Position numbers and translations under genes: made by a program | NCBI GenBank assembly: GCA_026120035.1 | Contig: JALRME010000013.1 | Span: 1-64,000 of the forward strand | Length of the DNA stretch: 64,000 bases | Source of the DNA: Coleophoma eucalyptorum | Lineage: Eukaryota; Ascomycota; Leotiomycetes; Helotiales; Dermateaceae | Direction of reading: 5' to 3' | Shown: positions 1 through 64,000 of the stretch, one piece after another | Layout of the letters: each line of letters begins with the position of its first letter | Numbering within the stretch: the first letter of the stretch is position 1 | The notes under the pieces: model-generated | Seen by the model: only the letters and a program-made list of their open reading frames with translations | Told to the model about the DNA's origin: nothing | Database searches by the model: none

Positions 1-97
1 CTTACGCATACTGTCTTGGGTCACATGACATGTGTTTGATCACATGACATATATCTGGATTCCCAATTGTCTATTCTGAGCATGTCAGGTTCTTACA
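1..97 (-). mobile_element. LTR fragment of retrotransposon family L1, cut by the window edge
   Basis: Read on the minus strand this begins TGTAAGAACCTGAC, the same terminus as the LTRs at 9,964 and 15,701. It shares the doubled cacatgacat motifs and the segment ggattatccaattgt-like stretch with the copy at 15,442 to 15,701. Only the 5' part of the LTR lies in the window. Assignment as an LTR rests on the TG...CA ends seen in the fuller copies. Confidence 0.55.
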
Positions 98-99
98 GT

Positions 100-1060
100 T
101 TCTCCTTTTTAGGGTTGGTATAATAGGCTTAAAATAAGCTAAATAAGCGAATATATAGATATCAGAAACTAAGGAACCTTATATACGCGAGCAAGTTGGA
201 AGCAACTAAGAGGGGCTGTTTAAAATGTCAAAATCTAAGAGATAAGTAACCCCCCCCCCCTTGAGACTCCCATATACTAGACGAAACCCCTATATTAAGC
301 AAAAAACCAGTGGTTAAACCAGTGGTTAACTAGTGGGTGGTTTTTCAGATTTTCAAAAAACCAGCCCATATGGGTAGAAACCAGTGGGTTGTTTATAAAT
401 AGTATACCGATTATGTTTGTATCACAAACAGAATAGGTATCAAATCAACCTCCGGTGTAATACAATCATGGTGTAACGATCTTCCAAACACGTGCAGGTG
501 GTATAATAATGTTCCAACAAGTTTCTTGATATATTAAATATATAGACTCGTAGTTAGATTTAAACCCGACTTAGATTGGTGTGAAACCTAAATCAAATCC
601 GATTTAAATGATATTTAGGTTGTATACCAAAACCATAAAAACTAACCCAAACCAGTGGGTAGTTTTTTATTTTTTCCAAACTAGTAACTAGATTATTACA
701 TAGTAGCTAATCATTATGACGAAATTCCGGGGGGCCTCTGACTCTCGACTTTGACTTTAAATTTCGACTTTAATTTTAGAAGGCCCACGACCCCTCTTTA
801 TTACTGTCGACTTGTTCGCTTCTACACAGTTTCTTAGTCTATTATACTTATGGATTTGCTTATTTGGTTTGTTACTATACTAAGTCTAAAAAGAGAGATT
901 CACAAAATCCATAGTCGAAATCGAGAGTCAGAATCCAAGAGACCTCGCCTCCCTTCTTTGGGATTAGTTCCTTGTACTACACAAAACCACTATATTGAGC
1001 GAAAAACCAGCGTGTGGATTACAAGTTGAAACCCCAGTCCATGATGGATTCCCATGTCGA
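100..1060. repeat. R1 repeat: one plus-oriented and one minus-oriented partial copy
   Basis: Bases 100 to 420 repeat, in the same order, blocks found at about 11,000 to 11,450: the gagcaagt.ggaagcaacta block, a run of C, then ccagtggttaaaccagtgg and the cagattttcaaaaaaccagcc block. Bases 700 to 1,040 carry the same blocks on the opposite strand. The two halves face each other. Coding sequence is absent and stop codons are frequent in all frames, as in sequence decayed by repeat-induced point mutation (inferred, not computed). Confidence 0.65.
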
Positions 1061-1865
1061 AATGTCTAGTAAAGGTGAGAGGTAAGTTTTTTTATATTTT
1101 AGAGAATTTTTATTGTCCATACTCTTTTTGAATAGGTCTATAGATGTATATATATACATGTTCATACACACACACATTATCTAAGGTGGTTGGGGAATGT
1201 GTTTATCACATGATCAGAGAGCCTTTCCGGAACCAAGCCTGATCTGTCTTTCACTTTCAACATCCCAGTACGCAGCTTACTTTTATTAGATGGTTAGATG
1301 TATACATAGGGTGGTAGTACTGTATGTCGTGGGCTATAGTAGCTATTTAAATACCTTTGAATTAGCTTAATTTAACTATATACGTAGATCAAAGTCGGTT
1401 TAAATTTGACTTAGGTTTAAATTAGATCTTAATTGAACAAATTTAAGGCCAAACCTTAAACTAAGTTTGCTTTAAATATAAATTAAGTCTAAAGCCGTCA
1501 CTAGACTCACCCACTGTCTACTGTTATCAAGTCCGACTTAAGCCTAGATCAAATAGATTGGAATTTTAGCTTAGATCCGCTCCAGATCCAACTTATATCT
1601 TGCTACGGCTAGATTTGAGTTATATGTAGGGTGGCAGCAATGTAACGTTCATTTTCGGGCCTGAAATGTACTACTGTATTATGGATCTATAATATTTCCC
1701 CGGTATAAAGCTTAATAAATAAAAGCCGTGGCCTGATTCGGTTTATTTTACGTGTTAGGCTAGGTTTGGGTTGGCCATATGAAGTATTGAACCATATAAT
1801 TTGGGTTATGTTTTCAACTTTAATTCCAGTCATTCAACTACAACATCGTCACACCCTGTCTCAAC
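1061..1865. other. AT-rich gene-free stretch downstream of the ankyrin gene
   Basis: No supportable gene. The stretch is rich in ttaaattt- and aatttaggtt-like words also seen at 11,870 to 12,330 and 13,000 to 13,340, so it is probably decayed repeat sequence plus the 3' flank of the ankyrin gene. Confidence 0.5.
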
Positions 1866-4800
1866 TTACCCAAAAAGTCTGTTCCACAAGTTTTCTGATC
1901 TACTGTGCCTCAGTACCTGCTCCTTGGATGAGGACTTCCTCCGATGAGTCTTTTTATGCCTGCGCGTCCGAGATGATTGCTTCTCGGGGGTTACTGGCAG
2001 GGCTTCTCCAATTTCTTTTCCTGGTGGCAAGCAAACAACTTGAAGCTCTGTCATGGTTTCTTTGGTAGAGTTTACCAATGGTATAGTGGTCATGGAATTT
2101 CTTGATTGTGCCTCTATAGCACCCAGCAAATTACTGCTCGATTGGTAGTTCTGCTTGCTTTCGCCTATTAGTGCCGGGTGAGGATCAATTTCATCCTCGA
2201 TTCCAGATCCATCAACTACTGCAGGACGGCGGTATGTCATTGGTCCAGGCTCCATTTCATGTTCCAGTGGGTGCTGCCGTGCATTGTCACCATCCTGATA
2301 ATTGCCATGAACACTTAATGGCTTGTCCGCATTCTCGCAAGCAATTGTTGGCAGAGCATCATTCAATGTTTGGCCTTGCCTGGCCTGGGAAGCTACAGGT
2401 TGAGTGCTCGCGTCAACGTCTGTGAGCCCAGTCTGCAGATATCCTAACCTAGTAATACTTTCTCGTGAAGGGGTACCAGTAAGGACAGTAAGACTCGGCT
2501 GACTTTCGTTTGGCAGCCGTGCGATAGCCACTTTAACGTCTGGTGAAAGTGCTGAAACATTTTCAGGTTGTGTGGCTATCGGGTTCTGCTCCTGGAAGCT
2601 ATACTCAGGGTTGGAGGAAACTCGGGTATCGAATGTGCTATATGTACTAGCAGAGTTCGGACGAGGTATTTGCTTCGCGAACTCGATAGGCAATTTAAGA
2701 TCAGGCATCTTCAGGATTAGAGCATTTGCAATTTTGCGCTCAGTTTCAGAAGGATTTCGCAACATTCTTCCTCGGTTCAAGCGGAGTTCATCCTCTATAT
2801 CTTGCAGCTCCCAATCTCTCTCCTGCGTCAGGAGCAACTCTACCAACTCAAGTCTGTCACTATTGATGGCAATAGTCAATGGCGTTGCACCAAGGAGGTC
2901 TTTGGTGTTCAAAGGAATGCCGGTGCTTATTAAGTATCTGGCCACCTCCAACTCGTTCTTTTCAACAGCGGTATGGAGAGCATTACGGCCTCGAATATTC
3001 GTTGCATAGATATCGGCATTGTGCTTGATCAGGAGTTCGGCCATAGGTACGCTGGTGGCGAAATGAAGAGCTGGCGAATCGTGAGAGCCACATCTAGCAT
3101 TGAGATTGTATGTACCGGGTTTCAAAAACTGATTGACATGCGCCAAGGAATCCAGAGCTACTGCTAAACAAAAGGCGTCCATATTGCTGCGTTTCTCCCG
3201 TCTCCCAACAATAGCACCTCTTCCAAGTAGACCCGAGACCACCCCAATATTCCAAGAATCGACGGCGTGCCAAAGTGGAGGGGCACATCGACCATCATCA
3301 AGAATAGCGCCATAATTAAGCAGCTGGATGACGGAGGAATGAGAATGACATCGTATTGCCAAGCCTAGCGCGTTCATGCCTGAAAAAGTAAGAGGCAATG
3401 TCGAGGCACCATTTTCCAGTAAGGTCAGAACGACATCAAAATGTCCTCCTGCAGCAGCCATATGAAGTGGGGTCTCACCTAATACATTGAGGCTCTCAAG
3501 TCCTCCATTGTACCGAAGAAGCAGTTTGACAATAGAATTGAGACCGAGAGACGCACCTAGGTGCAGTGGTGTATGTCTGTAAAATTCGCGAGCATCAGGA
3601 ATTGCGCGTCTACTCAATAGCAGCTTAACAACTTCTTCAGACCCCGATTGCACCGCATGATGCAGGACTGTGGCCTGGCTCCTATCTCGGTGATTTACAT
3701 GTGATCCATGGTCAAGCAAAACCGTGGTAATTGGAATTGACCGGTGGGACACCGCAAGGAATAGAGCTGTGATTCCCTGCCAATCTGTCGCATCGACCTC
3801 TGCACCATGGTCAAGCAAATACTGCACACATGCCGTCTGCTGACCCCAGGCAGCTACTAGAAGTGGTGTGGCAGCATAGTCGTTCTTGGCCTCGATGTCT
3901 GCTCCCTTCACCAGAAGTGCGTCTAGGATCGAAATATGACCCCAGATTGCGGCAACATGTATCGGCTGCCAACCTTGTCCGCCACAATTGTGGACATCAC
4001 CTCCTCGCGCTAAGAGTGACTCTACGATCTCAAAGTGGTCTCTCCCAGCAGCTGCTTGATGTAGGGGAGTGACCCCACAATCGTCAACTACCCCAATAGA
4101 GGCACCATACTCTATGAGCAAGTTGATCATAGAACGAGCTTTTTTTTCCACAGCGATATGAAGTGCACACTTTCCATCGACCATCAATGTGTTGGGGCTT
4201 ATACCTCGAGAAAGTAGGATTCGTACCTCAATCTCGTCATTGTCTCGTACAGCCGTAATTAGGGGTCTTGTCAACCGCGTACATCTGTAGTCAAGCTCTT
4301 CTGCGGTAGACTTCGCAGCTAGACACCAGTCGCGAAATCTTTGCTGTTCACGGCTGGCAAAATTTCGGGGTAGGTTGGACTTACTAGATGTAAGTATTAC
4401 CTCGAACCCAATCCCTTTTAACTCTTTTCGTAGTCCATGCCATTCTTTTTCCTTTGCTTTGTCAAGTGCTGCATAGAGCTCACCTCCGGTAGCTTGCGGA
4501 AGTAGCGTATTAAGACCATGCCCAAAAGTGGACCTTTGGGAACTAGGCTGGCCAATTGACAATGAACTTTCGAGAGTCATGTTAAATGTGCTACCCGGTT
4601 CATATCTTGGTAAGCTTGACAATTCAAAATTGCTTAGGAGAGGCCTCGATGCTCCGGGATAGTGTTGCCGTATGCGATCAAGATAATCCTGCAGTGTCGA
4701 AGCTTGCGCAGCTGTGATGATTCCAGACTTGTGGACTGGTAGACCAAGCTCAGATGAATCATGATGTTCAGGGCCTTTGAGGTGCTCGGAAGGCCCTTTG

Positions 4801-5419
4801 TGGTGGTCAGTAATGTTCGCATAGAGACTTTGCCCCGTGGAAAGTTTTACGATGGGTTCAGGTTTGTCTGGAAAATCAAAGTATTCGGACTCTGACGATG
4901 TGCTAGATGCCAATGATGATCCAATACCGGTGTTGAGTATTTTTAAGTCTCTACCATTAGATGATATTTCAATGTTATCAGGCAAAACAATCTCTGGTTC
5001 TGGTGAGCCTTTCTCATCATTATCCATAGAAGTTTCGGGCGTTTTAGTGATTCGAGCAATTGCTTCCAGTAGCAGAAATACTTGTTGCTCGGTGAGCGCA
5101 ATTGGATTCACCCCTAGGTTCTTCAAGGACCTTTCGAACTCTCGCCATGCCAACCATTCTGATTGCTCCTCCGGTGGCACACGCGTCTTCCTTTTTCTCG
5201 AAAGATTTACACTATCGGCCAGTATATCTGGGTAACGATTAGTGTGATATGTGCACAAACACAATTTAAATTATGCCCACTGATGATTTGTATATCTCTT
5301 CCAGCATTATGTCCGTCTCCAATGTACGAAGCTCCACCTTGTGTGTTGAAATTTCCGGAATAAATGCGATCATAGTGGAAGGGGTGGTCTTCTAATGGTG
5401 ACTGTGGTTGGTATGGCAT
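1866..5419 (-). CDS. ankyrin-repeat protein with N-terminal amyloid-like signalling motif
   Basis: Two exons, 5419-5281 and 5227-1866, predict 1,166 residues. The 53-base intron has donor GTGGGC, a CACTAATC branch region and a CAG acceptor, and keeps phase. The open frame reaching 5,264 starts at TTG, so the ATG at 5,419 is preferred. Residues about 17 to 46 hold YSGNFNT, GG, Y.G and NAGRDI, matching the C-terminus of the divergent hydrolase. Residues about 47 to 365 are low-complexity or unrecognised. Residues about 367 to 846 contain roughly 14 ankyrin repeats (for example TPLHQAAAGRDH and TPLHMAAAGGHF). The tail is Ser-rich and very basic. I see no P-loop or NACHT segment. Inferred role: cytoplasmic receptor or scaffold that nucleates the partner hydrolase. 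The frame is intact although surrounded by decayed repeats. Ankyrin assignment is firm; the signalling role is inference. Confidence 0.85.
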
Positions 5420-5940
5420 CGGTTCCTACTCTTCAGTACAGACGGCGCAAAGGTGAAATCAACAATCCAAGCATCCAGGTGCCAAAAGCCATGGGCGTGT
5501 TGCTTTATTTGACAAAGCTATGATGGATGACCAGTTGCTTAAGAGGCTATACGCATTATTTGGCTGCAGACTTGAGGAAGTCATATGATGGGTACTTCGC
5601 TAGGGATCTCAAAAATATATGAAGGCTCGTACAGATTGTATTCTACATCTTGGGCAGCCATCTATTGATGAAGATGAAGGGAAGAAGGAGCTGAATCAAT
5701 TCAAGCACATCTATTTCCAATGTTGCGAGGCTGTGTAAACGCCGTGGCTTACTCAATTATGCAAGGACGAGGCAAAGCGATGAAAACCAGCTGACACTCC
5801 GCAGATAAGATAACAACTCAGGAGGGACTAGCTCTACTCCCAAGGAGGTTTCCACAAACATACACACCCACACACTCTTTCTCTCTGTTGGCAGCAAAGG
5901 TTGAACGCGCAGCAAAAAGACAAGTTTGATATCCCGAAGT
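5420..5940. promoter_or_regulatory. shared divergent promoter of the ankyrin/hydrolase pair
   Basis: The two start codons are 521 bases apart and face outward, so both genes probably draw on this interval. It is not empty of coding character: plus-strand codons from about 5,513 to 5,736 read as a protein-like stretch with only two internal stops (a TGA and a TAG), which looks like a gene relic. No operator was identified. Confidence 0.5.
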
Positions 5941-7186
5941 ATGCCTGAGCCCTCCAATTTCAAAGAGCAATACGGGTTACTCGTGCTCGCAAGCCCCGCC
6001 AATTCAGCTGTTGAGTAGGTCACCCCCCCTCCCCAATTAAACCTTCTCATCCCTAATAAGCAAGGCTGACATTATGAAGTATAGTCTTTATCCACGGACT
6101 AACAGGAAATCGGGAAGATACATGGACTCACAAAGACTCAAAGAACTTTTGGCCTCAAGCACAATTGCCAATCGATTTACCGAAAGCACGTATCTTAACG
6201 TTTGGCTACGACTCCGACATTGTTCGGGTTGTTAGTACTACATCTTCTAATAATCTGCGAGACCATGGAAACTCTCTTGCCAACCAGCTTGCTATTTTCC
6301 GGAAGAGGTCGAAGGCACAGCACCGCCCTCTCCTTTTCGTTGCTCATAGCCTTGGAGGACTAGTAGTCGAGCAGGTAGTACAGCCCTTAAGAAGCTCGAT
6401 ACCGCACTACTGATATCTGCTTAGGCACTTCTGATATGCCGAGGTGCTGCCGAGGATCATCTAAATTCTGTTCTTGAGAGTACCTACGGCATTGTTTTCA
6501 TGGGCACTCCTCACCTCGGCTCCAACCTGGCGAGATGGGGAAAGATTCTAACTGGGGTAGCTAGTATTGTCAAGAAGAGCAACAGTGAAATTGTTGGTGT
6601 TCTGAAGCCAGGTTCGGAAATGCTTGCAAATCTTCAGCAAGAGTTTCATACCATGATGAACTCGCGCACTAAGCAAAGCAAACCTGTAATTAAGATTTTT
6701 TGCTTCTTCGAGGAGCTTCCTATGATCGGGATTGGTGAGGTAAATTTCTGCTTGACTTCCGAGGAAGGCTAGTACTAACAGACCGGTCTCCAGATCGTAC
6801 CAAAGCACTCTGCTATCCTGCCCGCATATCGCTGCCAAGCTATACATGCTAATCATGTCGATATGGTAAGGTTTTATGGCTCGAATGATGCTGGTTACAT
6901 TTCCGTCTCAAGTGAACTTTGGCTCTGGGTTAACGAACTTGAAGAGGCCAGCGATTTATCACAATTGGCGCAGGCAAGTGAAGAGTCAATTCCAGACACT
7001 GCAGATGTGCGCCGAAGAAGAGCGATAAGGTTTGCAAACATGTCTGATATCATTGGAAGCAAGGCTAGCAACTCGAGTTCAGTCTACTCTGGTAATTTTA
7101 ATACTGGTGGAGGTCCTCTGTATACTGGCACACAGAATGCAGGCCGCGACCTTATCAATGGATCTTTATCCACGGGTTCTCGTTGA
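5941..7186 (+). CDS. SesB-like alpha/beta hydrolase with C-terminal amyloid-like motif
   Basis: Four exons, 5941-6014, 6080-6374, 6425-6739 and 6794-7186, predict 358 residues. All three introns (65, 50 and 54 bases) have GT-AG ends and the phases agree. The second intron removes an apparent frameshift and stop. Residues 25-32 (DIVFIHGL) form the oxyanion-side motif, FVAHSLGG places the nucleophile at Ser115, MGTPHLG follows at about 149-155, and His249 in HANHVDM is the likely catalytic His. This order is that of SesB-type putative lipases found in fungal incompatibility loci. Residues about 325-349 carry YSGNFNTGGG and NAGRDL, shared with the N-terminus of the neighbouring ankyrin protein. 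Expected role: an effector activated by motif templating, acting on lipid or ester substrates; the substrate is unknown. Hydrolase fold is firm; cell-death role is inference. Confidence 0.88.
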
Positions 7187-8032
7187 GAAGAGTAAAGCTA
7201 ACCACCGATTTATTTTTGATATTAGAACAGTTTTACCAGTTAGGCCTTGGTCCGACCGGTTTGATTTCTTACAAATACCCGAGAAATTTCCCGAGCCTCC
7301 ACGGATGTTCAATGAAGAGGAACCGTTGCTGGTTACTATATAATTACGGGATATACTTACCATCACATAGCATATATATTTTAATGTACTAAGGCAGTAA
7401 TTTGCGAAGAAGTTTATACCGAGAAACTTATACATCCGTAGTATACCTATTACTCCTTTATATCATTCAACTTCCCCTCGCCTTCTTGATTTATCGCCTG
7501 GGAGTTATGACTTCCTAGCTCGCTAAAATACAGCCTTTTGCTTTAGACATTAAATATAATAACAACAACAACATATGAATACAAGAGGAAAAGAACAGTA
7601 TCCTGAAGATATCCGCAGCCCACATGCTAGGTACTTCTATATGTACCACTAATACCAAATGCCAGTCCGCCATTGAAAGCTCTCTCATCCGTAGCCTATA
7701 GTAGACACACTTTAGCAGCACTTAAGCGGCGTATTACATATTTTGGGCGCCAACTTTATCTTCACATAGACATTTTCAGCATTAGCCTGTCTGGGGTTGA
7801 GCATGCTAAGAAGGTTACTATAGTATTTATACTGTACCCCTCCTGCCTTTGCGTTCTAGTAGAGCTAGTCCAAAGTGGCAAATTTTCAAAATATAAAGAA
7901 AGACTAGGCGTTCAAAAGCACGCCCCTGCAACGACAAATATATAGTAGCTTATAGGTAAAGATAAGTACTATACGTATCTACTATTATACTTAAGTACTA
8001 CGTTGTTCACTAAGTACCGTAAATGCCCTAAG
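7187..8032. other. gene-free 3' flank of the hydrolase
   Basis: AT-rich sequence with short frames only (for example 7,673-7,945) that have no recognisable domain and no supporting splice context. It runs into the R1 copy at 8,033. I see no gene. Confidence 0.5.
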
Positions 8033-8590
8033 CTGCGCAGGTAGATTTTTTGAAAATCTGAAAAACCGCCCACTGGTTAACCACTGGCTTAACCACAATT
8101 TTTTGGCTTGTTATAGAGGTCTCGTCTAGTATATGGGGATCTCAAGGGGGGGGGGGGGTTATCTCTTAGATTTTGACCATCAATTTCAACTTTAGACTCT
8201 GACTCTTAATTTCGACTTTAAATCTCTTCTCTTAGATTTTGACTCTTAATTAATAAGTACATTGAATTCTAACCCTCGATACTAACCCTCGATACTGATC
8301 CTCGATACTAACTTTCGACTCTAACTTTCGATCTCAGCTCTTGATTTTGAATTTAATTTTAAACGGCCTCTACTAGTTGCTTCCGACTTGTTCAAAGTCG
8401 AAAAATCAAGAGTCAGATTCTAAAGTTGAAATAGAAAGTTGGATTCTACGGTTTAAGGCCAAAACCCACTGGGTTTTCGTCCCAATGGTTAACCAGTGGT
8501 CTGGTTACTAGGTTGAAACCCACCCACTGGTCTGGTCTGGTTTTATGGGTGGTCTGGTTTTTCTGGTTTTGGTAGGCTGCCCTCTCGAAG
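8033..8590 (-). repeat. R1 repeat, inverted partial copy
   Basis: Begins with CTGCGCAG and carries, in mirror order, every block of the copy at 10,566-11,489: the cagattttcaaaaaa block, ccagtgggt blocks, a G13 run at 8,146-8,158, agattttgactctta words, the cttccgacttg block near 8,384 and the ccaaaacc end near 8,570. It is shorter than its partner, so internal deletions are likely. Together with the plus-oriented partial copy at 100-420 it flanks the ankyrin/hydrolase pair in opposite orientation. Confidence 0.7.
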
Positions 8591-9963
8591 TCGGACCATA
8601 TGATACTTGTCTTAAAGGTTTAATAGGTATCTCCACCTTTCCTATGCTTATTCTAGTCACCAAGAGCACGGGCTAATTCAGGTGGTTATGTATATATAGT
8701 TTCGAAGGAATTGCCTACTCGGGAATCTCATTTATTTAGAGGCCCTCTACCAGTACATAGTAGCTTAGTCCTAGCTTAATACGGTATTGACGCCTAAGAG
8801 CCTACTTAAGTCTTAAACTTTAATTTTAGACTCCCTCTAAGTTTTCATATGGCAAAGCTTTAAGAAAACAACTAACTTACTAGACAACCGAAAAAATACA
8901 TAGTAGTATACATATAAGAGGCCGCCAATATATATATATATATATATATATATAGTAAGTTATTAATTTAAGTTCAAATCTAACCTAAGCCTAAAAGTAT
9001 ATCAACTTACTCATAGTGTAGTAGTTAGAATTTCCTATACTGTATAGCACGTACCTAGTTCATAATCTAAGCCTGTTTTAAATACCAGATCGTGTTCAAA
9101 TCCCAAGCCGTAGTAAGGCTCTAAACCCTTTTTCTTCTCAGTATAGATTTTTGTATAGTAAGCAGCATATAAATCGCGGCTTAATCTACCTAGATTAAGC
9201 CGTAGTCTTCACTAGGACTTAAACTAAGCTTATACTAGCTGGAGTGAGTACTGAAACTAGAATAGCTACCGAATAAATCTACCCTATATATTGATAGATA
9301 TAGTACTATAATCTATATATACTATAAGTAGTCTAAATAAACTTAGAATCTCCTTTAAATATAACCTAAGTCTACTGCTGCGCTTTGTTTTATAGTACTT
9401 AAAGTAGTACCAAACTTATAGGTACTTACATGTAGAAGAAATACCTTGCTGTCTTCTTATTTTTCTTGTATTACTGATTAGGTCCTCCTTATTTACCTAC
9501 GATACAGGCAATACTGCTGTTCCTTCGAATACATATAAGATAATGTACTTTCAAGTGGCTCACTCACCTCTGTAAGGGATGGAGCTCACACCTACCTACT
9601 TTCATAACTACCTAATATAGGTATATGCTGCAATGTCTTTGCCGTTTTAAGCCCCTGGTGAAATAGTATTTACCAAGAGGGCCGCATACTAGGTACATAG
9701 GTAGTTGCTAAAATATGAGGTCATCTACGGTGGGCTAGATGCTTCTCTTATCAATATAGCGCAAAAGTCGCATCGGAACAGCCTACAGACCATGCAACTA
9801 TGCGTAAAGGCTGCGAAATAAGGGACTGGTACTATGTCTTCCCCTACAGCTCCCGCTATTACTACCATAGCAACATCGGCACATGTGGCTACCAGAGTAT
9901 TTCGGTTACCACCAATACCGTCGATTATATCGAATCTCCTCTCACATTGTGTTAGACCCCTCG
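8591..9963. other. decayed repeat DNA between inverted R1 copies
   Basis: No gene seen. Contains a TA dinucleotide run at about 8,930-8,954 and words such as ctaaacttagac... and taagcttaga... shared with 13,680-13,760 and 16,270-16,350, pointing to another unclassified old repeat. A gttcaaatccc word near 9,090 resembles a tRNA B box but lacks a matching A box. Confidence 0.4.
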
Positions 9964-10283
9964 TGTAAGAACCTGATCTACCCAGATGTCATAATTGGAT
10001 TATCCAGTATATATGACACGTGATCTTTTGTGTCCTTCATACGAGACCTATAAAATTCGGGTCAATATAAGGTTATTGTGCTCCCAAACACATGTATCCT
10101 GCCTTTGATCAAACCTGTGTCTTTACACCTCCATCGTTTTACCAATCTTTTGAAGGAAAATGCAAATATACATTAGCATATCAACTTCCACCGTTAAATC
10201 ATCCTGAAATTGAATTTCTTAAAATAAATGGTGATAACGAACCCAACAAGCTTTACATTCACTATCTAACATATCGAATCTGA
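9964..10283 (+). mobile_element. LTR (shortened) plus start of internal region, family L1
   Basis: The LTR runs from TGTAAGAACCTGATC to GCTCCCAAACA at 10,090, about 127 bases, versus 260 in the copy at 15,442-15,701. It is followed by the same internal sequence (atcctgcctttgatcaaacc) as that copy. From 10,092 a 63-codon open stretch starting MYPAFDQTCVFTP is probably the beginning of a gag-like region, because the opposite-strand copy near 15,400 can be read into related residues (PAFDQTCV). No integrase or reverse transcriptase follows, so the element is truncated. Confidence 0.5.
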
Positions 10284-10551
10284 ATCAGCTTATGCTGTTT
10301 TTAGGGCAGTGCCTAGTATAGCCATTAGAGGGGTCCTACATCAAAATAATGAAAGTGAGAGGAGTATAAGCTCTTAATTAATTTTCTAACTTTAGAGGAG
10401 GATTGCAAGTGTATATATACATGTGTGTATGTGTCAGTCTATAGGCGGTTGGAATGAGTCGATCACCTGATCAGGAAGCTTATCAAGAGTCAAGCCTGAT
10501 TTCATCATCTCTGATCTTAACAGCCTAGTAATGACGATGGAGTTTTTTCTT
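10284..10551. other. short gene-free AT-rich stretch
   Basis: No gene seen. A tgtatatatacatgtgtgtatgtgt segment near 10,410 resembles one near 1,148-1,175, each followed by a similar ggttgg...gatcac-ctgatcag block, so this is a further dispersed repeat. Confidence 0.4.
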
Positions 10552-11501
10552 TATCTACCCCTACGCTGCGCACCAAAACCAGAAAAACCAGACCACCCAT
10601 AAAACCAGACCAGACCCGTGGGTGATTTTTCAAAATTTCCAACCCAGAAACCAGACCACTGGTTAACCATTGGGACGAAAAACCAGTGGGTTTTGGCCTT
10701 AAACCAGTGGTTCAGGTAGAACCCACTGGTTTCTTAACCAGCCTATATAACCATTACGTAACTTTATACTATAGAGGGGGAGAGGTCCCTAAAAAGAGAA
10801 AGTGGTTTGGTTTCTTTGCTTGCTTTTAACTCTAGGATCTAACTTTCTATTTCGACTTTAGAATCTAACTCTTGATTTTTCGACTTTGGATATTAATTTT
10901 GGATTTCGACTTTGGATTTCGACTTTGGATTTCGACTTTAGATTTCGACTTTGGATTTCGACTTTAGATTCTATATTTAGATTTTTAATTTACTTAGTTT
11001 ATCTTTTTAGGCTTAGTATAATAATCTTAAAACATACTAAATAAGCGAATCCATAGATACTAGTGACTAAGGAACCTTATATAAGCGAGCAAGTCGGAAG
11101 CAACTAAGAGGGGCTGTTTAAAATTAAAGTCAAAATCAAGAGCTAAGATCGAAAGTTAGAATCGAGAGTTAGAATTAAGAGTCAAAATCCAAGAGAAGAA
11201 ATCTAAAGTTAAAATCAAGAGTTAAAATCTAAGAGAAGAAATCTAAAGTCAAAATTAAGAGTTAGAGTCTAAAGTTGAAATTAATACTCAAAATCTAAGA
11301 GATACCTCCCCCCCTTTTGATACTCCTATATAATAGGCAAAACCCCTATATTAAGCGAAAACCCAGTGGTTAAACCAGTGGTTAACCAGTGGGTGGTTTT
11401 TCAGATTTTCAAAAAACCAGCCCATATGGGTAGAAACCAGTGGGTTGTTTACAAATTGAAAAACCAGCCCATGGGTACCCAGTGCGCAGCCTATCTACCC
11501 C
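10552..11501 (+). mobile_element. R1 element, fullest copy, with 10-base flanking direct repeats
   Basis: The body runs about 10,566-11,489 with ends CTGCGCAC and GTGCGCAG as short inverted termini. The 10-mer tatctacccc flanks it at 10,552-10,561 and 11,492-11,501, as a target-site duplication would. Internal layout: ccagaccacc/ccagtgggt blocks, tandem gactttggattt words at 10,890-10,975, a caagtcggaagcaac block, agagtcaaaatc words, a C run, then more ccagtgg blocks. No transposase frame is present. A 9 to 11 base duplication and sub-terminal repeats fit a non-autonomous Mutator-like element, but this is inference. Confidence 0.55.
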
Positions 11502-11576
11502 GGTGTCCGCTGCAAGAGACTGTTTATTAACGAGAAAATGTGTTGGCTTCCATCAAGGCAATGCTTGTTCATGGAT

Positions 11577-11775
11577 CTAACTGCCGCCGTGAAAGGTCAG
11601 AAACAAGGGCGTGGTTCGTAGCAAAGTTAGGGAGGCCGATTTGAACATCGCGGTCTCGAGCATGGACAGGTCCATGTAGCCACTAGATCTAGAGGTATAT
11701 GTTAGCGTCTTTACATAAACCTCGCCATGGACCAAAAAAGCCGCACCCAGAAAATTGTCATGCGCCAAACTATCA
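11577..11775 (-). pseudogene. unidentified coding-like relic in a less AT-rich island
   Basis: Between R1 and the next AT-rich block the sequence from about 11,500 to 11,780 is visibly richer in G and C. The minus strand is open for over 60 codons (segments such as DNFLGAAFLVHGEVYVK) but the frame begins with TTG and no flanking exon is evident. I do not recognise the family. It could be a captured or relic gene fragment, or chance. Confidence 0.2.
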
Positions 11776-13759
11776 AAGATTTACTACTTTACCTATTGAA
11801 GGATAGGGTAAAGTCCAATAAGAAACAATAGGACAACAATGGAGTACTTACGTGCTTTATTATAATGGCATAAATCGAGTTTAATTTGAATTAGATTTCG
11901 AGTTCTAAATTTAATAATACTGTTTTAAATTTGATTGCAAAATACCTAATAGGTTTAAACTAGTTTAGTCTAACATTGAATTTCAGCTTAGATATTAAAA
12001 CCTAATTTAGAAACCTATATATCATTATATATATCAATCATATTAAAAAGGAACTTGATTTCTAGACGATTTAAGAAAAACAATATACAGAAAGGTGTCT
12101 ACTAGTAGTTAGTTATATGGTATACCAAGCAAATAACTAATATTATAATACTTAATCTATAATATTTGAAAGCTATAATCTAAGCTACCTTTTAGTCGAA
12201 TTTAAATCTAGCCTAAGCCTGAAACTAGATCAACGCAGTAGCTAGGGTTTCCCACACTATATAGTATCTAGTTAGGGTTCAGTTAGGCTTCATCTACGCT
12301 TTAGTTAGCTTAGAGTAGACATTGACTTAGACTTTAAGTTTATTGGCTAAAACATAATTATAGAGCGTAGCCTATGTTGAAATGAAAGTCAGAGGATAAG
12401 AGCAGGCTTAACTCTGGATAAGCTTCCGGACCATGTGACTTATAAATCCTGGCTTTTTTGGTCTTCTACGTATTCAAGAAAGGCCTAGATGTACTCTAAG
12501 CTAACTCAAACCTAGATCAGGCCTACATAAAGAGATACTATACAGGGTAGGAAACTCTACCTTAAGTACTATGTTGATATATGTAGTCTTTGGCTTACGT
12601 TATATTTGAAGTCACTTAAAGCTAGCTTAGATTATAGTTTTGAAAATACTACAGGTTTAGAATTACTATAATTTTGGATATATAATACGCTATATAGGTA
12701 GTAACCATTTTAGATTATATACAGTAACCATTAGTATTGCGTAACCGTATAGTATTGCTAAAACAGGTCCAAATGGGGGCGGGGGGGGGGGGGGGAAAGA
12801 GGTCATAAAGGGGGTGGGGGGTTCCAAAAGAGGTATCTTCAAAATACAGAGTCAAAATCCAAAGTTGAAGTCAAGACTCAGAATCTAAGAGACTCTTCTC
12901 CCTCTGAAACCCCGGATCCCCGGAACTCCAGTGGTTGAACTAGTGGTTACTTAAATTCCGTCCTATAATAGCTTAAATCGAATTCAATTCTGGTTTAAAT
13001 TTGATTACAGTCAGAGTGTAGATTTCAATTTAAACCCAATTTGAACTAGGCTTGAGGTAACTTAAACCCAAGGAAAAATAAACCAAAACCTTGATACAAC
13101 TGAACAGTAGGTGAATTTAATGCCGGCTTTAGACTTGAGCTGGATTTAAAGCCGACGTAGATCCGATTAAATCGTATTCAAATTGAATAAAGCAAGTTAA
13201 GTAAATTAACCTAAGTCTGATTTGGGAAGTCTTCATTTAGTCTGCACTTAATGGTAGATAAATCGATTCGAATTTTCGCTTCCATCTGTTTTAAATCCGA
13301 CTAAGTCTGGCTGGAGCTAGATTTGAGTTGTGTATAGGACGGCAGTAATGTAACTAGTAGGCGGTTTTTCAGATTTTCAAAAATCCAGCCCATATTGATA
13401 AAAACCAGTCTATGGGTTGGTACTATGTATGTAGTACCCAATGCGCAGTCTAACCAATGTATACCATACCTTTTATTGAATAAGCCCTGTAGTTAGTGGT
13501 CGTTGAAACTATGGCGAAGTATATTATAAGTCGAGCTTCTAGTTCTTCTAAATTTGCCTGGTAGCTGCTAGGCATAGTACTATATAGTAATTTATAGTAC
13601 TTGCTAGATATAGTATAGTACTATAATATATGTATTTTATATAGGTAAAATAGGCTTAGCCTCCTTTAAAGGTAACCTAAGTCAACTTTTACGCTTTGTT
13701 TTATAGTACGTTTTACGTAAACATAAGCTTAGACTACAATTATGTTTTAGCTAGTAAAC
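11776..13759. repeat. AT-rich decayed repeats with two further R1 fragments
   Basis: No gene seen. R1 words recur at about 12,781-12,960 (a G15 run, agagtcaaaatccaaag, ccagtggttgaac) and at 13,350-13,450 (cagattttcaaaaatccagccc, ending cccaatgcgcag), both plus oriented. The rest is made of ttaaattcaa-type words and has stops in all frames. Confidence 0.5.
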
Positions 13760-14213
13760 TGTTGGTTCACCCTACGGTGAACGCTGTCTAATCTCTGTCG
13801 AGTACTCGGATCAGAGTCCGGTTCACCAGGAGTTCGAGCTCGACTCCGTAGGGTATTAGGTTCACGCTGGACCTATATAATCGGTGAGACGATAGACGTG
13901 CTACACGCTCAGGTCACCCTTTCTTCTGAAGGTAATCCAAGTGTATTGTGGCTGTTGTCTATTATGTCTGCCCTTCTAAGAGTGGGCATCTCTACTACTT
14001 AAATACAACTAGGTTACCCCTTTTTCTCCCTACTTAAGACTGACCCCTTATGTTCGTACGGACTTCCCTTTACCTTGCTTTTGTCTAGGCCGAGCCGTAT
14101 CAAGTTCTGCAAAGTAATTGCTTTTTCCTTTCGGGAGCTTCGTACGGATCGGGAAGCATCCCGGTAGATATATCGGTAAACATATCAGGCCTAATTCTCG
14201 GGATGTCCCGACA
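13760..14213 (-). mobile_element. solo LTR, 454 bases, with 5-base target duplication
   Basis: On the minus strand the unit starts TGTCGGGACATCCCGAG and ends GGTGAACCAACA, the TG...CA ends of an LTR. It is bounded on both sides by the identical pentamer taaac (13,755-13,759 and 14,214-14,218). Base composition is visibly less AT-rich than the surrounding repeats, so the insertion is probably younger than the local decay. No internal retroelement sequence is attached, which fits LTR-LTR recombination. The Gypsy or Copia class cannot be told from the LTR alone. Confidence 0.7.
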
Positions 14214-14566
14214 TAAACTTAAGCTTAGACTTACGCTATAAAATTATGTTTGAACGAATAAACCTAAACTTGGACTATGCTATAGCGTTTGTAAAGTTAT
14301 AATAAGTGTTGCGAGCAACGATGCAAGGGATCAATGGAGAGGGTGAGAATTGACATTGACATTGTAGCATGACGGTAAAAGACTGCCTGGAGGTCTATTT
14401 ACATGTAGGTGCCTGTAACGTGATCACATGACCCCCTTTTTTTTTCAACAATACTTAGTATAAGCACCTACTTAGTTCTTACCACCCCCTAGTTGTTACC
14501 ACATCACGAATTTCGCCACTACCGACCTACATCTCTAATTACTCCATAACTAGGTATACTATCAAA

Positions 14567-15980
14567 ATGAATCAATGCGAAAAATCTATTCAAAAAGCAA
14601 TACAAGATTATGAATCGAACACACAATTATCGGTATCTACTATTGCGAAGGCCTACGGTGTCAATCGATCGAGTCTCTCCCAAAGAAACAAGGGCCGAAT
14701 AAACGCGCGATTAGGTCACGAATCACAGCAGCAATTAGCTCGATCGTAAAAGGAGTACCTTTACGAATGGATATGTACTATTACAGTCTACGAGAGGATA
14801 TTCACCTTCGTATACTCGTGTACGAGAAATAGCTACTACTCAAATACTAGTAGCTGGAAACAATAATATCGCACTAGGGAAGAGGTGGATCTCCAAGTTC
14901 CTGTAACGTAGTAGAAATATTGCCTCTATAGTTGGAAAGAAGACAGAGAACATTCGAATCGAAGGAGCTACAACAAATAATCTAAACGTATTTTTTATAT
15001 AATATAAGGTTATTCAAAGTTGATACAATATATAGCCAGAGGTCACCTATAATATGGACGAACAAGGAACTGCTCTAGGAGTATGTACAAAGTCAAAAGT
15101 ACTTGCCACTTCAAGTAAGGTATATACTTATATAGAATCACCAGAAGATAAAGAATAAGTCTCTATAATAGACACGATTCCGGCCACCGGACGAAAATTA
15201 CCTTATGTTATTACCTATATTCAAAGGATTTTTACATCAAACAACCCTTCTATAACTCTATTTAGCTCTCTTTCTGCTTTTATTATACCTATAGGGCCAT
15301 GATAGCTGTACAAGGCGGCTAATAAATTATATAGTAATACGCCAGTATCACGAGAATACAAAGGCTTTAGTACAAAAAGCAAGGAAAGGGTTTGCAAAGT
15401 TAAATGTAAGGACACAGGTTTGATCAAAGGCAGGATAGAGGTGTTTGGGAGCACAATAACCTTATATGACTGAATCCTATAGGTCTCGTACGAAGGACAC
15501 AAAAAAGAGAAGAAGAGAAGAAGAGAAAGAAATCAATTTCCATGACATGTCCCTCTTATATGCTTCCTGGGTCCGAAACCCCATCCGACTCTGCTCATAC
15601 TCGCTTATCATACTTTTCTTGTATCATGTGACATTTATCTGGTCACATGACATGTATCTGGATTATCCAATTGTCGATTCTGAGTAGGTCAAGTTCTTAC
15701 ATTAAATAATAGTACAGTAGCAAAGCAAGCTACTACTATAAAACAACTACAAGCTAAACTTGATGCCTTTAAGAATAACCGTATACCAAAGAAAGTCAAA
15801 CCGGATCCAAATAGCCGCTTTATTAACTTAGAAAAGATCAAGGAAGCAATTGCGCAGGCGGCGGAAGAAGAGGCAAAAAGAACAGCGAATACTTTACGGT
15901 TAAGGCTAAAAGAGGCCTCAGAAGAAGCCTATAATAGAGGCTTTCAATGTTTGTTATCTGAGTTTGAATCTAACAGGTAG
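14567..15980 (+). pseudogene. pogo-family transposase, broken
   Basis: The N-terminus (14,567-14,749) encodes a psq-type helix-turn-helix with SVSTIAKAYGVNRSSLSQR, typical of fungal pogo/Fot1 transposases. Beyond a stop at 14,749 conserved pieces follow in changing frames: GKRWISKFL near 14,880, NMDEQGTALGV near 15,055 (the first catalytic Asp region) and IDTIPATGRKLPYV near 15,175. The central DDE block is missing where the LTR element lies. The C-terminal part resumes near 15,750 (NRIPKKVKPDPNSRFINLEK) and ends at a TAG at 15,978. Frameshifts, stops and the insertion make it nonfunctional. Confidence 0.65.
15225..15701 (-). mobile_element. LTR plus internal fragment of family L1, nested in the pogo transposase
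   Basis: The LTR on the minus strand spans 15,701-15,442 (260 bases), from TGTAAGAACTTGACC to GCTCCCAAACA. Internal sequence matching that after the LTR at 9,964 follows down to about 15,225, where pogo-like reading stops. The 93-codon minus-strand frame at 15,221-15,502 overlaps the LTR boundary and is not a gene by itself. The inner end of the insertion is uncertain. Confidence 0.5.
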
Positions 15981-16058
15981 TTGTAGAGTAATTAAAATCA
16001 TAAGTTGGTGGTGGTGAAATTTGTGATATGGTAACAACTAGGAGTGGTAAGAACCAAG

Positions 16059-17300
16059 TTGCTTGGACTTAATATAGTAGTTATTAAGTCTACCTTATTA
16101 TTCGAAGGATGGGGTATTGCCTAGTATCGTAGGTAAGCATAACTTAATCAATAAGGCAAGAAAATAAGTACGAATATTTCTTTTATACCTATAAGGATGG
16201 TACGTAATAGTAATATAAAAAATCTAAGTAAGAAACAATAGGATACCAATAATCAGCATTGTTTAGAACGCAGTCTAAGCTTAGATTTACATAAAATGTA
16301 CTATAAAACAAACCCTAAAAGTTGACTTAGGTTACCTTTAAAGGAGATTCTAGATCTATTTTCACTATATGAGAATTATAAAGATTATACTACTATGCCA
16401 TATCTAACAGTATTGAGCCTATTCTAAACCTATGTCAAAATCAGATAGAAATATATGTAAGGTAACATTAGATCTACGTTAGATCTAGCCTGTATCTAGC
16501 TAGAGCTATATTTCAAATATATCTAGGTGTAATAGATACAATGGTATCCGAGGCATCAGTCTAGGTTTGAGTTTAATAACTAAAATATGATTGTAGAGCG
16601 TAGTCTACCTAAGATACTAGTTTTGCTAGTAAGACATACTATGATAAAAAAACGTAAAAGTGGACTTACATTTTCTTGTGGGAAATTTTAAACCCATTTG
16701 GACTATATGATATGTTTAGATTACTACAGATATTATTCTATGTAAAGTTATTTTGTACTTTGGCTTATATTTATATAATGATACCTCGTAACTAGATCGG
16801 GGTATTTATCATGCTCTTGATACCAACTCTAGCTAGGCTTAAGCCTTGAAAAAAAACGAATTAGGCTTCGGCCTTTTCAAGGCTTGATACCGAAAAATGG
16901 TGTAGATCCCTACCTACCTTATTATGGACTTCTATATTGCCCTTAAAGATATACTTGCTTTATATAAGTTAGGGACAAAATAACACCCCGCCCAAGTCCT
17001 GGATTGCGAGAAAGGTGGCACCGGTTCTACAAGATTGTTTCTGTATCGCAGTCCACTCTCATTGAAGATAATCACTTGAGTCCAAAGTAACCGACAAAAT
17101 ACAGTTGAGCGAAAATATTACCATTAACTTCCCTCCCCCCTCCCGTCGGAGTTGAAGGTTGCTGAGTGGCTGCATGGATAAAGAAAAAGCAACGGCCGGA
17201 ACCATTCGATGAGCAAAGGGGGCAATAGGAGTCATGAACGTTTGATTGTTGGCGTGCAGAAGTGATCGCTAGGTAGTTGTGATCCAAATGTTGGTCTTTG
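16059..17300. other. AT-rich gene-free stretch at the repeat/euchromatin border
   Basis: No gene seen. Words such as agattctagatc and gtagtctaccta... are shared with 9,300-9,370 and 13,640-13,760, indicating old dispersed repeats. A ttaggcttcggccttttcaag palindrome-like segment sits near 16,860. Composition becomes less AT-rich from about 17,000. Confidence 0.4.
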
Positions 17301-17304
17301 AGGA

Positions 17305-18384
<1,080 letters not shown>

Positions 18385-20919
18385 ATGAATCCATCCCGAA
18401 ATGAGACGGAGATATCGAGACCACCTCGAAAACGTCAGAGAGTCCCGATCGCCTGTCGTCCGTGCCGTGAGCGCAAGACACGATGCACAGGTGATCGTCC
18501 ATTCTGCTCCGCCTGCGTGAGGAGAAGCCTGCAGGAAGCATGCGATTATGAGGATGGTCCTCCGAGGCCCCAGAAGTGAGTAGGGGTAGAGCAGGTCTCT
18601 ACCCACACAAAAGTATAGGAGAAGCATTAACCAGAAGTCCAGGCACATCAATGACCTGAAGGACCGCATCAAGGAGCTCGAACGGGGACTCAACCTCAAC
18701 TTACAGATACCCGTGACCGGCAAATACCAATACGCCAGCAGGACAGCTAGCAATCACGGGGCATCCAGCCATGACAACCCTCCAGGAGAACCGAGGAGTA
18801 GCGTAGGTCGATCTGCGCCCCCATGTGAGAAGCATGACAGAGTGGATGCGCTTGCTACAGTATCATCACTTGATGGTACCGAAGGGTTTTATGGCGACTC
18901 TTCCACAATCGCTTTTGTGTCGCAAGTCAAAGACGCTGCAAACATTGAGCTGCCTGCTACGCGTTCCGTAGATGCTTCGTCTGCTGAAAATGACCCACAA
19001 CCTCCTATCAAAGGTCTCCAACCTGAATCGAGCTGCTACCATTCAAGTGTCTTCGTTCTCCCGCCTCGTAGCGATGCTGATGACTTCATGTACTGCTTCT
19101 GGGAGTTCATATATCCTCAATTCCCCGTCGTTCATAAGCCTACAATTTTTGCCTCGTATAAGCAATTGTGGATTTCAAAAGGTACAGAAGACTCTGTAAT
19201 ACGAACCGACCTCGATTCTATGGCCTTTTATTCCATTCTGAATCTCATATTTGCTCTTGGCTGTCAATTTAGCACTCTTGTCCCATCCGATCAGAAAGTT
19301 GAGCGAGCAAATGAATTCTATGAAAAGTCCAAGGCCTTGCTTGTGGTGAATATCCTGGATGCTATGCACCTTCCGCTCGTGCAGGCACTACTACTCACTG
19401 GGATATACCTACAGTCCACGAAGCATGCAAACAGGTGCTGGAATGTGGTCGGCCTTGCCATAAGAGTTGGCCAGGGTCTTGGCTTACATACTGATGGGGC
19501 AAGACCTCACTCAATTAATCAGCTAGAGACCGAGATGCGGCGAAGGATTTGGCATACTTGTGTGATGCTTGATAGGTCTGTCCTTCCTCAAGTATCTATG
19601 AAGACATGAGTACTTACTCTGATTTTTGGGTTGGAAAAGGCTCCTTGCAATGACGTTTGGTCGACCCACTACAATTCCACGAACGTGGAATGTTGAACGA
19701 CCATCGATGATTGATGACGAGTATCTTCTCCAAGATGGAACAGGTTCTCAGCCGCGTGGGTTACCTTCCAAATTGGGATTGTTCTGCTACTCCATAGATC
19801 TTTTTGAGATTTTGGATGAGATCCTGGCAACATTCTACGTCCACGATAATGGTAAATTGGTACCGCTGAATGGTAGGCAAGAGCAGAAGCCGGCCAACTG
19901 GCTAACTGCAGTTTTGACTCTCAACTCAAGCCTAGATGAATTCTTCCTGGAAAAGCTTCCTGATATTCTTCGACCTCGATCAGATTCTGCCTCCAGACAG
20001 GATATGCCCCATGTCAGGCTTCAGGCCAATGTATTACATGGAAGGTTGGTAATTGGTGCAGCTAGTGATCATTTGACTTACCTTTGCTAGATTTTTGTAT
20101 ACACGCATCTTACTACTGAGACCCGTCCTCTTGAGAAAGGCACAAGACAACATAAAATCCAAGTGTCAACTATCTAAGAGTAATATGGAGCCTCAGCTTC
20201 AATATGAAATGGCCACAAAGGCGTGTATACTTTGCGTCTCAACAGCACACAAGCTCATTACACAAATCCATGAGAATATTAGCAGCTTATATCAGAGCTC
20301 TGCCTGGCATAGCGTATACCGTATGTCTAAACCAGCCGCCTTAATAAGCAGTACTAGTTATATCTGATAAGTTTCATAGTGACATTTGCAGCATCTACCG
20401 TTCTCATAGCCGCTCACCTATGTGGCCTTGGGGATACCACTATTGACGCTGCAGCCTTTGGAGTCTCTGAGGATCGTAGTATGGCAATACTAGAGCACTA
20501 TAGTGAGCAAGTGCCATCGGCAAGGCAGGCAATGATAGTTCTACGAGCTTTAAAGAATCGGATTGCCGAATCGAGCATAGATTGTAAGTTGTTCATTTAT
20601 GAACCCTCGTCTGCAATATCTAGTCAATGGATGATTGTAACTCTACATGTACATCGAGCACTAATTTTCTCAAGATCCGGAAGGGAAGCTTTCTTCCACC
20701 GCGCAAGTAGACCTTGTCCAGCCATCAGCGCTTGGTGAAGGCTTTGTCCCAGCAGCACCAAGGCTAGGGAACACGACCTTGGATAACATGTTCCTCCAAG
20801 ATTCTTGGCAGGTCGACCCGGAGAGTATTGCTAACATCAGCGACACTTGGTTCACAGAACAATTCATCAACTTCGATTGGTTAAATACTCCTTGGGAGCA
20901 AGGTAGATTCAACTTTTGA
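18385..20919 (+). CDS. Zn2Cys6 transcription factor
   Basis: Six exons, 18385-18575, 18643-19575, 19640-20044, 20091-20320, 20380-20583 and 20675-20919, predict 735 residues; all joins are GT-AG and in phase. The binuclear zinc cluster uses Cys24, 27, 34, 41, 44 and 53 (CRPCRERKTRC, then CSACVRRSLQEAC) preceded by basic residues. A short coiled-coil-like linker (INDLKDRIKELERGL) follows. The middle region has the fungal_trans signature: FPVVHKPT, a helix ending GLGLHTDGA, RRRIWHTCVMLDR, then AMTFGRPTTIP. The acidic C-terminus ends with aromatic-rich FINFDWLN, a possible activation region. It is convergent with the aminotransferase gene downstream. A nuclear DNA-binding regulator; target genes are not evident from sequence. 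Confidence 0.9.
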
Positions 20920-21424
20920 CTACCGTCACAAACGCACTGCCTGACAGGCAAAGTTAAGATATGAGACCCACACAGTTTGTATGAATGCAGATTAAATACT
21001 GGTTAATCATCATTCTGAGTTCTTAATTGAGAAATGTGGAACAGTAAAATGTTTATTAGCTTTATACTTCAAGTCACCAACTCGTTGGAACCTCTATAAG
21101 CAGCGTTCAATAACCTTGCACACGACCAGTGTCTTAGATTTTGAAAATTTCAACCAGCAAGAATATGGCAATAAAGCTGAGCGCTTTGCGAACATAGATT
21201 AGTGATCTCTCAAGAGTGGAGACCGAGTGCGTAGTCAAGTAGAGAACAAATACTTATCAAGTTCACTATTGCCAGCAAACGAAACTATTTGAAGGAATGT
21301 TCGATCACCTTGCTCAAGGATTCTATGTTTGTCTTTTCCCGTGTCCGTATGCTTTTAAGATATTTAACAACGTCCCTTTTCCAGAACTCCTCGCAAACTT
21401 GAAAGACCTCTTCCAGACTCTCAC
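20920..21424. other. convergent intergenic region
   Basis: No gene seen; the interval joins the 3' ends of the regulator and the aminotransferase and presumably contains both polyadenylation regions. Confidence 0.5.
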
Positions 21425-22783
21425 CTATAGCCCATTCTTCTCCTCGATTACAATGCCAAATTCGTGATCTTCCTTGCCATACATGATGTTTACAAGCCAT
21501 TGCTTGATCAGAGCAGCATATTCTCCACTCTCTCCGCCAGCCATAGGAATGATGAGTTCCTGATTTTTAAAGTTGATTGCTGAGACTGGGCATACGAAGT
21601 ACTAATGATCCGGTCAATAATCAACATCCAGGAAATACACTGAGATGTGGACTTACAGCAGTTCCAGCAGCAAACGCCTCCACCATGCGGCCCTCCGAAA
21701 TCGCCTCGGCGACGTCTCCCATGGTGAAATTGCGTTCGACAATCTCGATTGCTTCCAACCCACTCTTACCATCAGTAAGCCTCTCGCGAGACAGCTGAAG
21801 AATGCTTCGTCGGGTGATGCCATCGAGGATGATCTTGTCCCCTAGTGGAGCTGTGATCATCTGTAACTTGCCTTCTCTTGTTCTCCAGATAACGAAGAAG
21901 TTACTGGCACCGGCCTCGGTTACCCTGGCGTCCTCTCCATATAACCAGAGAATTTGGTCATAGCCACGCGATTGAGCCTCGCTGTTGGCTAGCAAAGTTG
22001 GGCCATAGTTTCCTCCAATCTTTGCATAACCGGTTCCATTCATCCTGTGCTAACTCAGTATATATTGCCTTGCCATATCACTCCAATCCAGGATGCTTAC
22101 CATGCTCGGACCTCATTCTCGCGAGAAGCCAGGAGCTTCATACCTTGTGGACTAGATCCAATGACAGGCATAAATACGGCGATGACCATGAGGGTGGCTT
22201 CCTTTGGTGCTCCCACGCCCAAACCCGCACCGGAGCCAATCATGGCTGGCCTCAGGTAGAGGAAGTGGCCTGGTCGAGACTTTGGCAGCCATTTCTCTCC
22301 GTCAATAGCAACAAGCTGCTTGATAAGGATCTCCAGCTGCTCTGGGTCGAAGGCTGGAAGAGAAATACGAGTGGCAGATATCAGCATGCGCTTGCAGTTG
22401 GCATCAGGTCTGAACAACCGCAGCTTTCCATCATAGCCCCGGTAGAGTTTCATGCCCTCAAAGCATTCTGTACTATAGTGCAGAACGCTTGCCGTTGGAG
22501 CCAACGACAGATTGCCGTACGGCCTCAGCTCTGGTGTTTCCCAGCCAGAAGTGCTCGTCCACTTGCAAGTAATCATGTGGTCCGTACCTTGGGAGGACGT
22601 TTTGATAATAGGGTCATCGAGTTCAGGGACAGTCATAGGAGTGGTAGTCCGGGTGAACTTCAGCTGAGACGCATCCAGAGGCCTCAGAGCGGAAACAGAG
22701 CCATTGAGTTTCTGGGAGATAGCAGCAGCCGTGAGGGCAGACGCCTGCTCAACGCCAGTAGGAGTTACTGCTGAGGGTGCCAT
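21425..22783 (-). CDS. BAT: branched-chain amino acid aminotransferase
   Basis: Three exons, 22783-22101, 22044-21657 and 21601-21425, predict 415 residues. PLP-dependent class IV fold, converting Leu, Ile and Val to 2-oxo acids with 2-oxoglutarate. Signature segments are HYSTECFEGMKLYRG, LYLRPAMIGS, KIGGNYGP (the Lys that binds PLP), VTEAGASNFFVIW and ITRRSIL, then EAFAAGTA/VCPVSAINF across the last intron. Length fits the family. The N-terminus (MAPSAVTPTGVEQ) is Ala/Ser/Thr-rich with few basic residues, so mitochondrial import is not obvious; a cytosolic BAT2-like form is possible. Family assignment is secure, compartment uncertain. Confidence 0.93.
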
Positions 22784-24077
22784 AGTGAGACTGGAAGCGA
22801 GAGCCAGGCGGACTGCGAGGGGGAAAAGAGGCCGAAATGGCAGCAGAAAGCAAGTAAATGGGTCTGGAGGGAGAGGAACAAGAGAACAGGAGGCGAGGAA
22901 AAGACAAGCAGCTTATATTGCAAAAGACAGGTCGGGTGCTCCCTTTACTAGTGCATTGAGTCACAGTGCACCGAGTAGTTGCGAGTAAGGAAAAGGGTAG
23001 CTGCGGGCACTACTGTGCTATGCAAAGGATTTTTGCACGAACTGATACCCAGGGCCCCAGTCACTCCCTTCGCCGCCCCAATTCCCTGTCTGGTCTCCAC
23101 GTCATTGCAGATTTGTGAGCACGAGTGTCACGATAAGGGCGTGTTCCCAGGAAGTGGAGCTGATTCGCCGACGTCTGGCTTTCAATTATCTCGGACAGCC
23201 AGAATTCATGACAAGAGGCGCGTCTTCCACAGGGCGCGCTTCTAGTTGCTAAGTTGGTTGTTTGTTTGCTTGCATGGTTGTTTGCTTGCTTGCTTGCTTC
23301 ACTTAAGGGATTTCCAGGGGCAGAGCAGAGCCGTTGCTCGGTTGGGGAGGGGCATTCGGTTAGAAAAGGCGTTTGGGGCCAGGGCTTGACCCAGAGGCAT
23401 AGAGGCACGGAGGTAACCAACCAGTCTATGGAAAGAAGCCGGAGTCGTGATCTCCGTATCTGTACCTGACCTACGTGCCTGGCTTTGCTGCGAAATACCC
23501 GAGGTTCCTGACAGTACTGCCACGGGATACTTCTTCAGTACCACCAATGGGCTGCTTCGGCTAGCTCGCTTATCTGGCGGTCCTCCTGTAGGGCTGCAGC
23601 GACATCCTCTGTGCGTGTGGCAGCTGAGATACTGTATCTACCATATGCCGTGTGTAACCGGAGAGAATTTCATTTCGACTCAGAAAGCCAAAAGTCAGCA
23701 GTCCCCGCCTTTTCCTTATCATAATCTCTTCGATGCCTGAACCGGCCTTCATGCTCTCTTTTCCTCCCAGCTGAGATCCACTCATAGTTCCCTCCGATTC
23801 TGGACCTCGACTGGCACTGGCGCCAAATTCACTAGCCTAGATACGATGGTGCGCCGAAAAGCAAGAAGCTAGATCAAGGTACATACGATATCTTCCGTTC
23901 TGTTCAGCAGCTGTCGCATAGGCATAGTTTTAAGCAACGCGACATTGTAGGGGCAATTCGGATTAGGCGTGTTGAACGCCTCAAAAGTTGTATCTGGTAT
24001 CTAGGCATGTATGCACGCTAATGTCACATTCAGTCTCACATTCAACCCATTCAAAGCTACGACCCTCTTAGCCAAGA
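22784..24077. other. intergenic region upstream of the aminotransferase
   Basis: No gene seen in 1.3 kb. A TTGC/TTGT tetranucleotide tract lies at about 23,258-23,300. Open frames here are mutual shadows without domains. Holds the aminotransferase promoter and the ECT1 3' flank. Confidence 0.45.
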
Positions 24078-25643
24078 TCAGCCGCTCTCCTTGATGCGTT
24101 GCTCTTCCTCCATCTTCTCCCTCCTTCGCTGCGCCTCTTCTCCTATTCCTTTTACACCCTTCACACGCTGTCGCTCCTCATACATGTCCCGGCTTTTCAG
24201 GATCCTCTGTACGATCTGACCGGCATTGACGTTGGCAAAGTCATGCTTTCCAATTTCCTTGTAGATACCCATCTCCTTCGGAGCGGTATATGGGTCGTAG
24301 GTCAGCTATGGAAGACAGTCAGTCAAATCTGTCTTCATAACAGGGACCCAGCGCATAACTCACAGGCATGAAAGAGGTTGGACCATGATAGACAGCATCG
24401 GGAGTACCCCATGGCATAGACGAGAGGTATGCGCGTGTTGGTGTGAAAGGGGCGCCGAAGATGACAGAGTCGACATACTGTTGGCAGTTCAGCTCATTTA
24501 TACGCAACTTTTCTCCTGGGAGTTTACCTTGCATTGCAATACACATAGACCTCGCTCGTAGATATTCATGATGGGGTAGTTAACACCTTTCCAGTGATTG
24601 ATGACTTCATCATCATGAACTCCTGCCACGACAAACACAGGGCCATAGTCCCCCCCTTTGCCAATGCGTTCTTGTGTAGCTTGTTCACTGTACCATCCTT
24701 CTTGTTCCCCAATGTTCTCCTCTGCCTTGATGACTTGGCGCAGAAACTCAATATGGCCTGACGAGAACAGGTCAAATCCACCATCCACATAGACTACTCT
24801 CTGTCCTGGTTTGGGCTGACTGCCTTGACACAAGGAGCTAAATACTCCCTTCTCCTCTTCTGTATCATCTTCTCTTGCCTCTAAGGAGGCAGTCCAGAAC
24901 CAGACGCTTGAGCCAGGGTTCAATCCCGTCGCGTCCGTTGCATAGAGACGAATCCTCTCGCTCATGGCTTGGCCTTCCAACTTCCGCTCGGCCGCTGTTC
25001 CTGAGCCTTCTACACCTTCTAATGTTTTCGACAAGGACTTTATAAAATGTGTTCGAGTGCACAGGAGCATCCTTCCGACGAGATCCGTAGTTGAGATACT
25101 CGGTGTCCGCTTCACGACCTTGAAGCGACCAGCAGCCTTGACGAATCGATAACAGTCCTCCCCGCTACTGTCTGAGGTGATATCGTCTCCATGAACCACG
25201 TCCTTGCACCCAAAATGAGAGATCCATGGTAGAGAAGTAACGTAAGGAGCATATGGCACAGATTGTGTGACCCAGCGGCATGCGTCAACAGCGGCGATTC
25301 TTGTAGGTATGCGATCAGCAAAATTCTGCTACCTAGCAAGTGCCCCGTTTTACCGTTCTTCCAAGGTCATCACCGTAGGTCCCTTGTTCTCGAGAATCGA
25401 CTCGTCCGAATGAATACCAACGAAGAGTTCGTCGCCCAACTGTCGAGCTTGAAGCATGGCACCAGCATGGCCTGACAGAAGATGTTAGCAAATGCGCGAC
25501 ACAACGAGCCATGCAGGGTCTTGTTATTACCTACCGTGATGGAAAAAGTCCCAGCAGCCGTCAACCCAGATTCTCTTCTCTAATATTTTAGGTGCAGCCT
25601 CACCAGGAGGGCCATCTAATTCATACTTTGTTGCCAAGGACAT
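24078..25643 (-). CDS. ECT1: ethanolamine-phosphate cytidylyltransferase
   Basis: Five exons, 25643-25535, 25471-25354, 25299-24528, 24477-24364 and 24305-24078, predict 446 residues. Makes CDP-ethanolamine from CTP and phosphoethanolamine in the Kennedy pathway for phosphatidylethanolamine. Two cytidylyltransferase folds are visible: the first with RIWVDGCWDFFHHGHAGAM and GIHSDESILENKG, the second with YVDGGFDLFSSGHIEFL and VAGVHDDEVINHWKG. The second copy has SSGH in place of HxGH, as expected for the divergent C-terminal half. The first motif has Trp where Phe is common. ERGLCVLQCKYVDSVIFGAP follows, then a charged helical tail. Cytosolic enzyme; divergent from the unknown gene at 26,408. 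Confidence 0.94.
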
Positions 25644-26407
25644 TGCGGGCAAAGAAGGCTATGAATTGAGAGGGCGTCTCGAAGATTGGTGGGAACGATC
25701 GCGATAGTTGGGAAGGATGACTGTGAGAATCACGATGAGGGAGATTAAGGTGTTGGTTTGTCGGACACGAGAAGCTATGGCTGTTGCTGTCCCTCCCACT
25801 AGGCGTAGCGGGGTACAAGATACGGCTAGGTTACCTTACCTTAAGGTGTTTTAGTGCTGGAAGTCAGGGGGTGGAGTGTTGCTGCTAAGTTGTGGTGTTC
25901 TGTAAGGTATCTAGGTATATCGATGCTAGTGTACGTAGGAATGTGGTAGCAGAAGTCCGCCGTAGACGAAGCATTGTTGCAACGCTGCCCTCACCAAGCC
26001 CATGCCTGCTACGAGTGAATAACAAGCTGTGCTACGAGATGCTTCTCTTCACCTACATTGTAGGAAGTACCGCATCGTAAGGTACTTAATATCCATGCTA
26101 TGTATGCACCTACTTCGCGGTCCGCGCTCACACTCGCTCACAGTCAAGCTGACTAGACTTGGTGCGCCCGATCCCGAGTATCAGACCTCCCCAGGCTGTG
26201 AACTATGAAAGTAAATTGTAATATGACAGCCGCCATTCCATTTCCCTTCTTCTTCTGTATTGCATTTGACACTCCTCGCTGCTGCATCTCCTCCTGCTCA
26301 GAAGCTGCTCTAGCATGACCTCAGGTCGTGAGAGGGAACTACTCTGACGAGGCGCTTCAAGCAATTACTTGATCAGGACCCCCCTGTCGCCAGTCGCCGC
26401 GTGCACG
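25644..26407. promoter_or_regulatory. divergent promoter region, ECT1 and unknown gene
   Basis: Start codons 764 bases apart face outward. No additional gene or recognisable regulatory motif seen. Confidence 0.4.
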
Positions 26408-27893
26408 ATGCACAAGAGCGCTTCTACTTCAACCTCCACCCATAATGGGTTGTTCTCCAAACGAACCACCCTATTTGGAGGAGGGGGAAGCAAGACACCA
26501 ACATCTTCATTTCCATCTGTACGTGCAACTGCCTATACTTCTCTCGCCACGCGACCAAATACGAGTAGCGGCTATCCTTCGACACACAGCGAATCGACGT
26601 ATTCCGCATTCAGCTCCAGGACCTCTTCGTCAATCTCAAAGTCCCCCAAGAACAACACCATCCGCGGTCGCCAAAACTCAACATCCGTAGATACAAACGT
26701 TACGGCCATCCCCGCGAAGTCCTTGAGTGAAAGAGCCAGGGCGAATTCTGCATCAGCAACCCAACGACGTGCCGCTCACGATCTCGAGAGAGACAATCCA
26801 CCTCTGCCAGCCAATTCTCTCTCCAAACGCGTGCCAGGCCAAGGACACCAGCGAATATCCACCGACAGCTACAATAAAGTGCTCGATATCGCAGAGGCGG
26901 TAATATCGCCTGCCTCCGACTCGTCCACTGCACCCTATTCCAACATCATGCTTGTCAGGCCGCAGACCGGCTATCAGTCCATCAGTGGCAGCAATGGCAT
27001 GGCCGCTAATGGCCCTGCAAGCCCTACCCTCGAAACGATCACTTATCAGCATATACAAGAAATGGCCTCCAAACGGATATCAACGTTAGATTACTTGCGA
27101 AAGGCGTGAGTCTCATGTACACTGCATATTTTCGGGATTTGATTGACTGACCATGTGCAGCCACGAGGGACGTGTTTATTGGTTCAATACTCTACTATTC
27201 AACAAACCTGATTTACAACGAATGCCATACTTCGACTCTCGAAAACTTGCTCGGCGAGCGACAAATTACCTCCTGCTGGGACTCTCGTTACCAACAATCA
27301 TCGATCTTAACAGCGCTAATGCGCAGGAGTTCCTAAAGGCACTGAATGCGCTCTTAGCAGAATTCGAGTCCTACCAGCAGATTCATCCTCCGGATGGATC
27401 ATCATCTTTATCGAGGGGTAGATTTCCTCAGATGTTTAAGCGCGCCACAACCACAGCTAGTAAGGGCAGGCGGACGAGCTCGGCTGCGGACATTGGACTG
27501 CCAATGGGGAACGATCATGATATGAAGTCTGCAAATGGCTCATCGGGGGGGCCTTCGTCTGCGACCTCATTCCCTGTCAGTGAAACGGACCTCCTTCCTG
27601 GTGAAGAATACACCCTTCTTCTAACCCCATCCTTACCATTCGAGCCTGACTTTTATGAAACCTTTGCAACTTTGTGTGATGTCTTGATAGACTGTTACAC
27701 AAGGTTAATGAGTTTGGTCGCTTCGCCAAAGGAGTGTAACCCGTATCTTGCAGAAATGTTTACTAAAGCAGATGCAAGGGTTAGGAAAATCATTGTGCAA
27801 GGTGTTGTCAAAGAATTTGAGGACAGTAGCCGTAGCGGCGTGAGAAGTGAGGTAGCTGGCGTTGGCAAAGTTGTTTTGGGAGGCTTGATGTGA
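26408..27893 (+). CDS. unknown protein, Ser/Thr-rich N-terminus and helical C-terminal half
   Basis: Two exons, 26408-27105 and 27161-27893, predict 476 residues. The longer open frame at 26,369 begins with TTG, so the ATG at 26,408 is used. Residues 1 to about 200 are low-complexity and rich in Ser, Thr and Asn with scattered basic residues, probably disordered and phosphorylated. A folded-looking part begins at ASKRISTLDYLRKAHEG and continues through RVYWFNTLLFNK and RRATNYLLLGLSLPTIIDL. A second disordered linker precedes LPGEEYTLLLTPSLPFEPDFYETF and a helical segment on to GVGKVVLGGLM. I do not recognise a named family. Probably conserved in filamentous fungi, which could not be checked. 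Confidence 0.8.
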
Positions 27894-29165
27894 ACGCATT
27901 CTTAGCTTGGACGGCGTCTAGTTGGAGAGGCATTGCACAGGATTGGAAACGGATGAAGGCGTACCTGTATATTTGGACTTGGGGACACGGATCATGATAT
28001 ACCAGGGGAATACTGAGGCTTCAATCACGAACTGATAGACATAACGTACATATAGTATTCTAATTATATACAATAGCTTGGCCACAGAAGCATACCTTTT
28101 GCAATGTTCATCAGATACCATAACGCATATTTTGTCATCAACAGTGGCACCGCTTTTTACACGGGCTCACATCAGTGCTTGACTCTATTTGGTAATCATC
28201 ATAAGAACAAGCAAGAGTCCAGCTCCTTCGAGAGAGCTTCTGGGACTGTGGTGTTCAACAGTACATAATCTTTCCTTGAGGAAAGACGTAGAGTTTGCGT
28301 GCTGCTGTGTAGCCACAATCCCCGCTTTGCCATAAGCTATGGACCCAAAGATATCTTGCATCCTCGCACCAAGAATAAGCCCCATCGAGTTACCTCCCTT
28401 AGCACAACATGAGTTGTGAGAAGGAAGGCAATCGCATAACTATTGAATCTCGACGAAATAATTCCAACCACCAGAACATCTTCAACGATCCAAGAACAGC
28501 CAAATGCCTCGCACAGAGTCTTCACACCCAGTCCCACGAAGTATTTGCAGAGAAGATCGGACTCGTATCATCATCCATGAGGTCTTCTGTGTAGCAACCT
28601 GTGTTTCCAGGCCGATGACCAAAGTTCTAATAGCAGATGGGTGGAGGATATGCTGCAGAATTGGTGGAGGAAAGCCGCAATGTGCTTCTATGGCGGCGCG
28701 TTTCCGCATTCCTTCCAGAGGAAGGCTGTCCGGGGACTTTCTCCCAAAGCTAAAGTTGCCATTGCTGGCTGAGAAACTTGTGAAGGTCACTCTGTTTGTG
28801 TGCTTCGAATGCGATTCTTTGGGCGAGGATGTAGAAAGAAGAGGAGGAGGTAATAGAGCATGGAAGAAATCTGAAATTTATGGCGAGAAGCCTGCACTCG
28901 CACTAGCGCAGTTAAGCGGGACAGGCAGTGATTGGCTACTTTTGCTCGGCAGCGCGTTCTGAATTCACGTCTGCTATCGAAGCTGCCTGCGAAGTATCGA
29001 AGCCTTGAGCTGGCTTGTCGTGTGCTGTCTTGTGTTTCTTTCCATTTCTGCCTTGAGACAAGACCAGTCATTACTCATTCATTGTCGCTTATAAAAGGAC
29101 TCTCACACCCTTCCAGTCCTATACCCTGATCGCATCCGTATTTTGTACGAAACCAGGTGCCCAAC
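27894..29165. other. intergenic region upstream of RAE1
   Basis: No gene supported in 1.27 kb. The longest ATG frame, 28,504-28,962 plus (152 codons), has no recognisable domain and overlaps equally long frames on the other strand; the opposite frame at 28,790 starts with GTG. A spliced small gene cannot be excluded. Confidence 0.4.
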
Positions 29166-30343
29166 ATGGCAGGACTTTTCGGATCCTCAAGCACAAGCAC
29201 GAACCAGGCGAATACTCTTGGGGATCTTTCCAAAGATGTTACCCTCAGCGCCCCTCCGGAAGACAGCGTCTCTGATATTTCTTTTTCGCCGCAATCCGAG
29301 CATCTCGCTGTTGCATCTTGGGATAAGAAGGTTCGCATCTACGAAATCAACCAGAGCGGAGGAAGTGAAGGGAAGGCCCTATTCGAGCACGAAGGCCCAG
29401 TTTTGAGCTGTGACTGGTCAAAGGTATGTTTGGGAGGTATGATTGATTAGGACAGTACTAATTTTTTGCAGGATGGCACCAAAGTCGTCGGTGGAGGAGC
29501 AGACAAAGCGGCGCGCATGTTAGACCTGGGTTCTGGTCAGACGACGGCTCAGCAAGTCGCCGCCCACGATCAACCAATTCGTTGCGTACGATTCTTTGAG
29601 CCCGCGCAGGGTGGTGCCACCATGCTGGTAACGGGATCGTGGGACAAAACCATCAAATACTGGGATTTGAGGCAATCGACAGCAGTAGCTACTGTACAAT
29701 GCCAAGAACGAGTCTATACACTCGATGTTCGAAACCAGCTCTTGGTTGTGGGTACGGCTGATCGATATATCAATGTAATCAACCTCAGCGAACCTACCAA
29801 GTTCTACAAGACACTGCAGAGCCCATTGAAGTGGCAAACAAGAGTTGTGAGCTGTTTCTCTGATGCTACCGGATTTGCAGTCGGCAGTATTGAAGGGCGA
29901 TGTGCAATTCAATACGTTGAAGAGAAAGACGCAAGGTAGGTTGAATTTGCCTTCCTCTAGCTGCAGTTTACTAACACATAGCTAGCTCCAACTTCTCATT
30001 CAAATGTCACCGAGATCCACCAAATAACAACATGACGAACGTTTACTCTGTCAATGCTATCTCGTTCCACCCAGTACATGGTACCTTTAGCACTGCAGGC
30101 TCGGATGGGACCTTCCACTTCTGGGATGGAGTTGCGAAGCATAGGCTCAAGGGATATCCATCCACTGGAGGAACGATCTCAGCAACGGCCTTCAACCGCA
30201 CCGGCTCTATTTTCGCCTATGCAGTGAGCTATGATTGGAGTAAAGGTTATGCAAGCAATACCCCACAATACCCGAACAAGGTCATGATGCATCCAGTCAA
30301 TGGTGATGAATGCAAGCCCAGGCCAAGTGTGAAGAAACGGTAG
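29166..30343 (+). CDS. RAE1: mRNA export factor RAE1/Gle2, WD40 protein
   Basis: Three exons, 29166-29423, 29472-29935 and 29986-30343, predict 359 residues, close to the family length. RAE1 binds the GLEBS motif of nucleoporin Nup98 and acts in mRNA export and mitotic control. WD40 blades are visible: SDISFSPQSEHLAVASWDKKVRIYE is the first, then GPVLSCDWSKDGTKVVGGGADKAARM, QPIRCVRFF...LVTGSWDKTIKYWD, VYTLDVRNQLLVVGTADRYI, and the final FHPVHGTFSTAGSDGTFHFWD. The family stretch FKCHRD and YSVNAISFHP is present, then FAYAVSYDWSKGY near the end. The third-exon acceptor is the second of two close AGs, the one that keeps frame. Confidence 0.95.
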
Positions 30344-30758
30344 TTGCTCATACGAGAAGGGAAGAGGGCAGAAGGAAGGTTTTGTAATGTAAAGAGGGCT
30401 AAGTTATAGAACCCTTTGTGACTTTTGGGGAGGGGACAGATTACACTTGCTTCAAAAAGTATCCAGGGATCTCATATGTTATTATGCTGTGGGAAAATTG
30501 GCGTTTCACGGGGACACATGAGCGATGGAATTCTAGTTAGACACAGTACGATACCTTATCGTAATCCATCAAACATCATTTATTGCACGAACAGACTTTG
30601 ATTATGACCAGAGCTTTTGAAAGACTTCTATAATATAAGATTTAAACGATATGATGCATTTTCCGGAACCAAGAGCATTTATAGCACTATTTCCAGAACG
30701 CCAATAACACTCCGCTATGCAATGGGACAGGTCCGAGTCAAATCTAAGATCCCATAAA
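30344..30758. other. convergent intergenic region, RAE1 and KEX1
   Basis: No gene seen; contains both 3' flanks. Confidence 0.5.
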
Positions 30759-32787
30759 TTAACGATGATTTGGCTTCTTTCCCTTTATATCTTCATCCTC
30801 GCTATCGCTCCCAACTCCATAACGATCACGGTCCATCTCATCTGCTGGTGTTTGTACATGTAGATCATCCAGTTCGCTCTCATCGAAATCTGCAGCTTCC
30901 ACGTCGCGGTTGTTGCGCCTGTGTCGGAAGCTCTCCAGACCCATTGCACCTCTGCCGCCTTCTCGAGCACCAGCTAAAGACATAGGAGCAGAGCCTCCAA
31001 AGATGCCACTGTAGCCAGATCGACTCTTTCGATCTCTCCAGATATAGTAACCCCAGGCGGAGGCGGCAAGCACAACAATAACAAGTACAATCTCGCCTGA
31101 CTTGTAGTAAGCGTGCCATTTCGCGGCTTCGAGCTTAGCTTCCTCTGCTTCGGCAGCAGCAGTACTGTTGGGGTGCCCGCCAACCGATGTCTCGAGACCC
31201 TTCTCGCCATCAATACGACTGTCTGTCGGTACACCTCCAATACTGGCAATATCAACCTTCATGAAACGATCGAGCATGTCGCGAGTCCGCCGAGCATAGT
31301 CGAATGGAACCATATGAGAAGAATTATAGAAAAGGACATATGTCAAATTCCTTGCCTCCTGGTAAAATCCAGCTGGCTGTCCCTCGAACTCCCAGTCTCG
31401 GCGTGGTGCCCACGTCCCGGGTGAAATCTCGAATCCTTTCCCACCATTCCATTCAAGATTACTGATGAGTTCCTCAGTTCCGATATGGTTGCAAATGAGA
31501 TCTTCCCCTCCCGAGAATAGAACAGTGGGAACCTGTGCGATAAGTTCTGGGAGTAATTGGACGGCTGGAGCAGAATTTTTGGCTCTAAAGGCCCCGCCAA
31601 CTGCACCATTACACTCGGTCCATCCAGTTCGTTTGCCTGGTGTAATGTGTAGAGCATCCAAAACATCACTTCGTCGAAGATATGGAGTGACGCGAACCAA
31701 GTCCGGAGGCCAATTCATGCCGCAGCTGGGGTATGAGTCCTTGAGCCTGACGTCGTACATGTTGTAACATTGAGAGCTTCCGTCTGAAGCTTTCGTTTGG
31801 GTGACTGAGAGAATATCTTGCAAAATTGCCTCGCACTGTCCCATATCAACATGGTTTTTTCCACCTTGCTCGTTCAGTGCTTTCATGCAAATCGCTTGTT
31901 GAGACTCAACTTGAGCTGCTTCTTTACTACCACGTTTCACCAAGCCTTTCTCGTAGGCAAACGCCAAGTAGGCTGGATACTGGTCAACAGGAGATATCCA
32001 GCCATTCCCAATCAGCATGCCTTTGAGTTGCCATGGGTGCGCAGCTCCAGCTTTGTTCCGATCAAGGATTGCTTTGGTAATGTAAGGGATATGCTGCCCA
32101 GCATAGGATTCTCCAGCAAGGTACAGCTAGTCTAGTCAGCAAAACTGTGACGCTCAAGTCTGAATTGTTCACCCACATCGTCATGTTCGTACTCGGGAAA
32201 AAGTGCAAACCATTTTTCCAAAAATTGGACAAACTGATTTGCCATTTCTGGCAATTCCTGGACATAGCTGTCGGAGTCCACGTAACTGAAGCCGGTCCCC
32301 ACAGGGTTATCCACGAACATGATATTGGCAAACTCGTCCCATGACCCGGGGTTGTATTCCAGCTTTCCTTGGTCACCTTCTGCCAATCTGTACGGGCCAA
32401 CTTCCATCAACGCGCCGTCTTCTGAACTACAACCAGGTCCACCATTGAGCCAGATCACGGTCCTTTGTCTGTTCGCAATGTGTCTGTTTTGATAATGCCA
32501 AAAGAATACATTGCCATTGTGTTCCGGGTTGATCTCGATGTGTCTAACACGAATCATTAGTAATGGCTCATTATGGAGAGGAGGAATGATGCTGACCCAG
32601 CATGCATCTTCAACAATGGTCCATCTGGGGCACCTGGCAATGAGTGCACGAAGTAGTCTGCCGCAGTCTTATCTGCGGCGTGGGCTACCGATGGCATAAG
32701 TGCGAGGGACAACAGTCCGCATGCTGTTGAGAATACACCAGTTGTGGCCCATCGTGGATCCGGTCGTGCTGATGCAAAGAGCCGCAT
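30759..32787 (-). CDS. KEX1: pheromone-processing carboxypeptidase KEX1
   Basis: Three exons, 32787-32597, 32543-32177 and 32126-30759, predict 641 residues. Serine carboxypeptidase (S10) of the trans-Golgi that trims C-terminal Lys and Arg after Kex2 cleavage. Residues 1 to about 37 form a signal peptide ending [25 protein letters not shown] marks the oxyanion region, [13 protein letters not shown] holds the catalytic Ser (about 193), [11 protein letters not shown] the Asp and NSSHMVPFD the His. A single membrane segment ([18 protein letters not shown], about 531-549) precedes a cytoplasmic acidic tail, as in Kex1. A frame extending to 32,835 begins with GTG and was rejected. Confidence 0.95.
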
Positions 32788-33849
32788 CGTGGTTGGGAGC
32801 GACTCAGAGGCCGAGGAGACGGAGACTAGACTCACGATTCTATAGAATCAAATCATGTACCGTGGATGTTAGGCCTTGTCTCAAAAGTTGAAGAAGTAGA
32901 AGTGTCCTCCGTGGTGTTGCAAGTAAAGGTAAGGAAGGTAATGTCGCTCGCTCGGCAGTGTTGACGCGACTCCTAGCGGCGATCCCGGCACGCAGTAGAT
33001 GTCAGGGCAGGGGGTACGGAGTACGTTGCCTGATGCTAGAGTTTCAAGGAGAGCACAAGCACGTACCAAGCACAGTACTGGTCTATCTTCACTCACGCTC
33101 AGGACTTCTCGATTATAGTCCAGTAACCTATAATCTATAACCTATAACATACAGTATGTGCGTATTACTGGACCTGTTGCAGTTACCCTGTTCGACTTGG
33201 TTGCTATCGTCCCTACAATGTACAAAGAGACGTGTTTGTCAATTGAGAGCCCTTTCCGGGCCGGGTTTCGTCGCCTCACGAAACCCATTATATCTCGCCC
33301 TCGAACGGGCCGCAGCTAACCCTGAGGCTAGAGATTTGCTTGAGGTTAAAGTCTGCACCAATAACCACGACAACAATTATAGAACAACAAGGGCAGCGAG
33401 AGAATTCGAGGCGACTTGCCCTATCAAATTTGGCACTTTAACCGAGAAATTATAGCAATATCCTGTTACTTGTTCATCTCGTCTTTCCGTCCCCATTTTG
33501 TAAAGTCATCGTTCAACAGGATCGTCTCGAAAGAAGGCTGGTTTCAACATCTCACATTCATGCAACACACATACTGCTAAGTGAGTAGGATTGAAGCAGT
33601 TTTGCAAGTTAGCTGTCCTAGTATAATGGCTCTAAGCTATTGCTATATACGAAGACACGAACTTCCCCAGTCCGTTCGATCTCGCAAGTCGCTCTGGGTG
33701 CACGGTGCGACTTATTACCATCAGACTCGACGCCGTCATGTCAAAAACTTTCGTGCCGAGCAAACCTCTTGTTGCTTATCTGGTTATACTAGCATGGTTT
33801 GGGTGAGGCCTCTGAGTGCCACTTCTCCTCTTGAAGTGTGATTTTGTTA
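32788..33849. other. intergenic region upstream of KEX1
   Basis: No gene supported in 1.06 kb. Frames at 33,156-33,455 and 33,581-33,841 lack domains. A tandem tataatctataacctataac stretch lies at about 33,127-33,150. Confidence 0.45.
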
Positions 33850-34624
33850 TCAGAACAGATCCGCAAATCCCTTCTCAGAATCTTTCTTGATCAGCTCTAC
33901 CATTCCCTACTTCTGTTAGTACAGTGTTTTGCTGCCAGGGGATGATAAACCAAATACCTCCGGCATTATGGATTGGCCATCCGCGCCTTTCACATATCGA
34001 AATGGCATTTCTGTGCTCTCATTCTTGTTCACAACTAGCTCTGGGTTGTCGATGTATGGAATCTGATCTAGAGGGACTTTGAGGGACTTTGTTAGTGTTA
34101 CTCTATTCAAAGCTGCTCGATTACTCACTCTTGCTCTGGACTATCATTCGCGTCACTCGTACTGCAGTATCAGTAGTCATCTGCATGGGCCCGAGCCGAC
34201 GACCTTGGAATCCTTTCTTGCGTAGTTCTGACGTTCGATCTCGGGGTGGATCGTCGCCTGTTTTCTCCATATAAGTCCGTATCCTTTTTGCATTAAGGAG
34301 TGTCCGCATACCTAAAATACCACCAAACAAGAAAACGTCGAATGTTTCTCCATCTTCTGGACTCAATTCCTTCGTTGCTGACGGATCGAGCAGGCAAACA
34401 CGGGCTTTGTTATCTGCGTACAGTGTTTCTACGCTGCGGCCATCTGCAGTGAAACCCGGAACTGCTGTCAAGACAGCAGGAAGCTCTAAAGCTGGAGGTA
34501 CTGAGGAGAGACAGAACTTCGATCCAGCCTCATGTGACTCTTTAGCAATAGTAACATACTCCAATTCTGACCATGGGCCTAACTCATCGTCCAGGTGTTC
34601 GACGATATAAGTCTTACTAGTCAT
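33850..34624 (-). CDS. SFM1: SPOUT-type protein arginine methyltransferase SFM1
   Basis: Three exons, 34624-34129, 34076-33958 and 33906-33850, predict 223 residues, matching the family size. Yeast Sfm1 methylates an arginine of ribosomal protein Rps3. Diagnostic segments: YIVEHLDDELGPWSELEY at the start, FDVFLFGGILG, and the near-invariant DDPPRDRTSELRKKGF, RRLGPMQMTTDTAVRVT in the cofactor-binding knot, then IPYIDNPELVVNKNEST. The last exon supplies GMVELIKKD. The acceptor of intron 1 lies in a tandem 10-base duplication, so two acceptors compete. Cytosolic, acts on ribosome components. Confidence 0.93.
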
Positions 34625-35675
34625 TTTGCAGAACTAGGACTTTCTGAGCGGCGCTATCCTATCCAAGACTTAATCAATGCTAAGCTTGTTCAATCCGATT
34701 TTGGACAGGCTAGGTGGGCGAATTGGATAAGATGAAGAGCAGCAAGAGAAGCAAGTGTTGACTGAAGCCTTGCGGGGTAAAGATCTGTGTTTGGCCTGTA
34801 GTGTGGGCTCTCGAAAGCTACCTACGTGTGCAAGCGCAGGCTTAGAGCAACACAGCACAGCGACTGGGCATGCAACTCAATGTCTTAACTACCAGAAAAG
34901 CTTTGGAGTATGGAGGGCGCTTTGGTGCTAAATCACTGTTTTCAGTGTCTTGTGATACCCTCTGACCAATAGATAGGGAAACGTCTAATTGATCATGGTA
35001 AAGCAAACGCGGCGAAAGGAAGACTTACATACTGTTAGATACCACGAGCAATGCACCGCAGACAATGTATCCAATAAGACCTCAAGGTATTAACAGTAAG
35101 GTATGTCGCTGGCTTGCTCTCTTGGGCACGCATGCAATCAAACTCAACATAGTTCAGCGTGCGGTAGTGCATTTTGGAAAAGAAGAGAATTTATACAAAT
35201 GTGCACAAAGTTATGCGCATGATTGGTTGATTTATGCTTTCGTGAATATTATGCTTTTGTTATGCAAACCTACCCCCCACCGACCGAGCTGATCCGCGAT
35301 TTGATATTCACCCCTCTACTCCCGTACACGAGACCTTTGTCACATTACTCTGGACCTCTATCTGAATATCGAACAGTAACAGCACCAATTCACTCTTCTA
35401 CGTATTCATCTTGTGTCTTGGGAAGTCTTTTGCCAACGCCAAAGCTAACTCCGAAAACCAGGCAGAGTTGGGCACTTGGTTCCTTAATCGCTGCTAGGGC
35501 GACGATTATCATCCAGGGTCATTCTACCTTAGCCTGGCTGTCGTTGACACCCAAGGAACCATTCTTCGCAGACAAAACACAAAAATATCGCTCTGCGTCT
35601 CCTAAGCTCCCGCGTTTACCAAAGCACATCAAGCAACCTCTGCCAGAAGAATAGTCAGGACAAACCAACGACACC
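34625..35675. promoter_or_regulatory. divergent promoter region, SFM1 and IGO1
   Basis: 1.05 kb between outward-facing starts. The 143-codon plus frame at 35,223-35,654 begins with TTG and is rich in Pro, Ser and Thr; it is more likely IGO1 leader sequence with pyrimidine-rich composition than a gene. Confidence 0.45.
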
Positions 35676-36192
35676 ATGAATCCCCACAAACAGAACAAGG
35701 TCGATATCTCAGTACGTTTACATCTACTGTCTGATATAGCGATGAGTTTGCTGACACCTTCTTTGACAGTCCCTTTCTCCAGATGAGCAACGTCTCTTCC
35801 GTTTATACGGCAAGTTACCGTCCAAGGCCGACCACCTTGCGAAGCAGCTCAAGGAACGCAAATACTTTGACTCCGGTGATTACGCCCTCTCCAAGGCCGG
35901 CAAAGCCAGCTCCGTCGATACTGGCAGTGTCGGATCTCAGCACCCGCTTCCTGAGAATATCCCTCACCTTTCTTCCCCAGGAGTTGGCAATCCAAGTCAA
36001 GGAGGCAGCGGAAACAGCAATGTCAATGGCTTAGGAATGGGGGTTGCACAAAGTGGAAGTCCGGTCAAGGAGAGCAGCTTCTTGCACCGAGAGACCAGTG
36101 TGGATGAGGCTGAGAAGGATACTGTTGCTGATCGGGTCAAGGATAGCGTCAGTCCTCCACCCGCAAAGGAGGGCATTCCGATCAGAAGATAA
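35676..36192 (+). CDS. IGO1: endosulfine family protein IGO1 (PP2A inhibitor)
   Basis: Two exons, 35676-35711 and 35770-36192, predict 152 residues. The first exon codes only 12 residues, so it is easily missed. The endosulfine core is clear: SLSPDEQRLFRLYGKLPSK, then LKERKYFDSGDYALSKAG. The Ser in FDSGDY is the site phosphorylated by Rim15/Greatwall kinases in this family, turning the protein into an inhibitor of PP2A-B55 during quiescence and starvation responses. The C-terminal two thirds are Ser/Gly-rich and disordered. Cytosolic/nuclear signalling protein; assignment secure. Confidence 0.95.
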
Positions 36193-36725
36193 GAGGCCTT
36201 GGGTGCAGAATTGTTAGCATGAGGAGTTACGTATACTTTTGTTCTATGGCTGCAATGACCGGGTTATGACCGTGGCGTTTTAATGGTTGAACTTTTGTGG
36301 CTTGGATTCTGGATTTGTGATGTATGCACCACACTTCAAGGTGGGACGGAAACATGCAATAGGTTATGCCACAAGGTATACAGGCACAAAAAGTGAATGG
36401 TATGAAAATCATGAATTGAAATAGACCTGTCAATGACCAAGCGACGAATATCAAATTACATCGAACATTCAAGCGTTCATATAGGTCCTGCTTCTGCATC
36501 AGGGGGACGTACTGAACGCAATGGGTTTAAAACTCACCGTGTCATCCAATTATCGTAATGCAGAAAGGTAATCAAATCCATGATAGTCGGTCTTGCAAGT
36601 TATCCCTTATTCTGCAAGCCAGATATATAAACCTCTACAAAATCCCATGAATGTTTTCCCACTGCAGCCCCATTCAACGCCATGTGAATGCAGTTCCTTA
36701 CTTAGCTACCCAAATTGAAAGTTGA
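36193..36725. other. convergent intergenic region, IGO1 and MYG1
   Basis: No gene seen; holds both 3' flanks. Confidence 0.5.
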
Positions 36726-37796
36726 TTATTCCAACGCTTTCACAGCCATGGCCTTGGCTCCCTCGAAGGTCTTATTACCTCCAATAAATCCTGCTGCATG
36801 GACAAAGACACAACCATCGATACCCGAGATCTCATCCAACTTGTCGTCTCTGAAACCTCTCCAAGCTTCTGGTAGGGACTTTCTGCTCTCAAAGGAGCCA
36901 CGGCTGACTGGGACGCACTGGATTCTCCACTTGGCATCGGGGGCAGGCTTCTCGGGATACAAAACATAGAGGACCTTCGTGTCTGTTCCATCTTGTGCCT
37001 CTCGGGTATAAAGGTGATCACTCCAGGGAACTGAACCTCCACTCAGGACCATGATTCTTCCACTGGGGTCATATTTCAGTCTCTCTGCGTAAGCAGCGTG
37101 AACAATTTCCCTGGCCGGCAACCAAGACTTTGTCAGTTTCTCCAATGCCCGCGAAAACTCTTCTCCTATTCTTTGGCTAGCAATCACAAACTTCTCGTCC
37201 TCGGCTTTCTGAGCTTCGACAGGGTCTGATGATACTGGGTCATTCCAACTGGGGTTGAGTCTGCCAACCATCGCACCTAAAGAGAAGCCACCCTCGTCAA
37301 ATCTCTTTTCTAGGCCTGCAGTGGAGACAGCTTTTGGGTCGTATGCGGAGATGCCATTGTCGTGAGCGTCCAAGGCTTCCACGAAGTCCGTGTAAAGCTT
37401 TCTGTAGATAGAATCAACCTCCTCTGCGTCCTCGGAAGCACCCATATTTTGCGCAATGATTGGTTTGCCAAAATGCTTAAAAACAAGGCCAGCTGAGGAC
37501 AGCTTGGTAGGACGGTTGTCAAAGGTTGTATCGAACCCTCGCTGGTGGTGATCATAGCGGTTCGATCCTTCGTCGTACTCTCCACCAACGTCAACAACAG
37601 TATGGCATGTCTTCAGGAGAGCTGGGTCTCGAGTACGGATGAGCTGGGCAGACTTGTAGGTAGGGAGAAGACGTAGCATGTAGACTGCCAAAGCCTCGTC
37701 GGCGTGGAAATGGCCATTGTGTGTGCCAATACTGATTGGTTCAGTCTTGAGTCTCTTTGGTATAGATTCTGCCATTTTGTATGCGGAGCGTAGCAT
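36726..37796 (-). CDS. MYG1: MYG1 family metal-dependent exonuclease
   Basis: Single exon, 356 residues. The N-terminal core shows DHH-like metal ligands: IGTHNGHFHADEALA, RTRDPALL, VVDVGGEYD and RYDHHQRGF. Middle markers are KLSSAGLVFKHFG and EALDAHDNGI, and the C-terminal part has WRIQCVPVS, LPEAWRGFRD and FVHAAGFIGG. MYG1 is a 3'-5' RNA exonuclease reported in nucleus and mitochondria. Two in-frame ATGs, at 37,796 and 37,775, differ by seven residues (MLRSAYK), which could tune mitochondrial targeting. Intact. Confidence 0.95.
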   Translation of the reverse strand: MLRSAYKMAESIPKRLKTEPISIGTHNGHFHADEALAVYMLRLLPTYKSAQLIRTRDPALLKTCHTVVDVGGEYDEGSNRYDHHQRGFDTTFDNRPTKLSSAGLVFKHFGKPIIAQNMGASEDAEEVDSIYRKLYTDFVEALDAHDNGISAYDPKAVSTAGLEKRFDEGGFSLGAMVGRLNPSWNDPVSSDPVEAQKAEDEKFVIASQRIGEEFSRALEKLTKSWLPAREIVHAAYAERLKYDPSGRIMVLSGGSVPWSDHLYTREAQDGTDTKVLYVLYPEKPAPDAKWRIQCVPVSRGSFESRKSLPEAWRGFRDDKLDEISGIDGCVFVHAAGFIGGNKTFEGAKAMAVKALE

Positions 37797-38912
37797 ACAG
37801 AGTCTTTCAGTACTTGGTTGTTTATGAGAGAAAACTGATCTTAACGTAATAATTCTCGAGATGTGGCAGCGCTGGAGCTGGCCGACATTTTTATGGCGAG
37901 TGAATTGGCGGCGTCGCGATTGGCTGCTTTGAGTTGCACACTAGATGAAGTACCTACCGACTTACTTTCGTACCTTCAATAAAGTACCAACCAACCAGAA
38001 CTATCAGAGACGGTCAAGAAGCGCATAATAATAATTCTAGTGATGATTCCATCTAATCCGGGGAAATGTTTCATTTTTGAATTTATAATATCTAGACAGC
38101 AGCAATCCAAATACTGCACCTACAACTCAAGCACTTGGCTTCGGCTCACCGTACTCTGTAGGTACGGTGCTCTGCAAGGTAAGTTGCGCGGGCAGAAAAA
38201 CCAGGCTAGGCGGTGTTATTGCATGTGCAACTTTCGAGAACCTCGACCATGACCCACGAAGCATCCATCTGCTTAGAAGACTTATCCGTCCTCATCGTCC
38301 TCCCTCCTCGTCCAGAGAAAGCGACACAAGTAGACATAAGCCTCTCCCGAGTACACTGTGGCCCACTGCCCCGACTGGCAGCAACAAGCACGTCTTCTCT
38401 GGACTCCCCTTGCACCTTTCGTCTGCTGCTGTGCGCACAGCTTTTGTACCTTAGTACCAGCTCTCTCAGCTGCACCCTAGCACGCGACAACCTTGCCGAA
38501 GCTGTCTGCTGTAGCCTTTATCCAGGACCCTCAGTAGTAAGTTGCACTCCTCTCCGACACACTACAACATTAACAGTTCCCAGCGCCACGACATACAATA
38601 AATTCTAACCCACAACCAAAAGACAGGCCTCTCGACGGAACTCTTGCCTTGGAATTCGGGTACAGACACGGTGCAAGGGACTGCGCACAACACCCCCGAA
38701 CATACGTCAAGTAGCCTAACAGGGAAGATTCCTCTACACCGCAAGATATCCAGCACGATATCACGACCTGAGTAGGAGTTTGATTGTTCATTCTCTGCAC
38801 ACCTTTTGGATCCAGCAAGCCCTCCTTCTCGCTGGATCCTCCAGTCTTGTACAAACGCTGAGATTGAGTTTGGCGCGCTTCAACGCACGCTTCGGCGGCG
38901 CCCACTTCGCCG
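37797..38912. promoter_or_regulatory. divergent promoter region, MYG1 and ICE2
   Basis: 1.1 kb between outward-facing starts. Overlapping frames on both strands around 38,170-38,960 have no domains and look like leader sequence. No regulatory motif identified. Confidence 0.4.
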
Positions 38913-40277
38913 ATGTGGTTCCTCCGCATCCTCTCCTCGACTACCTTCCTGCTCTCGATCATCCTCTCAATACCGATCGCCTTCGATGTCGGTGGCCGAG
39001 ATTGTGGCCTTGCCTTTTCCTTATCTCTCTTCTATTTCTACGCCTTTTACTCGATATTGAGGCTGGCGACGCCGGAGAAATCGCGAGTACGATGGACTTT
39101 GGTCCAGCTCATCGCCATGTCACAGTGGGTGATTTTGCCAAGCCTGTTAATATGGAGCATGAATCGTTTTGCGGTGGACAGTAATAGTAGTGGGGGCTGG
39201 GTGTCAAGAACTTTCAATGGAAGGAGAGCTCAAGACTCAAGTATAAAGGAGTGGATCTTTGGATCCGGAGGGCTATTGGAAATGTTGACCATCGGGACAT
39301 GGGACAAACTGCTAAGATACTCGACTCCCCTGTTCCAGCTTGCGGAAGGTTTTTGCAGTCTTCTCGTAATTCAATCCGCTGGTCAAATAACACGATGGCT
39401 CGTCAATCGAGGTCGCAGTGATACCTGGATGGTAAGCCAGATGCATGTATTTGTCAAAGTCTATACTGACCTTAACCAGATTGGACTTCTGGTATTGTCC
39501 GCCTCTATCATTTCAAGCTCGGTGTACTTCTTGTGGAGAATCACAAGTTTCCCAGAAATCGGCAATGTTGATGCGATTCTTATTGGCGCTACCATAACGT
39601 GTGCCGTTTTCTTGTGTGCTTGGGGTATTGGAAGTGGCAGAGGTAACCCAGTTGAGAGCTCTCTCTTATTTGCGTACGTTGTATTATGCATCTATCAGAT
39701 CTTCACGGACTACTTGCCTACGGAAAATGCAGCAGCTTCACCGCCACCAACACAACCTGAGTTCCCACCATTTCCTCCCATCATCATGGCCTCATATTCG
39801 ACCTTGGTTTACGTCTTGTCGACTCTGCCATCTGCGATTCACTCCAGCTTTTCTTTCCTATATGCAGCATTCCAGACCATCACGCCATCTGTCCTCATAT
39901 CTCTGGCTTATCGAATCTTTGTCTTTTACGCTGCCACGCGCATCATTCCAGCGGTACGTGAGTCAGGTGCTCGAGCGCTTTCACAAGAACCTAGCTTGGA
40001 CGATAGCGATGGAGCAGGTAAAATTTTGGGCCTCCTAAGCTGGTTCAGCCCTTCTATCCTCGTGGCTGTCTACACAAGTCTATTAATGCAACACTTCTCC
40101 ACAGCATCTGCGGAAGGCAATGCTGTAGAATGGTGGACCTTGCAAGGTGGTGGGGCTGGAGGCAACATATGGCGCTGGATTAACGTTGCGGCCACCATGG
40201 CCCTCTATTCTCTTGAATTGTACCTTGGTGAAGAGGATCTTGATGGATCTCTGACTGGACACTGGAAGACAGACTGA
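38913..40277 (+). CDS. ICE2: cortical ER inheritance protein ICE2
   Basis: Two exons, 38913-39431 and 39480-40277, predict 438 residues. The 48-base intron is in frame and stop-free, so the unspliced frame also reads through; it was called because donor GTAAGC, a TACTGACC branch region and CCAG acceptor are good and removal restores a continuous family-like stretch (SDTWM joined to IGLLVLSASII). A polytopic membrane protein with about 8 to 10 hydrophobic segments, the first being a signal-anchor-like helix. The family hallmark TPLFQLAEGFCSLLVIQSAGQ is present. ICE2 supports cortical ER distribution and links ER membrane growth with lipid stores; in yeast it restrains the Nem1-Spo7 complex, whose NEM1 homologue is 10 kb away. 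Confidence 0.9.
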   Translation: MWFLRILSSTTFLLSIILSIPIAFDVGGRDCGLAFSLSLFYFYAFYSILRLATPEKSRVRWTLVQLIAMSQWVILPSLLIWSMNRFAVDSNSSGGWVSRTFNGRRAQDSSIKEWIFGSGGLLEMLTIGTWDKLLRYSTPLFQLAEGFCSLLVIQSAGQITRWLVNRGRSDTWMVSQMHVFVKVYTDLNQIGLLVLSASIISSSVYFLWRITSFPEIGNVDAILIGATITCAVFLCAWGIGSGRGNPVESSLLFAYVVLCIYQIFTDYLPTENAAASPPPTQPEFPPFPPIIMASYSTLVYVLSTLPSAIHSSFSFLYAAFQTITPSVLISLAYRIFVFYAATRIIPAVRESGARALSQEPSLDDSDGAGKILGLLSWFSPSILVAVYTSLLMQHFSTASAEGNAVEWWTLQGGGAGGNIWRWINVAATMALYSLELYLGEEDLDGSLTGHWKTD

Positions 40278-42428
40278 AGGGCGACATCTGAGGCGTCAAG
40301 AGATAGAATTAAAGAAGCAAAGAAAGTGTAGTGTGGAGGACGTGGCCATTGTTACCGGCAGGCTGCAACTCCTTCTGAATGGCTCACCCTGAGCCTCAGA
40401 CTCTGTTGTCGAGCATAAGACCCAGCAGAAGATAAGAAGCTGGCGGTCACCTTAGTTTGTCGCCTTGCCCGGCCTTGGTGCTAGGTAAACATCTCGTACA
40501 TGGAGAAGCCCTCTTCGTCATGGCGGGAATGGAAGGGCCGTATATTAGACAGTGCACGTAGCATGCGAGATCTGCAGACTGCAGAGGGATCCGTGGTGGA
40601 GAGGTGGATCAATTAGATAGTCTTGGGAGTATGAGGTGACGATTGTTCTCTAACAACGTCTCAAAAGATAATAATACATTGGCCGAATCAAGTAAGGATG
40701 ATGTTTATTTTGTGCGTGTGTGTTTTCTTCTCTCTCGCTTTCTTTGAAACGTAGATTGGCGCATCGGCATGCTGGTAGTGCTATGTGCGAGTGACATGTT
40801 TTAGTTTGGCGGCATTGGAGTTGAGCAAAATGTCGCTAGAACTCTGTGTTTGGCGGGGAGCGAAATGCCAAGCTATAGTTGGAGATGTCCTGCAGAAACG
40901 GAACCGGAATAAAAGAATTGAAACAGGGTGTTAGCTGGCATTCTCCTGCTTTACACCGCTCGCTGCTTGGGCTTGGCCATACTCTGAATCGGGGTTGAGG
41001 CAGGGGGAGGAATGTTGATTGGCGATCTGGGAGAAGGAAAAAGGGGATCACCATGTTGACTCGACAGCCGAGTACGGGAGGCACGCCCTGAATGGGGGGA
41101 GAGGGGGGTGGGGGGAGGTGAGCCTTTAAGCGACGCGAGCATGCTATTTTGGAAGCAATCAGAGCGATCTGAGGTTCGGTATGATGTTGATAATTGGAGC
41201 TGGGTACGTAGATCAGGCGGTATAGGTAGGACATCATAGCATGAGGTGATACGACGCAAAGACTGGGTCTGTGATGGAGCACGTTGGCAATGACATGATT
41301 CATTCCTCTTATCTATGATTGACTGCAGAGAAGGTGGTGGGATGGATGGCAACTAGGAGGCCCATGTCCAGAGGTACTACTTACTATTTGTACGGAAGAA
41401 GGGGAAATCGCAGCGGTGAAAGCTTGCGAGGTTGATGGCTGATAAAGTGATGGTTGATAGGTGATGACTGCCGGCGGATGGTGTGGATTAGTCAGCGGAA
41501 AGTATATTACCTCGCCTTAGGGTGGTAGGGTGGTAGGGTGGTAGGTGGTAGGGTAGGCGTGATAGGGTAGATATGGCTACCGGGACGATGGGAGCAGGTG
41601 CAGGATAGACGAGACGAGAAGAAGAGTAGGCGAAAAGCATCAGGGGATAGGAAGGGATGGGAACGGCAAGAGAAGTCATGCTGAAGCAATAAAGCAGACT
41701 ATGGTGACAGTGCCAGACGTGCCACCCAAGACATGCCATGCCACTCAAGACGTGCCACCCCAAGACCAGACCACCTCGTCCGTCGCTCACCCACACCAGA
41801 CCAGAGCGGATGCACATCCACCACCTCGATTAAAGCTTTCGCTTCGCAAGCGTGCAGACACCCCAAGTGGGTCCCGCTGTCCGTTGAGAGCTCGAGAGCA
41901 TGGGAACTGCAGTTTCCCCCCAAAGCTCCTTCGTAGCTCCTCATTCAACACTTTCCTCCCGTTGTCTCATGGGTCGACCGGCGCGACAAAGCCTATTCCC
42001 TCTGGCGTGGATGTGTACAGCGTGGTCGAGTGCAGTACCTTGCCTTACATATGTACTATTTATTGTAACTTGGATTCTCCCTCCCTATCAGAAGCTGCCC
42101 ACCTCATCCATTCCACCCCTACTACGCTCCGGCTTCCCTTCCCTCCCTGTCTCCCTCTCTCCCTCTCTCCTACAAATTCAAGACGCCTCCCGCCCACATT
42201 CCAAGCCCATCTTCTTGTTGCTTCTTCCCATTGCACTGCCAACTCCCTCTTCCAAGCGCCTTGTTCTCTCTGTCTTACTTTACTACCATTGGGTCCTGCA
42301 TACCACTCACCTGCTTGATCTTCTAAGCAAAGCTAATCGTCCAACTCCGCCTGTATTACATACCAGACTCCCACCGTCTCTCCTTTGCATCTTCATCATC
42401 TTTCATCCCTCCCATCAGCGAAACCGAC
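40278..42428. other. long intergenic region with a GGTAGGGT minisatellite
   Basis: 2.15 kb without a supported gene. A GGTAGGGT-type tandem lies at 41,519-41,570. Near 41,715-41,770 the phrase aagacgtgccaccc and variants recur three times. Frames at 40,951-41,352 (minus) and 41,701-42,595 (plus) are Pro/Ser-rich and start at non-ATG codons or are overlapped by other frames; the pyrimidine-rich part just before 42,429 is likely the AIM34 leader. Confidence 0.45.
41519..41570. repeat. GGTAGGGT minisatellite
   Basis: Five to six imperfect tandem copies of an 8-base unit (ggtagggt, with shortened ggtaggt and variant gtgatagggt copies) in intergenic DNA. Confidence 0.7.
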
Positions 42429-43221
42429 ATGTCTCGAGTTACTCCTCCCGTCACCAAGTTCACGCATGCGATGCGAACCCTGAGTTCCACCTCACATCTG
42501 GGACATCCTTCCCTTCTACTGGACTCGCAAGCTCGACAGGCCGTCTACCTACCCCGCAGTTTGAAAGATCTCAAGGCCGAATGCAGCAAACGTAACCTGA
42601 GGGCAATCGGCAGCAAAATAGAGGTAATGAAGCTTCTCGTATCAATTTGGTAGCAATTGAGCTGACCCAGCCTGGTAACAGCTTATTGAGCGACTTGCTA
42701 CTTCTGATGCGAGCCGAGCTCACAGCACTTTCGGCGGCCATCGACCCATGCCTTCCACCTCAGCGCCAGTTTACAAAGTCATCCCTCTGATGCAGGGCTT
42801 CCGAACATCTGCTCCCAAGCAGGCAGCCCACGATTCCTCTTCTATCGATTTCATGTTCTTTCCTGAGATTGAGGCTGCCCCAGACGCCAATCCGTTCGCT
42901 AAACTTCGTGTCCCATTGGCCCCCGACAACTATACCCCAGATCGAAGTGCTACCTCGGCCCATGCCGTTGAATCTCTCGATGATGCAGTCCCACGACCAG
43001 AGATTAGTATTATTGCTGCACACCCAGAGAATGTCGCAGCTGCGGCTCTGACCGAGGTCGTTGATAATGCCGCCATAGACGTTCCTCTGGAGACATTAAC
43101 CGCGGGCTTCGCGAGCACACCTGCATCAACGTTAAAGGAAGAGTCGGGCTCTTTAAAAGAGCTGTGGAATGGCTTTGTTGACGATGTATTGGGCAGTACA
43201 AAAGCCAAACCGTCTTTCTAG
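42429..43221 (+). CDS. AIM34: AIM34-like mitochondrial SAP-domain protein
   Basis: Two exons, 42429-42623 and 42682-43221, predict 244 residues. A SAP-type helix-extension-helix spans the intron: LPRSLKDLKAECSKRNLRAIGSKIE joined to LIERLATSD, roughly residues 40-75. The N-terminus (MSRVTPPVTKFTHAMRTLS) is basic and hydroxylated, consistent with mitochondrial import. Downstream residues include IDFMFFPEIEA and an Ala-rich region with no other domain. Yeast AIM34 is a small mitochondrial protein of unknown role with a SAP domain; this is the best match I can name, by architecture. Confidence 0.75.
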
Positions 43222-43820
43222 CCCGTTCTCGTGTCTGGTTGTACTTTTGAGCGGATTCGGGGGAGTTTGTTTTACCAGCTTCGAGCTGCTTGGTGTTTAT
43301 TTGGGACTGGAAAGAATTTCCTTTCGTCCTTGGGTTGGTCAAGGGAGTTTTCCCGTCTTCCAGATTGTTATTACTTAGCTTGATCTTTAAATGGTACGCC
43401 TAAAACTTCTCGTGCTCGGTGTGGGAATATCGAACCGAATTCCTCGCTGGCTCTTTCGCAATGAAACCCAATACTTTTAAGAGAACATGTATCCCCACTG
43501 AAATAAAAACTTTAGTAATGTGTTAATTGAACCCAAGCATCTGTAGAACCGACTGTCATTCCTATCATCGTTTGTTTCCTTGGCGACCAGCTCGGTTGCT
43601 TCAAAGCCTTATGACAGACAGGCCTCTTTAGAGAAAGAAAGGCGACGGTTAAATCTAGACTTAGGCTCTTCGTTGAGGTCGGAAAATCATGTTGGCCTCC
43701 GAGATAGGGCACAGTACATATCAACCCAAGTTTTGCAGGGGAATCCACCATTCAGAATACTGCTTACTTATGCTTCACAATTTGTATCAGGATTTGGGAT
43801 TTCATAACTCGACAAATAGA
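43222..43820. other. convergent intergenic region, AIM34 and dehydrogenase
   Basis: No gene seen; both 3' flanks lie here. Confidence 0.45.
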
Positions 43821-44871
43821 CTAATTGCTTGGTACTTCCAATAGAACTCCTCCATCTATTGCCAGAATCTGCCCGTTGACATACTTGTTCTTGGTCAAGA
43901 ATATGATGCCTTGGGCCATCTCCTCGTCACTTCCCGCTCGTCCCAGCGGTACATGGCCCTTTTCCTGGATCTTATGATCGGGAATATTACTCTTCTGATT
44001 CTCGTCACTTTCCTTGGTTGTCATCTCACTCGGAAAATAACCAGGTGCGATACTGTTCACGCGAATCCCGGCCTTCTTGAACTCGTAGGCCATCAACTTT
44101 GAGAGGTGAACTGTGGCCCCTTTCGCTGCGTTGTAGCTGAAATGCCCCTGTGCATGGGACATGATACCACTCATCGAGCTGATGACGATCACAGAGGCCG
44201 AGAGGTGTCCATGCGACTCCCTGCCAGCTTGGAGGAGAGGGAGAAAAGCTACGGTGGAGAAGTAGACGGAAGTGACATTGGCTAGCCTTTGTTAACGGGG
44301 CATCCACTTATTCCTCTTCTAGTAACTCACTATTGAATGTATCAGACCATTGGGCAAATGATTCATTGGACATGAGCTTTTCTTTTAGCTTAGAGGCATC
44401 CTCCTCATCTGGCTCTGCTTTGGGACCTGAGATTCCTGCTGCAGCAACGAGGAGGTTGATATACTTCTCCTTGGATGAGATCTCGGCCACGATCTTTTCT
44501 AGGTCTTCTTTCTTGGTGACATCACAGGGCCCAATGCTAGGATACGAACAGTGAGAAAATGATACCAACAAAGGAATGACTGGAGTTATGTAGTAGGAAC
44601 CTACGGGGTAATTTTCCCGCCATTGGCTGGAGAATGGCACTTTGCTGCCTGCACCAGAGCTTCCATTCGCCGTCCGGTGATGTATACGTGCGCTCCATTT
44701 GCTGCCAATGCTTGAGTGGCCCTTGAGAATATTAATTATCATGTCAAGTAAGCCTCAGGGTAGAGAGTTGTTATACATTAATCCGATCCCTGTTCCCCCT
44801 CCTGTTACGACGCATACATGGTCCTTCACGGAGAAGAGCCTGTCCGCTCTGAGAGATTCGGTTGAAGCCAT
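43821..44871 (-). CDS. short-chain dehydrogenase/reductase (SDR)
   Basis: Four exons, 44871-44777, 44721-44605, 44536-44331 and 44281-43821, predict 292 residues, all introns (55, 68 and 49 bases) in phase. Classical SDR: Rossmann cofactor motif VVTGGGTGIGLM near residue 22, second-strand TGRRMEAL favouring NADP(H), NNAG-equivalent VAAAGIS, catalytic Ser in ISSMSG, YNAAKG with the Tyr-Lys pair, and the closing IAPGYFPSEMT and DGG. Substrate is not predictable; the layout resembles fungal gluconate-5-dehydrogenase or oxoacyl reductase-like SDRs. Probably cytosolic. Confidence 0.9.
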
Positions 44872-45453
44872 CGTGTTGTGGTCTCTGAAAGGTGTAAGCG
44901 AGATGGTAGTTGATTCTCCCACGCCAGAGGAGATGATACGTTTCGAGACCTTTCAATGAGTATTGAAGTATATGTGTAGAACAGTATTCTGGGGACTGGC
45001 TGGGCTTGCCCTTAGGTCTGTTCTTTTCAACCAAAGATAAATGGGTACGAAAAAGAGGGTTTCTAGTATAGGCGATTCTTAGGATGACTGTCGTCATATC
45101 CCCTCTCCCCTTACGCGAGCGGAGCTTCATGGTGGACCACGAACCCAATTCACAATTCTCTTTGTCCCAATAATGCTGCGGAAAATGCCCTTGCGTTTTG
45201 CAAGAGTAGAACCTTGACAAAGATGATTTTGCTTTTGGGGGTGGTTGAGATCACTTAAAGTGGCTTGAGAATTGAAGGACGAAGTTAATACCACCAAAAT
45301 GATAAAGACAGCATTTATCAATGCCTTGGAAAATAATCCATTGCTCAACGAGCTATATCATCCAAGTAGTTAATGCGAAAAATTTGGTGGCATAAGAGAT
45401 TATGGCTATCAAGATTTATAATAGATATACTACGCCTCTACATCACCGACGTA
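44872..45453. other. intergenic region upstream of the dehydrogenase
   Basis: No gene supported. Frames at 44,771-45,348 on the minus strand have no domain. Confidence 0.45.
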
Positions 45454-47529
45454 TCAGTATGCGACCATATTAGATGTCTGTCCTGAATGCACTTCCTCTA
45501 GTCCACGTGCCAGTTCTTCGTCGAGGTGCATGCCTTCAATTCGTAGCCTGTCAGACTCCCGCATCAAATCCTCAGCTTCCTCCTCAAGCGACACAGCAAG
45601 ATCCAGATTCTTAAGCCTGCTCTTTTCGTCCATTTCATTTGTCGTAGCAGCTATTCTGAGCTGCGTAGCCTGATCCTCTTTGGCTCGCGATTCCATATTC
45701 AGGCGCTGAGCTTTGAGATTGATTTGTTCAGCGCTTTGAATCAAGTGATGCGACTGAGCTGTGGCCACGTCCCTTCTTAGCGACGACTGGTCCCCATGGG
45801 TAAATGACCAAGTTCCATGCATCGCTGAGTTCACTGGTAGGCTCTTAAAAGGAGGTGCTGACCTATGTTCCCAGTCATCACCAGGTCCAAAACCCATACG
45901 TGGTATTGGAAATGGCATCGAATGCCCATTGTCCATCGAAGCACCATAAGAGTGGTCTACGGCTTTGCCTTTTCGGGCCGCTCTTCTCGCTCGCCTCTCT
46001 TCCTTCTTGTTTACACGTCGTTCCCTCTTTGCTGCCTTTCGCGTGGCTCGACTTAATTTCCTGATTGCTTTACGGTTGGCGTTCTGTGCCTCCTTCGCGG
46101 CCTTAAATCTTTTCATTAGCACCTTGACCTCCTTTCTCAAGGCCTTGGCATTCTCTTCACCACCCATATGCGATTTACGGACAAACTTTAGATTTTCTCG
46201 CATTTGATCCATAGACTCCTTTGTGATGGGTTGTTCGGGATGGTTTAGCCAATCTAGCAGTGACTGCTTCGCAACCGGTAGTTGCTCGACTCTAAGCATA
46301 TCATAATTAGGAAGAGATCCAATAGAATCTCCTGAAGACGAAGACGAGTGACTAAGAGAACTAGACGAACTCGAAGTGCTTGAGACAGAAGATGACCTGG
46401 AGCGGTGCACACCATATGAATGGAATCCACGTCCATGTCCGCGCCCATGGCCACGTCCACGCCAACGACCACGGCTGTGCATACGGCCCCGGTGATGCCG
46501 GTAGTCATGCCATGGCTCACCGTGGAAGTTTTCATGAGTAGTTGAAACTTGTCGACATCGGCCACCTAAGCGGCCGTTATCACTGTCGTGGTGACCGCCC
46601 ATCCTGAATCCGCGATGATCAGCAACTATAGCATTACCAATGCGAAGCCCTTTGTTATCTGCCACAATATTCCCTATCTGGAAACCTTCCTTGTCTGCAA
46701 TAATTGAGCCAACTCGAAGGCCTTGAGAATTGGACTCAATGCTGGAAAACGGACTGAATCTTGCAAATCCGATGCGACGCCGTTGTGGCTCACTGGGATC
46801 TCCAAGCTGCCCGTTTCCTTCATCACTGGTACCCGAAATATTGTTCGAAGTAAGGACCTTTGGTACATTGGCAACCTGAATCTGGAGACCTCGAGGCACA
46901 AAAAACTTATCGTTCCATTCTGCAACAGCGCCTTCTAGTCTGGTCAAACGGCGTGTGAGTGAATGACTGGCGAGTTTGTCAGTCTTTTGGTCCATAAGTC
47001 TGAGTTCTCCCAAAGCTTCTCCAGTCCGATCAACATCAAGCTTCTGGTTTGTGATGCGTTCGTTGACACCAGTCGAATGAGTAGGAAATAGGTAATTCAA
47101 AAATGTATTCCAATCATTTTTAGTAACGTCCCTTTCAAGCCAGACATACTCGGGATCTGGATATGAGAGGCTATCGGGACTAGTGTGCGAATTAAGGATG
47201 ATCGAGTACACCATCAAAGGAGATGGAGCACGACGTTCAAAAGGTCGTGACTCAAAGTAGACAGCCGCCGATGAGATAGACGTATTATCAGCAACGTCCC
47301 CGTGATACTCGGAACCGGGAGGTGTATAAATTGGGGTGCTGGTGGCTGAATTACTAGCATGGAAAGATGATGCCCACGAGTTTGCCTCAAAACCTTCCAC
47401 CGAGTTACCCGGTTGGGCGTCTCTTGAATTCTGTCCAGTATATTGTTGATTATTGGAGCCATTCTCGGAATATATATCAGTCTCGCTATATGGTGGTGGA
47501 GGAACAGAGTCTCTGATCCCAGACTGCAT
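45454..47529 (-). CDS. unknown 691-residue protein with tandem glycine-spaced repeat and basic coiled coil
   Basis: Single exon from an ATG. The N-terminus is Pro/Ser/Asn-rich (SVPPPPYSETDIY). A folded-looking block follows near residue 105: APSPLMVYSIILNSH, PEYVWLERDVTKNDWNTFLNY. Around residues 263-310 comes a four-fold repeat of about 12 to 13 residues with the pattern GLRxGxxIVADxxG. Next is an Arg/Gly/His-rich segment (GRWRGRGHGRGHGRGF) resembling an RGG box, then a Ser run, then a strongly basic helix (RKLSRATRKAAKRERRVNKK) and a C-terminal acidic coiled coil. No family name recognised. RNA or membrane association are both conceivable; neither is shown. Confidence 0.82.
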   Translation of the reverse strand: MQSGIRDSVPPPPYSETDIYSENGSNNQQYTGQNSRDAQPGNSVEGFEANSWASSFHASNSATSTPIYTPPGSEYHGDVADNTSISSAAVYFESRPFERRAPSPLMVYSIILNSHTSPDSLSYPDPEYVWLERDVTKNDWNTFLNYLFPTHSTGVNERITNQKLDVDRTGEALGELRLMDQKTDKLASHSLTRRLTRLEGAVAEWNDKFFVPRGLQIQVANVPKVLTSNNISGTSDEGNGQLGDPSEPQRRRIGFARFSPFSSIESNSQGLRVGSIIADKEGFQIGNIVADNKGLRIGNAIVADHRGFRMGGHHDSDNGRLGGRCRQVSTTHENFHGEPWHDYRHHRGRMHSRGRWRGRGHGRGHGRGFHSYGVHRSRSSSVSSTSSSSSSLSHSSSSSGDSIGSLPNYDMLRVEQLPVAKQSLLDWLNHPEQPITKESMDQMRENLKFVRKSHMGGEENAKALRKEVKVLMKRFKAAKEAQNANRKAIRKLSRATRKAAKRERRVNKKEERRARRAARKGKAVDHSYGASMDNGHSMPFPIPRMGFGPGDDWEHRSAPPFKSLPVNSAMHGTWSFTHGDQSSLRRDVATAQSHHLIQSAEQINLKAQRLNMESRAKEDQATQLRIAATTNEMDEKSRLKNLDLAVSLEEEAEDLMRESDRLRIEGMHLDEELARGLEEVHSGQTSNMVAY

Positions 47530-48200
47530 GACTGCTGACGGGCACTAGGAATGGCAGTGTAGAATTGATCACACTTCTGAGGATTGTTTGCAAGAAATTC
47601 AGGAAAATGCAGGTAGAAGACTGGATTGATTGCTGATTCTAAATAAGAATTACTCTCAGCATTTTGCAGATGGTCAGATCAGGTCAGGGCGCTGCTTATT
47701 TAGAGTGAGCGATTGATCTGGATTATGCGTCGCTTCGAAACTGTGTGCCTCAGACTTACGTACAACGCCTGTCCTGGTTGATGGGTCACCTATGATCGAT
47801 CGAGATCAGGCAGTCACAGGGATGTGCTTGCTCAAGAGAGGAATCGCAAGACTAGTCGACGCTCTGAAGGTTCAATCTCGACAAGACTTCCTGCCACCTT
47901 GCAAGCGCAGTCCGTTCGGACGTGCAAGCGACTGCACGAAACAAGAAACGCCTTGCTGCCTCGCATGCAGTTCTGCACGGCCGCGTCAGTACCGATAGGC
48001 AGCACAGCAATAAGCACACAATGTGGACTTCAATCGAATCAATAGATGAAGAGTAGAAGGATATTCGACTTGTTTTCTTGCATCCTAACTTTCGATGAAC
48101 TCAATGCAACCTCTGTTACAGCACTTATTATGCCGGAAAAAGGTACTCGCATTTGTGGGCCAGTTAAACTCGCCAAATGGAGAACTGTTCCAATTGCTGC
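47530..48200. other. intergenic region upstream of the 691-residue protein
   Basis: No gene seen in 670 bases; includes the promoter of that gene and the GCD7 3' flank. Confidence 0.45.
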
Positions 48201-49775
48201 CTAAAACTGCAATTCTGGTTTGTGGAAGTTGATATCTTCGGGTTTATAATGGTCGGCAACAATCCTGTAGAGATATGATGGGGCGTGAGCGCCTCTGCAG
48301 TAGAGTAAGTATTACCTCAAATCTGGAGTAAATAGGATAGAACATACAAGTTGGTGATATATAGATCCACTAGATCCGGAGGCACATAGTCGAAGAGAGG
48401 GTTGTCCACCTCCAACTTGTCGACCAATGGCCCATCTTCGTATCCAATAATGCTCCCAGGATCACCATACTCGATAAGTGACTCGAACTCGAATGGATAA
48501 TCTGGGCTCAGTTTATAGATACCGCTTACGACAATCACAGGCGTCTTATGTACCTTAGCAGCCCTTGCAATTATGCGCGCGCCTGCAGCTGCAATCAAAC
48601 CTCCATTGGCGATGACAGCATGAGTCGCCAAGATGACTTTATTTACTCTGGACATGATAGCAAATATCGTAGCATCAGTCATGAGCACAACTGTTATACC
48701 AGCCGCTGCCAAGGGTTTCATGAAAGTTCCCACGCTCATTTCATCAACACTCTTCTCATCCTGACTCATTTTCCCGGTCACTGCTGCATGTGTTGCCTCG
48801 TGGTCGTTGGGATAGGATTCCGCAACGATGACTGTAAATTTGCGTTTCTCAGCTGCCTTGAGCAGAAATTTTTGGACGCTCCCAGAAGAAGAATGTGTCA
48901 GAATAATCTCATTAGAATGGATGTGTTCCTGAGCATAGGCAGCAATCTGTTCATCCACCTGTAGAAGCTCATCGATGATCTCTTCAATGCCGTTCATAAT
49001 CTCCGCTTTGAGATCCAGGGTAGCAGTCGAGATCCTATGCGAAATGGCGGCGGACGATGGCGCGGATTTGCCCACAGGGGAAGCGGTGACTGGAGTCGAT
49101 GAGGGGGATGAGTTTGTGGAAAGGAGGTTGAACATAGACTGCTGTACGGGAACGCCATTCAAGACAGCATATGATGCATGTGAGGTCATTAATGGCGGGC
49201 GTGACCCTTTGCCAAAGACATCATCATTACTGGATGATTCGAACGCTGCCTCAAGACCTATATTGGACTCAAAGCGTAGAGGGCTGAAGGTGCCTATTGG
49301 GGGTACAGCTCCAGCTTTTGAAAGATTTAGATCGCTGGGTTCGCGGCGGGGGGAACCCTTTTGGCTGTTGGAACCGGAATCGCTGAATTCCTCGTTGCGA
49401 TCTTCTTTGGCCTCCTCTCTGATCATGCCCAAAACCCGTCGAACAATGTTTCCCACTACCATTTCGCGAGGCTGAGCTTCCATGAGCCTCTGACCAACCT
49501 GTTGTATCCGCTCTAAGAGCTTTCCTAAGTCTGACCATTTTGATTTTGCAACAACCTGGCGTAGGAGATGTGCGGTTGCGATGGCGCATGGTCTCGAATT
49601 TTTGATCTGTCGCCGCTTGAATAGCCTATTAGAGGCTTGGTCAGTACAAGAAGAGTAGTCCTACACCATTGACGTACGAGATCAAATTCTCAATGGATTT
49701 CTCCAGCGACTGAACCTTGAGAGATTTTAGGAACGCGCTCAGATCTGGCGCATAGCCGGCCTGTGCCGGAGCCAT
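48201..49775 (-). CDS. GCD7: translation initiation factor eIF2B subunit beta
   Basis: Three exons, 49775-49678, 49625-48348 and 48294-48201, predict 489 residues. eIF2B is the guanine nucleotide exchange factor for eIF2; the alpha, beta and delta subunits form its regulatory core. The N-terminal helical part reads LSAFLKSLKVQSLEKSIENL then KRRQIKNSRPCAIATAHLLRQVV. A Ser-rich insertion occupies about residues 95-205. The Rossmann-like part shows ILTHSSSGSVQKFLLKAAE, FTVIVAESYPNDHEATHAA, AGITVVLMTDATIFAIMSRV and VNKVILATHAVIANGGLIA, ending DIYITNL-like DLYITNL and APSYLYRIVADHYKPEDI. The insertion and these motifs fit the beta rather than the alpha subunit. Cytosolic. Confidence 0.92.
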
Positions 49776-50590
49776 CTTATTAACAATGGAGTTTAGAAGT
49801 CTCGGAATCGAGGTTCTAGCGTTTTATTCTTCAGCGGATTGTGTTGTGTTGAGTGTTGGGTCTTGACAGCTTGATCGTTAAGCCTGTCTTCAAAAGAGTC
49901 ATAGAAATTAGCAAAGTCGTAAAGCAACACGCGCTTAGCCAGCACTTACGAATACGTAGCAGTATTGGCGAAGTTCAACATGAGTAAGACTGTAATCTGA
50001 GGCCTGCAGATGAATACTCCTAAAAGATCAATTCTTCTGTTTGCAAATGGCAGGCTTCGGTGATATAAATCAAAGCAAGCCAGTTACGAGTAGGAATTTT
50101 GGCTTTTGGCTTTTTGGCTTGTGGTTTTGACAGGGGTCTCTGATTTCCACTCTGTCTGCCCACCGGCTTCCTCTGCTTCTCCACCTCCGAGCTACCTTGC
50201 CTTACCGTGCTACCAGACCTACCTACTTTACTGTAATTCTTTTGCGCTTTCTTGTAGGCTGCTTCTGTCCACCCTCCTCTCTCTGTAAATTACATCTCAG
50301 TAATCGGGCGCCTCTTCGAAGCGATCTGTTCATTCTTCTGTCATTTCCTACACTATCACCATCCTCGATGAAATGACGTGAGGTATATAGATTGGCGTCA
50401 TACTACCCTTCCTCCACCACGAACAAAGCACGGCCGGCATTGCATGTGTGAATCTCCAGCTCATATTGTTTCTATCAAGCAGCTTCTTTGCGCCCTCGTC
50501 GTATTATCCTGTGTTCTCATTCTGCGATCCTCGGCAAAAGCCCCGTTCAAAGCTCCTTCCGACTCGCATTTGCTTTCATGGCTCGATAAA
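49776..50590. promoter_or_regulatory. divergent promoter region, GCD7 and NEM1
   Basis: 815 bases between outward-facing starts. Contains an in-frame upstream ATG for NEM1 at 50,444 (see NEM1). Confidence 0.4.
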
Positions 50591-52240
50591 ATGAACTCTC
50601 TTGCTGCCCTTTCGGCGCGAGTGTCGCCGTCGCAGACTCCAGCTCCCTCACGGTCGAATTCGTACGGAAATATACTGACGACTGTGACTGACTCTACGTC
50701 CGCCTCTAAAAGAGGCTCAACTGGGGATAACACAGCACAGGATAAAGACGATGATATCGAAGATGATCACCCTCAGGACTCATCGATTGATGAGAAAACA
50801 CCTCTTCTGGACAAAGAAGACATTACAGACGAATCACTTACCTCTCTTTGGTGGCCTCGAAGTGCGGCGCAAAGTTTATATGAGTCTATACGTTGGGTAC
50901 TCTCAACCATAGTCTCACCAGGTGTATATTTGATAGCTTGTTTATACGACGAGAGTGGGAATTTTGCACCCTGGTCTCAGTTTCGAAAGCTTGGGACAGC
51001 CATATGGGGTGAGAAAACTCCATCCACCGGTCAAGTGCTAGGCGTTGCTTCTGCCAGCGAAAGTCGCCAGCATGAAGAATCAAATAGTGACAGGAATAAT
51101 GTTGGGAGAAAGAGTTCTCGGATTTCTAGAGTATTCGGTACATCCGGTTCATCATCCTCTGGTCTATCGTCCGAGTCCGAGTCGGAACGAGATCGATCTC
51201 TCAGTGATGGAGAGAATCCCGGGTTGTTAAAGCCGCCTGGTCGCCATACTCGTTCCCAATCGCTACAAAATACAGACGAGATTGCTCCTGCAAGACGGTC
51301 TATTCGTATCAAGTTGCATAATGAGGATAATTTACGTCAGCGAAAGCATCGCAAGTCACAGTCAACAAACATGCAAAGTAATAGCCCTGGAGCTATGTCG
51401 ACTAATTCTGAGATCTCTCCTGCAACCTTGAAGTCACCGACATCTCCAGCTTCATCTCTCTCCATGACCAAATACCCACGAGCTCCTGCACCCCCAAGGC
51501 CGCTAGTCCCACGGCGCCAACCATCATACACGTTGCAGGATCCTGTAGGAGGGAAACTTACACAGAAAACATTGATTCTTGATTTGGATGAGACCCTCAT
51601 ACATAGCATGGCGAAAGGAGGTCGAATGAGTACAGGGCATATGGTGGAAGTCAAATTCAATACTCTTGTTAACACTGGTGGCAATACCAACCCCGGGCCA
51701 CAACATCCTATCTTGTATTGGGTGAACAAGCGGCCACATTGCGACGACTTCCTACGCCGGGTAAGCACGAGTCTGATGCCCGATGGGTCGATGCTAATTG
51801 TGTTCAGATCTGCAAGTGGTACAACCTTGTTATATTTACAGCTTCAGTGCAGGAATATGCGGATCCTGTAATAGACTGGCTTGAGCAGGAACGGAAATTC
51901 TTTTCCGGCCGTTATTACCGCCAGCACTGTACCTACAGACACGGGGCCTTCATCAAGGATTTGAGCTCTGTTGAGCCAGATCTCAGCAAGGTTTTGATTT
52001 TAGATAATAGTCCTCTGAGCTACATGTTTCATCAAGGTCGGGACACTTTTGGACCCTATTGAGACCCCGCTAACTTAGAACAAAGATAATGCAATACCCA
52101 TAGAAGGATGGATAAACGACCCAACAGATAACGATCTGATGCACCTCTTGCCACTACTGGAAGCCCTTCAGTATGTGACAGACGTGCGAGCATTTTTGGC
52201 GCTTCGTGGAGGCGAGGATGGAAAGCATATGATAGCTTAA
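50591..52240 (+). CDS. NEM1: NEM1-type protein phosphatase of the Nem1-Spo7 lipin phosphatase complex
   Basis: Three exons, 50591-51760, 51808-52036 and 52086-52240, predict 517 residues. Nem1 with Spo7 dephosphorylates lipin (Pah1) at the ER/nuclear envelope. The N-terminal half is Ser-rich and disordered with one hydrophobic stretch (WVLSTIVSPGVYLIACLY) that may anchor it. The catalytic domain starts KTLILDLDETLIH, with the DxDxT signature of FCP/SCP-like phosphatases, then NKRPHCDDFLRR, WYNLVIFTASVQEYADPV, KVLILDNSPLSYMFHQ and DNAIPIEGWINDP. The start at 50,591 (MNSLAALSARVSPSQ) was preferred; an in-frame ATG at 50,444 would add 49 residues with a hydrophobic stretch. The far upstream frame start at 50,378 is GTG. 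Confidence 0.9.
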
Positions 52241-52735
52241 AAGAGTTTAATGAAATCTATTCACATTTCTCCTTGGTTTGCATACGCTATAAAGTAGAAA
52301 AGTGACCCGTTTGTAGATATTATGAAGGTGATGTCGGATGAGCGAGACATTACCTATGACGTAAGGAAGAATACTGTGCTTTCAAGATGTTCAACGTTTG
52401 CTCAAGCCTCTGGGTTAACTTGAATACTTCACTTTGGGCAGTTAAGGTCACCTTAGGCGAGGATAATCAACGGCACGTGTTGAAGATTGAATTCAAGGCA
52501 TTAAGTTTGGTGCCTGATTCTAGAGCTGTCGAGGTTGCATGGAGGGGCACCGAGAACTAAAAATTCGGTTCTACTGAGTCAACTTTTTGGCAGCCTCACC
52601 TGAAGCATCGCAACCTTTGACCTTCGAAATGCGATAGCAAGAGCTCCCATTCCTGGCTATGAGATTCGCATGCTAGGTTCTTGAGACATTCTCTCAACGT
52701 TTCAGCGATTGGTATAAATAATATCGCCAGGCAAA
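52241..52735. other. intergenic region upstream of RPC1
   Basis: No gene seen; NEM1 3' flank and RPC1 promoter. Confidence 0.45.
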
Positions 52736-55700
52736 ATGTCGACTGGAGGTGATCCCGTGAAGACGCAAGTCGTCGACAAGATTCCTAAACGCTTTAAGGA
52801 ATTGAAGTTTGGCATTCAGTGAGCCTCGGGGTCCCAATGCAAATTGCTTCTATTGTTTTCTAACCCGACCTAGGTCTAACCAGGATATTGTCAATCAAGC
52901 TGTACTCGAGGTATCCGAACGCATGCTCTACGATGTCGAAAAACTGCGACGGCCTGTTCAACATGGTGCTCTTGATCAAAGATTGGTGGGAACCTACATT
53001 TGACTATATAGAGACGCATTTACTGATGCTAATACCTTACCAGGGAATATCTAGCAAGACCGGGCTCTGCGAAACCTGCAACCAGGGTCTCCAAAACTGC
53101 AATGGCCACTTTGGCCATGTACGACTTGCATTGCCTGCCTTTCATATAGGGTATCTAAAGCTTACAATGACCATTCTCCAAAATATCTGCAAAGTAGGAG
53201 ACCAGAACTATTCGGTATGCAGGTTTGAGATTGACACTGTGAACAGGATTGTGCGCGAGTACTTCTGACGGATGCCGAACGTCGAACCTTCCTGAGGGAA
53301 CTGCGAAGACCTTTTATTGACAATCTGAAGCGCACCCAAATCTGCAAGAAGATCAACGAACAATGCCGAAAAGCAAGAACTTGTCCGTATTGCGAGTCGA
53401 TTAATGGCCAAATCCGCAAAATCGGGGTGCTTAAGCTAGCCCATGACAAGTTTCAAGCTTTCAACAAGTCGACATCTGCAAAGAAAGTGATTCCTCCAAG
53501 CAAAGTAGAGTTTGAGAAATCCTTCAACGAAGCCAAGAAGAACAATGTAGAGCTTGAGAAACATCTGAAGAAGGCGATGGACGATCTCAACCCTTTACGA
53601 GTTCTCAATCTGTTCAAGATGATCACACCCACAGACTGCGAACTCCTAGGTATTAATCCGGCGGAGGGGCGCCCCGAGATGTTTTTGTGGCAATATGTGC
53701 CTGCTCCTCCAATATGTATTCGCCCATCGGTTGCCCAAGACAATGCCAGTACCGAAGACGACCTCACCTCAAAGTTGGCAGATATTGTGCATATTAGCGC
53801 CCTGATAAAAGGCGCTCTCAGCAAAGGTCAAGCGGTACAAACAATTATGGAGCAGTGGGACTACTTACAGCTCCAGATTGCTATGTACGTTAACAGCGAC
53901 GTTCCTGGCCTTCAACAACCCGGGTTTGGAAAGGCGATACGAGGGTTTTGTCAGAGGCTGAAAGGAAAACAAGGTCGATTCCGTGGTAATTTATCCGGAA
54001 AACGTGTGGACTTTTCTGGGCGAACCGTTATTTCTCCTGATCCAAATCTTGGCATTGACCAGGTAGCTGTCCCTATCCTGGTCTCAATGAACCTCACATA
54101 TCCTGAACGAGTCAACTCTACCAACATAGAAAAACTCAGAAAATGTGTGATCAACGGCCCCGCTAAGCATCCAGGAGCTCAGCAGATTGCGAAGAAGGAC
54201 TCTGACCACAAAATATCCTTGAAGTTTGCCAGGCGCGAGATGGAAGCAAAACACCTCAAGATTGGTGATGTTGTAGAGAGACACCTGATTGACGGAGATA
54301 TCGTACTGTTCAATCGGCAGCCATCGCTACATAAACTCAGTATCATGAGTCATTATGTCAAAGTTCGGCCATGGAGAACCTTTCGATTGAACGAGTGTGT
54401 CTGCAATCCTTATAACGCTGATTTCGACGGCGACGAGATGAACCTTCATGTCCCTCAGACAGAAGAGGCAAGAACCGAAGCGATAGAGCTGATGGGAGTC
54501 AAGAACAATCTGTCCACACCCAAAAACGGGGAACCTATCATTTCAGCAACCCAAGATTTTATTACAGCTGCCTATCTCTTGAGTAGCAAAGAGAACTTCT
54601 TTGACCGAAAGACCTTCACTAATCTCTGTATGTATATGGTGGACAGTAATACACACTTAGACTTGCCGCCACCTGCAATTCTAAAACCGGAGGCACTTTG
54701 GACTGGAAAACAGGTCTTCAGCGTTCTCATGCGACCAAACAAGCAGTCTCCTGTGAAGGTCAATCTTGATGCGAAATGCCGTGACTACAAAGCCAAGGCC
54801 GGCCAATGTCCCGATATGGATATAAATGATGGCTGGCTAGTGGTCCGTAACTCAGAAGTCATGTGTGGTCGAATGGACAAGACAACCGTTGGATCAGGAA
54901 AGAAGGACTCAATTTTCTACATCATTCTACGGGATTTCGGTCCTGATGCGGCTGTTGTAGCAATGAATCGCCTTGCGAAGATCTCAGCTCGATACCTGAC
55001 AAATCAAGGGTTTTCAATAGGGATCAGCGATGTCTATCCATCTCAGCAACTGAAGGACCATAAGCATATTCTCGTCACGAAGGCATACCACGAATGCGAA
55101 CAGCTGATTCAGAAGTTCAAGGAGGGCAAGTTGGAGAAGGCAACAGGCTGCAACATGGAAGAAACTCTGGAAAACTCCATATCCGGAATTTTGAGTAAGG
55201 TTAGACAACAGGCCGGAGAATACTGTATTGAGACATTGAGCAAGTGGAATTCTCCGCTTATCATGGCCAAGTCCGGTTCTAAGGGTTCGAACATCAACGT
55301 CGCGCAGATGGTTGCTGTTGTTGGCCAACAAATTATTGGTGGTCAACGTGTCCCTGATGGATTTCAAGACCGAAGTCTGCCTCATTTCCCAAAGAATGCT
55401 CGACAGCCTCCTTCCAAGGGTTTCGTACGGAATAGTTTCTTTTCCGGTCTGACCCCAACAGAATTCCTCTTCCACGCCATTTCTGGTAGAGAAGGTTTGG
55501 TCGATACAGCTGTCAAGACGGCAGAGACAGGTTATATGTCAAGAAGGTTGATGAAATCACTTGAGGATCTTGCAGCTCAATACGATAACACAGTCCGCAA
55601 CTCTTCTGGTGGCATTGTACAATTTCAATTTGGCGCAGATAACCTTGATCCTGTAGATATGGAAGGTTCTGCAGTCCCGGTTCACTTCGATCGTACATGG

Positions 55701-57284
55701 ACCCATGCTGAGAGTCTCACATGGAATAACGATGATCGGGCTCTCTTACCCTATCAGATTACATCCTTGTGCGAGAAACTTCTAGCGCCTGAGAGGAAAA
55801 AGTATGCCAGAAAGGGTTTGCTCCATGGTGAACCACTTCCTTACGATGACCCTTCAGACTATGGTATTGATGAGCACGAGAGTGCTAGAGGTTTCCTTGA
55901 CACTATCACAAAATATGTTGGGTCCCTTGCCTCCAGACTGGCCAAGGCAAGGCAAAGAGCTGGCTTACATGAGTTTGAGGATGACCCTACACTTTCGGGC
56001 GAATATTATGATGAATCGACCGAGGAAAAGGCACGCAGAGACCAAATGGATCGCGTGGCAAAGGTATCTGAGAACACTCTTTCACGGTTTGTCAAGCTCT
56101 GTCTGGAGAAGTATGACAAGGCTCGAACCGAGCCAGGTCATGCTGTTGGGGCTGTTGGAGCCCAGTCTATCGGAGAGCCTGGAACCCAGATGACTCTGAA
56201 GACCTTTCATTTTGCTGGTGTCGCTGGTATGAGTATCACCCAGGGTGTTCCACGTATCAAGGAGATCATCAACGCGTCCAAAGTCATCAGTACACCTGTC
56301 ATAACCTGCCCATTACTGAATCCAAATCAGATCGAGGCCGCACGAGTGGTCAAGGGACGTATTGAAAAGACTTATATCTCCGATGTGATTCGCTTCATTG
56401 AGGACCTATGGTCTGCAAAGCGAGCTACACTCTGCATGTCTGTCGACATGGAGGCATTGAATGACATGCACCTAGGCATCAGTGTCGCGGATATCGCCGA
56501 AACCATCTGCCGCAATCGAAAGTTAAAGATCCCCAGCGGCGATGTCAGTGTCATTGACGATTGTATCTTTGTCCAGGTTCAGCACACAGATGCGGCCGTC
56601 AAGTCCACGCGAGCTCCAACGAAAGCCAAGCTGTCTGTCGATGAAGGAGGCTCCGATCTTTTGCTTCGAGTCAATCACTTGAAGCGTGCCTTGCCCGCCC
56701 TGCCAATATCTGGATATCCTGACGCTACTCGAGCAATTATTCAAACTTCAGAGTCAGGCCAACACACCGTGTTGGTGGAAGGATATGGCTTGCGAGCCTG
56801 TATGACCACGGAAGGAGTTGTTGGTGCGAAATGTACTTCCAACAGTGTGATGGAGTGCAAAGATGTTCTTGGGATTGAAGCCGCACGTAGCACCATCGCA
56901 ACTGAAATCGGTGCTGTCATGGGAGATATGGGTATCGACCCTCGACATATGCAATTGCTTGCTGATGTTATGACATATAAAGGCGAGGTACTTGGAATCA
57001 CTCGATTTGGTCTTTCCAAAATGCGAGATAGCGTCTTGCAGTTGGCATCATTTGAGAAGACCCCCGACCATCTCTTCGATGCTGCTGCAGGCATGAAGTC
57101 AGATAAGATCGAGGGTGTGAGTGAGTGCATCATTATGGGACAAACAATGAGTGTTGGTACAGGCGCGTTCCAAGTCGTGAGAAGACTTGGTCTAACCGAG
57201 CGTCACATTAAACAAAAGCCTGCTGCGTTTGAAGAAGCATGGAAGTGGGATCAGGCAGAGAGGAAAAGATTGAGAAGAACATGA
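52736..57284 (+). CDS. RPC1: DNA-directed RNA polymerase III largest subunit (C160)
   Basis: Four exons, 52736-52818, 52874-52985, 53044-53193 and 53247-57284, predict 1,460 residues, the usual length for C160, and no heptad-repeat tail, which excludes polymerase II. The clamp zinc region CETCNQGLQNCNGHFGH is near the start, then ICKDCARVLL and CPYCESINGQIRK. The polymerase III-like stretch HISALIKGALSKGQAVQTIM precedes RGNLSGKRVDFSGRTVISPDP. The catalytic Mg loop NADFDGDEMN is coded at about 54,414-54,443. The bridge/trigger region includes EPGTQMTLKTFHFAGVAGMS. It ends VVRRLGLTERHIKQKP. Transcribes tRNA, 5S rRNA and other small RNAs in the nucleus. Convergent with the ceramidase gene, 215 bases apart. 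Confidence 0.97.
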
Positions 57285-57499
57285 TTTGGTGCGATGAATT
57301 GCTCCCATTAGCGTGTATAAAGGTTCGGCGTTTTATGGTTGGCGGGTTGAGCTTACCTACCTCACTCATGGGACACTTATATCAAGGAGTTGAAAAGGTC
57401 GGTCTTGTACAAACTTCAAGGGTATCATGAAATAGAAAGACGTTGCTAGGTTTACAAACAGAATGGAGAGGACCGTTCAATTGCTTGTCCGTTTCATTA

Positions 57500-59900
57500 T
57501 CAAGTCAATACAAATGTCCCACTCAATCCCTCGAAAGCCGTTATTTTCCCGCCCACAGCCTTAGAATCACCAAAATACCGAATTCGGTACTGTCCATGTT
57601 CAACTTCGTCCGCAGTTTCCCAAACAATTTCTACCTCACTCGTGCCAAGAATCTCGCTTGTTTTCTTCCAATTGAAGATTAAGTCCCAGTCACTATCATC
57701 CCTCACTTCAACCCATCGGCCTGTCTCATCATCCAGTTGCTCCACAGCCGCATATGTTTGCTCAAGTCGAAGGTTATTTCTTGGGTTGGCTCCCACAAAA
57801 GTTACAGACACAACGGAACCCTTTGCATAAGATGACCGGACATCGGTTTTGACATCGCCAAAGGATTTGAAGTACGGTGTGCCGTCATAAACAACGCCGG
57901 TTATGAAGGACAAAGATCGATTGACGTTGTTTGGAGGAAAAGGGCCAGGATCTGGATGTAGTTTTGAAGATGGGTGAAGGAATGGCAGGTTGGATAATGT
58001 AAGGTTGATATATGCGTCCAAAGTAAACGGTCCATAGAGTGTGGAAGCCCCTTCATAACGTTGGATGCTATACTCTTCGCGTGTAGAGATATAGTGTGTG
58101 TAGCTGTTCGCGGGGCCACCGATGACCACCACGGGTTCGACAGATTGGGATCCAGACAACGCTTGTGAGCTTGCTGCATCATGAACTGCCGCTTTCCACC
58201 GTCTTCCAGCCATAGTGGTTGCCTCTCCGGGGCTTACAATGATAACCAACTGTCCTACCCGTAATACTTGTACATCAACCACATTGGGTGTCCAGGCATA
58301 TGGAGAAGAGAGCTCGCCTACATCAAGTAGTATTGGCTTAGGAAAATGGCAACGCTTTTGCTCTTCACTGGGGGCTTTGATAAGTCCAGATACCACTCGC
58401 CACACAGGAGATGCACTTGGCGTATTGGGATCGTTCTGAGTGAAGTCGAAAGCACCTGGGCCATCTGAAGTGCCCGCAGCGAAGGAATATCCCAAAGCTG
58501 CAGGGCAAGTACGCACATAGCTCCCATTCGCTAGTGGGAAGGTGAAATCAGACATGTTGTGAAAGGTGTGAAAGGATTTCACTGAAGATCCAGTAACAAA
58601 TGTGCCCTTTTTGTCAATCACATTATACAACGCTTTCGCAGGTTCAAATTGTCTCTTGCCAACTTCGAAGCAAGATGCCGCACCATTGTCCTTGACCCGG
58701 AAAAACGGCCCACGAGCGTGGCAATACTGACTCTTGCCATCACTGCACGTACTGTTTTCAAAACTGCATGGTAAACCTGTTGTGTCCTCACACCAGGCCC
58801 CAAGGACATTTGGACTTGTATCACCAACATTTGCCTGAGAAAACCCGGCCACGAAGTCGTCAGCAGCATCTTCGTTTTGGGTAACGCTTTTCTCGAAGAG
58901 ATCAGCTGCAACTCCCTTGTTGTCTCCAGAGATCAGAGTATTGTTACCCAGCATTGATGTACCATGAGTAGGAAACCAAGTTAGGACACCAGTGTTCTTG
59001 CCGTCTGACGCGCGTTGAAATTTAACAAGTGTCAGAGTCTTCTCCACTGCACCATCATCATCGCTACTCGTATTGTATTGTGTCCTTTCAGACTCAGGGT
59101 TCGCAAGATAAGCATAAAGACTGCGATTGATATTCGCACCAAAAACCTTGGTTGTGCCTACGGTAAGATATCCAGGCTGGAGCGCTTGATGGGCTTTGAC
59201 AATAGAGCGTATTGCACCATCTACAATAGCTTGGTAACTCTGTTTGTCGAAACCTTTGCTGGTGATCTGTGGCAGCAGATAGTTGAGCCACGCGCCTGGT
59301 CCCGAATGAGAATGAGTCCCCGTTACAGCAACATTATGCTGTCCATATACAGCATATTCGGAACCAAGACTAGCCAAGCCATCAAGAATACCGTATCTCA
59401 CAGCGGTATCGCCCGACTGAGTGTCCAGAACAAGGTATACAAACCTGTCATTTGGCTGCTTAACGTCACCAACTATGAAGGCTCGAGAATATAGCCGTTG
59501 TCGAAGCCCAGATCCGAGTTGCTTCGTGTCGGCATATCCCATCATATTAACTTCAACCACAGGCCTAATATCATACTGTCAGTCTAAATACTAGTAGTGA
59601 CAGGTTTGCATAAGGTTACCCCGTAATATCAGCCTTCCCCAGGCCCAAGAGATACTGACTGCCATTCGTTTTGACGAATTCTTCGCCTGAGCTATGGTAG
59701 GGCCCTTCTGACTCAAGAAATTGAAGGTACCAATTGTTATGTAACAACGTTTTGGTGGAAATCGCACAAATTATGGTTGCAAGCAGGACGCTTGTGACAG
59801 CTTTAACAACAAAGGACCAACGCTCTAGGCGTCGTTCTCGAGATGGGCATTTGGGAAGAGAGTCGGAATGTACTGCCTTCAATCCATGAAGGTCTGCCAT
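57500..59900 (-). CDS. neutral ceramidase, membrane-anchored
   Basis: Two exons, 59900-59620 and 59564-57500, predict 781 residues. Hydrolyses ceramide to sphingosine and fatty acid. Residues about 30-50 (FVVKAVTSVLLATIICAIS) form a type II signal anchor after a basic N-terminus, placing the enzyme domain in the lumen or outside. Family landmarks: LLGLGKADITGPVVEVNMMGYAD at the start of the domain, RAFIVGD, VTGTHSHSGPGAWLNY with zinc-binding His residues, GDNKGVAADLFEK, FAQANVGDTSPN-like FSQANVGDTSPN, and SPGEATTMAGRRWK. The C-terminal immunoglobulin-like domain follows (VEIVWETA, HGQYRIRYFGDSK). Several N-glycosylation sequons. Full length, no damage seen. Confidence 0.95.
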
Positions 59901-60346
59901 ATCTCTATATAATTTTGGGAAGTGTCTGGTGTCTTATACCCTCGCAGAAGGATCGTGTTGTACCATTGCTGATACACAGTAGAGCTTAAGCTATGATGCA
60001 AGCTAGGGAATACCTTACTGATGAGCTCACAGTTAATGCCTGATGCGCAAGGCATCCACGAGGTATGAATATTCAACTCGACATTTGTCAATGGTATTTT
60101 TGCATTATTGCTGCAGGATCTTGATCCGCACTCTAACTCCTGTTCTGAAGCCGAGATATACCGACGCTCAAATCAAAGTTGTAGCAAATCCTGCAATGTA
60201 TGTACTGTTCCATGCATTCCTTGACCCCAATCACGTAGTATCAATCATCCTGGAGAGTATCATGTCTCCAATGCAGTGCAATATATGCTTTTCCCAAACG
60301 CCTTGACTATGATACCCCAACTCCATTAACCATCCAGGTGCCATGT
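59901..60346. other. intergenic region upstream of the ceramidase
   Basis: No gene seen. An 87-codon ATG frame at 60,043-60,306 plus has no recognisable domain. Confidence 0.45.
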
Positions 60347-60994
60347 TTATGACTGTGCCGCAGCTCTCCTCCGGTCAAGAATCTCCTTCCTAAGGTTCTC
60401 TGCAGCAACCTCAGTCTCGAGCACTTTGCCCACGCCTCTCTTCCAGTTTTCCTCCAGCAACTTGATTTCACCGCCCGCATTTTCCTGCCTGTTCTTTCGC
60501 TCCACGACCACAACATCAATCTCTTGTTTCTTTTCCGCCAATTCTCGCTCTAACCCCTTCAAGACATCTTCCAATTGTGAATTGCCTACCAGCCAGCTGT
60601 TCTTGCCGAACTGCTCCAGCAAAGCGAGGTTCGTCTGACGTCCTATCAAGTACGTGTGTGATGTGTATGCTTTGGATAAAGCCTCTCTCCATATGGCAAG
60701 TGTCTCGGGGTGATTTTCATCAGAATGAGGAGAGGTCGTCGGTGGTTCTAGAGCCTCATAGCGGCTGAGGTCGATAGCCTGAAGAGGCTTCTTGGCTTCT
60801 ATACGTGCGAACTCTTGTTCCATAAGAGGTGAGAGGCGTGATTCTGCAAGAACATCTAAAGACGCGTGCATTTGCGTTGCTGCATCTTGTGAGACTTCTG
60901 CAGCAATCAATGCTTCTGCCGCAGCGCGTTCAGACGCGGTCGGCTCGTTGTCAATATATGGTAATGACTCATGAATCTCCGTAATAAGTGACAT
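60347..60994 (-). CDS. pre-mRNA splicing factor SPF27 (BCAS2/Cwf7 family)
   Basis: Single exon from the ATG at 60,994, 215 residues; the longer frame to 61,156 begins with a non-ATG codon. SPF27 is a core member of the Prp19 (NineTeen) spliceosome complex. The family N-terminus HESLPYIDNEPTASERAAAEALIAAE is shortened here to its key elements LPYID and ERAAAEALI. Residues 70-110 have KKPLQAIDLSRYEAL, and the C-terminal half is a long coiled coil (LERELAEKKQEIDVVV, KLLEENWKRGVGKVLETE). Nuclear. Confidence 0.88.
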   Translation of the reverse strand: MSLITEIHESLPYIDNEPTASERAAAEALIAAEVSQDAATQMHASLDVLAESRLSPLMEQEFARIEAKKPLQAIDLSRYEALEPPTTSPHSDENHPETLAIWREALSKAYTSHTYLIGRQTNLALLEQFGKNSWLVGNSQLEDVLKGLERELAEKKQEIDVVVVERKNRQENAGGEIKLLEENWKRGVGKVLETEVAAENLRKEILDRRRAAAQS

Positions 60995-61409
60995 TTTGGT
61001 TGTGGATTCGGAGGGTATGTTTGGCAGTGAGCAAAATAGAAGAGTGGCACGCCCCGAATGATAAGATCCCGGCCTTCGGCTGGGCTTTTCTTCCGCTGTG
61101 AACGCGCCATATAGTTCGTCAAGCGAACTAAGCTGGTGGAATTCAAGGAACGACACGCAACACCTTGTAATATAAAGAATGGGCCAGAAGAATTAGACAA
61201 TTCAAGTATTACTTCTCACTATACCAGAGTAGAATTAAGTTCAAAAGACAGTACAATATCGTACTAGTTTACTCGAAAGCATAACAAGACCGTACCCCAA
61301 GGTATTGAGCCATTCACCTAACAACTAGCCTACTTCATCCCTAATGAATGTAATCCATTGCTCAACGCCGTCTCCATAAAAAGCCCAAATAAGCTGATAA
61401 CCTGGTCCA
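60995..61409. other. intergenic region, SPF27 promoter and PKA-R 3' flank
   Basis: No gene seen. Confidence 0.5.
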
Positions 61410-62656
61410 TTACTTCTGAAGCGGATCAATTTCCTCAACCTCCTGCTCATACTTCGTTCTTCTCATTATGCTCTCTACTGGTCCTAACAGTCTCTGGAAA
61501 CCATCTTTTCTCAATGTGGCAACCTTGACTTCTGTTTTGCTGACAATGCTTGCAGCACGTGGAGCATCATTTAATAAAGCCAGCTCCCCAAAGTAGTCAC
61601 CTTTTTTGTAGAATTTGACAGGATTATCAACGCCGCTCTTGAAGGCTTCCGCCTCACCGCTTTCCAGGAGATAGAAAGCCTCCCCGGCATCACCCTCCTT
61701 GATGATTGTTGTGCCTGGAGGAAATTTCTGTGCTTCGAGGGCGTCTGCAATCTTTGATCTCTCATATGGATCCAGGGTTGAAAGAAGGGGGACTTCTTCG
61801 AGGAAGCTCTCGTAGAGCCGTCGACGCTGAAATGTTGACTCCATTAAAATCCGACGGAAGGTGACACGGTCCAGTAGCCACAGAGTTGACTCGGCATCCA
61901 CAGAGATTACAGTCGCTGCGCGACGGGCATTGTACATCAAGGCCAACTCCCCAAAAGATCCGCCTGGTTCGATAGTTGCAACTTTGTTGCCCAAGCCTTC
62001 GGGGCCTGGCTGCAAAGACCCACTAGGGTTAACATGAACATCAAAGCTACCCTTCTCAACAACGTAGAAGTAGTCGCCCTCATCACCTTGGGATATAATC
62101 TGGTGCGTATCGAAGTGAGCTTAAGACCTGGATGTGGGGAAGCATTACATACCTTGAGCTTTGCTGGGTATTTCTTTTCGACCAGAGCGCCCAGAACTTG
62201 AGCACTTTGTTCATCGTCCAAATGACTGAAAAGGAAATTGCCAGAAATTGCCTTCTTCAATCGAGCAATTTGTTCCTGTGACTTCTCATGAAAAGGCACG
62301 GTCCAGCTGTCATTCGAAGAGGCCGTGGGATTCAAGGACTCAGCAGAAACCGAGGTGCGTCTGCCCATGCTATACTGTGCAGGAAATCCCTCTGTTCCAA
62401 CACCTGGCCGAAAAGAAGATGGAGGCCCTTCGCCTGCTCCATCACCTCCAAAGGGAGCACCAAAAGCAGAGCTATTGCCCTTGGTGAAGCCGAAACTAGG
62501 GGTTGTTGGCGATGTTATGGTATCATTCTCATCCTCTTCCACGACTCTGTTGATGACTCCAGAACTGGCCATTTCATTCCCACTTCCAAGATTGCCACCG
62601 AACGGATTGGGGTTTGAGCCAGCTCGACCTGGGAACGTATTTCCAGCCATTGCCAT
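61410..62656 (-). CDS. cAMP-dependent protein kinase regulatory subunit
   Basis: Two exons, 62656-62153 and 62099-61410, predict 397 residues. Binds and inhibits the PKA catalytic subunit until cAMP binds. The inhibitor site is GRRTSVSAESL near residue 100. Two cyclic-nucleotide-binding domains follow, each with its phosphate-binding cassette: GGSFGELALMYNARRAATV and KGDYFGELALLNDAPRAAS. The N-terminal 90 residues are Gly/Asn/Pro-rich (NPNPFGGNLGSGN, TSPTTPSFGF). The usual dimerization/docking helices, expected before this, are not present in the predicted product, and I found no convincing upstream exon for them within the window. Either an exon was missed or the domain is lost. Confidence 0.92.
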
Positions 62657-64000
62657 GGTGTCTATTGTTTAAGGGTGATGGTATAGTTTTCGCAGCTCTA
62701 CCACGAGGTTTTCTGCAGGCTCTCTTCGGAGCTCGAGAAGTATGACGGCGTTTCTGCGTTGTACAAACAGGGAATTGCTCCTTTCGATTACAGGACTTGT
62801 CGTCGTAGCAGAAATAAAGAAGGAGCTTGAAATACAGCTTAATGTGTGCTGATGCTCAGGTTTAGAGTGTGATCGGTTTTCGTCGAATAGAGAAGGTAGG
62901 AATGTAGGATGCAAGGGAGTATGGTGTGGCTGAAAGCTGTTAAACGTCATGGAGAGATTAGCATATGCTGCTGGGAGAAAGCAAAAAACATGTAGCATAT
63001 CATCCTTACAGCAGTGCGAATTGGGAGGCTCAATACAGGAGCTTCGGTTGTGCAGTTGTCCTGGGTGGTGGGAAAGGTGTTGTCCTAACTGGAGGGGCGT
63101 TACATGCAGTCGATAGCTGTCTACCGACCGGCAATGAATGTCGAAATGGGTGGGACCCTGAGCCTCGGGGTATTTGCACGCGGCTTCGCAAAGGGTGCCA
63201 ATGCTGAAGAGAGATGGAAAGGGTTTTGTTGTGAATGAGAATGTAGGATACAACAAAGTAAGGGAGGTACGAGGAAGAAGGTAGGCAAAGGCAAAGAAAG
63301 GTTCAGGTCAGGTTAAGGGCAGTAGCAGCAGTAGAGGGGAAAGATGGAGCGGAGCTCTGCCACTCTCTCGCTACGGTGTGGGTGTGGGGAGACAAGCCAA
63401 TGGCCAATGCTTCGAGAGCTTCGAGAAGCCTTCCATCGCACATCAATCACACCCATATCGCAATCAATCCCATACAGCATAGCAAAACACAGCACAGTGC
63501 ATCATATCATATCACATCGCATCACATCACATCGTTATCATTTTGCATACTTAGAGATACACGTATCTGCCGCATCACACAGACAGACGACACCAAAAGG
63601 CTGGCCCTGAGCCGGAACATTCCACGCAATGCATGTGAGCTGGCTGCTCCGATACATGTCGGACATCTCTGTTTTCGCTGCTCGTAGTCGCCTGTAACTT
63701 CGATCATCAGCGTCGAATCAGAACGAGGACGGGGATTGCTTACTGATTTTACCTTACTCCTCCTTCCCAGCTTAGGAACTGGAGATGCTATTCTGCCAAT
63801 ACTCGAAGTGTTACTTGTCGCTGCATACTAACTGTGTCTGACGCATACACATGTCTCTGCTCTAGTCTTTCGGCTCAAAGCTCTTCTAGCTGTCCTGTTT
63901 TCGACCAGCTTGGGGCCAAGACAGGAGCGAGACTAACTCCAATTACTTGAGGCGGCTGTCGGAATCGGAGATGAAGGCTGACGCGATGAATCCAGCCGTA
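62657..64000. promoter_or_regulatory. long upstream region of the PKA regulatory subunit gene
   Basis: 1.3 kb to the window end. The 195-codon minus frame at 62,669-63,256 ends just before the ATG and is probably leader. Repetitive pentamer-like words (atcatatcacatcgcatc) lie at about 63,500-63,535. No other gene supported. Confidence 0.4.

Follow-up and report, generated by a model that had tools for sequence, protein, structure and literature searches.

Organization of the locus

The window, a 64,000-nucleotide stretch of Coleophoma eucalyptorum DNA whose first base is base 1 of contig C6, contains two genes arranged head to head, one encoding an ankyrin-repeat protein on the minus strand and the other a hydrolase on the plus strand. 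The two start codons are separated by 521 bp (positions 5420 to 5940), as given by the gene models and by direct reading of the sequence. The pair is located in a GC-richer island (46 to 49% in 2-kb steps from 2001 to 7000) with AT-rich blocks of 34 to 39% GC on both sides. It is flanked by a direct repeat of 154 nt (247 to 400 and 11303 to 11456; 92%) and by the arms of an inverted repeat (250 to 360 and 8046 to 8156; 88%). Past 18 kb, ordinary Pfam families were found in 8 of the 10 ORFs scanned.

The ankyrin gene is predicted to comprise two exons on the minus strand. Exon 1 (5281 to 5419), defined by translation, the spliced model, and splice enumeration, opens with the start codon at 5419, includes the N-terminal motif described below, and translates as MPYQPQSPLEDHPFHYDRIYSGNFNTQGGASYIGDGHNAGRDIQII. 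A predicted intron of 53 nt (5228 to 5280) separates it from exon 2 (1866 to 5227), which was drawn from translation, the spliced model, and Pfam and closes with the stop codon TAA at 1866 to 1868. Joining 5281 to the long minus-strand frame at 5227 yields a predicted protein of 1166 aa, with an open frame of 1134 aa. The intron combines a weak donor (TCA/GTGGGC) with a good CTAAT branch site 11 nt ahead of the CAG acceptor. When GT donors were enumerated for introns of 38 to 200 nt that keep the frame open, this acceptor was usable by only two of them; an alternative donor at 5337, giving a 110-nt intron, would cut away half of the motif. We regard the exon join as plausible, not certain. In the spliced protein, no Met follows the motif until far into exon 2. 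The frame terminates at a TAA within GGGTAAGT, a sequence that could act as a further splice donor, with the motif unaffected.

Exon 2 encodes approximately 340 aa with no recognizable domain, followed by ankyrin repeats and a C-terminal region that has no Pfam match. A Pfam scan of the protein to an E value of 1 returned seven families, every one an ankyrin model (Ank_2, E 4.3e-87), so that the superstructure-forming repeats of the putative receptor are ankyrin repeats. No nucleotide-binding domain (NBD), either NACHT or NB-ARC, was detected in the same scan, and the P-loop pattern GK[ST] is absent across the entire protein; as a positive control, the scan identified NPHP3_N at E 4.1e-30 in the receptor of a second gene pair from the same genome (pair 2, see below). 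A NACHT search of the genome gave 51 matches at E ≤ 1e-3, none of them in the window, a result that carries little weight because the pair 2 receptor escaped the same search. When the protein collection was searched with residues 1 to 390, nothing matched at E ≤ 1e-3, and structure prediction for the 400 aa following the motif gave a mean pLDDT of 35 and no confident fold. The linker between the motif and the repeats (317 aa searched) matched nowhere else in the genome at E ≤ 1; no remnant of an NBD is therefore recognizable. The repeats themselves match many genome loci at about 25 to 43% identity, none of them close.

The hydrolase gene has four exons on the plus strand in the spliced model: exon 1 (5941 to 6014), exon 2 (6080 to 6374), exon 3 (6425 to 6739), and exon 4 (6794 to 7186). 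Alignment with homologues places an AHSLGG nucleophile elbow (Ser115) in exon 2 and a conserved His249, together with the C-terminal tail, in exon 4. The introns of 65, 50, and 54 nt resemble the 53-nt ankyrin intron, all being GT..AG. The spliced product (joins 6014/6080, 6374/6425, and 6739/6794) is 358 aa long and ends in SSSVYSGNFNTGGGPLYTGTQNAGRDLINGSLSTGSR. It aligns with the homologue P0003 across all three joins, and the predicted exon joins are well supported.

The protein matches the Pfam family DUF676 (PF05057) at E 6.3e-11, and its bit score, 42.6, clears the cut-off of 20.3. Among 5.8 billion proteins it had 1088 matches; in the listed 120 of these 1088, the names given are of fungi. 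Ser115 and His249, numbered as in P0003 and identical in the window hydrolase, are nearly invariant in an alignment of 45 of the 120 listed homologues. The AlphaFold model of P0003 is confident over most of its core: of the 27 ten-residue blocks that make up residues 11 to 280, 21 have averages of at least 83. Confidence is low from residue 281 onward, in the tail with the motif, where no block averages above 65. Most of the chains that Foldseek matched to this model are alpha/beta hydrolases (lowest E 4.1e-9, with modest TM-scores of only about 0.35 to 0.58), the best of which were thioesterases and other alpha/beta hydrolases, and a hydrolase profile had BlEst2 as its sole match among PDB sequences at E ≤ 0.01 (E 8.3e-6). 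Judged by its sequence, the protein is a DUF676/SesB-like alpha-beta serine hydrolase.

A short motif common to both proteins

The ankyrin protein carries the motif IYSGNFNTQGGASYIGDGHNAGRDI at residues 19 to 43 (5291 to 5365, minus strand), as identified by translation, genome search, and alignment. Its counterpart near the C terminus of the hydrolase, VYSGNFNTGGGPLYTGTQNAGRDL, is contained in the spliced model and the alignment, where the C-terminal motif YSGNFNTGGGPLYTGTQNAGRDL occupies residues 326 to 348 (7085 to 7153, plus strand). Both are short and rich in glycine, asparagine, and aromatic residues, and they share 16 identical residues over 24 gap-free positions. A BLOSUM62 score of 79 was obtained when the N-terminal 60 aa of the ankyrin protein were aligned locally with the C-terminal 45 aa of the hydrolase; 20,000 composition-preserving shuffles of the hydrolase tail gave a mean of 25.4 (sd 4.8) and a maximum of 57. 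When 1590 six-frame ORFs of the window (at least 25 aa) were ranked by score, the hydrolase's own frame came first and the ankyrin exon second (79), with the third ORF at 40. Across the 101 contigs of the 45.26-Mb genome, the hydrolase tail had two matches at E ≤ 10, both in the window pair, in a search that scores only the best candidates; no further copies of the motif were detected at that threshold. Given the predicted splice, the same short motif is present at the N terminus of the putative receptor and at the C terminus of the putative effector.

These results agree with an earlier note on this DNA, which had described a divergent pair of ankyrin and SesB-like hydrolase genes with a common motif. 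Its coordinates, reading frames, residue positions, and 521-bp gap are borne out by translation and the spliced models, the hydrolase assignment by the DUF676 match, the head-to-head arrangement by the gene models, and the common motif by a score that none of the 20,000 shuffles reached. The motif matched a single unrelated immunoglobulin among PDB sequences (E 2), and none of the Pfam models, NACHT_sigma and Ses_B included, matched it at E ≤ 10, in a scan whose sensitivity is limited by the hmmscan filters.

Related tails in other hydrolases

Many of the 120 listed homologues of the hydrolase end in short G-rich tails and many others have none, as judged by eye. A tail of the form GGGxxFxGxxxAGRD, related to the window motif, was found in 23 of the 120. 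The corresponding profile, SGGGxxFxGxxxAGRD[FIL], was built from 19 foreign tails, with one row (P0001) a single residue out of register. In total, 23/120 homologues scored above the HMMER inclusion threshold: the 19 that had built the profile and four additional rows, from Cadophora, Halenospora, Penicillium lividum, and Colletotrichum camelliae. The profile recovers the window hydrolase at E 0.00057 among 1990 ORFs; its match to the ankyrin motif was not significant (E 3.1 among the same number of ORFs, with two unrelated ORFs ranking higher), and a genome search with a typical foreign tail gave no matches at E ≤ 10.

Direct alignment of the ankyrin N terminus with the foreign tails gave a best score of 67, for a Cadophora hydrolase (P0076), followed by 62, 59, and 55. 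When the ankyrin N terminus was shuffled 2000 times and the best score over the 120 tails was retained, the mean was 37.5 and the maximum 62, so that 0/2000 shuffles reached 67; the other 18 pieces of the ankyrin protein, of 60 aa each, scored at most 41 against the same tails. The likeness of the predicted ankyrin motif to foreign hydrolase tails is beyond chance. Among 121 candidate partners of the window hydrolase tail, the Cadophora tail ranked first (82) and the ankyrin motif second (79).

When 5.8 billion proteins were searched for receptors with four variants of the motif, none of the 539 candidates reached E ≤ 10. The result speaks only weakly for the absence of such receptors, because a 25-aa motif needs, by our estimate, roughly 75% identity to be detected in such a search.

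A second divergent pair in the same genome

The hydrolase had 42 matches in the genome, corresponding to about 32 places outside the window, of which 18 were examined. A P-loop frame was found downstream on the same strand in 13 of the 18 by pattern search. Two more (L041 and L052) have a P-loop-like stretch recognizable by eye, and another (L039) has an NB-ARC-like stretch without the pattern. At the places with such stretches, a SesB domain appears to be fused in cis to an NLR. One place (L051) has neither a P-loop nor an NB-ARC-like stretch.

The last place, at C46:83500-92500 (L036), encodes a standalone DUF676 SesB-like hydrolase with the tail FYNYNNTGKMVNGSVFNGNVTF. A receptor gene lies head to head with it, and the first exon of this gene ends in YHNNNSGNMANGAFYGGVYF. 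After a 49-nt GTAAGT...AG intron, which has a strong donor, the frame continues, with 849 aa open in all. The product contains a STAND P-loop NTPase (NPHP3_N, E 4.1e-30; NACHT, 0.0016, below the cut-off) and ankyrin repeats. The motifs of the two pair 2 proteins match with a score of 51, reached by 4 of 20,000 shuffles, and are of the type NNxGxMxNG, unlike the window motif. Motif scores across the two pairs were 20 and 31; by these alignments, the motifs are pair-specific. Thus, for both standalone SesB-like genes of this set in which a G-rich tail was recognized, that of the window and L036, the divergent neighbor encodes an ankyrin-repeat protein whose N-terminal motif matches the tail.

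A possible signaling module

In the available literature, fungal amyloid signalosomes start from a NACHT or NB-ARC receptor, the oligomerization of which is thought to nucleate the amyloid. Our leaning, narrowly, is that the window pair is a two-component module for putative amyloid-templated signaling from receptor to effector. Binding of a ligand by the ankyrin repeats, or some other clustering of the ankyrin protein, would bring copies of its motif together. The gathered motifs would fold as an amyloid and template the same fold onto the hydrolase tail, and the hydrolase, clustered and switched on in this way, could damage membranes or lipids, with cell death as the presumed outcome. In favor of this reading are the strength of the motif match and its confinement to this locus in the genome, the resemblance of the ankyrin motif to foreign tails, the SesB-like effector domain, and the like anatomy of pair 2. 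Because the putative receptor has no recognizable nucleotide-binding oligomerization domain, its clustering must have a trigger other than that of an NLR; this trigger appears to be the weakest link of the proposed mechanism. Besides the missing domain, several results weigh against the reading: the weak ankyrin splice donor, the receptor search of low sensitivity that recovered the motif at no other locus, the lack of homologues for residues 1 to 390, the non-significant profile match of the ankyrin motif, and the Cadophora tail that slightly outscores the partner. A receptor that has nothing but ankyrin repeats, a linker, and the motif raises the question of how nucleation starts without an NBD.

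It is possible, though we put this forward only tentatively, that the YSGxxNxGGGxxxxGxxxAGRD tail represents an undescribed family of amyloid motifs of SesB effectors, missed by NLR-anchored surveys as its receptors are ankyrin proteins without an NBD. If so, an NLR would be dispensable for amyloid signaling, and seeding of the effector could fall to a simple repeat protein. Searches anchored on NLRs would then undercount such systems.

Four other readings were weighed. The motif could be a homotypic docking tag, amyloid or not, through which the ankyrin protein acts as a constant scaffold or inhibitor of the hydrolase rather than as an inducible receptor. Ankyrin proteins often serve as scaffolds or inhibitors, a usual role that fits this reading, as do the lack of a recognizable switch domain and the fact that motif pairing by itself looks the same under activation and sequestration. 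We nevertheless consider it unlikely, since the gene order and the placement of the motifs mirror those of the STAND NTPase receptor/effector pair in the same genome.

Less probable still is that the ankyrin gene derives from an NLR whose NBD was lost, near a repeat-rich contig end, leaving a decaying or inactive module. The AT-rich, repeat-rich blocks on either side of the pair, the wealth of NACHT matches in the genome (51 at E ≤ 1e-3), and the NBD of the pair 2 receptor would be in keeping with such a loss. However, the 1134-aa ankyrin frame is still open, the two motifs agree at 16 of 24 gap-free positions, and the linker, with no other match in the genome, retains no recognizable remnant of an NBD.

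The weak GTGGGC donor, and a frame that stays open beyond the motif up to a stop if the intron is retained, allow for a third reading, in which the motif exon is read through to a motif-only peptide of ∼70 aa (stop near 5209) that serves as a decoy or seed for the hydrolase while the ankyrin gene starts elsewhere. This seems improbable: a branch site of the usual form and an acceptor yield an in-frame 53-nt intron, the exons of pair 2 are arranged likewise, there with a strong donor, and the next Met downstream of the motif in the spliced model is found only deep in exon 2. Finally, although the motif is G/N-rich, chance resemblance of low-complexity sequences was rejected as extremely improbable, given that no composition-preserving shuffle (0/20,000) reached the observed score, that the genome search found the motif at the window pair only, and that a family of foreign hydrolase tails resembles it.

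Comparison with known systems

NWD2/HET-S and PNT1-HELLP-SBP are held to signal by amyloid templating. The NWD2/HET-S genes are adjacent and place the motif at the receptor N terminus and the effector C terminus, as in the window. HET-S, however, is a HeLo pore-former with two motif copies, whereas the window effector is an enzyme with one copy of a different motif, and the NWD2 receptor has an NBD that the window ankyrin protein lacks in recognizable form. The HET-s/HRAM Pfam models did not match the window motif, although their sensitivity to short motifs is limited (21-aa repeat). PNT1-HELLP-SBP, which uses the PP motif, likewise has a lipase-like effector that shares its motif with the receptor; it differs in having two motif-bearing effectors and an NBD receptor, in contrast to the single effector and NBD-less receptor of the window. 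The PP model PF17046 had no match to the window motif, and on reading the motif against the printed PP consensus, FxGx(x)NxGLQLxGxNxGxL (PMC3321046, available text), the consensus is absent.

The literature compared consisted of the available text of PMC3321046, PMC5485727, PMC9815663, PMC8086366, PMC12261475, PMC12258605, PMC12881547, and PMC7889193. As described in PMC3321046, SesB proteins with prion-like tails adjoin STAND receptors, one of them an ankyrin protein (het-eN), and tails from the same SesB/STAND cluster resemble each other more than the tails of orthologues do (PMC3321046). The window pair departs slightly from this rule, as one foreign tail scores above the partner (82 versus 79). 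The sesA/sesB/het-eN (sigma) cluster of Nectria haematococca is similar in architecture, with a C-terminal PFD-like tail on SesB and the same sequence at the N terminus of the ankyrin neighbor (PMC3321046). The het-eN motif had been overlooked owing to an intron in the 5′ region (PMC3321046), and a 5′ intron next to the motif exon is likewise predicted for the window gene. In contrast, het-eN is a NACHT protein and the window ankyrin protein has no recognizable NBD, and the window motif does not fit the sigma consensus (A GxGxQFNxx, B GGTQNINT, repeated three times) (PMC3321046). The sigma model PF17106 found nothing over its cut-off in the genome and nothing in the window, where just a TGTQN fragment was noted by eye, and no sesA-like partner carrying the window motif was found.

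The PUASM pattern, FxGxGxQxxGxGxF, is absent from the window motif by reading, and its effector is a PNP_UDP protein rather than a SesB-like hydrolase (PMC9815663, available text). The non-singular C-terminal motif matches of effectors given there are limited to PP, HRAM, sigma, and PUASM, plus a rare PNP_UDP-linked motif represented by four pairs (PMC9815663). The procedures in the available text of that survey began from NLRs or from effectors near NLRs (PMC9815663); by our inference, a system with an NBD-less receptor would probably have gone uncounted. In the text of the fungal amyloid-signaling literature available to us, we came across neither an AGRD-type motif nor an NBD-less ankyrin receptor, and the motif could still appear in a sequence logo of PMC9815663. 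Of the published tag families open to comparison (by the printed PP, sigma, and PUASM consensus sequences and the Pfam models), none accommodates the window motif.

The kinship with fungal receptor/effector pairs that the earlier note had proposed stands with respect to the motif, the SesB-like domain, the gene order, and the anatomy of pair 2, and falls short at the missing NBD, a hallmark of NWD2- and PNT1-type receptors, and the lack of a Pfam match for the motif. The note mentions neither of these two differences, and the roles it proposes for the pair, as a functioning member in allorecognition or programmed cell death, are putative. With no detectable NBD in its putative receptor and a motif outside Pfam, the window pair appears to be a variant of the known pairs. 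Its closest counterpart in organization is pair 2, with which it shares divergent genes, a motif exon followed by a short intron, and a standalone SesB-like effector with a matching tail, and from which it differs in that the pair 2 receptor has a P-loop NTPase and another motif. The compact window pair can be compared directly with an NBD-bearing pair of the same genome.

Surroundings and gene model of the ankyrin/hydrolase pair

The ankyrin/hydrolase pair lies within an island at the contig start, flanked on both sides by AT-rich blocks (window positions 1-1865 and 7900-17000). These blocks contain repeats in direct and inverted orientation: one 154-nt repeat, for example, occupies 247-400 and recurs at 11303-11456 (92%), and 250-360 pairs with 8046-8156 as inverted arms (88%). 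Enumeration of splice sites in the ankyrin gene identified an in-frame alternative donor at position 5337 (reverse strand), which has the acceptor at 5228 in common with the proposed intron; its use would yield a predicted isoform without half of the motif. At the other end of the gene, the TAA terminating the frame falls within the donor-like GGGTAAGT (1863-1870, reverse strand). Thus, the ankyrin gene may possess an additional exon.

Diversity of SesB-like hydrolases

Several distinct G/N-rich tail classes occur at the C termini of SesB-like hydrolases among the 120 listed homologues of the window hydrolase. Among these homologues, simple patterns matched ISGxQVTGGTxNF in 5/120, GNVxxSxV...GxLxF in 6/120, and NxGKxxxGxxFxG in another class of 6/120. 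Such tails perhaps represent additional undescribed signalling motifs.

Within the genome that carries the window, the other SesB-like domains examined (loci L037-L053) mostly precede P-loop NTPase frames: a pattern search detected such a frame at 13 of 18 loci, indicating that fused and separate architectures coexist.

Another head-to-head gene pair is present in this genome at locus L036 (G000:C46:83500-92500). Its receptor gene encodes STAND (NPHP3_N) and ankyrin domains, with the motif within the first exon, and the tail of its standalone SesB-like hydrolase matches that motif. The head-to-head layout resembles that of the window pair, but the tail motif differs.
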